Below the pieces are notes generated by a model. It saw only the letters and a program-made list of their open reading frames with translations. It had not been told where the DNA came from and did not search any database. A stretch of DNA of 37,082 nt from Oerskovia enterophila (GTDB taxonomy: Bacteria > Actinomycetota > Actinomycetes > Actinomycetales > Cellulomonadaceae), in contig NZ_MAQA01000048.1 of NCBI RefSeq assembly GCF_001692445.1, forward strand, positions 1-37,082, read 5' to 3'. Positions 1 through 37,082 of this stretch are shown piece after piece (position 1 is the first letter of the stretch; every line of letters begins with the position of its first letter). Both the position numbers and the translations under genes were made by a program.

Positions 1-20
1 GCCCAGGAAGGCCCACCACC

Positions 21-281
21 ATGACCACCACCCCTCCCCACGCCGACGTCGCGGACCTCACCTACGAGCAGGCCCGCGACGAGCTGGTCCAGGTCGTGTC
101 GCGCCTCGAGGCCGGCGGCGAGCCGCTCGAAGCCTCGCTCGCGCTGTGGGAGCGAGGCGAGGCCCTCGCGGCCCGCTGCCAGCAGTGGCTCGACGGCGCC
201 CGCGAGCGCCTCGCGTCGGCACGCGCTGCAGACGCCCCGTCCGCGACGGGCAGCTCCTCCGAGGCGACCGAGGACGACTGA
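21..281 (+). CDS. xseB: Exodeoxyribonuclease VII small subunit
   Basis: Small subunit of exonuclease VII, which with the catalytic XseA subunit degrades single-stranded DNA into oligonucleotides in the cytoplasm. The 86-residue product has the family's usual size. Its core from about residue 14 ([20 protein letters not shown], then [22 protein letters not shown]) is the characteristic XseB helical hairpin, followed by a disordered Ser/Ala/Glu tail. The ATG is preceded by AGGAAGG about 9 nt upstream. XseA is expected just outside the window on the left. The stop lies only 10 bp from the end of the converging ABC ATPase gene, so there is almost no room for a separate terminator. Confident by family resemblance. 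Confidence 0.95.
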
Positions 282-291
282 CCGGTACCGC

Positions 292-1563
292 TCAGGCGCT
301 GGCCTTCTGCGCCTGGGCGTCGGCCTGCGCCTGAGCCCGCTCGAGCGAGGCGCGCCGGTCCTCCTCGTTCTCGCGGTCGAGCCGGTCCACCTCGTCCTGG
401 TCGTGCGTGAGGTTCTCCCCCGTCTCGGGGTCGAAGACCATCATCTTGTCGGGGTCGAACCAGAGCTCGGTCGTGTCACCGTCTCGCACGCGCGACGCCG
501 AGTCGAGCGCGACGACGAACTGGGTGCGCAGGCCCTCCCCGTCGAGCTCGCGGTCGAGCTCCTCGAGCTGCTCGGCGACCGACGCGTGCATCTCGAACGG
601 CACGTAGGCGTAGAGCTCGGCGCCGAGCCACTCCGTCACGTCGATCTGCGCGTCGAACGTCCGCCCCCGGTCCTTCTTGGTCGGGTCGACCAAGCGCGCG
701 TCCTCGAAGTGCTCGGGGCGCAGCCCCACGATCACGAGCTCGCGGCCACCGACGGCGCTCACGATCCGCTCGGGCATGTCGAACGTCCCGAACGGCAGCT
801 CCATGCTGTACCCCGAGACCTGCCCCGGGAGGAAGTTCATGGGCGGCGACCCGATGAACCCCGCGACGAACAGGTTGACGGGCTGCTCGTACAGGGCCCG
901 CGGGCTCGCGAGCTGCTGCAGCTCCCCCTTGCGCAGGACCGCGACACGGTCGCCGAGCGTCATGGCCTCGGTCTGGTCGTGGGTCACGTACACGGTCGTG
1001 GTCGCGAGGCGGCGCTGGAGCCGGGCGATCTCGGTGCGCATCTGCCCGCGCAGCTTGGCGTCCAGGTTGGACAGCGGCTCGTCGAACAGGAACGCCTTGG
1101 CGTCCCGCACGATCGCGCGCCCCATCGCGACACGCTGTCGTTGCCCACCCGAGAGGTTCGCGGGCTTGCGGTCCAGGTGCTCGCGCAGCTCGAGCAGGTC
1201 CGCGGCGTGCTCGACCTTCTCGCGGATCTCGGCGTCGGTGAACTTCCCCTTGGTCAGGCGCAGCGGGAACGCGATGTTCTCCCCGACGGTCAGGTGCGGG
1301 TAGAGCGCGTAGTTCTGGAACACCATCGCGAGGTCGCGGTCGCGGGGCGCCTTCTCGTTGACGCGCTGACCGTCGATCATCAGGTCTCCCGAGGTGATGT
1401 CCTCGAGGCCGACGATCATGCGCAGTAGCGTCGACTTCCCGCAGCCCGACGGGCCAACGAGGATCACGAACTCCCCGTCGGCGATGTCGATGCTCACCCC
1501 GTTCACGGCGGGAAAACCGTCGCCGTACTTCTTGACGATGTCCTTGAGGGTGATCGACGCCAT
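292..1563 (-). CDS. sugC: Sugar ABC transporter ATP-binding protein (SugC/MsiK/UgpC type)
   Basis: Cytoplasmic ATPase that powers a carbohydrate importer. The 423-residue protein has Walker A GPSGCGKST near residue 38, the Q-loop in MVFQNYALYPHL, the signature LSGGQRQRVAMGRAI, Walker B AFLFDEPLSNLDAKLR and the switch histidine in YVTHDQTEAMTL. A C-terminal TOBE/MalK-like regulatory domain follows from about residue 235. It ends in a charged tail rich in Glu, Arg and Ala (ENEEDRRASLERAQAQADAQ) that makes it somewhat longer than typical homologues of about 370-395 residues. It lies 178 bp downstream of sugB on the same strand, separated by a large hairpin, so it may be expressed at a different level from the permeases or serve several importers as MsiK does. 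The specific symbol is inferred from the operon partners. Confidence 0.85.
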   Translation of the reverse strand: MASITLKDIVKKYGDGFPAVNGVSIDIADGEFVILVGPSGCGKSTLLRMIVGLEDITSGDLMIDGQRVNEKAPRDRDLAMVFQNYALYPHLTVGENIAFPLRLTKGKFTDAEIREKVEHAADLLELREHLDRKPANLSGGQRQRVAMGRAIVRDAKAFLFDEPLSNLDAKLRGQMRTEIARLQRRLATTTVYVTHDQTEAMTLGDRVAVLRKGELQQLASPRALYEQPVNLFVAGFIGSPPMNFLPGQVSGYSMELPFGTFDMPERIVSAVGGRELVIVGLRPEHFEDARLVDPTKKDRGRTFDAQIDVTEWLGAELYAYVPFEMHASVAEQLEELDRELDGEGLRTQFVVALDSASRVRDGDTTELWFDPDKMMVFDPETGENLTHDQDEVDRLDRENEEDRRASLERAQAQADAQAQKASA

Positions 1564-1630
1564 CAGGTCTCTCCTCGGTCGGGGGTCGGGCAGCGAAGGG
1601 TTCGGGGGCGGGACGGGGTCTCACGCGGGT

Positions 1631-1729
1631 GCCCGACGGCGCCGCGCACCGCCGGGAGAGATCGCACCCGCGCGCGGCGCGCCGTGCGCAGGGTGCGGCG
1701 ACCTCTCGGGGCGAGCGGCGCCGTCGGGC
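1631..1729 (-). other. Long imperfect hairpin between sugB and sugC
   Basis: Seen in sequence: the 15-nt arm at 1631-1645 is perfectly complementary to 1715-1729. Inside it a second set of complementary blocks (CCGGGAGAG/CCTCTCGG and GCACCC/GGGTGC) makes a nearly continuous stem of about 100 nt in the 178-nt gap between the permease stop and the ATPase start. A structure here could be a processing site, partial terminator or stability element that sets the ratio of ATPase to permeases. The rest of the gap shows no gene. The function is inference. Confidence 0.6.
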
Positions 1730-1730
1730 C
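1707..1730 (-). repeat. 24-nt repeat, copy A (inverted relative to copy B)
   Basis: This 24-nt stretch is the exact reverse complement of 5014-5037. Weaker similarity continues past the inner end (GGTCGCCGC followed by C-rich sequence in both). The two copies bracket lpqY-sugA-sugB, and copy A forms the distal arm of the hairpin before sugC. Confidence 0.75.
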
Positions 1731-1741
1731 GGTGGCTCTGC

Positions 1742-2596
1742 TCATCCCTTGACCGCCCCCTGCGTGAGGCCCGAGACGATCTGGCGCTGGAACAGCACCA
1801 CGAGAATCACCACGGGGATCGTCACGACCACGGCAGCGGCCGAGATCGCGCCCGTCGGCTCCTCGAAGTACGACGCCCCCGTGAAGAACGCGAGGGCAGC
1901 GGGCACCGGACGGGCCGCGCTCGTCGACGTCAAGGAGATGCCGTAGATGAAGTCGTTCCACGCGATGAAGAACGCGATGAGCGCCGTGGTGAACACGCCC
2001 GGCGCCGCGAGCGGCACGATGACCTTGCGGAACGCCTGCCAGGGCGTCGCGCCGTCGACCTGCGCGGCCTGCTCGAGCTCCCACGGGATCTGGCGGAAGA
2101 ACGCCGCGAGCGTCCAGATGGCGATCGGGAGCGTGAGCGACAGGTACGGGATGATGAGCCCGAGCCACGTGTCGTACAACCCGATGTTGCGCCACAGGTT
2201 GAACAGTGGTGTGACGATCGAGACCACGGGGAAGATCGACACCCCGAGCGCGGTCGTGAGGATCAGCCGCTTGCCCGGGAAGTCGAGGCGCGCGATCGCG
2301 TACGCGGCGAGGGTTGCGAGGACCACCGCGATGGCCGTCGCGATGAGCGAGATGCCCACCGAGTTCCGCAGGGCCGACAGGAAGAGCTCCTGCGCGGACC
2401 CGCTCGAGGACAGGATCTGCCCGTAGTTGTCGGTGCTCCACTGCGGGGGCAGGAACGTGCCCGAGTTGATGTCGCTCGGACCCTTGAAGCTCGTCATGAG
2501 GATCGAGACGACCGGGAACAGGGCTCCGACGAGGACGACGACCGTGATGACGGCCCACCACACGCGGGGCCGGGTGCTCAGGACGCTGCCCATCAT
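1742..2596 (-). CDS. sugB: Sugar ABC transporter permease, MalG/SugB type
   Basis: Inner-membrane permease of the MalG class, 284 residues, with about six membrane segments beginning VWWAVITVVVLVGALFPVVSI. The EAA loop that docks on the ATPase is visible as EQAAQVDGATPWQAFRKVIVPLAAPG. The chosen start is ATG at 2596, because its first four bases (ATGA) overlap the stop codon of the preceding permease gene, a typical translational-coupling arrangement. Much longer upstream reading frames exist but are only open by GC bias. It works with SugA, the lipoprotein LpqY and the ATPase SugC. The trehalose assignment follows from the binding protein, not from this permease alone. Confidence 0.88.
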   Translation of the reverse strand: MMGSVLSTRPRVWWAVITVVVLVGALFPVVSILMTSFKGPSDINSGTFLPPQWSTDNYGQILSSSGSAQELFLSALRNSVGISLIATAIAVVLATLAAYAIARLDFPGKRLILTTALGVSIFPVVSIVTPLFNLWRNIGLYDTWLGLIIPYLSLTLPIAIWTLAAFFRQIPWELEQAAQVDGATPWQAFRKVIVPLAAPGVFTTALIAFFIAWNDFIYGISLTSTSAARPVPAALAFFTGASYFEEPTGAISAAAVVVTIPVVILVVLFQRQIVSGLTQGAVKG

Positions 2597-3588
2597 CGCT
2601 CCCCTCTCGCGCCGGCCAGATCCACCTTGAAGAGCTTGATCGCGACGAAGCAGATCCCGATCACGCACAGGAACAGCAGGACCGAGATGGCCGAGCCCAT
2701 GCCGATCTGGAGCTGACCGATCGAGGTCCGGTAGGCCAGCAGGGACAGGACCTCGGTGTTGTTCGCCCCGTTGGTCATGATGAAGACGTTGTCGAAGATG
2801 CGGAACGCGTCGAGCGCGCGGAACAGCACGGCGACCATGATCGCGGCCTTCATGTTGGGCACGATCACGCGCGAGAAGCGCTGCCAGGCCGTCGCCCCGT
2901 CCACCTTCGCGGCCTCCTCGAGGTCTCCCGGGACCTGGGCGAGGCCCGCGAGCAGCAGGAGCGAGATGAACGGCGTGGTCTTCCAGACCTCGGACGCGAT
3001 GATGACGAACAGGCTCGTGCCCTGGTGCGCGAACCAGTTGAGGTCGGGGCCGATCCCGGGCACCCAGTCGAACCAGCTGTTGACGTACCCCGAGGTGATG
3101 TCGAACGCGTAGAACCACGCGAACGCCGAGACCACGGTGATGATCCCGTAGGGCACGAGGATCGCGGTGCGCAGCAGCCCACGGAGCCGCCTGATCGCGC
3201 GGTGCATGACCAGCGCGAGCGCGAAGCCCAGGACGAGCTCGACCACCACGGAGACGACCATGATGAAGAACGTCACGGCGAAGTCTCGCCACCACACGGG
3301 GTCGGTGAGGATCACGACGTAGTTGCCGAGGCCCACGAACGAGCGGTCGTCGGGGGCCGTGAGCTTGTAGTTGAACAGCGAGTCGTAGAAGGCCTGGAGG
3401 ATCGGGTAGAGCGTCACGGCCAGCATCACGACGAACGCGGGTCCGGCGAGGTACCACCCGAGGCGGGCCTCAGCCCGGGCCCGGTCGCTGCGCGCGGCCC
3501 TGGCCTTCTTGTCGGGTCCGCGGTCCGCGCCGGGCGCGGGGTCCGGCGTGGGCCGGGCCGGGTGGGCGCCCCGGGTCTCGGTGCTCAC
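2593..3588 (-). CDS. sugA: Sugar ABC transporter permease, MalF/SugA type
   Basis: Inner-membrane permease of the MalF class, 331 residues. It has a basic, Pro-rich cytoplasmic N-terminus of about 45 residues, then WYLAGPAFVVMLAVTLYPIL and further membrane helices. The EAA loop reads EEAAKVDGATAWQRFSRVIVPNMK. I chose the GTG at 3588 since it overlaps the upstream stop as GTGA and gives the familiar MalF-like N-terminus. The gene is translationally coupled on both sides (4-nt overlaps with lpqY and sugB), so lpqY-sugA-sugB form one tight transcription unit. Confidence 0.88.
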   Translation of the reverse strand: MSTETRGAHPARPTPDPAPGADRGPDKKARAARSDRARAEARLGWYLAGPAFVVMLAVTLYPILQAFYDSLFNYKLTAPDDRSFVGLGNYVVILTDPVWWRDFAVTFFIMVVSVVVELVLGFALALVMHRAIRRLRGLLRTAILVPYGIITVVSAFAWFYAFDITSGYVNSWFDWVPGIGPDLNWFAHQGTSLFVIIASEVWKTTPFISLLLLAGLAQVPGDLEEAAKVDGATAWQRFSRVIVPNMKAAIMVAVLFRALDAFRIFDNVFIMTNGANNTEVLSLLAYRTSIGQLQIGMGSAISVLLFLCVIGICFVAIKLFKVDLAGARGER

Positions 3589-4880
3589 AGGAGTCGCTCC
3601 CCTCGCAGGACGGCAGTGATGAAGTCGGTCGACTTCACGGGGGTCCCGTCCTCGGTCACGCTCGACGGCGGGTACCAGGTCTGCTGCAGACCCGTCGAGA
3701 CCTCGTTGTAGAACGGGGTCTGCGGCCGGGGTGCGGCCTGCTCGAGCGACTGCCGGATCACGTCGTACATGGGATAGGCCTCCTGCACGGCCGGGTCGTC
3801 GTAGGCCGTCGTGCTGGCCGCCGGGTTGCCGTCCGACACGAAGTACGCGGCCTGGTTCTCGGGGGTCACGATGCACTGCGCGGCCTCGTAGGCGAGGTCG
3901 GTGTGGTCGCTGAAGGCCCCGACGCCCAGGCTGATGCCGCCGTAGGGCGGACGCGTGTCCTTGCCCTCGACGGTCTGCGGGTAGAGCGTCCAGCCGATGT
4001 CGTCGAGCAGCGACTGGTCGAGCGAGCCCGCCTCGACGCCGCCCTGCGTCGAGGACCAGACGAACGGCCAGTTGACCATGAACGAGCCCTTGTCCCCCTG
4101 GAAGAGCGTGAGCGAGGCCGACTCGTCGGCGCTCGGCAGGCCCGGTCCACCGACGCCCGACGTCCCGATCTCACCGATGATGCGGGCCGCGTCACGACCC
4201 GCGTCGGTCTCGAGCCCGAGCTTCAGCTCGTCCGCGGGGGCCTCGGGGTTCTCGAGGATCTGACCGCCCGCCGACGCGACGAGGGCGTTGATCCACACGG
4301 TCAGCGACTCGGCCTTGGCGCCCTGGACCGCGAGGTACTTGTCCTGGGACTGCGCGGCGTCGATGAGCTGGTCCCAGGTCACGGGCTGAGCGAGGTCGAG
4401 GCCCGCGGCCTCGGCGACCGACGTGCGGTACCAGAGGAGCTGGGTGTTGGCCCAGAACGGGATCGCGACGAGCTCTCCCTTCCACGTCGAGCCGTCGATC
4501 GCGCCCTGCACGACGTCTGTGGTCGCGGCCGTCGCGACGTCCTCCGGCACGGGGGCGAGGAAGCCCGCCTCGGCGAGCTCGGGGATGAACGGCGGGTCGA
4601 GGCTCATCAGGTCGATCGACGAGTCCTTCGCGGCGAGGCGCCGCGCGAGCTGCTCGCGCTGGGCGGCGGCGTCACGCGGCAGGAGGGACGTCTCGATCGT
4701 GTAGGCGCCCCCTGCCGCCTCGGTGCAGGACGCCGCGATCGCGGCCTGTCCTCCGTTGTCCGGGTTGATGTACCAGGTGAGCACGGGCGGGCCGGAGCCC
4801 TCTCCCGTGCTGCACGCGGCGAGCGGCACGACGGTCGCGACAGCGAGTGCCGCGGCGAGTGCCCGGATGCGTCGGTGCAC
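3585..4880 (-). CDS. lpqY: Sugar-binding lipoprotein resembling trehalose-binding LpqY
   Basis: Extracytoplasmic solute-binding protein, 431 residues. The GTG start at 4880 has GAAGGGGAG about 5 nt upstream and gives a lipoprotein signal: basic VHRRIR, a hydrophobic run, and lipobox PLAAC with the acylated Cys at residue 23. Several stretches match what I recall of mycobacterial LpqY, which recycles trehalose: LLPRDAAAQREQLARRL, SIDLMSLD, WANTQLLWYR, MVNWPFVW and YPMYDVIRQSL followed by PRPQTPFYNEVS. It is first in a lpqY-sugA-sugB-sugC gene order identical to the mycobacterial transporter. Trehalose is therefore the best substrate guess; another alpha-glucoside cannot be excluded from sequence. 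Confidence 0.82.
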   Translation of the reverse strand: MHRRIRALAAALAVATVVPLAACSTGEGSGPPVLTWYINPDNGGQAAIAASCTEAAGGAYTIETSLLPRDAAAQREQLARRLAAKDSSIDLMSLDPPFIPELAEAGFLAPVPEDVATAATTDVVQGAIDGSTWKGELVAIPFWANTQLLWYRTSVAEAAGLDLAQPVTWDQLIDAAQSQDKYLAVQGAKAESLTVWINALVASAGGQILENPEAPADELKLGLETDAGRDAARIIGEIGTSGVGGPGLPSADESASLTLFQGDKGSFMVNWPFVWSSTQGGVEAGSLDQSLLDDIGWTLYPQTVEGKDTRPPYGGISLGVGAFSDHTDLAYEAAQCIVTPENQAAYFVSDGNPAASTTAYDDPAVQEAYPMYDVIRQSLEQAAPRPQTPFYNEVSTGLQQTWYPPSSVTEDGTPVKSTDFITAVLRGERLL

Positions 4881-5113
4881 GGTCTCCCCTTCGTCCAACG
4901 GGCGCTGCGCCGTGCCCGTTCTCGGTTGGTTCACTCCTCCCAGGGCTACACCGTTCCCGGACGACTCGCCACAGGAAGGACATTCCGATGGGCCGCCGAG
5001 CGGTTCCTCGGGTGGCCCGACGGCGCCGCTCGCCCCGCGCGGCCAGGTCGCCGCGTCCACGGCGAGGGTCGGATCGTGAACACCGCCGACGGGACGGGCC
5101 CCCGTGAGCGAGC
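4881..5113. other. Divergent intergenic region lpqY / carbonic anhydrase
   Basis: This 233-bp gap must hold promoters for the minus-strand sugar operon and the plus-strand carbonic anhydrase, but no convincing -35/-10 pair stands out. A 7-bp inverted repeat, AACGGGC (4897-4903) and GCCCGTT (4914-4920), sits in the lpqY leader 16 nt upstream of its start codon and could be an operator or leader hairpin. Copy B of the 24-nt repeat occupies 5014-5037. Confidence 0.5.
5014..5037 (+). repeat. 24-nt repeat, copy B
   Basis: Exact reverse complement of 1707-1730. Located upstream of the sugar operon, about 75 bp before the carbonic anhydrase start. See copy A. Confidence 0.75.
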
Positions 5114-5794
5114 ATGGAGGGTGTGACCACGACTGAGACGACCGAGCAGACCCCACCCGCGCTGACCCCCGCCAAGGCCTGGGCCATGCTCCGCGACGGG
5201 AACGGACGCTTCGTCCGCGACGAGATGGAGCACCCCTCGCAGGGTGCCGCCCGCCGGGCGGAGCTCAGCGTCGCGCAGCACCCGCACACCGTGATCTTCG
5301 GCTGCGCCGACTCGCGTGTCGCCGCCGAGATCATCTTCGACCAGGGACTGGGCGACGTGTTCGTCGTGCGGACCGCGGGTCACGTCCTGGACACGACCGT
5401 GATCGGCTCGATCGAGTACGGGGTCAACATCCTGGGCACGCCGCTCGTGGTCGTGCTCGGCCACGACAGCTGCGGCGCGATCGCCGCCGCGGCCCACACG
5501 CTCGCGACCGGTGAGCAGGCCGACGGGTTCGTCCGCGCGGTCGTGGACCGGGTCATCCCCTCGATCGTCAACATCACGAGCAGCACGGGCAGCCTCGCGA
5601 CCCTCGACCCGGACACCCTGCGCCGCGAGCACGTGCGCCACACGGTCGACATGCTGCACGGCTACTCGGCAGCCCTGGCCGACGCCGTGGCCGAGGGTCG
5701 GCTCGCGATCGTCGGCGTCGAGTACACGCTCGCGGACGGCCGCGCCCGGCTCGTCGAGGTCGTGGGCGACGTCGACGACACGCCGGACGTCTGA
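5114..5794 (+). CDS. Beta-class carbonic anhydrase
   Basis: Interconverts CO2 and bicarbonate in the cytoplasm using a zinc ion. The 226-residue protein shows all beta-class zinc and catalytic residues: CADSR with Cys64, Asp66 and Arg68, and GHDSCG with His117 and Cys120. The rest of the fold is canonical (DGNGRFV near residue 28, VVRTAGH near 84, [19 protein letters not shown]). The start is uncertain by three codons: ATG at 5114, or GTG at 5123, for which the GGAGG would be too close. The ATG is preferred although its ribosome site is poor. Bicarbonate supply to carboxylases next to central-metabolism genes is a plausible role. The family is certain; no signal peptide is seen. Confidence 0.95.
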
Positions 5795-5823
5795 GCGCCC
5801 GACTCCCGCACCGGAACCGGCCC

Positions 5824-5880
5824 GCGCGGGTGACGTGCAGCACGCACCCACCCCGCGGCCGGGTTCGAGATCACCCGCGC
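5824..5880. repeat. 10-bp inverted repeat upstream of fumC
   Basis: GCGCGGGTGA at 5824-5833 is perfectly complementary to TCACCCGCGC at 5871-5880, with 37 nt between. It lies between the carbonic anhydrase stop and the fumC start, so it could be a terminator for the former or a regulatory site for the latter. The function is not known. Confidence 0.4.
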
Positions 5881-5901
5881 TCGTGCGGCACCATTAGCCC
5901 C

Positions 5902-7311
5902 ATGACTTCTGCCGACGCTTCCGACTACCGCATCGAGCACGACACCATGGGTGAGGTCCGCGTCCCCGCGGCCGCCCTCTACCGCGCGCAGACGCAGCGC
6001 GCCGTGGAGAACTTCCCGCTGTCGGGCACTCCTCTCGAGCGCAGCCACATCGAGGCCCTCGCTCGTGTCAAGAAGGCCGCCGCGCGCGCCAACGCCGAGT
6101 TGGGGGTGCTCGACGAGGACGTCGCGGCCGCCATCGTGGCTGCCGCCGACGAGGTCGCCTCGGGCGCGCACGACGCCCACTTCCCGATCGACATCTTCCA
6201 GACGGGCTCCGGCACGTCGTCGAACATGAACACCAACGAGGTCCTCGCGACGCTCGCCACGCGCTCGCTGGGCCGCGAGGTGCACCCGAACGACCACGTC
6301 AACGCGTCGCAGTCGTCCAACGACGTCTTCCCGACGTCGGTGCACCTGGCCGCGACCGCGGGCGTCGTGCACGACCTGATCCCGGCCCTGACGCACCTCG
6401 CGGAGGCCCTCGAGGCCAAGGCGGCCGAGTTCGCGACGGTCGTGAAGTCGGGCCGTACGCACCTCATGGACGCGACCCCGGTCACGCTCGGCCAGGAGTT
6501 CGGCGGGTACGCGGCAGCCATGCGCTACGGGATCGAGCGCCTCGAGTCGGCGCTCCCCCGCGCGGCCGAGGTCCCCCTGGGCGGCACGGCCGTCGGCACG
6601 GGCATCAACACGCCGGCCGGCTTCCCGCAGCGCGTCATCGCGCTGCTGGTCGAGGACACGGGCCTGCCGCTGACCGAGGCGCGCGACCACTTCGAGGCGC
6701 AGAGCTCGCGCGACGGGCTCGTCGAGCTCTCGGGCGCGCTGCGCACCATCGCGGTCTCGATCACCAAGATCTGCAACGACCTGCGCTGGATGGGCTCGGG
6801 ACCCAACACGGGCCTGGGCGAGATCTTCATCCCGGACCTGCAGCCCGGCTCGTCGATCATGCCGGGCAAGGTCAACCCCGTCGTCCCCGAGGCCGTCCTC
6901 ATGATCGCCGCACGCGTGATCGGCAACGACGCGACCGTGGCGTGGGCCGGGGCCTCGGGGAGCTTCGAGCTCAACGTGCAGATCCCGGTCATCGCGCTGG
7001 GCGTGCTCGAGTCGATCCGCCTGCTCTCGAACGCGTCGGTCGTCCTCGCGGACAAGACCGTCACGGGCATCACGGCCAACGTCGAGCGTGCGCGCGCGCT
7101 CGCGGAGTCCTCGCCGTCGATCGTCACGCCGCTCAACCGCGTGATCGGCTACGAGGCAGCGGCCAAGGTCGCCAAGCACTCGGTCAAGCAGGGCATCACG
7201 GTCCGCGAGGCAGTGATCGACCTGGGCTTCGTCGAGCGCGGCGAGGTCACCGAGGCGCAGCTCGACACGGCGCTCGACGTCCTGTCGATGACGCGCCCGC
7301 CGCAGGCGTGA
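5902..7311 (+). CDS. fumC: Class II fumarate hydratase
   Basis: Iron-independent fumarase that hydrates fumarate to L-malate in the TCA cycle; 469 residues, the normal length for homotetrameric FumC. Landmarks are the N-terminal [14 protein letters not shown], the substrate-binding [14 protein letters not shown], the [13 protein letters not shown] segment, the [17 protein letters not shown] block and the superfamily signature [11 protein letters not shown]. The ATG at 5902 gives the conserved N-terminus, and the frame upstream of it is not conserved. There is no obvious Shine-Dalgarno sequence before this ATG. It sits after carbonic anhydrase and feeds the same malate pool as the aceA-aceB genes downstream. 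Very confident. Confidence 0.98.
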
Positions 7312-7364
7312 CCCTCCAGAACGACTGAGGCAGCGGCGCCCTCGGGACGCGTGCCTCGGTGAGG

Positions 7365-7416
7365 ACGACGGACGGCGTGGGCCGGGTGCTGGCACCCGGC
7401 CCACGCCGTCCGTCGT
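7365..7416. terminator. Perfect 25-bp hairpin between fumC and the marR-family gene
   Basis: 7365-7389 pairs without mismatch with 7392-7416, leaving only a 2-nt gap (an effective 4-nt loop). It lies between convergent genes, 53 bp after the fumC stop, and can serve both strands. There is no U-tract, as is common in actinobacteria. Confidence 0.8.
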
Positions 7417-7515
7417 TGCTCCGTCGTCCGATGCCGGACGCCCTGTCCGCGGCGGGGCTGGGCAGGGCCGGGCCGGCTGCAGCAGGGGCCGAACCACGGG
7501 CCCGCCACGCCAGGC

Positions 7516-8004
7516 TCAGTACTCGACCGGGTCCACCCGGCGCAGCACGATCGCGAGCAGCTCGGCGAGGCGCTCGCGCTCGTCGTCGGTGAGCCGGTCG
7601 AGGGCGGCACGCTCGCGGTCGAGCTGGGCAGGGAAGAGCTCGTCGACGAGCCGGGTCCCCTCCTCGGTGAGCGAGAGCAGCACCCCGCGCCGGTCGCGCT
7701 CGACGACGGTCCGCTCGACCAGGCCCTCGCGCTGGAGGTGGTCGAGCCGCTTGGTGATCGAGGCGCCGGGCGCCCGCGTGATGGTCGTGACCTCGCGTGC
7801 TCGCAGGGGCCGCCCGGCGCGCCGCAGGGCCGTGAGCACCTCGAGCTCGGGGCGGGTCAGCGACCGCTGCGCCAGGGCGGCGTCGCTCGCCTCGGCTAGG
7901 AGCGCCGCGATACGGGTGATCCGGCCGATCGAGTCGGCGGGCGACACGTCGACGTCGGGCATCTGCTCTGCCCACTGCTCGCGCAGGCGCTCCACGTAGT
8001 CCAC
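7516..8004 (-). CDS. MarR-family transcriptional regulator
   Basis: Dimeric winged-helix DNA-binding regulator of 162 residues. The wHTH is recognisable in LTRPELEVLTALRRAG, REVTTITRAPGASITKRLDHLQREGLVERTVVERDRRGVLLSLTEEG, including the MarR wing with DRRG and the L-T-EG turn. The GTG at 8004 is chosen because a TACGCT -10 box (8011-8016) ends 6 nt before it, implying a leaderless mRNA; upstream frame extension would run through the promoter and operator. It is divergent from the FUSC exporter gene with 73 bp between, and a perfect palindrome covers both -35 regions. This suggests that it represses itself and the exporter until a phenolic or similar ligand binds. The ligand is unknown. Confidence 0.9.
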   Translation of the reverse strand: MDYVERLREQWAEQMPDVDVSPADSIGRITRIAALLAEASDAALAQRSLTRPELEVLTALRRAGRPLRAREVTTITRAPGASITKRLDHLQREGLVERTVVERDRRGVLLSLTEEGTRLVDELFPAQLDRERAALDRLTDDERERLAELLAIVLRRVDPVEY

Positions 8005-8034
8005 GGGACCAGCGTAGTGCCACGGCTCAACTAG

Positions 8035-8046
8035 TTCACTAGTGAA
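8035..8046. promoter_or_regulatory. Palindromic operator TTCACTAGTGAA for the MarR regulator
   Basis: A perfect 12-bp palindrome, with a second ACTAGT copy immediately to its left (8029-8034), in the marR/FUSC divergent gap. The marR -35 (GTGAAC on the minus strand, 8034-8039) and the FUSC -35 (GTGAAA, 8042-8047) are formed from its two halves, so one bound dimer would block both promoters. Confidence 0.65.
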
Positions 8047-8070
8047 ATATCTGCGAACGAGGCGTATCCT
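8042..8070 (+). promoter_or_regulatory. Promoter of the FUSC gene
   Basis: -35 GTGAAA at 8042-8047, 17-bp spacer, -10 TATCCT at 8065-8070. The -10 ends 7 nt before the ATG at 8078, so transcription would start at or next to the start codon. Confidence 0.6.
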
Positions 8071-8077
8071 GGACGGG

Positions 8078-9433
8078 ATGCCACTCTCCTCGTCGACCGC
8101 CACCGTCATGCCCGCCCACGCCACCACCGAGCAGCACTCACCCGACCAGCGCACCCCGGTCCGCACCGCCGCGCGCGAGGTCCTCGACCCCGCGCACCTT
8201 CGGGCCGCCCTGCGCCTCACCTCGGTCGACGCGACCCTCGCGGCAGCCCTGCGGTGCGGGGCGAGCGTCGCGCTCACGCTCGTCCTCGCCGCCACGAGCG
8301 GTCACCAGGACCTCGCGGGCTTCGCGGCCCTCGGCGCCCTGACCTCGCTCTACGGCCGGTTCGACCCGTACCGCCGTCGCGCCGCGCTGCTCGCGCTGGT
8401 CGGCACGACCATGATCGGCTCGATCCTGCTCACGACCGCGGTCACGGCCGCGGGCGCCCCCGCCGCGGTGACGCTCGGGATCGTCGCGCTGCTCGCCGGC
8501 GGCATGACCGCGCTGTGCCAGCTCCTGCGCACGGGCGCACCCGGCGCCACGATCGTCGTCTTCGCCGCGGGCGCGGGCCTGGCGGGATCACCCGCGTTCG
8601 CCGACCTGGCCCCGCGAGGCCTCGCCGCGCTCCTGGGCGTCGTGGTCGCGTGCGTCGTGTGCCTGGCAGGATTCCTGGTCCGGCCGAGCGGTCCGGCACG
8701 GCTGGCGGTGCGGCGCGCGACGCTCGCCGCCGAGGCCGCGGCCCTCGCACCCGACGACCGTGGCGCCGTCGGCCGGGCGCAGGACGCCGTGGTCCTCGCC
8801 CGGACCGTGCTCGCCGACGACGCCTCGCACGGCCGCACGCGCGAGACCGCGCTGCGGCTCGCCGACGAGCTCTCCGGCGCGGCCGGGACGCCCGCCGACC
8901 TCCCCTCACGCCTCTCGTTGCGTGCGACCGCCCGCGCGTCGCTCACGGACGGAGGGTGGGGCCTGCGCGCGGCGCGCGTGACCCTCGCGGCCGCCGCCGC
9001 GGCGGGGCTCGCGCAGGTGGCCGGGTTCGGGCACCCGGCCTGGGCCGCGATGGGCGCCACCGCGACGCTCCAGGGCACGACGACGCAGCACGCCGTGGTC
9101 CGCGCGCTCCAGCGTGCGCTCGGCACGGTCGCGGGCGCCCTGATCGCGTGGCCGCTGCTCGACGCGCACCTCGGCTTCTGGGCGACCGCGGCGCTCGTCG
9201 TCGTGCTCCAGGTCGTGACCGAGATCGTCGTGGGGCGTCACTACGGCCTCGCGATGCTGACCATCACGCCCATGGCTCTGCTCATGACGTCGCTCGGCGG
9301 GTCGGGCGAGGGCATCGCGCTGGACCGGGCGCTCGACACCGCGGTCGGCGCCCTGGTCGGCGTGCTCGCCGTGGTGCTGGTCCACGCCCGGCGCCGTCCG
9401 GCGGCACCGGGCACGGGAGGTGCCGCGGTCTGA
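8078..9433 (+). CDS. FUSC-family membrane protein (aromatic/xenobiotic exporter-like)
   Basis: Integral membrane protein of 451 residues. It has two halves, each with a cluster of hydrophobic helices (residues about 60-205, starting AALRCGASVALTLVLAATSG, and about 295-440), separated by a hydrophilic Ala/Arg/Asp-rich segment (about 205-295). This is the repeated layout of the FUSC/YccS/AaeB superfamily, members of which export aromatic acids or have unknown substrates. ATG 8078 is chosen from the promoter position; an in-frame ATG at 8108 is possible. It is controlled, by position, by the divergent MarR regulator. Which compound is exported cannot be told. The family is fairly sure, the substrate unknown. 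Confidence 0.8.
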   Translation: MPLSSSTATVMPAHATTEQHSPDQRTPVRTAAREVLDPAHLRAALRLTSVDATLAAALRCGASVALTLVLAATSGHQDLAGFAALGALTSLYGRFDPYRRRAALLALVGTTMIGSILLTTAVTAAGAPAAVTLGIVALLAGGMTALCQLLRTGAPGATIVVFAAGAGLAGSPAFADLAPRGLAALLGVVVACVVCLAGFLVRPSGPARLAVRRATLAAEAAALAPDDRGAVGRAQDAVVLARTVLADDASHGRTRETALRLADELSGAAGTPADLPSRLSLRATARASLTDGGWGLRAARVTLAAAAAAGLAQVAGFGHPAWAAMGATATLQGTTTQHAVVRALQRALGTVAGALIAWPLLDAHLGFWATAALVVVLQVVTEIVVGRHYGLAMLTITPMALLMTSLGGSGEGIALDRALDTAVGALVGVLAVVLVHARRRPAAPGTGGAAV

Positions 9434-9448
9434 CCGCGGGGGCGCAGG

Positions 9449-9482
9449 CGTGGCCCCCGGTCCGTGAGGACCGAGGGCCACG
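9449..9482. terminator. Bidirectional hairpin terminator between FUSC and phoH genes
   Basis: Arms 9449-9463 and 9468-9482 pair over 15 bp with one mismatch around a GTGA tetraloop. It lies between two convergent stop codons, where no coding sequence is expected. Confidence 0.75.
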
Positions 9483-9502
9483 ACGCACCGGGTCCGGCGA
9501 GG

Positions 9503-10909
9503 TCAGACCTCGATGCTCTCCAGCATCTCGGTCACGAGCGCCGCGACGGGCGAGCGCTCGGACCGCGTCAGGGTCACGTGCGCGAACAGCGGGTGGCCCT
9601 TGAGCGCCTCGATCACCGCGGCGACGCCGTCGTGCCGACCGACACGCAGGTTGTCGCGCTGGGCCACGTCGTGCGTGAGGACGACCCGGGAGGACTGCCC
9701 GATGCGCGAGAGCACGGTCAGCAGGACGTTGCGCTCGAGCGACTGGGCCTCGTCGACGATGACGAACGCGTCGTGGAGCGAGCGCCCGCGGATGTGGGTC
9801 AGGGGCAGGACCTCGAGCACGTCGCGGTCCACGACCTCGTCCATGACCTCCTTGGACACGAGCGCGCCCAGGGTGTCGAACACGGCCTGCGCCCACGGGT
9901 TCATCTTCTCGGCCTCGGAGCCGGGCAGGTAGCCGAGCTCCTGGCCGCCCACGGCGTACAGGGGGCGGAAGACCATGATCTTGCGGTGCTGCCTCTTCTC
10001 GAGCACGGCCTCGAGGCCCGCGCAGAGCGCGAGCGCGGACTTTCCCGTCCCGGCGCGCCCGCCGAGCGACACGATCCCGATCTCCTGGTCGAGCAGCAGG
10101 TCGATCGCGATGCGCTGCTCGGCCGAGCGCCCGTGCACGCCGAACACGTCCTGGTCCCCCCGGACGAGCTGCACGTGCTTGTCGGCCGTGACACGACCCA
10201 ACGCGGAACCCCGCGGCGAGTGGATCACGAGCCCCGAGTGCACCAGGAGCGGCTCGGCGGCCGCGACCGTGGCGGCGTCGAGAGCCGAGAGCTCGACCGA
10301 CTCGTGCTCCCACAGGTCGGCCATCTGCTCGTCGCTCACGTCGATCTCGCCCATGCCCGTCCAGCCGGAGTCGATCGCGAGCTCGGCCCGGTACTCCTCG
10401 GCCCGCAGCCCCACGGCGGAGGCCTTGACCCGCATGGGCAGGTCCTTGGACACCACGGTCACGTCGCAGCCCTCGCTCGCGAGGTTGGCCGCGACCGACA
10501 GGATGCGCGTGTCGTTGTCGCCCAGGCGGAACCCGGCGGGGAGCACCGTCGGGTCCGTGTGGTTGAGCTCGACGCGCAGCGTCCCGCCGACGGCCCCCAC
10601 GGGCAGCGGGGCGTCGAGGCGGCCGTGCTTGACCCGCAGGTCGTCGAGCATGCGCAGCGCGCTGCGGGCGAAGTACCCGAGCTCGGCGTGGTGCCGCTTG
10701 GCCTCGAGCTCGGTGATGACGACGACAGGGAGGACGACGTCGTGCTCGGCGAAGCGCAGCATGGCTCGCGGGTCGGACAGGAGCACGGACGTGTCGATGA
10801 CGAAGGTACGACGGGCCGCGGAGGTCGCGGGGTCGGGGCTCGTCGGGTCAGGGGACGCGACGCCCGTGACGTCGGGTGCAGCTCCAGAAGCAGAGGCGGT
10901 TCGGACCAC
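9503..10909 (-). CDS. PIN domain-PhoH ATPase fusion protein
   Basis: Cytoplasmic protein of 468 residues with two domains. An N-terminal PIN nuclease-like domain (about 35-175) has acidic residues in [11 protein letters not shown] (Asp39), ITELEAK (Glu67) and GDNDTRIL (Asp131, Asp133). A C-terminal PhoH P-loop ATPase (about 260-468) has Walker [14 protein letters not shown] from residue 283 and Walker [10 protein letters not shown]. This PIN-PhoH arrangement (YlaK/PhoH2-like) is associated with RNA helicase and ribonuclease activity in characterised members. The GTG at 10909 is supported by GGAGGGA about 7 nt upstream. The first 30 residues are Ala/Pro/Ser-rich and unconserved. Monocistronic, as it converges on FUSC. 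Family confident; RNA targets unknown. Confidence 0.92.
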
Positions 10910-11056
10910 AGCAGGCTCCCTCCGGCGCGCGGCGCCGTTCTCGCTGGGTGGGGCAGGCGACCGGCCGACGGATGGCCGGTGCCGGCCCTCCTGCGCGGAG
11001 CAGAAACTCCATCGGATGGCCTCCCGGAGGACGACGTGTGTCGTCCGTCACGTTCG

Positions 11057-11087
11057 AAACTACGCCCGTGACGTTCGGCCGTGTCGA
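11057..11087 (-). promoter_or_regulatory. Candidate promoter for the PIN-PhoH gene
   Basis: On the minus strand, TCGACA (11082-11087) and TAGTTT (11057-11062) are separated by 19 bp, giving a leader of about 140 nt before the GTG at 10909. The spacer is longer than ideal, hence low confidence. The remainder of the 316-bp gap shows no gene. Confidence 0.35.
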
Positions 11088-11133
11088 CCTGACACGCCGC
11101 GCGTCCGAGATGTCACCTGCCGTTCACGCGAGC

Positions 11134-11172
11134 GGGGCCCGCCCACCCCCTGGGACGGGGTGGGCGAGCCCC
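11134..11172 (-). terminator. Hairpin terminator downstream of the DHA2 exporter (distal)
   Basis: Arms 11134-11149 and 11157-11172 pair over 16 bp with a single mismatch around a 7-nt loop. It is the second of two consecutive hairpins after the exporter stop codon. Confidence 0.7.
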
Positions 11173-11174
11173 GG

Positions 11175-11212
11175 GTGCCCGACGGCGGCACGTGCGCTCC
11201 GCCGTCGGGCAC
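11175..11212 (-). terminator. Hairpin terminator downstream of the DHA2 exporter (proximal)
   Basis: Arms 11175-11188 and 11199-11212 are perfectly complementary over 14 bp with a 10-nt loop. It starts 13 bp after the exporter stop. Confidence 0.75.
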
Positions 11213-11225
11213 CGTCCGCGAGTGC

Positions 11226-12926
11226 TCAGTCCGCGTGCGCGACGTGCGTCGCGCGCATGGCGAGCGCCGCGACGAGCCCGATCACCAGGACCGCCGACGT
11301 GACGAGCAGCGTCTGCCCGACCGCGACCGAGAAGCCCTGGTGCAGCGCGGTCGTGGCGGCCTCGCGGATCTGCGCCGCGGCCTCGGGCGGGATGCCCGCG
11401 GGCAGCTCCATGGCCTGGGCGCCCCCGGTGAACGCCCCGCCGGCCGACGCGAAGCCGTCGACGAACGGCTGACGCAGGTCGGCGGGCAGGCCCGCCGCGG
11501 CGTCGCGCGCGGCCGCGGGCAGGGTCGCCGAGAGCCGGCTCGTGAGGGTCGCGACGATCGCGGCCGACCCGATCACGCCGCCCACCTGGCGGAACGTGTT
11601 GAAGGCGCCCGCTCCGGCGCCCGCGGTGCGGTGGTCGAGCCCCGAGGTCGCGAGGTTCGCGAGCGGCGAGAACACGGCCCCGGTCCCGATCCCGAACAGG
11701 GTCATGGGCGCGACGATGGACAGGGTGCTCGCGTCGGGCGCGACCGCGACGCTCAGCCACACGACCGAGGCGGCGAGCAGCGCGAAGCCCGTCGCCACGA
11801 CCCACTTGGCCGGGATCCGGTCGGACAACCTGCCCGCGAACGGCGCCACGACGCCGGACACGAGCGATCCCGGCAGGTTGATGAGCGCGGCCTCGATCGG
11901 CGAGAGCCCCAGGATCGACTGCAGGAAGATCGTCAGCGGGAAGAAGATCCCGATCATCCCGAACGACACGGCCATGCCGGACACGTTCGCGAGCGAGAAG
12001 TTGCGCGAGTGGAACAGCGTGAGCGGCAGCAGGGCGCGGTCGCCCAGGTGCCGCTGCCACAGCACGAACGCCGCGAGCACCAGGACGCCCAGGCCGATGA
12101 TCGACCAGATGGTGAGAGGTCCCACGACGGTGCCCCAGTGGTAGGTCTCGCCCTCCTGCAGGCCGAACACGAACAGGAACAGGCCCACGATCGAGAGCGC
12201 GACGCCGATCATGTCGAAGCTGCGCTTGTTGGTGGGCAGCGACGGCAGGCTCCGCAGCGCCAGGACGAGAGCCACGACGCCCACGGGGATGTTGACGAAG
12301 AAGATCCACTCCCAGCCCCAGGTCTCGACGAACACGCCGCCGAGCAGCGGGCCCGCGATGGTCGCGACGCCCGCGACCGCTCCCCACAGACCCATCGCGG
12401 CCCCGCGCTGACGCGGCGGGAAGACGCGCGTGATCATCGACATGGTCTGCGGGGTCATGAGCGCCGCGCCGACGCCCTGGACCGCGCGCGCCACGATGAG
12501 CATCTCGACCGATCCCGACAGCCCGCACCACAGCGACGAGAGCGTGAAGACCACGAGGCCCAGGACGAACACGGGCTTGGGGCCGAACCTGTCACCCAGG
12601 CGCCCGGCGAGCAGGAGGAGCACCGCGTAGCTGAGCAGGTAGGCGCTGTTGACCCAGCCCACCGCGGTCAGGGTCGTGTCGAACGTGTCGACCAGCGTGG
12701 GGACCGCGATGTTCACGATCGTGGTGTCGACCATGATCATGAAGAAGCCCAGGCACAGCGCGGGCAGGATGCTCCACGGGCTGCGCCCGCCGAGGTCGAC
12801 GAGCGGTGGTCCGGCAGGAGCACCGGCCGGCGGGCCCGCGGGTGCGTCGGCGGGGGCGGGTGGCGTGGCGGGGTCCGTCCGAGTGCCTGCCGTCGGCAGG
12901 CTCCCGGAAGAGGGTGGCGTGGTCAT
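11226..12926 (-). CDS. MFS drug:H+ antiporter, DHA2 (EmrB/QacA) family
   Basis: Cytoplasmic-membrane exporter of 566 residues with about 14 membrane helices, the number typical of DHA2 proteins. Visible family motifs are LAGRLGDRFGPKPVFVLGL (the loop 2-3 motif A) and ARAVQGVGAALMTPQTMSMI with the helix 5 GVAGVATIAGPLLGG motif C of antiporters. The first 50 residues are a Pro/Ala/Gly-rich cytoplasmic extension. It lies 84 bp downstream of, and on the same strand as, the PadR-family regulator, so the two are probably one regulated transcript. Substrates are likely toxic hydrophobic compounds, which the sequence cannot specify. Two hairpins terminate the unit. Confidence 0.92.
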   Translation of the reverse strand: MTTPPSSGSLPTAGTRTDPATPPAPADAPAGPPAGAPAGPPLVDLGGRSPWSILPALCLGFFMIMVDTTIVNIAVPTLVDTFDTTLTAVGWVNSAYLLSYAVLLLLAGRLGDRFGPKPVFVLGLVVFTLSSLWCGLSGSVEMLIVARAVQGVGAALMTPQTMSMITRVFPPRQRGAAMGLWGAVAGVATIAGPLLGGVFVETWGWEWIFFVNIPVGVVALVLALRSLPSLPTNKRSFDMIGVALSIVGLFLFVFGLQEGETYHWGTVVGPLTIWSIIGLGVLVLAAFVLWQRHLGDRALLPLTLFHSRNFSLANVSGMAVSFGMIGIFFPLTIFLQSILGLSPIEAALINLPGSLVSGVVAPFAGRLSDRIPAKWVVATGFALLAASVVWLSVAVAPDASTLSIVAPMTLFGIGTGAVFSPLANLATSGLDHRTAGAGAGAFNTFRQVGGVIGSAAIVATLTSRLSATLPAAARDAAAGLPADLRQPFVDGFASAGGAFTGGAQAMELPAGIPPEAAAQIREAATTALHQGFSVAVGQTLLVTSAVLVIGLVAALAMRATHVAHAD

Positions 12927-13010
12927 GGGTGGTCCTCGAGGATCGGAGAGGTGCGGGGGTGTGCGAGAAGGCTGCGCGAGCAGCGGTACCGGCGTGACGC
13001 CGGCGGCCCG

Positions 13011-13646
13011 TCAGGGCACGTGATCCGTCGCTGCCGCCTGCGAGCGGGCGGCAGCGAAGTCACGGAAGGACTGCGGGACGGACTCGTCCCAGTCCAGGGC
13101 TCCGGAGTCGAGGTCGGCGAGCAGGCCGTCGAGCCAGGCCAGCTCGGACTCGATCCGGTGGATGTCGTACTCGACGTCGAGCAGGAGGCGACGCGGCAGC
13201 CCGTGGTGCCGGACGACGTCGTACCTGCTGGTGTAGGAGGCGAGCTCGTCGGCCGTCGCGGCCCGGCGGGCTCGCAGCGCGTCGACCGCGCTCTGGCGGT
13301 CGATCGCATGGGCCTGGGACAGGGCGAGCGGGAGGCACGGGTGCTCGCGCCGGGGGTGACCGAGGAGCAGGGCCGTGCGGTCCGCGAACGCGTCCCGTCC
13401 GGCGTCCGTCAGCCGGTACGTGGTCCGCTGGGGCCGGTTGCCCTCGCGGTCGGTGCCGACCACCTCGACGTACCCGTCCGCCGCGAGGCGGTCCATCGCG
13501 TGGTAGACCGAGCCCGGCGTGATGCTAGCGAGCCGGTCGTCCCCGCGCTGCTTGAGCGTCTGGTGGACCTGGTAGGGGTGCATGGGCTGCTCGTGGAGGA
13601 GCCCGAGGAGGAGGAGCGCGGCGGCGGACAGCTCCTTGCGTGCCAT
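13011..13646 (-). CDS. PadR-family transcriptional regulator
   Basis: DNA-binding repressor of 211 residues. The N-terminal PadR winged helix is clear: LLGLLHEQPMHPYQVHQTL, ITPGSVYHAMDRLAADGYVEVVGTD and RTTYRLTDAGRDAF. A C-terminal helical dimerisation domain of the Vir_act_alpha_C type (about 95-200) follows. ATG 13646 is supported by GGAGG 7 nt upstream. It precedes a DHA2 exporter on the same strand, the usual arrangement for PadR repressors such as LadR and LmrR that control multidrug exporters. A promoter with an overlapping palindrome lies about 150 bp upstream, consistent with autorepression of the regulator-exporter operon. Confidence 0.92.
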   Translation of the reverse strand: MARKELSAAALLLLGLLHEQPMHPYQVHQTLKQRGDDRLASITPGSVYHAMDRLAADGYVEVVGTDREGNRPQRTTYRLTDAGRDAFADRTALLLGHPRREHPCLPLALSQAHAIDRQSAVDALRARRAATADELASYTSRYDVVRHHGLPRRLLLDVEYDIHRIESELAWLDGLLADLDSGALDWDESVPQSFRDFAAARSQAAATDHVP

Positions 13647-13784
13647 GCTCTCGCCTCCTGACGGCGGTTCGTTCGTTCGTCGCTTGGTTCGGGCGGCCGG
13701 GCGGGCCGTGCTGGACGGCGGGGCCATCCGACCGACGGGCCGGGCGCACGCGCCGAGTGCTCGGACGCGTTCGCTCCCCCAGGA

Positions 13785-13802
13785 ATATTCCCGTCGGAAT
13801 AT
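13785..13802. promoter_or_regulatory. Palindromic operator near the padR promoter
   Basis: ATATTCC (13785-13791) and GGAATAT (13796-13802) form an inverted repeat with a 4-nt spacer. A third half-site makes the palindrome GGAATATTCC at 13782-13791. These AT-rich bases stand out against their GC-rich surroundings and overlap the -10 box. Confidence 0.55.
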
Positions 13803-13826
13803 ACGCCCCTGCGACCGGTGGGTCGA
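13798..13826 (-). promoter_or_regulatory. Candidate promoter of the padR-exporter unit
   Basis: Minus strand: -35 TCGACC at 13821-13826, 17-bp spacer, -10 TATATT at 13798-13803. The predicted transcript has a leader of about 145 nt. Confidence 0.5.
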
Positions 13827-13877
13827 GAGAGAAGCCCCCCACCGTGGGGCACGTCACGCGGCCGGGACGTCGTCCGC

Positions 13878-13945
13878 CGAGATAGAGGGCCGGCGTCGAG
13901 GTAGAGGGCGCGAACCCTCTACCTCGACGACCGGCCTCTACCTCG
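13878..13945. repeat. Four-unit palindromic element, copy 1
   Basis: Two direct and two inverted copies of an 11-bp unit, CGAGGTAGAGG (the first has A for G). The inner pair extends to 15 perfectly paired bases (13894-13908 with 13915-13929) around a 6-nt loop. The outer pair closes the stem through GGCCGG/CCGGCC. The same architecture recurs at 29669-29736. Apart from this element, the padR operator and promoter, and a possible TAGGCT -10 box at 14026-14031 for the next gene, I see nothing in the 556-bp gap. Confidence 0.85.
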
Positions 13946-14202
13946 CACCCCACGGCCCGACGGACACGACAGAGGTGCTCGACTGCTGCCGAGATGTCGA
14001 CTACTCCCGCCACCGCTCACGGCACTAGGCTCGGTCAGGCGGGTCCTGCGAGCGGGCCGAGCAGCATCGCTGCAGGTCACGAGCACACCCGACCGCCGCC
14101 CACCCAGCGGCGTCGGCGCGGCGGCAGGCACAGCCCGCCACCGGAGCAGCACCGGAGCGGTATCAGAGCAGTATCGAGAACGAGCTCGACACGAGGAGAC
14201 GC

Positions 14203-15450
14203 ATGGACACGGCAGCGGGCACGTCATCGGCACCCGAGCAGGCACGAGGTCCGGTCGGCGAGACGACGGCGGGCGCCGCCCTGCCCGGCTCGATGCCGGG
14301 CTCGACAGCCCGCCCGGCGGCCCGCTCGACGGCGGGCGCGGCCTCGACCCTCTCGCCCCTGGTCCCGCTGCCCGGCGGCACCTACCGGCGGGGATCGACC
14401 GAGTTCTACCCCGACGAGGCTCCTGTCCACGAGGTCACGGTCGGCCCGTTCGAGATCGAGCAGCACCCGGTGACCAACGCGCAGTTCGCGGCGTTCGTCG
14501 ACGCGACGGGCTACGTCACGGTCGCCGAGCGTCCGCTCGACCCGGCCGACTACCCGGGCGTCGCGGTCGAGGACCTCCAGCCGGGAGCGCTCGTCTTCAC
14601 CCCGACCGCTGGCCCCGTGAACCTCTCCGACTGGCGCCAGTGGTGGCGCTGGCAGCCCGGGGCCCGGTGGAGCACACCGCACGGCCCGGACAGCTCGGTC
14701 GAGGGCCGCGAGGACCACCCGGTCGTGCAGGTCTCGTACGAGGACGCCCAGGCCTACGCGGCGTGGGCAGGCAGGTCGCTCCCCACCGAGGCCGAGTGGG
14801 AGTACGCAGGACGCGGCGGGCTCGACGGCGCACGCTTCGCCTGGGGCGACGAGTACCAGCCCGACGGCGAGCTCCTCGCGAACCACTGGCAGGGTTCGTT
14901 CCCGTACCGCAACACGGGCGCCCGGGGGTGGGTCGGCACGAGCCCCGTGGGGACGTTCCCCGCGAACGGGTTCGGGCTCGACGACATGACCGGCAACGTC
15001 TGGGAGTGGACGTCGTCGTTCTACACGCCCAACCACGCGGTCGACGCCCGCACGGCCGAGGAGGTCGCCGCCGCGCGCGACGCGCTCACGATCGAGATGC
15101 CCGCGTGCTGCGCGCCGAGCACCGGCGCGGCCATGGCAGCGGCCCACCCCGCCCCGCACGACCCCCTGGGCAGCCGGGCGCCGGTCGAGGGGGCCGGCGG
15201 CGTGCCGGGCGACTCCTCGGACGCGCTCGCGGCCGCGAGCGCCGAGCCCGGCTCAGCGATCCCCCGCAAGGTCCTCAAGGGCGGGTCGCACCTGTGCGCA
15301 CCGGAGTACTGCCTGCGCTACCGGCCCGCGGCTCGTTCTCCCCAGGCGGTCGACACCGCGACGAGCCACATCGGCTTCCGCTGCGTGGTCCGCCCGCCCG
15401 TGGCGGTGGCGCCGAGCATGCCGGCCTCGACGCGCAACCTGCTGGGCTGA
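14203..15450 (+). CDS. Formylglycine-generating enzyme (sulfatase-modifying factor)
   Basis: Copper-dependent oxidase that converts the active-site Cys of sulfatases to formylglycine. The 415-residue protein carries the FGE-sulfatase domain from about residue 52 to 398: PLPGGTYRRGSTEFYPDEAP, EIEQHPVTNAQFAAFVDATG, LPTEAEWEYAGRGG, DMTGNVWEWTSSFY and the terminal KGGSHLCAPEYCLRYRPAARSP...GFRC block. The two catalytic/copper-binding cysteines are Cys365 and Cys370, separated by four residues as in characterised FGEs, which distinguishes it from EgtB-type relatives. Odd points are a 50-residue low-complexity N-terminus and a roughly 50-residue Ala/Gly/Pro insertion (about 304-352) after the ACCAP motif. 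GAGGAG sits 5 nt before the ATG. No sulfatase lies in the window, so it must act in trans. Confidence 0.93.
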   Translation: MDTAAGTSSAPEQARGPVGETTAGAALPGSMPGSTARPAARSTAGAASTLSPLVPLPGGTYRRGSTEFYPDEAPVHEVTVGPFEIEQHPVTNAQFAAFVDATGYVTVAERPLDPADYPGVAVEDLQPGALVFTPTAGPVNLSDWRQWWRWQPGARWSTPHGPDSSVEGREDHPVVQVSYEDAQAYAAWAGRSLPTEAEWEYAGRGGLDGARFAWGDEYQPDGELLANHWQGSFPYRNTGARGWVGTSPVGTFPANGFGLDDMTGNVWEWTSSFYTPNHAVDARTAEEVAAARDALTIEMPACCAPSTGAAMAAAHPAPHDPLGSRAPVEGAGGVPGDSSDALAAASAEPGSAIPRKVLKGGSHLCAPEYCLRYRPAARSPQAVDTATSHIGFRCVVRPPVAVAPSMPASTRNLLG

Positions 15451-15453
15451 CGC

Positions 15454-16029
15454 GTGGCCGGGTCCGGAGTCCCGTCGGCCTGCGCGGTGCTGCTGCGCGG
15501 GGTGAACGTGGGAGGGGGCCGCAAGGTCCCCTCCGCAGACCTGCGCGCGGTCGCGCAGGACGCGGGGTTCGCGGGCGCGCGCACGCTCCTCAACAGCGGG
15601 AATCTCGTCGTCTCGCCGGGGACGTCGGGAGCCTCGGGGCCCGACGACGTCGCGCGCCTCGTGCGCGCGGGGCTCGCCCGGCGCCTGGGACTGGACGTCG
15701 ACGTGCTCGCACTGACGGGCGCGGACCTCGAGCGGGCGGTCGCGGCGAACCCGTTCGCCGAGGCCGCGAGCCAGGACCCGTCGCACCTGCTGCTGACGTT
15801 CTACCCTGCGGCACCTGATCCCGAACGGGTCGCCGCCCTCGACCCGCTGAGCTACGGGGTCGAGCACATGGCGTGGTCCGGGCCTGTCAGCTACACCTGG
15901 TACCAGGGCGGTGTCGGGACCTCGAGGCTCACGCCCGCGGTGCTGCTGCGGACGATCGGGCTGTGGGGCACGGCCCGGAACTGGAACACGGTGACCAAGC
16001 TCGCCGGGCTGGTCGCCGAGGCGGGCTGA
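15454..16029 (+). CDS. DUF1697 family protein
   Basis: Soluble protein of 191 residues belonging to DUF1697, a family of unknown biochemical function found widely in bacteria. The diagnostic N-terminal half reads CAVLLRGVNVGGGRKVPSADLRAVAQDAGF and then TLLNSGNLVVSPG; the C-terminal half contains YTWYQGGVGTSRLTP and ARNWNTVTKL, also family hallmarks. The GTG start lies 3 nt after the stop of the formylglycine-generating enzyme gene, so the two are cotranscribed and probably translationally coupled. It converges on the YqeB-like gene with a 5-bp gap. No role in sulfatase maturation is known for this family, and none is claimed here. Confidence 0.9.
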   Translation: MAGSGVPSACAVLLRGVNVGGGRKVPSADLRAVAQDAGFAGARTLLNSGNLVVSPGTSGASGPDDVARLVRAGLARRLGLDVDVLALTGADLERAVAANPFAEAASQDPSHLLLTFYPAAPDPERVAALDPLSYGVEHMAWSGPVSYTWYQGGVGTSRLTPAVLLRTIGLWGTARNWNTVTKLAGLVAEAG

Positions 16030-16034
16030 CGGCC

Positions 16035-16808
16035 TCAGGCGCGGCGCTCGACGCCGACCGCCCCCGTGGGGGCAGCCGGGGAAGCCGGTCGCCAGTGCTG
16101 GACGGCCCCGTCGTCCCGTACGACGACCCCGATCGCCGCGAGGTCCGCTCGCAGCGCGCGGACGTGGTCGGTCTTTCCCGCGTCCATCAGGCCGGCCCGT
16201 GCCCGCAGGAGCGCGTCGGCCCCCGCCGGAAGCCCGGGGTCGCCGATCTCCCAGCGGCGGTAGGCCGCACGGAAGGGGTCGCCGGTTTCCCGCCAGGGCC
16301 ACCCGTGGCTCGTGAACGCCGCCCGGACCTTCGCGAGGGGCAGGTCCGCGGGCCACCGGCCGACCTCCCGCTCGCCTGCGAGGAGGACGATCTCCTGGTC
16401 CTCGACGTACACGTCGGTCACGTCGGACCGCCCGAGGGTCTCGAGGGTGTCCTTGGTCCTGAACCCGGCCCCCGTGGACGTCACGGCGATGCGCCCCATG
16501 GTCTCGACCAGGTGCTGGGCGAGGACCGCCCCGAGGAGAGCGCCCACGATCCCGAGCCCGACGACCGTGCACGCCCCCCACCTGTCGGCGAGCGTGTCGA
16601 CCGAACGGGCGATGCCCTGCCACGGCGCCCACGACAGACCGGCCATCCAGGCCGCGAGCCAGCGCAGGCCGACCCCGGCCACGGCGCCGAGGACCGGGAG
16701 GACGACGCGGAGGAACAGCGTGTCGGCGGACGAGCACCCGACGACGGTCTCCTCCGGCGAACGAGGAGGGAGGTCAGGGTCGGGCCGGTCGGAGAGTTTC
16801 TCGTACAC
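16035..16808 (-). CDS. YqeB-like membrane protein of unknown function
   Basis: Predicted membrane protein of 257 residues resembling the uncharacterised YqeB family. After a short cytoplasmic N-terminus (residues 1-30), two membrane helices appear (LFLRVVLPVLGAVAGVGLRWL and VVGLGIVGALLGAVLAQHLV) with a short Trp-rich loop between. A soluble domain follows with a PH-like beta segment (VTDVYVEDQEIVLLAGE) and a helical C-terminus. GTG 16808 is chosen: codons upstream to the next ATG (16844) have poor G/C third positions, unlike the body of the gene. It converges on the DUF1697 gene. The function is not known. Confidence 0.75.
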   Translation of the reverse strand: MYEKLSDRPDPDLPPRSPEETVVGCSSADTLFLRVVLPVLGAVAGVGLRWLAAWMAGLSWAPWQGIARSVDTLADRWGACTVVGLGIVGALLGAVLAQHLVETMGRIAVTSTGAGFRTKDTLETLGRSDVTDVYVEDQEIVLLAGEREVGRWPADLPLAKVRAAFTSHGWPWRETGDPFRAAYRRWEIGDPGLPAGADALLRARAGLMDAGKTDHVRALRADLAAIGVVVRDDGAVQHWRPASPAAPTGAVGVERRA

Positions 16809-16967
16809 CTGTCCATGCTCCCGTGGGCGAGGTGTCCGAGACATCCCCCTTTCGGCGGACCTGTCGCCCGCCGAGGTCCACCTTCCGGCGTCCCCGGGCG
16901 ATCCCACCGTCCTCCTTCAGGACCGTCCGCCGAGAGCCGGCCCAGGCCGACCGAGCCGCTCGACCGG

Positions 16968-17039
16968 TAAGATGGGAGGCTGGTGTGCCGGGAAGTCTGG
17001 TCGGCGTGACGTCGACGACCCCTCAACCGCAGGAGACCT
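16968..17039 (+). promoter_or_regulatory. Promoter and structured leader of nhaA (candidate cis-regulatory RNA)
   Basis: A TAAGAT -10 box at 16968-16973 predicts an RNA starting near 16980, about 60 nt before the GTG. The leader carries GCCGGGAAGTCTGGTCGGC (16987-17005), a small hairpin with GCCG/CGGC stem and 11-nt loop, and ends in AGGAG before the start codon. GAGG at 16976-16979 can pair with CCTC at 17021-17024 close to the ribosome site. No good -35 is seen. A regulatory role is inference. Confidence 0.45.
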
Positions 17040-18455
17040 GTGAGCACGCACGAGCAGCACACCCCCACCCCGGACGACTCCCCTCGCACGAGCGACGCGA
17101 CCCCCGGCCCGGCGACCGCGGACGGTGCGACGAACCTCCCGGCGAGCGCGTCGCCGTCGGGCAGCCAGAACCCCGCCCCCGCTCCCCTGCCGACGACGCA
17201 CCGCACTGCCGCGCAGCGCTGGAAGCGCTGGGTCACGCGCGAGACCACGGGCGGTGCGCTCCTCATCGGGGCCGCGATCATCGCGCTCGTGTGGGCCAAC
17301 TCGCCCTGGCGTGCGGCGTACTTCGACCTGTCCGCGCTGACGTTCGGTCCCGAGGCGCTGCACCTCGACCTGTCGCTGTCCACGTGGGCCGCCGACGGGC
17401 TGCTCGCGATCTTCTTCTTCGTGGTCGGCGTCGAGCTCAAGCAGGAGTTCGTCTCGGGCTCGCTGCGCAACCCGCGCCAGGCCGGGGTGCCCATGCTCGC
17501 GGCCGTGGGCGGCATGGTCGTGCCCGCGATGCTCTACGTCACCGTCGCGCTGTGGGGCGGGGGCGCCGACGCGGTGCACGGCTGGGCCATCCCGACCGCG
17601 ACCGACATCGCGTTCGCGCTCGCGGTCCTCGCGGTGTTCGGCCGCGGGCTCCCGACCGCGATCCGCACGTTCCTGCTCACGCTCGCCGTGGTCGACGACC
17701 TGCTCGCGATCGTCGTCATCGCGGTCTTCTACACCGAGACGCTGCACTGGGCCCCGCTGGGCCTGGCGCTCGTGGGCGTCGCGCTGTTCGCGTTCCTGGT
17801 GCGCCGACGCCGGACGCACTGGTGGCTCCTGCTCCCGCTCGCGTTCGTCGTCTGGGCCCTGGTCCACGCGTCCGGGATCCACGCGACCGTCGCGGGCGTG
17901 CTCCTGGGCTTCACGGTCCCGGCCGTCGTCCTGTTCGGCGAGAAGTCCTCGCGCACGCACCAGTACGAGCACGTGGTCCGGCCCGTCTCCGCGGGGATCG
18001 CGCTGCCGATCTTCGCGTTCTTCGCGGCCGGCGTCTCGCTGGTCGACGGCGGCGGGGTCGGCGAGATGATCGGCCAGCCGGTCGCGATCGGCATCATCGT
18101 GGGGCTCGTGGTCGGCAAGGGCATCGGCGTGCTGGGCGTCACGGCGCTCGTGACGAGGCTGACGCCGCTGCGCCTCGCCCCGGGCATCGGGGTGCGCGAC
18201 CTGCTGCCCGTGGGCCTGCTCGCCGGGATCGGGTTCACGGTCTCGCTGCTCATCGCCGAGCTGTCGTTCCCCGACTCCGAGCACACCGAGTCGGCCAAGG
18301 CCGCGGTCCTGCTGGCGTCGGTGATCTCGGCCCTGCTCGCGGCCGCCGCGCTGCGCTGGGACGCCCGGCGCAAGCGCTCGAACGACATGAATGAGGACGG
18401 GCTGCCCGACGACGTCTCGACGTACATCGGCGACGCGGCCGACGACGAGCGCTGA
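17040..18455 (+). CDS. nhaA: Na+/H+ antiporter NhaA
   Basis: Cytoplasmic-membrane antiporter that expels Na+ (or Li+) in exchange for protons, for sodium and alkaline-pH homeostasis. Of 471 residues, the first 60 form a Pro/Ser/Thr-rich cytoplasmic extension, followed by the NhaA core with about 12 helices. Key residues are visible: the paired aspartates of the ion site in LAVVDDLLAIVV (Asp219-Asp220) and the conserved Asp189 in TATDIAFALAVLAVFG. The helix 2 region FFFVVGVELKQEFVSG and the late GIGFTVSLLIAELSF are also typical. The GTG start has AGGAG 5 nt upstream. Residues after about 435 form a charged tail. It is preceded by a short structured leader and followed by a hairpin, so it is probably monocistronic. 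Confidence 0.97.
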   Translation: MSTHEQHTPTPDDSPRTSDATPGPATADGATNLPASASPSGSQNPAPAPLPTTHRTAAQRWKRWVTRETTGGALLIGAAIIALVWANSPWRAAYFDLSALTFGPEALHLDLSLSTWAADGLLAIFFFVVGVELKQEFVSGSLRNPRQAGVPMLAAVGGMVVPAMLYVTVALWGGGADAVHGWAIPTATDIAFALAVLAVFGRGLPTAIRTFLLTLAVVDDLLAIVVIAVFYTETLHWAPLGLALVGVALFAFLVRRRRTHWWLLLPLAFVVWALVHASGIHATVAGVLLGFTVPAVVLFGEKSSRTHQYEHVVRPVSAGIALPIFAFFAAGVSLVDGGGVGEMIGQPVAIGIIVGLVVGKGIGVLGVTALVTRLTPLRLAPGIGVRDLLPVGLLAGIGFTVSLLIAELSFPDSEHTESAKAAVLLASVISALLAAAALRWDARRKRSNDMNEDGLPDDVSTYIGDAADDER

Positions 18456-18475
18456 GCAGGCCCCTGGCTGGGTGA

Positions 18476-18539
18476 GGGCGCCGGCGGGCCGGAACCATGG
18501 GCGCTCCGGCCCCCGGCCCGTCCGCTTCACCCGGCGCCC
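18476..18539 (+). terminator. Nested hairpin downstream of nhaA
   Basis: Outer arms 18476-18484 and 18531-18539 (9 bp) enclose inner arms 18486-18492 and 18506-18512 (7 bp). It begins 20 bp after the nhaA stop and ends before the next gene's -10 box. Confidence 0.5.
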
Positions 18540-18563
18540 GGTGGCGCGAACCCCCCAGCCCCG

Positions 18564-18569
18564 TACGAT
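18564..18569 (+). promoter_or_regulatory. -10 box for leaderless start of the alpha/beta hydrolase gene
   Basis: TACGAT ends 7 nt before the GTG at 18577. There is no Shine-Dalgarno sequence, so a leaderless mRNA is likely. No clear -35 is visible. Confidence 0.55.
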
Positions 18570-18576
18570 CGCACCC

Positions 18577-20451
18577 GTGCAGCCAGACGTCACGCAGAAG
18601 CCCGAGAACGCTCCGGACGCCGGAGCACCCGAGGTCGCCGAGCCCGTCGGCCAGGCCGTACCTGCCGGGCCGACGGACGAGCCCGGCGCACGCTCGACCA
18701 CGCCCGACGGCGAGCCGAGCGCCCGGCCGTCGCGGCGCCGTCGGGCGTGGGCGTGGCTCCAGCACTACGCACGGCGCTTCTCCACGACCGGGCTCGTCCT
18801 CGCCCTCCTGTTCTTCTGCTACTCGCTCACGCCCTCGCTCATCCCCCGCGCCTGGTACTACCAGGCACTCATCACGGGCATGAGCATGGTCGGCGGGTAC
18901 GGGATCGGGGCGTTCGTCGAGTGGTTCGCCCTCAAGGTGGGGCTGCGGATCCGCTGGAGCCCGCGCGTGAGCCGCATCGCCTGGTGGGTCCTGGGGGCCG
19001 CGACGATCGTCCTCGTGCCGCTCTTCCTGGTGCTCGGCGCGCGCTGGCAGCACGAGCTGCGCGCCCTGTTCGGCATGCCCGAGCAGGCGCCGGCCAACGA
19101 CGTCGCGGTCGTGTTCGTCGCGGTCCTCATCGCGATCGGCGTCCTGCAGCTCGGCCGCGCGCTGCGCCGCGTCGCGCAGTGGGTGAGCCTGCTGGTCGAC
19201 AACATCATGCCCAAGCCGATCGCCCGCTTCCTGAGCGGGGTGATCGTCGCGGTCGTGGTCGTGCTGCTCTTCAACGGCGTGATCTGGGCCGGGGCGCTGC
19301 ACATGCTCAACAACGTCTACGCGAGCGCCAACGAGCAGATCGACCCGAAGCTCGCCCCGCCGACCTCGCCCGACCGGTCGGGCTCGCCCGAGTCCGGCTC
19401 GTCCTGGGAGTCGCTCGGCGCCGAGGGGCGCCGGTTCGTGGCGCTCGGCCCGACGCAGGCCGAGCTGACCGAGTTCGCGGCGGGCGGCGACGTGATCGAC
19501 CCGGCAGACGTCCAGGAGCCCATCCGCGTGTACGCGGGCCTCGACCCCGAGGGCGACCTCGACGCGACCGCCCAGCGCGTGGTCGACGAGCTCGACCGCA
19601 CGAACGCCTGGGACCGCTCGGTCCTGGTCGTGGCCACCACGACCGGCACGGGCTGGGTGGACCCCGGCATGAGCAGCTCGCTCGAGCTCATGCACGGCGG
19701 CGACACCGCGATCGCCTCGATGCAGTACTCGTACCTGCCGAGCTGGATCAGCTTCGTCGGTGACCGGAGCACCCCGCCGAACGCGGGCAAGGCGCTCTAC
19801 GAGGCCGTGTACGAGGCGTGGTCGAAGCAGCCCGAGGACTCGCGTCCCCGGCTCATGGCGTTCGGGATCTCGCTCGGCTCGTTCGGCGCGCAGGGCGCGT
19901 TCAGCGGCCTGCAGGACATGACGACCCGCACGGACGGCGCCATGTTCGTGGGCACGCCCAACTTCACGCCCAACTGGACCGACTTCACGACCCACCGCGA
20001 CGCCGGCTCGCTCGAGTACTCGCCCGTGTACGAGGAGGGCGCACAGGTCCGGTGGGGCACCGAGGTCTCGAGCGCGGCCAACATCTGGTCCGTGCCCGGC
20101 ACGTGGGAGACCCCGCGCGTCGTGTACGTCCAGCACGCGTCCGACGGCGTCACGTGGTGGTCCCCCACGACGCTGTGGTCCGAGCCCGACTGGATGCGCG
20201 AGCCCCGCGGGCCCGACGTGCTCGACGCCGTCGAGTGGCGCCCCGTCGTGACGTTCTGGCAGCTCACGGGTGACCTGTTCGTGGCCGCTGCCTCCGACAT
20301 CCCCGCGGGTCACGGGCACGTCTACTACCTCGAGTACGCCGACGGCTGGTCGGCGCTCAACGCCCCCGACGGCTGGGACGAGGACGACACCCTGCGCCTC
20401 AAGGAGCAGATGCTGACCAAGCAGCCGGCCGCGTCGAGCTCGACGGGCTGA
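18577..20451 (+). CDS. Multi-TM membrane protein with C-terminal alpha/beta-hydrolase domain
   Basis: Membrane-anchored putative esterase of 624 residues. An N-terminal Pro/Ala/Glu-rich cytoplasmic stretch (1-60) is followed by four or five membrane helices to about residue 245 (GLVLALLFFCYSLTPSLIPR; GGYGIGAFVEWFALKVGLRI and others). A large hydrolase domain occupies the rest. The nucleophile elbow GISLG (in LMAFGISLGSFGAQGAFSG) supplies the catalytic Ser; GTGWVDPGMSSSLELMHGGDTAIASMQYSYLPSW is a family-typical segment. This matches the actinobacterial alpha/beta-hydrolase family of uncharacterised membrane proteins. GTG 18577 is preferred because a -10 box lies 7 nt upstream. The substrate is unknown. 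Confidence 0.85.
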   Translation: MQPDVTQKPENAPDAGAPEVAEPVGQAVPAGPTDEPGARSTTPDGEPSARPSRRRRAWAWLQHYARRFSTTGLVLALLFFCYSLTPSLIPRAWYYQALITGMSMVGGYGIGAFVEWFALKVGLRIRWSPRVSRIAWWVLGAATIVLVPLFLVLGARWQHELRALFGMPEQAPANDVAVVFVAVLIAIGVLQLGRALRRVAQWVSLLVDNIMPKPIARFLSGVIVAVVVVLLFNGVIWAGALHMLNNVYASANEQIDPKLAPPTSPDRSGSPESGSSWESLGAEGRRFVALGPTQAELTEFAAGGDVIDPADVQEPIRVYAGLDPEGDLDATAQRVVDELDRTNAWDRSVLVVATTTGTGWVDPGMSSSLELMHGGDTAIASMQYSYLPSWISFVGDRSTPPNAGKALYEAVYEAWSKQPEDSRPRLMAFGISLGSFGAQGAFSGLQDMTTRTDGAMFVGTPNFTPNWTDFTTHRDAGSLEYSPVYEEGAQVRWGTEVSSAANIWSVPGTWETPRVVYVQHASDGVTWWSPTTLWSEPDWMREPRGPDVLDAVEWRPVVTFWQLTGDLFVAAASDIPAGHGHVYYLEYADGWSALNAPDGWDEDDTLRLKEQMLTKQPAASSSTG

Positions 20452-20469
20452 GGCACCCGCTCCCCGCGC

Positions 20470-20516
20470 CCGACGGCGGCGCGCACCTTCTCGGGGAGGG
20501 TGCGCGCCGCCGTCGG
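20470..20516. terminator. Perfect 18-bp bidirectional hairpin terminator
   Basis: 20470-20487 pairs perfectly with 20499-20516 around an 11-nt loop, between the convergent hydrolase and exporter genes. Twenty bases of its left side (20468-20487) recur exactly at 33767-33786 inside the phosphodiesterase gene. Confidence 0.85.
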
Positions 20517-20536
20517 CGTTCCTGGGCGAGCACAGG

Positions 20537-22033
20537 TCAGGCGCGGGCCCCGCCCGCGCGCGCCGACGGCAGCGCCCCCGCGACCACCAGCGCGACAAGA
20601 CCCACGACGGCGGCGAGCCCGAAGGCCACCGAGAACGGGGTCGTCGAGGAGACGGTCCCGCCCTGGACCACGGCCCCCGCCAGGAGCGCGGTCGTGACCG
20701 GGGCCGCGACGGCCGACCCGACCGTGCGCAGCACCGCGTTGAGCCCCGTGGCGGCAGCGACCTCGTCGGCCGGCGAGAGCATCGTCACGAGCTGTGCGCA
20801 CACCGCGAACCCGATCCCGTTGCCGAGCCCGAGGAGCGTGAAGAACACCAGGACGGACCACATCTCGCCCGGCCAGACGGCCAGGCCCGCCCCCGCGACG
20901 GCCATGACCAGGACGGCCGTGATCGCCAACGACTTGGCGCCGAAGCGGATGCTCAGCGCCGGGGCGACGCGCCCGCCCACGAACACCAGGACCGCGCTGG
21001 GGAGCAGCACCAGACCGGTCTGCGTGACCGTGAGACCCGACCCGGCGCTGGGCTGCGCCTGGAGGATCAGCGGCAGGCTCACGTAGAACACGTAGGGCAC
21101 GAACCCGAGGGCGAGGGTCAGGACGCTCGTGATCACGAGCGACCGGTTGCGGAACGTGCGCACGTCGACCAGTGGCGCGGCCGACCGCAGCTCGACCAGG
21201 ACCAGCACGGCCAGGGCGCAGACCGCCGCGAGCCCGACGCCCCAGGTCAGCGGCGACGTCCACCCCCACGACCGGCCCTGGGAGACCGCGAGCAGCAACC
21301 CTGCGAGACCTCCCGCGAGCAGGAACGTCCCCGCCCAGTCGGTGCGCGCCGCGCGTCCCGCAGGACGGGCAGGTGTCGCCGGGACCCAGGCGAGGACCAT
21401 CGCGAGCGCGACGAGGACCAGGGCCGCGGTCGACCAGAAGAGCCAGTGCCACGAGAGGGACTCGACGATCAGACCGCCCAGGACCAGCGCGACGCCCGCC
21501 CCGACCCCGACCATCCCGGACAGCCACCCGAGGGCGGTGACCAGGTGCCGCCCGTCGAGCGACCGGCGCGAGATCGCGAGGGCCAGCGGGAAGGTCGCGG
21601 TGCTCACGCCCTGGACGACGCGCGCCGCGAGCAGCACGCCCAGGTTGGGCGCGAGGCCCGCGGCCACGGTCGCCGCGGCGAAGACGACGAGCGTGACGAC
21701 GAGGACCCGACGGTGCCCGTAGCGGTCGCCGAGCGAGCCGACGACAGGGGCGAGCACGGCACCCGCGACGAGGAAGGCCGTGAGGATCCATCCCGTCCCC
21801 TGCGGCCCCGACCCGAGGGCCTCGCCCAGCGTCGGGAGGGCCGGCACCAGGAGCGTCTGCATGAGCGAGAAGGCCAGGACCGCGGTCGAGAGGGCAAGGA
21901 TCACCAGGGCCGGCCTGGCCCGCACTCCCGGGCCGCTCTCTCCGGGCGGGGCCGACGGCGCCTGGGCCGACGGCGCCGTGGCCGTGCCGGGAAGGGTGGC
22001 GGTGGACGTGGGGGCAGGACGGGTCACGGGCAC
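20537..22033 (-). CDS. MFS exporter, DHA2-like, TetR-controlled
   Basis: Membrane efflux protein of 498 residues with about 14 helices. After a Thr/Pro/Ala-rich N-terminus come LVILALSTAVLAFSLMQTLLVPALPTLG, the motif A loop VVGSLGDRYGHRRVLVVTLVVF and ARVVQGVSTATFPLALAISR, as expected for a drug:H+ antiporter. The start is uncertain: GTG 22033 with GAGAG 5 nt upstream is chosen over GTG 22027; the more distal ATG at 22108 would lie beyond the operator palindrome. It is divergent from a TetR regulator, which probably represses it. It is clearly a different exporter from the one at 11.2-12.9 kb. Substrate unknown. Confidence 0.88.
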   Translation of the reverse strand: MPVTRPAPTSTATLPGTATAPSAQAPSAPPGESGPGVRARPALVILALSTAVLAFSLMQTLLVPALPTLGEALGSGPQGTGWILTAFLVAGAVLAPVVGSLGDRYGHRRVLVVTLVVFAAATVAAGLAPNLGVLLAARVVQGVSTATFPLALAISRRSLDGRHLVTALGWLSGMVGVGAGVALVLGGLIVESLSWHWLFWSTAALVLVALAMVLAWVPATPARPAGRAARTDWAGTFLLAGGLAGLLLAVSQGRSWGWTSPLTWGVGLAAVCALAVLVLVELRSAAPLVDVRTFRNRSLVITSVLTLALGFVPYVFYVSLPLILQAQPSAGSGLTVTQTGLVLLPSAVLVFVGGRVAPALSIRFGAKSLAITAVLVMAVAGAGLAVWPGEMWSVLVFFTLLGLGNGIGFAVCAQLVTMLSPADEVAAATGLNAVLRTVGSAVAAPVTTALLAGAVVQGGTVSSTTPFSVAFGLAAVVGLVALVVAGALPSARAGGARA

Positions 22034-22068
22034 GGCTCTCGGTCGATGGCCGGCGGACCGGCAGCAGA

Positions 22069-22099
22069 TGGAACGGAACGGAATCTCCGTTCCGTTCCA
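22069..22099. promoter_or_regulatory. TetR operator: near-perfect 31-bp palindrome
   Basis: Arms of 14 bp (22069-22082 and 22086-22099) are perfectly complementary around ATC. Each arm contains GGAACGGAACGGA or its complement, i.e. repeated CGGAA/TTCCG. It lies between the divergent exporter and TetR genes and abuts the region where the regulator's own promoter (-10 TACCGT, 22119-22124, 6 nt before its ATG) would start. Confidence 0.75.
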
Positions 22100-22130
22100 A
22101 AGTAGCATCCACGACGGCTACCGTGAAGGC

Positions 22131-22841
22131 ATGCCTCCGGACCCGACCTCGCCGCCGCTCGCCGGTCGCAAGCGCGAAGCCCTCGCCAACGACCGCAACG
22201 TGCTGGTCGCAGCGCGCGAGGTCTTCTCCCTCCACGGTCCCGAGGCGACGATCGCGCAGGTCGCCGAGCGGGCAGGCGTCGGCGTCGGGACGGTCTACCG
22301 GCGCTACAGCACCAAGAACGCCCTGGTCCGCGCGCTGCACGTCGCGGCGATCGACGAGCTCGCGCAGATCGCGCGCGAGTGCGCCCAGGAGTCCGGCACC
22401 GCGGAGGTCGCCGCGACGGGTGCCGTCGAGACCTTCCTGCGGCGGCACATCCTCGAGTCGTTCGGCCCGCTCATCATCTCCTCGGGCGAGCACCCGCCCG
22501 CGACGCCCGAGGTCGACACCGCGTCCGCCGCGCTGCACGGGGCGCTCGAGGAGCTCCTGGCGGTCGACCGCGAGGCCGGACTCGTGCCGGCCACCCTCAC
22601 CCCGGCGGACCTGATGCTGCTCATCACCCACCTGCGCCCGCCCCTCCCCCTGCCGCGCGAGCAGGCCGACGCCCTCCACCTGCGCTATCTCGGCGTGACG
22701 CTCGCCGGGCTCGCGCAGGCCGCCGCGTCAGCGGGTTCCCCGGCGACCGCCGCCTCCGAGGCCCTTCCCCCGGGCCCCTCGTGGGAGGACTGGCTCGCGA
22801 TGTGGAGCGCGCGCGACACCGGGACCACCGCGGGAGACTGA
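22131..22841 (+). CDS. TetR-family transcriptional regulator (exporter regulator)
   Basis: Repressor of 236 residues. The N-terminal TetR HTH spans about 15-65: REALANDRNVLVAAREVFSLHG, ATIAQVAERAGVGVGTVYRRYSTKNALVRALH. The rest is a helical ligand-binding domain with an Ala/Pro-rich tail ending WEDWLAMWSARD. ATG 22131 is chosen; a TACCGT box ends 6 nt before it, so the mRNA may be leaderless, although a weak GAAGG is present. A 31-bp palindrome between it and the divergent exporter gene is the likely binding site. Its last 157 bp overlap, on the opposite strand, the 3' end of the dehydrogenase gene. Confidence 0.9.
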   Translation: MPPDPTSPPLAGRKREALANDRNVLVAAREVFSLHGPEATIAQVAERAGVGVGTVYRRYSTKNALVRALHVAAIDELAQIARECAQESGTAEVAATGAVETFLRRHILESFGPLIISSGEHPPATPEVDTASAALHGALEELLAVDREAGLVPATLTPADLMLLITHLRPPLPLPREQADALHLRYLGVTLAGLAQAAASAGSPATAASEALPPGPSWEDWLAMWSARDTGTTAGD

Positions 22842-23890
22842 GCCGCGACCCCGTCGACGAACAGCTCGACGGCCGCGTCTCCCCCGGCCGCCACGAGCCG
22901 CTCCGGGAGGTCGGCCAGGCCGTCGACCTGCTCGACGTGGCGAACGCCCGGCGGGACGCGCCCGGCGAGGACCGCGAGCGCCGCCTCGGCCGCGACCAGC
23001 CCGGTGACCCTCCCCTGGCCCGACGCGACGAGCGATACCTGCGCCGCACGGTCGCCGTCGCGGGCCGTGGCGGCGAGCGCGAACCGGTCGCCGCCCACGT
23101 GCACGGCACCGAAGACCGCCGCGAGCGCGCGCCGCCCGCGCGCACCGCGGAACGCACGCAGCACGCCCGAGCGCCGCGCCCCGAACAACGATGCCGTCAG
23201 CACGCGGGAGTCGAGCGCGAACCGGGTCGTCACCCGGGGCACGTCGAGCGTGCGGCGCAGGGCGTGCTGGTCGGAGAAGTCGAAGGGGTGGACGGTGCGC
23301 CGCCCGAGGGCGGGCAGCAGGACCTGGCGAGGACCGCCGTCGGGCCGTGGTCCGACCAGGCCGTCGACCGTCCAGCGGATCGCGTCCGCGCCGTGCGCCT
23401 CGCCCCCGCCGAGGACCACCGCGACGTCGATCTCCTGGGCACCGCCGACCAGGTCGTGCGCACGGCGGGCGAGCAGGTTCGTGAGCCCAGGTGCGACTCC
23501 CACGCTCAGCACGGCCGCGGCGCCCGCCTCGCGGGCGACCTCGTCGAGGACCTCGGTCGCCTCGAGCTGGCCGCGGGACGCCGAGACGTCCACGAGCGAC
23601 ACGCCCCGCGCGAGGCACGCCCGGGCTACCCGGTCGTCGCCCGGTTCGACGGCCAGGACGACGAGGCCCACCCTGTCGAGCGCCGCGTCGAGGGTCGCGG
23701 GGTCCGCGAGGTCGACCCGTTCCGCTCGGGGCGAGCCGATCCGGCGCGCCGCCTCCTGCGCCGCGGCGAGGCTGCGCCCGGCGGGGACCACCCGGCCGGG
23801 GACGGCCTGGGCGAGCCGTGCGCACACGACCGAGCCCACCGCACCGTAGCCACCGATCACGAGCACGTCCCGTGCATTCACTAGAGTCAT
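22685..23890 (-). CDS. Saccharopine dehydrogenase-like NAD(P)-binding oxidoreductase
   Basis: Cytoplasmic oxidoreductase-like protein of 401 residues. The Rossmann nucleotide-binding motif is at the N-terminus (DVLVIGGYGAVGSVVCARLA), followed by GRSLAAAQEAARRIG and VDLADPATLDAAL, as in the saccharopine dehydrogenase NADP-binding family. A central segment SVGVAPGLTNLLARRAHDLVGG is also typical. The family includes many uncharacterised members, so lysine metabolism is not implied. ATG 23890 lies within a palindromic operator and is reached by a promoter 10-37 bp upstream, giving an almost leaderless mRNA. About 52 C-terminal codons overlap the TetR gene on the other strand; no earlier stop exists in this frame. 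It is divergent from, and probably controlled by, the TetR at 23947. Confidence 0.85.
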   Translation of the reverse strand: MTLVNARDVLVIGGYGAVGSVVCARLAQAVPGRVVPAGRSLAAAQEAARRIGSPRAERVDLADPATLDAALDRVGLVVLAVEPGDDRVARACLARGVSLVDVSASRGQLEATEVLDEVAREAGAAAVLSVGVAPGLTNLLARRAHDLVGGAQEIDVAVVLGGGEAHGADAIRWTVDGLVGPRPDGGPRQVLLPALGRRTVHPFDFSDQHALRRTLDVPRVTTRFALDSRVLTASLFGARRSGVLRAFRGARGRRALAAVFGAVHVGGDRFALAATARDGDRAAQVSLVASGQGRVTGLVAAEAALAVLAGRVPPGVRHVEQVDGLADLPERLVAAGGDAAVELFVDGVAAQSPAVVPVSRALHIASQSSHEGPGGRASEAAVAGEPADAAACASPASVTPR

Positions 23891-23902
23891 GCTCTAGTGA
23901 AT
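23876..23902. promoter_or_regulatory. Palindromic operator over the dehydrogenase start codon
   Basis: ATTCACTAGAG (23876-23886) and CTCTAGTGAAT (23892-23902) are perfect inverted repeats with a 5-nt spacer that holds the complement of the ATG. AT-rich relative to its surroundings; a likely TetR-type site. Confidence 0.7.
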
Positions 23903-23927
23903 ATCACTGTAGTCTCACTACAGTCAA
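23900..23927 (-). promoter_or_regulatory. Promoter of the dehydrogenase gene
   Basis: Minus strand: -35 TTGACT (23922-23927), 16-bp spacer, -10 GATATT (23900-23905), start expected close to the ATG at 23890. The second palindrome occupies the spacer. Confidence 0.6.
23906..23924. promoter_or_regulatory. Second palindromic operator in the divergent region
   Basis: ACTGTAGT (23906-23913) and ACTACAGT (23917-23924) form a perfect 8-bp inverted repeat with a 3-nt spacer. It fills the space between the -35 and -10 of the dehydrogenase promoter. Confidence 0.7.
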
Positions 23928-23946
23928 TCGTCCCCGAGGAGTCCCC

Positions 23947-24585
23947 ATGCCGCCCACCCGCGCCGAGAAGGCCCGCGCGACGCGCACCCGCATCCTCGAC
24001 GCGGCGCACGAGCTCTTCGTCGAGAACGGCTGGACCCGCACCTCGGTCGAGGACGTCGCCCGGGCCGCAGGCGTCGCGACGCAGACGATCTACTACACGT
24101 TCGGCACCAAGCACGCGCTCTTCAAGGAGCTGCTCGACGTGCGCGTCGCGGGCGACCACGACGACGTCGCGACGCTCGACCGGCCCTGGGTGCACGAGGT
24201 GCTGGCCGAACCCGACCCCGCACGCCACCTCGCCCTGCACGCCGCCGGCGCCCGGGCCGTCCTGGACCGCGTCGCCCCGCTGCTGCGGGTGCTGCGCGAC
24301 GCCGCGCCCGGCCTGCCCGCCCTGACCGACCTGTGGGCCGCGAACCAGGAGCAGCGGCGGACCGTCGCCGCGACCCTGACCACCGCGCTCGCCCGCAAGG
24401 CGACGCTCCGGACCAGCACCGAGGCCGCGGCCGACGTGACCCACACGCTGCTCGGCCCCGACACCTACGGCACGCTCGTGCTCGACCTGGGATGGTCCCC
24501 CCAGGCGTGGCAGGACTGGGCCGCCGACGCGCTCGCGCGCCAGCTCCTGGCGCCGTCCGACGCGTCGGGCACGGCGGGTCGGTGA
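23947..24585 (+). CDS. TetR-family transcriptional regulator (dehydrogenase regulator)
   Basis: Repressor of 212 residues with a clear N-terminal TetR HTH (about 5-55): KARATRTRILDAAHELFVENG, TSVEDVARAAGVATQTIYYTFGTKHALFKELLD. The remainder is a helical ligand-binding domain ending GTLVLDLGWSPQAWQDWAADALARQLL. The ATG at 23947 has GAGGAG 6 nt upstream. It is divergent from the saccharopine dehydrogenase-like gene, and the 56-bp gap contains two palindromes, so it probably represses both genes. The inducer is unknown. It is unrelated in detail to the TetR at 22131. Confidence 0.9.
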   Translation: MPPTRAEKARATRTRILDAAHELFVENGWTRTSVEDVARAAGVATQTIYYTFGTKHALFKELLDVRVAGDHDDVATLDRPWVHEVLAEPDPARHLALHAAGARAVLDRVAPLLRVLRDAAPGLPALTDLWAANQEQRRTVAATLTTALARKATLRTSTEAAADVTHTLLGPDTYGTLVLDLGWSPQAWQDWAADALARQLLAPSDASGTAGR

Positions 24586-24647
24586 GCGCCGCTGCACGAC
24601 CGCCGCACGGGAGCCGCCGGGCTCTCGGGCCACCGACGCTCCCCTGC

Positions 24648-24653
24648 TAGGGT
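24648..24653 (+). promoter_or_regulatory. Extended -10 promoter of the metS leader
   Basis: TAGGGT preceded by TGC (extended -10), ending 7 nt before the ATG of the leader peptide. This predicts transcription starting at the leader ATG. No clear -35. Confidence 0.5.
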
Positions 24654-24660
24654 CGACCGT

Positions 24661-24711
24661 ATGAGCCACTCGTCGACCGTCATGATGCGCCCCACCCGGG
24701 GCCCTTCGTGA
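24661..24711 (+). CDS. Candidate attenuator leader peptide with tandem Met codons
   Basis: A 16-codon frame, MSHSSTVMMRPTRGPS, starting 7 nt after an extended -10 box, with Met at positions 1, 8 and 9. It precedes a terminator-like hairpin and then a methionyl-tRNA synthetase gene. The last codons (about 24698-24706, GGGGCCCTT) can pair, with one bulge and a G.U pair, with the hairpin's left arm (AAGGCCTC at 24738-24745). Ribosome stalling at the Met codons could therefore favour an antiterminator. The coding status is inferred from arrangement only. Confidence 0.45.
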   Translation: MSHSSTVMMRPTRGPS

Positions 24712-24737
24712 TGCGCTGACCGCGCTCGTCACCACCC

Positions 24738-24761
24738 AAGGCCTCGCCGCAGCGAGGCCTT
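24738..24761 (+). terminator. Attenuator hairpin upstream of the methionyl-tRNA synthetase gene
   Basis: AAGGCCTCGC (24738-24747) and GCGAGGCCTT (24752-24761) pair perfectly over 10 bp around CGCA and are followed by TCGTGTGT. It lies 82 nt before the synthetase ATG, on the same transcript as the leader peptide. Confidence 0.65.
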
Positions 24762-24843
24762 TCGTGTGTCCGGGCCCGGTGCGGTCGAGGCGTCCGTCGA
24801 GGCACCCGCCGAGGTGCCGCAGTCCCCGAGAGGACCCTGCGCC

Positions 24844-26454
24844 ATGACCGTCCCGCCCGCACAGCCCACGCCGGCCGGCAGCACCGCACCGCCCGCCGGC
24901 CCCACCTTCTACGTCACGACCGCGATCCCCTACGTCAACGGCGACCCGCACCTGGGTCATGCGCTCGAGCTGGTCCAGACCGACGTCCTGGCTCGCCACG
25001 CACGCCTGCGCGGGCGGCCGACCCGCTTCCTGACCGGCACCGACGACCACGCCCTCAAGAACGTGAGCGCCGCCCGCGCCGCGGACCGTGAGGTCGGGGG
25101 ATTCGTCGCCGAGCGCGTCGAGGACTTCCGCGCCCTGCGCCCCGCGCTGTCGTTGTCCACGGACGACTTCCTGTCGACGTCGTCCGACCCCCGTCACCGG
25201 CCGGGCGTCGAGGCTCTGTGGCGTCGCTGCGCCGAGGCCGGCGACTTCTACCGACGCTCCTACGAGGGCCTGTACTGCGCGGGCTGCGAGCAGTTCTACA
25301 CCCCCGACGAGCTCGACGCGTCGGGCCGCTGTCCGGAGCACGTGCCCCTGCCCGAGCGCGTCGTCGAGGAGAACTGGTTCTTCCGGCTGTCCCGCTACCG
25401 CGACCGCATCCGTGAGGAGATCGCGACGGGGCGCGTGCGCATCAACCCGGCCGCCAAGCGCAACGAGGTCCTCGCGTTCATCGACGCCGGGCTCGAGGAC
25501 TTCAGCGTCTCGCGGCCAGCAGCCCGTTCGGACGGGTGGGGCGTCCCCGTGCCGGGCGACCCCTCGCAGGTGGTGTACGTGTGGTGGGACGCGCTGACCA
25601 ACTACGTCACCGCGCTGGGCTACGGCTCGGACCAGGCCGACCCGGGCGCCGCGGACGACTACCGCACCTGGTGGTCCGGCGGCAACGAGCGCGTGCACGT
25701 GATCGGCAAGGGCATCACACGTTTCCACGCGGTGTACTGGCTCGCGCTCCTGCTCTCGGCGGGCGAGCCGCTGCCCACCACGATCCACGTGCACGACTAC
25801 GTCACGGCCGGCGGCGCCAAGCTCGCCAAGTCCGCGGGCACCGCGGTGCACCCCGTCGGGCTCGTGGACGCCTACGGCACCGACGCGCTGCGCTGGTGGT
25901 TCGCGCGCGAGGTCCCGCTCCTGGGCGATGCCGAGTTCACGACCGAGCGCCTCGTCGCGCGGCACGACGACGAGCTGGCCCACGGCGTGGGCAACCTGGT
26001 CAACCGCACGCTCACGCTCGTGCACCGGTTCCGGGACGGCGTCGTACCCGCGCTCCCCCGCACCCGGGCGAGCGCACCCGACGAGCTGGGCTCCGCCGTC
26101 GGGCAGGTCGCCCCTGCCGTGGACGCGGCCCTCGCGGACGCGGACCTGCGGACCGCGACCGGGGCCGTGTGGCGCATCGTCGACGCGGCCAACCGGTACG
26201 TCAACGCCGAGAAGCCGTGGGAGCTCGCAGCCCGCGAGCGCGCCGGGGGCACGGACGCGGGTGGACGACTGGACGAGGTGCTCGCGCGGCTCGTCGAGGC
26301 GTGCCGGGTCGTGGCGGCCGAGCTCTCGCCGTTCGTGCCCGACGGCGCCGCGCGGCTCCGCGAGCAGCTCCTCCCGGCCGCGGCGGCAGGCGGGCAGAGG
26401 GCCGGCGACGACCGGGTCGGCAGCCCCGACCCGGTCTTCCCGCGCCTGGGCTGA
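24844..26454 (+). CDS. Methionyl-tRNA synthetase, divergent form
   Basis: Class I synthetase that charges tRNA-Met, 536 residues. The catalytic core is clear: FYVTTAIPYVNGDPHLGHALE (HIGH motif as HLGH), FLTGTDDHALKNV, a zinc-knuckle segment YCAGCEQFYTPDELDASGRCPEH, VVYVWWDALTNYVTALGYG, and the anticodon-binding NRYVNAEKPWELA. The KMSKS loop is changed to KLAKS (GGAKLAKSAGT), keeping both lysines. It lacks the C-terminal tRNA-binding (Arc1p-like) domain. The start ATG has GAGAGGA about 9 nt upstream. The degenerate motifs and the leader suggest an accessory or stress-induced MetRS, with a standard enzyme elsewhere, but that cannot be seen here. It could also be the only MetRS. Confidence 0.9.
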   Translation: MTVPPAQPTPAGSTAPPAGPTFYVTTAIPYVNGDPHLGHALELVQTDVLARHARLRGRPTRFLTGTDDHALKNVSAARAADREVGGFVAERVEDFRALRPALSLSTDDFLSTSSDPRHRPGVEALWRRCAEAGDFYRRSYEGLYCAGCEQFYTPDELDASGRCPEHVPLPERVVEENWFFRLSRYRDRIREEIATGRVRINPAAKRNEVLAFIDAGLEDFSVSRPAARSDGWGVPVPGDPSQVVYVWWDALTNYVTALGYGSDQADPGAADDYRTWWSGGNERVHVIGKGITRFHAVYWLALLLSAGEPLPTTIHVHDYVTAGGAKLAKSAGTAVHPVGLVDAYGTDALRWWFAREVPLLGDAEFTTERLVARHDDELAHGVGNLVNRTLTLVHRFRDGVVPALPRTRASAPDELGSAVGQVAPAVDAALADADLRTATGAVWRIVDAANRYVNAEKPWELAARERAGGTDAGGRLDEVLARLVEACRVVAAELSPFVPDGAARLREQLLPAAAAGGQRAGDDRVGSPDPVFPRLG

Positions 26455-26462
26455 CCCGCGTC

Positions 26463-26527
26463 CTGCTGGGTGCGGAGCAGCCGTCGCGGCACGCCGGGGC
26501 GCACGACACCTGCTCCGCACCCAGCAG
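26463..26527. terminator. 18-bp hairpin between the MetRS gene and ramB
   Basis: 26463-26480 pairs perfectly with 26510-26527, with a 29-nt loop. It ends 5 bp before the ramB stop, so it serves two convergent genes. Confidence 0.75.
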
Positions 26528-26531
26528 ACGG

Positions 26532-28073
26532 CTACCGGAGAGCCGGTGCGTGCGCCTCCAGGAACCGGTAGACCTCGGTCTGGTCCACCCCGGGGAACGC
26601 CCCCACCGGCATCGCGGCGAGCATGCTCGCGTGAGGGCGCGCGCTGGGCCACGACTGCTCGCCCCAGCGCTCGGTCAGCGCCACGGGCGGTCGCCGGCAG
26701 CACGACTCGTCGGGACAGCGCGAGACCGTGCGCTCGCTCGTCTCGCGCCCCCGGAACCACTTGACGTGCGCGAACGGCACGCCCACGCTCACCGAGAACT
26801 GGCCGTCGTCGGAGTCCTGGACGCGCGACGTGCACCAGTAGGTGCCGGTCGGGGTGTCGGTGTACTGGCTGAACGGGCTCAGGCGGTCCTCGACCGCGAA
26901 CACCGTGCGCGCGGTCCAGTTGCGGCACACGTACTGGCCCTCGACCGCGCCGAGGGGGTCCGCGGGGAAGCGCACGCCGTCGTTCTCGTAGGCCTTGTGG
27001 ATGATCCCGGACTCGTGGATCTTCATGAAGTGCACCCCGATGCCCAGGTGCGTCGTGGCGAGGTTCGTGAACCGGTGGGCCGCGGTCTCGTAGGAGACCG
27101 AGAACGCGTCGCGCAGGTCCTCGACCGAGATCTCGCGGGCGTCCTTGGCCTCCTTGAGGAGCTTGACCGCGTCCCGCTCGGGCAGCAGCAGCGCGGCCGA
27201 GAGGTAGTTGGCCTCGACGCGCTGGCGCAGGAACTCGGCGTAGTCGCGCGGTTCGTGGTGGCCCAGGACGTGCGACGCGAGCGCCTGGAGCAGGGCCGAG
27301 CGCGGGTCGCTCGACGCGCGCGTGCCCGTGCTCGGCAGGTACACGCGGTGGTGGCGCAGGTCGATGACCGAGCGGGTCGAGTGCGGCAGGTCGTGCACGT
27401 AGTGCAGCGAGAAGCCCAGGTGCGTCGCGAGGTCCGCGGCCACGCGCTGCGACATGGGACCGCGGGCGTGCCCGACGCCGTCGAGCAGCTCGCGCGCGGT
27501 GGTCTCGAGCTCGGGGAAGTGGTTGTCCTGGGCTCGCATGGTCGCGCGGAGCTCGGTGTTCGCGCGGCGCGCCTCCTCGGGGGTCGCGGCCCGCTCGGTG
27601 TGCAGGCGCTCGAGCTCTCGCTGGAGGCCCACGATGGCCTCGAGCGCGTCGCTCGGGAGCGACTTGCCGACCCGCACCGCGCCCAGCCCGAGCGAGGCGA
27701 ACAGCGGCCCGCGCTGCGCACGCTCGAGCTCGATCTCGAGGGCCGCCCGGCGCGTGGGCGGCTCGGCCGAGAGCAGGTCCTCGACGCTCGCGCCGAGCGC
27801 GCGTGCGATGGCCTGGAGCTGCGAGAACTTGGGTTCGCGTCGCCCGTTCTCGATCACGGACACCTGCGAGGGTGCCCGCCCGATCGCGGCTCCCAGGTCG
27901 TCGAGCGTCATGCCCTTCTCGGTGCGCAGGTGCCGGATGCGGCGGCCGATCGTCAGGGCGTCGGCCTCGTCCTCGACGGCCAGCGTGCCGCCGAGGAGGC
28001 CGCGGTTCTCGCGGGGCGGCGCAGCGATCTTCTGCGCCGGGCCGGGTTCAGTTGCCATGACTGAGGGTGACAC
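26532..28073 (-). CDS. ramB: RamB-type short-chain fatty acyl-responsive regulator (ScfR family)
   Basis: Transcription factor of 513 residues. In order: an XRE-type HTH (about 41-100; [41 protein letters not shown]), an ImmA/IrrE-like domain with a degenerate metal site ([34 protein letters not shown]) and a C-terminal regulatory domain with a cysteine-rich [12 protein letters not shown] cluster. In Corynebacterium RamB controls acetate metabolism and the glyoxylate genes; here it is divergent from aceA, with aceB next, strongly supporting the assignment. The GTG at 28073 has a perfect AAGGAG 6 nt upstream, better than the ATG at 28058. In the family, acyl-CoA or propionyl-CoA is the proposed signal. 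The first 35 residues are variable. Confidence 0.92.
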
Positions 28074-28080
28074 ACGTCAC
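28067..28080. promoter_or_regulatory. CRP/GlxR-like palindrome at the ramB start
   Basis: GTGAC-N4-GTCAC, i.e. GTGA-N6-TCAC, matches the half-sites and spacing of CRP/GlxR boxes. It covers the ramB start codon and part of its ribosome site. GlxR control of ramB and glyoxylate genes is known in Corynebacterium; here it is inference. Confidence 0.45.
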
Positions 28081-28094
28081 TCCTTGCGCACAAC

Positions 28095-28126
28095 AGAAGA
28101 ACTCGACTTCTTCTACGAAAGAAGTC
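28095..28126. promoter_or_regulatory. Triple half-site palindrome in the ramB-aceA gap
   Basis: Three alternating AAGAA/TTCTT half-sites at 11-bp intervals: AGAAGAA (28095-28101), TTCTT (28108-28112) and AAGAA (28119-28123). GACTTCTT-N6-AAGAAGTC (28105-28126) is a perfect inverted repeat. AT-rich for this genome and positioned to act on both ramB and aceA. It differs from the published RamB consensus as I remember it. Confidence 0.5.
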
Positions 28127-28235
28127 CTTGTGGACCCCTTGCGCGGCGAAGGAAGGTCGTTCCACGGCCACCGCTCACCCCGAGCGGCGACCGGAACGAG
28201 TACCACCGCACGCAACGAAGCTCTGGAGGCACCCC

Positions 28236-29651
28236 GTGACCACCCCGCCCATCATCAGCCGTCGCTCCGAGAACGAGTACGCCACGCCCCGCCCGGCGTC
28301 CGCGGCCTCCCGGACCGAGGCCGTCACGGCCCCCGTCGCATCCTCTGTCAGCTCCCCCGCACGGGCCGGCGACCAGCGTCAGTCCGCGGCCGACCTCGCG
28401 CTCTCCTGGTCGACCGACCCTCGCTGGGCCGACGTCCAGCGCGACTACACGGCCGAGGACGTCGTCGCCCTGCGCGGCTCGGTGCGCGAGGAGCGCACCC
28501 TGGCCCGTCGCGGCGCCGAGAAGCTGTGGGACCTCATCCACACCGAGGAGTGGGTCGCCGCGCTCGGCGCCATGACCGGCAACCAGGCCGTGCAGCAGGT
28601 GCGTGCGGGCCTCAAGGCCATCTACCTCTCCGGCTGGCAGGTCGCGGCCGACGCCAACCTGTCGGGCCAGACCTACCCGGACCAGTCGCTCTACCCCGCG
28701 AACTCGGTCCCGGCCGTCGTGCGCCGCATCAACAACGCGCTCCTGCGCGCCGACCAGATCGAGACCGCTGAATCGCCCCTCGGGACGCCCGAACGCGACT
28801 GGATCGCCCCCATCGTCGCCGACGCCGAGGCCGGCTTCGGCGGCGCCCTGAACTCCTACGAGCTCATGCACTCGATGATCGAGGCCGGCGCGGCGGGCGT
28901 GCACTGGGAGGACCAGCTCGCGTCCGAGAAGAAGTGCGGCCACCTGGGCGGCAAGGTCCTCATCCCGACCTCGCAGCACATCCGCACCCTCAACGCGGCC
29001 CGCCTCGCCGCCGACGTCGCGGGCGTCCCGACCGTCATCATCGCCCGCACCGACGCGCTCGCCGCCGACCTCATCACCTCCGACGTCGACCCCCGCGACC
29101 AGGAGTTCCTCACGGGCGAGCGCACCGCCGAGGGCTTCTACCGGACGCGTCCGGGCATCGACACGGTCATCTCGCGCGGCCTGGCCTACGCCCCGTACGC
29201 CGACCTCATCTGGGTCGAGACGGGCGAGCCGGACCTCGAGCTGGCCCGCCGGTTCGCCGAGACCATCCACGCGCAGTTCCCCGACAAGAAGCTCGCGTAC
29301 AACTGCTCGCCGTCGTTCAACTGGAAGAAGCACCTCGACGACGCCCAGATCGCGAGCTTCCAGAAGGAGCTCGCCGCGATGGGCTACGCGTTCCAGTTCA
29401 TCACCCTGGCCGGCTTCCACGCCGTGTCCCACTCCATGTTCGAGCTCGCCCGCGGGTACAACGACCGCGCGATGAGCGCCTACGTCGAGCTGCAGGAGGC
29501 CGAGTTCGCCTCCGAGGTCGACGGCTACACGGCCACCCGCCACCAGCGGGAGGTCGGCACCGGCTACTTCGACCGGGTCGCCACGGCTCTCAACCCCGAC
29601 AGCGCCACCCTCGCGCTCGCCGGGTCCACCGAGACCGCCCAGTTCCACTAA
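28236..29651 (+). CDS. aceA: Isocitrate lyase
   Basis: Glyoxylate-shunt enzyme that splits isocitrate into succinate and glyoxylate; 471 residues. The catalytic loop signature EKKCGH has its active-site Cys at residue 234. Other hallmarks are [23 protein letters not shown], the metal-binding DAEAGFGG and [21 protein letters not shown] 28236 has GGAGG 7 nt upstream. The N-terminal 50 residues (Ala/Ser/Thr/Pro-rich) are longer than in common actinobacterial ICL1, where the conserved part begins at about [16 protein letters not shown]. It is transcribed away from ramB and followed by aceB, with a palindromic element between the two. Expected to be induced on acetate or fatty acids. Confidence 0.98.
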
Positions 29652-29668
29652 GCCCCACCCCGCCTCGC

Positions 29669-29736
29669 CGAGGTAGAGGTCTCGCGTCGAGGTAGAGGGC
29701 TCCAGCCCTCTACCTCGACGACTTCCCTCTACCTCG
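29669..29736. repeat. Four-unit palindromic element, copy 2 (between aceA and aceB)
   Basis: CGAGGTAGAGG at 29669-29679 and again inside 29687-29698, mirrored by CCTCTACCTCG within 29707-29718 and at 29726-29736. The inner stem is 16 perfect bp (29685-29700 with 29705-29720) around TCCA. Same layout and length (68 bp) as 13878-13945. It occupies most of the 109-bp aceA-aceB gap and would form a strong stem-loop in the transcript. Confidence 0.88.
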
Positions 29737-29760
29737 CGGCACAGACCATCGGAGCCCGCC

Positions 29761-31524
29761 ATGACCAGCACCCTCACGACCCACTCGTCCGGCCCGACGA
29801 CGTCACGCACCCCGGCCGGTCAGCACCCCGGCCACCACCACGGGCGCGACGACGACGCGCGGCGCGCGACGCCGTCGGGCACCCTGGACGTCACCGGACA
29901 CCTGGGCTCGCGCTACCGCGAGATCCTGACCCCGGACGCCCTGGAGTTCCTCACCGCCCTGCACGACCGCTTCCTGGCCGCCCGCCACGGGCTGCTCATG
30001 GACCGCCAGCAGCGCCGCCAGGACGTGGCCGACGGGATCGACCCCGACTTCCGCGCCGCGACCCGGCCCGTGCGCGACGACCCGTCGTGGCGCGTCGCCG
30101 GCTCGCACGGGGCTCCCGGCCTCGAGGACCGGCGCGTCGAGATCACCGGCCCGACCGATCCCAAGATGGCGATCAACGCCCTCAACTCGAGCGCCAAGGT
30201 GTGGCTCGCCGACCAGGAGGACGCGTCATCGCCCACGTGGCGCAACGTGATCGAGGGCCAGCTCGCGCTGCACGACGCGATCCGCGGCACGCTCGCGTTC
30301 ACGTCCCCCGAGGGCAGAGAGTACGCGCTGCGCTCGACCGAGCTGACCGACCTGCCGACCATCGTGTTCCGGCCCCGCGGCTGGCACCTGATCGAGAAGC
30401 ACCTGCGCTACGTCGACCGCGCGGGCGTGGCGGTCTCGGCCTCGGCGTCGCTCGTGGACTTCGGGCTGTACTTCTTCCACAACGCACGCGAGCTCGTCGA
30501 GCGCGGCCGCGGACCGTACTTCTACCTGCCCAAGCTCGAGGGCTACCGCGAGGCGCGGGTCTGGAACGACGTGTTCGTGTTCGCGCAGGAGTACCTGGGG
30601 ATCGAGCAGGGGACGATCCGCGCGACCGTGCTCGTCGAGACCCTGCCCGCCGCGTTCGAGATGGAGGAGATCCTCCACGAGCTGCGCGACCACTGCGCGG
30701 GGCTCAACGCGGGCCGCTGGGACTACCTGTTCTCGGTCATCAAGTCGTTCCGCACGCGCGGGGACCAGTACGTCCTGCCCGACCGCTCGCAGGTGCCCAT
30801 GACCGCCCCGTTCATGCGGGCCTACACCGAGCTCCTCGTCGCGACGTGCCACAGGCGCGGGGCGCACGCGATCGGCGGCATGAGCGCGTTCATCCCCGAC
30901 CGCCGCCGACCCGACGTGACCGAGAAGGCGTTCGAGCAGGTCCGCGCGGACAAGCGGCGCGAGGCCGGCGACGGGTTCGACGGCACCTGGGTCGCGCACC
31001 CCGACCTCATCCCCGTCGCGCGCGCCGAGTTCGACGCCGTGCTGGGCGACCAGCCGCACCAGGTCTCGCGGCTGCGCGACGACGTGAGCGTGGGGCAGCA
31101 CGAGCTGCTCGACATCGGGTCGGTGCGCCGTGCGGGCGCGACGGTCACCGCGGCCGGGCTGCGGTCCAACGTCTCGGTGGGCGTGCGCTACATCGAGTCG
31201 TGGCTGCGCGGCGTGGGCGCCGCGGCGATCGACCACCTCATGGAGGACGCCGCGACGGCCGAGATCTCCCGCTCGCAGGTGTGGCAGTGGATCGCGTCCG
31301 GGACGCGCACCGAGAACGGGGTGCCCATCACGCGGGCCCGCGTCGAGGCGCTGCTCGCAGAGGTCGTCGACGACCTGCCGCGCGGGGAGGGCAACCGGGT
31401 CGACGAGGCCGCGCACGTGTTCCGTGCCGTCGCTCTCGCCGAGGACTTCCCGACGTTCCTGACCATCGGGGCGTACTCGCAGTTCCTGGTCGGGTCGGCC
31501 GTGGACGGGCCGCGCGAGGGCTGA
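29761..31524 (+). CDS. aceB: Malate synthase A
   Basis: Condenses glyoxylate with acetyl-CoA to malate, completing the glyoxylate shunt. The 587-residue size and motifs are those of the malate synthase A branch rather than the larger G form. Landmarks are EITGPTDPKMAINALNS, VWLADQEDASSPTWRNVIEGQ, the signature GAHAIGGMSAFIP from residue 367, and RSNVSVGVRYIESWLRGVGAAAIDHLMEDAATAEISRSQVWQW near the C-terminus. The first 40 residues are an unusual Thr/Pro/His-rich extension with QHPGHHHGRDDD. The start ATG has GGAG 6 nt upstream. It follows aceA by 109 bp and is probably cotranscribed, subject to the hairpin in between. Confidence 0.97.
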   Translation: MTSTLTTHSSGPTTSRTPAGQHPGHHHGRDDDARRATPSGTLDVTGHLGSRYREILTPDALEFLTALHDRFLAARHGLLMDRQQRRQDVADGIDPDFRAATRPVRDDPSWRVAGSHGAPGLEDRRVEITGPTDPKMAINALNSSAKVWLADQEDASSPTWRNVIEGQLALHDAIRGTLAFTSPEGREYALRSTELTDLPTIVFRPRGWHLIEKHLRYVDRAGVAVSASASLVDFGLYFFHNARELVERGRGPYFYLPKLEGYREARVWNDVFVFAQEYLGIEQGTIRATVLVETLPAAFEMEEILHELRDHCAGLNAGRWDYLFSVIKSFRTRGDQYVLPDRSQVPMTAPFMRAYTELLVATCHRRGAHAIGGMSAFIPDRRRPDVTEKAFEQVRADKRREAGDGFDGTWVAHPDLIPVARAEFDAVLGDQPHQVSRLRDDVSVGQHELLDIGSVRRAGATVTAAGLRSNVSVGVRYIESWLRGVGAAAIDHLMEDAATAEISRSQVWQWIASGTRTENGVPITRARVEALLAEVVDDLPRGEGNRVDEAAHVFRAVALAEDFPTFLTIGAYSQFLVGSAVDGPREG

Positions 31525-31580
31525 CCACCTGAGCGCGGGCCGGTGCCTGCGGGGGCTGGGCGGCTGGGGGCTCGGGGGGC

Positions 31581-31631
31581 CGAGTGCCCGCGGGTGCCGA
31601 GTGCCCGCGGGTGCCGAGTGCCCGCGGGTGC
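31581..31631. repeat. Three exact 17-bp tandem repeats
   Basis: CGAGTGCCCGCGGGTGC occurs three times in a row without change, with the first four bases of a fourth copy running into the adjoining hairpin. Each unit contains the near-palindrome GCCCGCGGGTGC. It lies in the 353-bp gap after aceB, in which I see no gene. Confidence 0.9.
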
Positions 31632-31686
31632 CGAGAACGAGGTTGTGGTCGTTATCGAGGGGATAGCGACCACAACCTCGTTCTCG
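31632..31686. terminator. 24-bp AT-richer hairpin after aceB
   Basis: 31632-31655 pairs with 31663-31686 with only one T.G pair and a 7-nt loop. The stem holds GGTTGTGGTCG and ATAGCGACC, unusually AT-rich for this genome. It starts 107 nt after the aceB stop and directly follows the 17-bp repeats. Likely a terminator, but its composition also fits an acquired or repetitive element. Confidence 0.65.
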
Positions 31687-31877
31687 TGTGCGCGGAACCT
31701 CGTGCTCGGCAGCGGCAGCGGCAGCGGCGCTGGCCCAGCCCGGTCCGACGTCCTGGCCTGCACGGATACCCCTGGCGCGCAGCCGCCCCCAGGTGGGATG
31801 ATCCGGGCGCGCGGCGCGCGAGCTGCCGAGCGACACCCTTCCCGGACCAGCCGGTCCCGTCGCACCGTGGAGCATCC

Positions 31878-32903
31878 GTGAGTGACTTGTTCGCCCCGCC
31901 CTCGTCCCCGCACCCCGAGTCCGGAGCCGGCACGCCCGCCGGGCCCGTACCGCCAGCACAGCAACCGCCGACGACGCAGCTACCGCCGACCTCGGCACCG
32001 GCACCGCAGCAGCCGCCGGCCCTGGTCCCCCCAGCCGCCCCGGCTCCGCCGAGCAGCCCCGCCCAGCCTCCGGCGAGCGCACGGACCACCACCCACCCAG
32101 ACGTCGCCCCGGGCATCCCCCCGTCGGGCAGCAGCCCGTACCCCGGGCAGGTATCACCCCTCTCGGCCGCACCGGGGGCGCCCAACCCGTACGGTCCCCC
32201 GCGCCCGCATACCCCGAGTCACGGAGCCGCGGGCTTCCCGGCGGACGGGACGACCAGGACGCCGGGCCCCTCGCGCGTCCTGGTCGGGGTGCTCGCGGGG
32301 GTCGCCGGCCTGCTGATCGGGGGCGTCGGCGCGACCGCGGTGACCCTGGCCGTGGTGGCGGGCAACGAGCTCTTCGCCGACGCTGCGGCCGAGCCGTGGT
32401 CTGCCGGTCCGGCCCCCGACGAGGAGGAGGCGTGGGACGGGCACGGCGACGACCAGGTCGCGGGCGAGGACGGCGGGACGTTCGACGACCCGTGGGCGCT
32501 CGAGTGCGAGGTGTACACCGACGAGTGGTCGGTCCTGCTCGAGATCCCGCACGAGGCGACCGCCGAGATCCTCGCGCACAACGACGTCAACGTGTCCCCG
32601 GCCGACGGCATGGAGTACTGGATCGTCCCGGTCGACGCGATGTACCTCGGGCCGTCGAGCACGGTGACGGCCCACGGGTCGATCGACCTCTGGTTCGTCG
32701 ACCGGGACGGCAACGAGTACACGGAAGGCTGCGGCGACGTCCCCGACTCCCTCGTCGGCACGGGCCTGATCGGCACCGACGACTCGGCCCAGGGCAACGT
32801 CTGTCTCGAGGTCCCCGCAGGGGCGGACGGCCTGTGGGTCCTCGCGGTCGACGACTACATGCCGGTCCACCTGTCCACCGACGTGGCGATCACCGAGTCC
32901 TGA
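31878..32903 (+). CDS. Pro-rich single-pass membrane protein of unknown function
   Basis: I do not recognise a family. The 341-residue product has three parts. A cytoplasmic N-terminus (about 1-130) is dominated by Pro, Ala, Ser and Gln (PPAQQPPTTQLPPTSAPAPQ). One membrane helix lies at about 135-165 (VLVGVLAGVAGLLIGGVGAT onward). An acidic extracytoplasmic domain of about 175 residues contains three cysteines (in LECEVY, EGCGD and NVCLEV) and many Asp/Glu. GTG 31878 has GGAG 6 nt upstream. Such cytoplasmic-Pro-rich, one-TM, exported-domain proteins are common in actinobacteria. It converges on the phosphodiesterase gene with a 27-bp gap. Function unknown. Confidence 0.75.
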   Translation: MSDLFAPPSSPHPESGAGTPAGPVPPAQQPPTTQLPPTSAPAPQQPPALVPPAAPAPPSSPAQPPASARTTTHPDVAPGIPPSGSSPYPGQVSPLSAAPGAPNPYGPPRPHTPSHGAAGFPADGTTRTPGPSRVLVGVLAGVAGLLIGGVGATAVTLAVVAGNELFADAAAEPWSAGPAPDEEEAWDGHGDDQVAGEDGGTFDDPWALECEVYTDEWSVLLEIPHEATAEILAHNDVNVSPADGMEYWIVPVDAMYLGPSSTVTAHGSIDLWFVDRDGNEYTEGCGDVPDSLVGTGLIGTDDSAQGNVCLEVPAGADGLWVLAVDDYMPVHLSTDVAITES

Positions 32904-32930
32904 GGCACCGCGCTCCTCGAGGGCCGGGCG

Positions 32931-35012
32931 TCACCACGCGAGCGCGTCGCGCAGCTTGTCCTCGAGCCGTGCCGACAGGGCCAGGTCGTCGCGCACCGCG
33001 GTGCGCTCGGCCACGGCGCGGCGCGGGCTGCTCGTGATGATGCCGTCGACGCCGCTGCGGAGCTGGGCCCGCATCGCGGCCGGGTCGTTGACCGTCCACA
33101 CGTAGACGTCGATCCCGGCCGCACGCGCCTCGGCCCGCACGCGCGTGGTGTCCGACGACTGCTCGATCGCGACGAAGTCGACGGGCAGGACCCCGAGCGG
33201 GCCGCGCAGGAACGGGACGACGTACCCGACCGCGATCTCCGGGCCGAGCGCGTGCACCTCGTCGGCCTGCTCGGGGTAGATCGACTGGACCAGGTAGTCG
33301 TCCGCGACGCCGTGCGCCCGCAGGAGCGCGACGACGTCCGCGACGAACGTCGGTGTCTCGTGGCCGTGCGCCTTGAGCTCGACCAGGAGCGGCACGTCGA
33401 GCTCCTGAGCGCGCTCGACGAACTCCTCGAGCGACGGGATGGTCGCCTCGAACCCGCCCTGGCGGATCGTCGTCGAGGTCAGCTCGTCGAGCGTCATGGT
33501 GTGCACGGCGCGGTCGGAGCCCGCGAGGCGCCGCAGGGTCAGGTCGTGGAAGACGACGAGCCCGCCGTCGGCGGCCTGGAGGACGTCGAGCTCGACGTAG
33601 TCCGCGCCGAGCGCCGCGGCGGACTCGAGCGACGCGATCGAGTTCTCGACGCCGCCGCCCGGGTCGCCGCGGTGCGCGATCACCGCGCCGGGCTCCTCGC
33701 GCGCGAGGGTCGTCATGGCTCGGGTGTTGGTCGCGGTGACCGCGACGAGCACCAGCACGGCCCCCAGCCCGACGGCGGCGCGCACCCCGCGCGGCCGGCT
33801 CGCCCACCCGCTCCCGAGGACGGGCGGCACGCGGCCCGACGAGCCGGACGAGCCCGACGAGCCCGACGAGCCCCTGCCCGCCGTCACCGAACGACCCGCG
33901 GACTCCTCCGCCGGACCGGCCTCGCCGTCCCGCAGGTCCGCGTCCCCGGACACCGACGGCCCCGCGGAGCCGGCCACCGGCCCGGGCGAGGAGGCGTCGC
34001 CGACAGGAGCTGCGCCGTCGGGCAGCGACTCGCGCCGCTCCCCCGCGACCACGACCACGACCTGCGTGAGCAGCGCGGCGACGAAGCCCACGAGCACGAA
34101 CCCGACCACCTGCACGACCGTGAGCGTCACGCCCGCGACGACCGGCGCGGCACCGGGCGCAGCCAGGTCGGCGACGCGCGTGGGGACCAGCGCGAGCATC
34201 ACGATGCCCGCCGCGACCACGACCACGCCGAGCGCGACCACCGCGAACGTGCCCAGGAGGCGCGGCCAGAGCCCGCGCGTCGCCCGCCAGCTCGCGGCCA
34301 TGGAGCCGGACACCGAGGCGTCGGACGTCAGCAGGAACGCGAGCGTCAGGACCAGTCGCAGGTTCAGGAACAGCACGCCCGCGAGGAACGCGAGGTAGAC
34401 GTAGACGCCGCCGTCGAACTTGAGGAGCTCCCCGACCACGAATTCCGGGATCGCGATGCCGCGCACCAGGAACGCCGCGGTCCCGAAGTTGCCCACCGGC
34501 ACGAGCACGAAGAAGTAGCCCACGAACAGCAGGAGCTGGGGGCCGAGGAGCTTGCGGCTCGTGCGCGCGAGGTCGGCGCCCACGGCCCGCACCGAGACGG
34601 GCTCGCCCGCGCGCAGCCGGGCGCCGATCGCGAGGAACGCGCCCTGCTGGCACAGGACCACGACCGACGCGACGAGCGCCACGACCAGCAGGAGGAGCAC
34701 CGCGACCGGGCTCGACAGGACGCGCAGCACGTTGAGGTGCGTGAGCGCGCCGGCGCCCGCCGCCGCGAGCGCCACGTCGAACAGCCACACCATGAGCGGG
34801 ACCGCGACGAGCGCCGCCGCGCCCTGCAGGAGCAGGACCGCCCCGAGGTACGTCGGCAGGTGCGCGCGGACCGTGCGCGCGGCGGGTCCGAGCAGCGCGG
34901 TGCGCTGCGGTCGGTCGCGGGCAGAGCGCCGCGCGGCGTCGCCGTCGGGACGCGGCATGCCCGAGCGGGTCGGGGCAGTGCGGGGGGCGGTCGGACGGGC
35001 GGCTGGTGGCAC
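32931..35012 (-). CDS. Membrane-anchored glycerophosphodiester phosphodiesterase
   Basis: A 693-residue two-part protein. About six membrane helices occupy residues 50-430 (from LPTYLGAVLLLQGAAALVAVPLMVWLF), the GDPD membrane domain. A catalytic GDPD domain starts at about 440 and hydrolyses glycerophosphodiesters to glycerol-3-phosphate and an alcohol. Catalytic residues are visible: His447-Arg448 in AHRGDPGG, Glu474 and Asp476 in VELDV, and His489 in VFHDLTL. A hydrophilic linker (about 340-400) contains a GSS repeat. GTG 35012 is supported by a TAGGCT box 6 nt upstream (35019-35024, minus strand), implying a leaderless mRNA; no Shine-Dalgarno sequence exists. It follows the DUF1353 gene by 62 bp. 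Confidence 0.9.
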   Translation of the reverse strand: MPPAARPTAPRTAPTRSGMPRPDGDAARRSARDRPQRTALLGPAARTVRAHLPTYLGAVLLLQGAAALVAVPLMVWLFDVALAAAGAGALTHLNVLRVLSSPVAVLLLLVVALVASVVVLCQQGAFLAIGARLRAGEPVSVRAVGADLARTSRKLLGPQLLLFVGYFFVLVPVGNFGTAAFLVRGIAIPEFVVGELLKFDGGVYVYLAFLAGVLFLNLRLVLTLAFLLTSDASVSGSMAASWRATRGLWPRLLGTFAVVALGVVVVAAGIVMLALVPTRVADLAAPGAAPVVAGVTLTVVQVVGFVLVGFVAALLTQVVVVVAGERRESLPDGAAPVGDASSPGPVAGSAGPSVSGDADLRDGEAGPAEESAGRSVTAGRGSSGSSGSSGSSGRVPPVLGSGWASRPRGVRAAVGLGAVLVLVAVTATNTRAMTTLAREEPGAVIAHRGDPGGGVENSIASLESAAALGADYVELDVLQAADGGLVVFHDLTLRRLAGSDRAVHTMTLDELTSTTIRQGGFEATIPSLEEFVERAQELDVPLLVELKAHGHETPTFVADVVALLRAHGVADDYLVQSIYPEQADEVHALGPEIAVGYVVPFLRGPLGVLPVDFVAIEQSSDTTRVRAEARAAGIDVYVWTVNDPAAMRAQLRSGVDGIITSSPRRAVAERTAVRDDLALSARLEDKLRDALAW
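33838..33873 (-). repeat. Four 9-bp tandem repeats encoding a GSS linker
   Basis: GACGAGCCS (S = C/G) occurs four times; on the coding strand it gives Gly-Ser-Ser repeats in the linker between the last membrane-domain segment and the catalytic region. Its copy number could vary between strains. Confidence 0.8.
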
Positions 35013-35074
35013 GAGCGAAGCCTACGGTCGCGTGGGTGGGCCGTTCGTACCGCGCACCACCTGCGCGGGCGAGT

Positions 35075-35935
35075 TCACCCGGGCGACGTGTAGGTGATGC
35101 GCGTGGCCGGGAGCCCGGCGGTCGGGACGCCCTGCGCCCGGACGCCGCCGCGGCCGCCCTCGCCCGCGCCCACGACGAGCTCGGCGACGGTCGTGAGGAC
35201 GATCAGCGGAAGCAGCAGCGGCAGCGCGACGAAGCCGGTCGCGGCCGCGCCGAGCAGGCTCCCGACGGCGCCGGGCACCCACCGTGGACGGCTCCCGTCC
35301 GGGGCGGGTCGGCTCTCGACGCCGAGCAGCACGGCCTGGACGAGCAGCGCGGCGGCCGCGCCCCCTGCGACGGTCCCGGCGCCCAGGACCCACGGCGTCC
35401 CGGCTCCGGCGGCGCCCAGGCAGAGCGCCGCGAGCCCCGCGACCACGGACAGCAGGAACGTGATCGCGAGACCGAGGTGCCCGAAGAGCCGGACCGCAGC
35501 CCACATGAGCAGGCGACGCACGGGGCCCGTCCCCGACTGGCGCAGCGTCTCGCGGAAGAGGTGGTCGGCGTCTCGGCGGGCCGCTCGACGAGCGCTCGCA
35601 GGGGCGTCGGACGTGGCGAGCTCCCGCGAGGCCGCGTCGTGCAGGATCGCCGGGAGCGTCTGGCGGCCGTAGCTCGCGATCACGCCCCACAGCGGCACGG
35701 GCACCGACGCGAGGTCGGTCACGAGTCCCGCGGGCACGGTCTGCTCGACGCTCGCGCGCCGCCAGACCGGGCCGCCCGCCGTCTGCTCGTCGGCAGGCCG
35801 CGAGCTGTGGCCGAACGCGGTGAGGACCTCGAACCACACCTTCCAGCGGCCCGTCACGGGGAGCTGGCGCAGGTCGACCGTCGAGGCCGTGGTCCAGCGG
35901 TCGGGGTCGTCCGGGAGCGGGGCGAGGAAGGGCAT
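35075..35935 (-). CDS. DUF1353 protein with C-terminal membrane helices
   Basis: A 286-residue protein whose N-terminal half (about 20-130) matches DUF1353: WKVWFEVLTAFGH, VPAGLVTDLASVPVPLW, and AILHDAASRE followed by RDADHLFRETLRQSG. The family is of unknown function and often phage-associated, but nothing else phage-like is nearby. Four hydrophobic stretches follow (about 140-270: LAITFLLSVVAGLAALCLGA and others), so it is membrane-bound here. The tail is Gly/Arg-rich. ATG 35935 has GAGGGAG 5 nt upstream. It starts 9 bp after the nucleotidase stop, so the two are cotranscribed. Function unknown. Confidence 0.82.
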   Translation of the reverse strand: MPFLAPLPDDPDRWTTASTVDLRQLPVTGRWKVWFEVLTAFGHSSRPADEQTAGGPVWRRASVEQTVPAGLVTDLASVPVPLWGVIASYGRQTLPAILHDAASRELATSDAPASARRAARRDADHLFRETLRQSGTGPVRRLLMWAAVRLFGHLGLAITFLLSVVAGLAALCLGAAGAGTPWVLGAGTVAGGAAAALLVQAVLLGVESRPAPDGSRPRWVPGAVGSLLGAAATGFVALPLLLPLIVLTTVAELVVGAGEGGRGGVRAQGVPTAGLPATRITYTSPG

Positions 35936-35944
35936 GGCGCTCCC

Positions 35945-37066
35945 TCAGCCGGCGGGGACGAGCGCCGGGGCGTCGGGCGCGGGCGGCGCCACCTCGTTCG
36001 TCACGCCGTACGGCACCAGGACGCTCGCGACCTCGCGCGCCACGGGGTCGAGGTGCCCGCGCTGGTCGTCGAAGAAGATGTGCGGCCGCAGGACGCGCAG
36101 CACGCGGCCCTTGTCCGCGCCGCCCAGGAAGAACGCGTCGTTGACCGTGACGCCCCACGAGCGCAGCGTGTTGACGGCCCGCTCGTGCGAGGGCGCGCTG
36201 CGGGCCGTCACGATCGAGACGCGCACGCGGGGCCGGTAGCCCGGGTCCTCGGCGACCCGTTGCTCCTCGCGTCGCTGGATGGTGCTCAGCGCGCGCAGGA
36301 ACGGGAGGATCGGTCCGGCGTGGTGCTCGGTGATCTTGCGCGCGCTCTCGTACTGGTGGAACTGCGCGAGCCCGCCCGACTGGAAGATGCGCTCGGCGCT
36401 GTCGTCGGCGAGCACGCCGTCGAAGTCGAACGCCACGCGCAGCTCCCCGACCTCGGCGTCGGTGGCGATCTCTGCGGAGATGTCGGCGGTCGCGTCGCCC
36501 ATCACGGCCCCCTCGACCGCCGGCTCCACCGCGACCGGTGCGTCGCCCAGGGCGACGCGAGCGCCGGACGTGCGCTGCGCCGTCGGGCCGGACGAGGCGC
36601 CCCGCCCGACGGCGGCGCTCCCCAGGACCTGCCCGGCCGGGTGTCCCAGCGTGGTCGCCGTGCGCACGTCGCCCGCGTCGCCCGAGAGGAACAGCGAGAT
36701 GTTGAGCGCGGGGATGTACGCGTAGGGCGCGACGCCCTGCGTGAAGATCGCCCGGCTGATGGGCAGCCCGTGGGCCTCGACCGAGCTCATGACGCGCAGG
36801 CCCGTGGACGGGTCGTTCTTGGACAGGATGAAGACCTCCACCAGCGGGTCGCCCGCGGCGGGAGACAGGTCGTTGAGGCTCAGGAGCCGCTGGACGAACT
36901 CGAACGCGACGCCTGGCCGGAGCATGCGGTCGCGGTACCTGTCCTGGTAGGCGCGGTAGGCGTCGATGCCCTGCTCGTCGAAGACGCGCTGGGACGTCGA
37001 GAGGTCGAACAGCGCGCTCGAGGCGACGCCGACGACGAGCCGGTGGTCGAGGTCGTAGGGCGGCAC
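35945..37066 (-). CDS. 5'-nucleotidase, NT5C1 family
   Basis: Cytosolic nucleoside monophosphate phosphatase-like protein, 373 residues. It begins LVVGVASSALFDLSTSQRVFDEQG and continues with EVFILSKNDPSTGLRVM and ISLFLSGDAGDV, all typical of the NT5C1 (5-nucleotidase) family. The HAD-like acidic motif is AFDFDGVLADDSAE, and later FFLGGADKGRVL and IFFDDQRGHL. An Ala/Gly/Thr-rich insertion of about 60 residues (about 150-208) interrupts the core and makes it longer than usual homologues. GTG 37066 has AAGGAG about 6 nt upstream. It leads a two-gene unit with the DUF1353 protein. The gene is complete in the window. Confidence 0.88.
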   Translation of the reverse strand: MPPYDLDHRLVVGVASSALFDLSTSQRVFDEQGIDAYRAYQDRYRDRMLRPGVAFEFVQRLLSLNDLSPAAGDPLVEVFILSKNDPSTGLRVMSSVEAHGLPISRAIFTQGVAPYAYIPALNISLFLSGDAGDVRTATTLGHPAGQVLGSAAVGRGASSGPTAQRTSGARVALGDAPVAVEPAVEGAVMGDATADISAEIATDAEVGELRVAFDFDGVLADDSAERIFQSGGLAQFHQYESARKITEHHAGPILPFLRALSTIQRREEQRVAEDPGYRPRVRVSIVTARSAPSHERAVNTLRSWGVTVNDAFFLGGADKGRVLRVLRPHIFFDDQRGHLDPVAREVASVLVPYGVTNEVAPPAPDAPALVPAG

Positions 37067-37082
37067 GGGGGCTCCTTCGGGA

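Follow-up and report, generated by a model that had tools for sequence, protein, structure and literature searches.

Synthetase genes in Streptomyces are known to be controlled by ribosome-mediated attenuation. For S. lividans, PMC8079986 describes the leader-peptide attenuators leuL2-leuS, trpL2-trpS, thrL-thrS (stated to be leaderless) and alaL-alaS, and PMC1262725 describes those of Streptomyces trpS and leuS. In these systems, as at the locus analysed here, a short frame with cognate codons precedes the synthetase gene and is followed by hairpins. Compared with these systems, the present locus differs in its amino acid, methionine, which also starts every protein; in its gene, which encodes a second methionyl-tRNA synthetase (MetRS); in the depletion of the product for the cognate amino acid; and in a helix that hides the Shine-Dalgarno (SD) sequence. 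For methionine operons, the accessible text of PMC1262725 reports that conserved structures were absent, and metS and metG go unmentioned in the accessible text of PMC2965389 and PMC4833913. A Met leader peptide has been proposed for metL before metNIQ of S. lividans, likewise leaderless (PMC8079986); unlike the present leader, its peptide MSTTSDRTPATEATTTPGARCMCRRMCAF has two scattered internal Met residues, there is no clear terminator, and the genes are transporter genes and not MetRS.

T-box elements and SAM riboswitches also place Met-related genes under RNA control. Both were rejected here: at gathering scores no Rfam family, these two included, matched the window, i.e. the whole analysed stretch of 37,082 nucleotides from Oerskovia enterophila (contig NZ_MAQA01000048.1), and none matched up to E 1 within 24600–24900. 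In Streptomyces coelicolor, an auxiliary, indolmycin-resistant TrpRS is reportedly under ribosome-mediated attenuation (work attributed to Vecchione and Sello, and to Kitabatake in 2002). It resembles the enzyme described here in being a second synthetase that is probably induced upon failure of the main one; it differs in concerning Trp and not Met, and a resistance role of the MetRS in the window is only conjectural. Low cognate bias is described for amino acid biosynthesis enzymes and pathways in PMC4209129. The likeness is that an enzyme which relieves a shortage avoids that very amino acid; the cases described in that paper are biosynthetic pathways, whereas here a synthetase has zero Met in the protein body.

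Word searches of the open literature showed no report of a Met leader upstream of a MetRS gene, and a published case may exist elsewhere. The kind of control is known from the synthetase genes of Streptomyces, and what appears to be new here is the Met/MetRS case together with a nearly Met-free enzyme. With fairly high confidence, we interpret the locus as an attenuator of the ribosome-mediated kind, which responds to a lack of Met-tRNA and governs an auxiliary MetRS.

Organization of the metS2 upstream region

The auxiliary MetRS gene, metS2, is located at 24844–26454 on the forward strand, as are all features below, and encodes 536 aa from an ATG at 24844. Upstream of it, an extended -10 element (TGC TAGGGT, 24645–24653, with TGC at 24645–24647 and TAGGGT at 24648–24653) is placed 7 nt 5' of the ATG of a leader peptide frame, MSHSSTVMMRPTRGPS* (24661–24711), comprising 16 codons plus stop. 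Two tandem Met codons within the frame (ATGATG, 24682–24687) form the presumed stall site. They are spanned by hairpin 1:2 (24679–24712; -18.5 kcal/mol, 0/200 shuffles as stable), the core of which consists of arm 1 at 24689–24693 (GCCCC) and arm 2 at 24698–24702 (GGGGC). Hairpin 3:4 with its T-rich tail occupies 24738–24771 and includes a perfect 10-bp hairpin at 24738–24761, followed by TCGTGTGT. A small hairpin (GTCC-CCGAGA-GGAC, 24822–24835) carries the MetRS SD sequence at 24828–24834.

A sequence-only reading of this DNA had proposed a methionine-responsive attenuator in front of a divergent MetRS gene, and the parts that it named (extended -10, short frame, Met-Met, 10-bp hairpin and MetRS start) were all found in place. 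The gene is indeed divergent, its product being 42% identical to the housekeeping copy of the same genome. By its tandem cognate codons, the leader frame appears to be of the type found in trp-type attenuators. From the position of the -10 element, the transcript is predicted to be leaderless, with its 5' end at or near 24661. A simple promoter and terminator scan of 24300–25300 returned 0 promoters and 0 terminators. Perfect stems of at least 10 bp occur at nine places in the GC-rich window (18 overlapping matches), so that the 10-bp hairpin is unremarkable by itself.

Conservation of the leader frame

Orthologues were collected by a genome-contig scan, which retained 80 of 157 relatives. A leader frame with internal Met was present 5' of 76 of these 80 genes (67 with Met-Met, 9 with a single Met), the leader start being picked by hand where several were possible. 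By automatic detection, a Met-Met frame preceded 67/80 orthologues (shuffled mean 0.28), a Met-Met frame plus -10 box 64/80 (shuffled 0.02), and a frame with at least one Met plus -10 box 73/80 (shuffled 0.92). Of the 76 leader-bearing orthologues, 60 had a TANNNT box located 6–8 nt 5' of the leader start. The leader frame was not seen for the remaining 4/80 (L050, L099, L110 and L116).

A second sample comprised 394 genomes of the class, in which the gene was found at ≥55% identity in 36 besides the own genome; two weaker matches (42–43% identity) were left out, and at least 3 of the 36 loci repeat loci of the first set. Automatic detection gave a Met-Met frame at 30/36 loci (shuffled 0.36), a Met-Met frame plus -10 box at 29/36 (shuffled 0.0), and at least one Met plus -10 box at 35/36 (shuffled 1.04). 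A strict GC-hairpin criterion was satisfied by only 14/36; at the 13 loci of genus g95 the hairpin lies over the Met codons. The conservation on which the sequence-only reading depended was borne out for the short frame, for the Met codons in it and for the hairpins: the leader is present in 7/7 genomes of the own genus (Oerskovia) and was found, with differing sequences, in many actinobacterial families.

No leader frame preceded any of 23 housekeeping MetRS genes, the copy of the own genome included. An RNA model built without the own genus had its best match in the window at 24673–24769 (E 8.7e-5). The second-best match, at 33028–33130 (+) with 13.6 bits and E 0.0032, may be an ordinary hairpin. 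When RNA model R1 was run over the 394 genomes, 28 of the best 30 loci were without a leader; the two with a leader both belonged to this MetRS. Among the R1 matches ranked below 30th, G216 and G308 are, by position, just upstream of this MetRS. Among the genes examined, the leader is confined to this MetRS clade.

These counts bear on whether the locus could be a chance assembly of the terminator of the upstream TetR-type gene and an unrelated short frame. Perfect 10-bp stems are common in the GC-rich window, and so are GAGGCCCC-type hairpins, as the chance matches of the RNA model illustrate; a leader retained in nearly all orthologues and throughout the genus, absent from the housekeeping controls and all but lost on shuffling makes such an assembly scarcely credible.

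Leader peptides and the first hairpin

The leader peptides are diverse (104 distinct in 112 loci), and the Met codons are their common part: after the start, Met accounts for 219/1796 residues (12.2%) in the 104 distinct peptides. Leaders of genus g95 (L164–L176) have a GTG start and 3–4 Met codons (Met-Met-Leu-Met-x-Met or similar), and their hairpin arms, CCGGATG/CATCCGG and GGCCTC/GAGGCC, are of other sequence in the same layout. Arm 1 begins 5–8 nt past the first Met nucleotide in 75/77 loci (searched range: 5–14 nt); in the window its core starts 7 nt after that nucleotide, and the g95 arm overlaps the Met codons themselves. Given the usual size of a ribosome footprint, arm 1 would be covered by a ribosome that halts at the Met codons.

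Short leaders of the nascent-peptide or antibiotic-sensing kind are known in actinobacteria, and in such a leader the stall would result from the peptide or a drug and not from lack of Met-tRNA. Pro and Arg are indeed frequent after Met-Met, which would suit a peptide-dependent stall, yet the peptides vary widely on both sides of Met, other leaders have 3–4 spread Met codons, and 5/76 leaders, of 12 residues, end at MMPR* with the stop codon inside the loop of hairpin 1:2. The controlled gene, moreover, encodes a MetRS with hardly any Met. Stalling by peptide or drug is accordingly very unlikely in our view, and a stall for lack of Met-tRNA is the reading pursued here.

Among 21 relatives belonging to the window's clade, the sequence TGCGCT (24712–24717; columns 40–45 of alignment A3) shows almost no variation. 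In most of these it codes for the leader end (..VR stop); the frame in the window ends just before it, and in L011 and L078 the frame continues through it to ..FVMR.

Probable terminator and possible antiterminator

Both hairpins are more stable than in shuffles. Over 31 lineages, hairpin 1:2 had a mean of -14.5 kcal/mol, compared with -11.3 kcal/mol in shuffled leaders (sd 0.45), and hairpin 3:4 a mean of -19.2 kcal/mol, compared with -13.1 kcal/mol (sd 0.69). When arms were swapped between lineages, the 3:4 arms favoured their own partner beyond the effect of best-hairpin selection (gap -7.45 vs -4.84, sd 0.64, 20 shuffled sets). The 1:2 arms in the same 31 lineages showed no coevolution beyond selection bias (gap -3.96 vs -4.41 in shuffles). 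An apparent coevolution of 1:2 in the first swap test (0/2000) was discarded, since shuffled leaders gave a gap just as large, which stems from picking the arms as each sequence's best hairpin; only the stability of 1:2 was retained. In that first test some 3:4 hairpins were misassigned (e.g. L104, L111). In the largest clade, arm sequences differ very little, and covariation or pair counts there are therefore uninformative either way. RNAalifold on 60 pooled leaders was misleading because the hairpin register is offset by 2 nt between the two clades, and split alignments were used instead.

The 10 nt after 3:4 contain 29.5% T, compared with 10.7% further on (77 loci). Hairpin 3:4 is thus conserved and stable, with a T-enriched tail; the U-run is short, and the strict scan of 24300–25300 finds no terminator. 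From these properties, 3:4 is probably an intrinsic terminator.

The sequence-only reading had held that GGGGCCCTT (24698–24706), overlapping the end of the frame, can pair with the left arm of the 24738–24761 hairpin, giving mutually exclusive terminator and antiterminator folds. The pairing is recovered in the predicted fold: with the 5' arm omitted, the segment 24696–24750 adopts 2:3 together with an inner hairpin (-22.0 kcal/mol; 14/200 shuffles as good, z -1.65), the candidate antiterminator (24697–24746) being formed by 24697–24703 with 24740–24746 around the inner hairpin. Pairing of 2:3 was also feasible in 25/25 lineages tried with hand-set arms (-8.6 to -15.8 kcal/mol). Covariation gave the pairing no support: in two swap tests, 1782/2000 and 4453/5000 permutations were at least as good as the own partners of 2:3. 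These tests have low power, because the core is mostly identical in arms 1 and 3, and likewise in arms 2 and 4, so that swapped partners pair well. The antiterminator 2:3 is hence a feasible candidate, and its role in the switch is suggested by folding and not by coevolution.

Shine-Dalgarno helix

In 25 lineages, the pairing that hides the SD sequence of metS2 coevolves: cognate partners gave -16.95 kcal/mol and swapped partners -13.96 kcal/mol, a difference reached by 0/5000 permutations, and two control regions in the same test showed no such preference (895/5000 and 2086/5000). The regions of the SD helix were set by position and not by pairing, and the selection bias from best hairpins therefore does not apply. 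The SD sequence is apparently hidden by an upstream arm in these 25 lineages, and weakly so in the window, where the SD hairpin consists of few pairs and both 4:5 and 5:6 are no better than shuffles. Across loci, 4:5 reached p ≤ 0.05 against shuffles in 24/76 and 5:6 in 23/76 (related loci). A relay helix 4:5 was unsupported in the swap test (643/5000 permutations).

Since the SD-hiding helix coevolves, output of metS2 may be partly translational, and the same sensor could act wholly in this way, stalling freeing the SD sequence and 3:4 serving as a relay helix and not as a terminator. The absence of a clear U-run from many relatives (27/77 with ≤2 T in the 10 nt following the chosen hairpin) speaks for this, as does the coevolving helix; the enrichment of T directly after 3:4, the unsupported relay pairing and the weak SD hairpin in the window speak against it. 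A purely translational output is on balance unlikely, if well short of implausible. We read the case in the window as mainly one of a terminator, with SD control as a rival or an addition. On the whole, the attenuator interpretation of the sequence-only reading is supported; the SD-hiding helix and the Met-poor enzyme were unforeseen in it.

Proposed mechanism

Transcription would begin at or beside the leader ATG. With ample Met-tRNA, the ribosome would pass the two Met codons, arm 2 would be paired with arm 1 or lie under the ribosome near the stop codon, and the 3:4 hairpin would form, so that transcription would stop before metS2. With scarce Met-tRNA, the ribosome would halt at the Met codons and cover arm 1; arm 2, thereby freed, would pair with arm 3, no terminator would form and metS2 would be transcribed. 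In many relatives, in which an extra helix hides the SD sequence of metS2, the same switch may also govern translation. A shortage of Met would slow initiation as well, which a Met sensor must tolerate.

If the proposal holds, the amino acid sensed by this attenuator is the one with which translation itself begins, and the question arises of how elongator and initiator Met-tRNA are distinguished during shortage.

The methionine-poor MetRS

The MetRS in the window scored 371.2 bits against TIGR00398 (cut-off 336.35), the other listed MetRS models remaining below their own cut-offs. Its nearest solved relatives are 4dlp, 1a8h, 2x1l and 4qrd (E 2e-90 to 3e-101), and E. coli-type MetRS structures match it at about E 1e-47. 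An identity as a MetRS2-type enzyme (inhibitor-resistant, E. coli-like) was rejected, the sequence being closer to the former four than to the E. coli type; this follows the presumed assignment of the solved chains to the MetRS1 (Gram-positive) and MetRS2 (E. coli) types.

After its start codon the protein in the window contains 0 Met. In orthologues, Met was counted from the first conserved motif onward. The 76 leader-bearing orthologues have 0–3 Met (median 2), the 6 other Oerskovia rows 0, the 23 housekeeping MetRS 6–11 (8 in the copy of the own genome) and the other-type MetRS (3 rows) 9–11. Four sole-copy g95 enzymes have 4–5 Met, and G271 has 6. In L050, L099, L110 and L116, which are leaderless, belong to one family and have another MetRS present, 3–5 Met were counted; leader loss here accompanies weaker Met depletion.

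The Met share is 0.22% in leader-bearing and 1.42% in housekeeping rows (log2 -2.69; re-anchored housekeeping value 1.56%), the two sets being partly of different genera. Met is the most depleted of the 20 amino acids in the leader-bearing rows, followed by Lys (log2 -1.32). Even the Met of the KMSKS motif is replaced by Ile, Leu or Val in all 77 leader rows; in the window, the motif reads KLAKS (residues 326–330, nt 25819–25833). In 400 kb sampled from the own genome, 0/82 long ORFs were Met-free, and the mean Met content was 1.43%. The neighbouring gene at 22685–23890 (401 aa) is likewise Met-free after its start. A single protein is therefore weak proof, and the argument rests on the contrast between clades.

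An enzyme nearly free of Met could be synthesized even when elongator Met-tRNA runs low, and the depletion thus fits expression during Met-tRNA shortage. Tentatively, and with somewhat less than even confidence, the locus may be extended to a rescue module across actinobacteria, in which a leader peptide translated from a leaderless transcript would gauge elongator Met-tRNA, a helix relay would open both transcription and the SD sequence, and the MetRS would be stripped of Met even in KMSKS, allowing its synthesis once Met-tRNA is exhausted.

Pairing of such a sensor with a product independent of the sensed amino acid would, if true, be a clear-cut example of composition under selection. Many actinobacteria would then hold a spare MetRS, which may protect against MetRS inhibitors, and leader plus Met-free body could be used as a marker for finding spare MetRS.

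Copy number and descent

In the own genome, the housekeeping MetRS is on another contig, and the MetRS in the window is the second copy. Another MetRS was found in 7/7 genomes of the genus Oerskovia and in 15/15 genomes of family f38, and a second strong MetRS-domain match in six of seven f35 genomes, in G104 and in 10/10 further genomes. In genus g95, 11/13 genomes were without another domain-spanning MetRS match, some genomes being incomplete; the exceptions are G182, with a second MetRS-like frame, and G355, with a weaker match (E 3.8e-33). Only one MetRS was seen in G271, the same limit on completeness applying. Apparently the sole MetRS in 11/13 g95 genomes, the leader-controlled enzyme is not always auxiliary.

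In the tree, 24 leader-bearing rows, five sole copies and four leaderless rows form one branch (100/98). Within it, the leaderless rows cluster as a branch of their own (100/100), which groups with the second leader-bearing set (90/87). The simplest reading of this topology is that the leader arrived with the clade and was then lost once. Two Oerskovia relatives join the window protein with branch support of 100/100, and Oerskovia probably gained leader and MetRS by transfer. At two loci, G154:C1:4127265-4128724 and G025:C1:3395512-3397140, the auxiliary MetRS was matched in two pieces and may be frameshifted.
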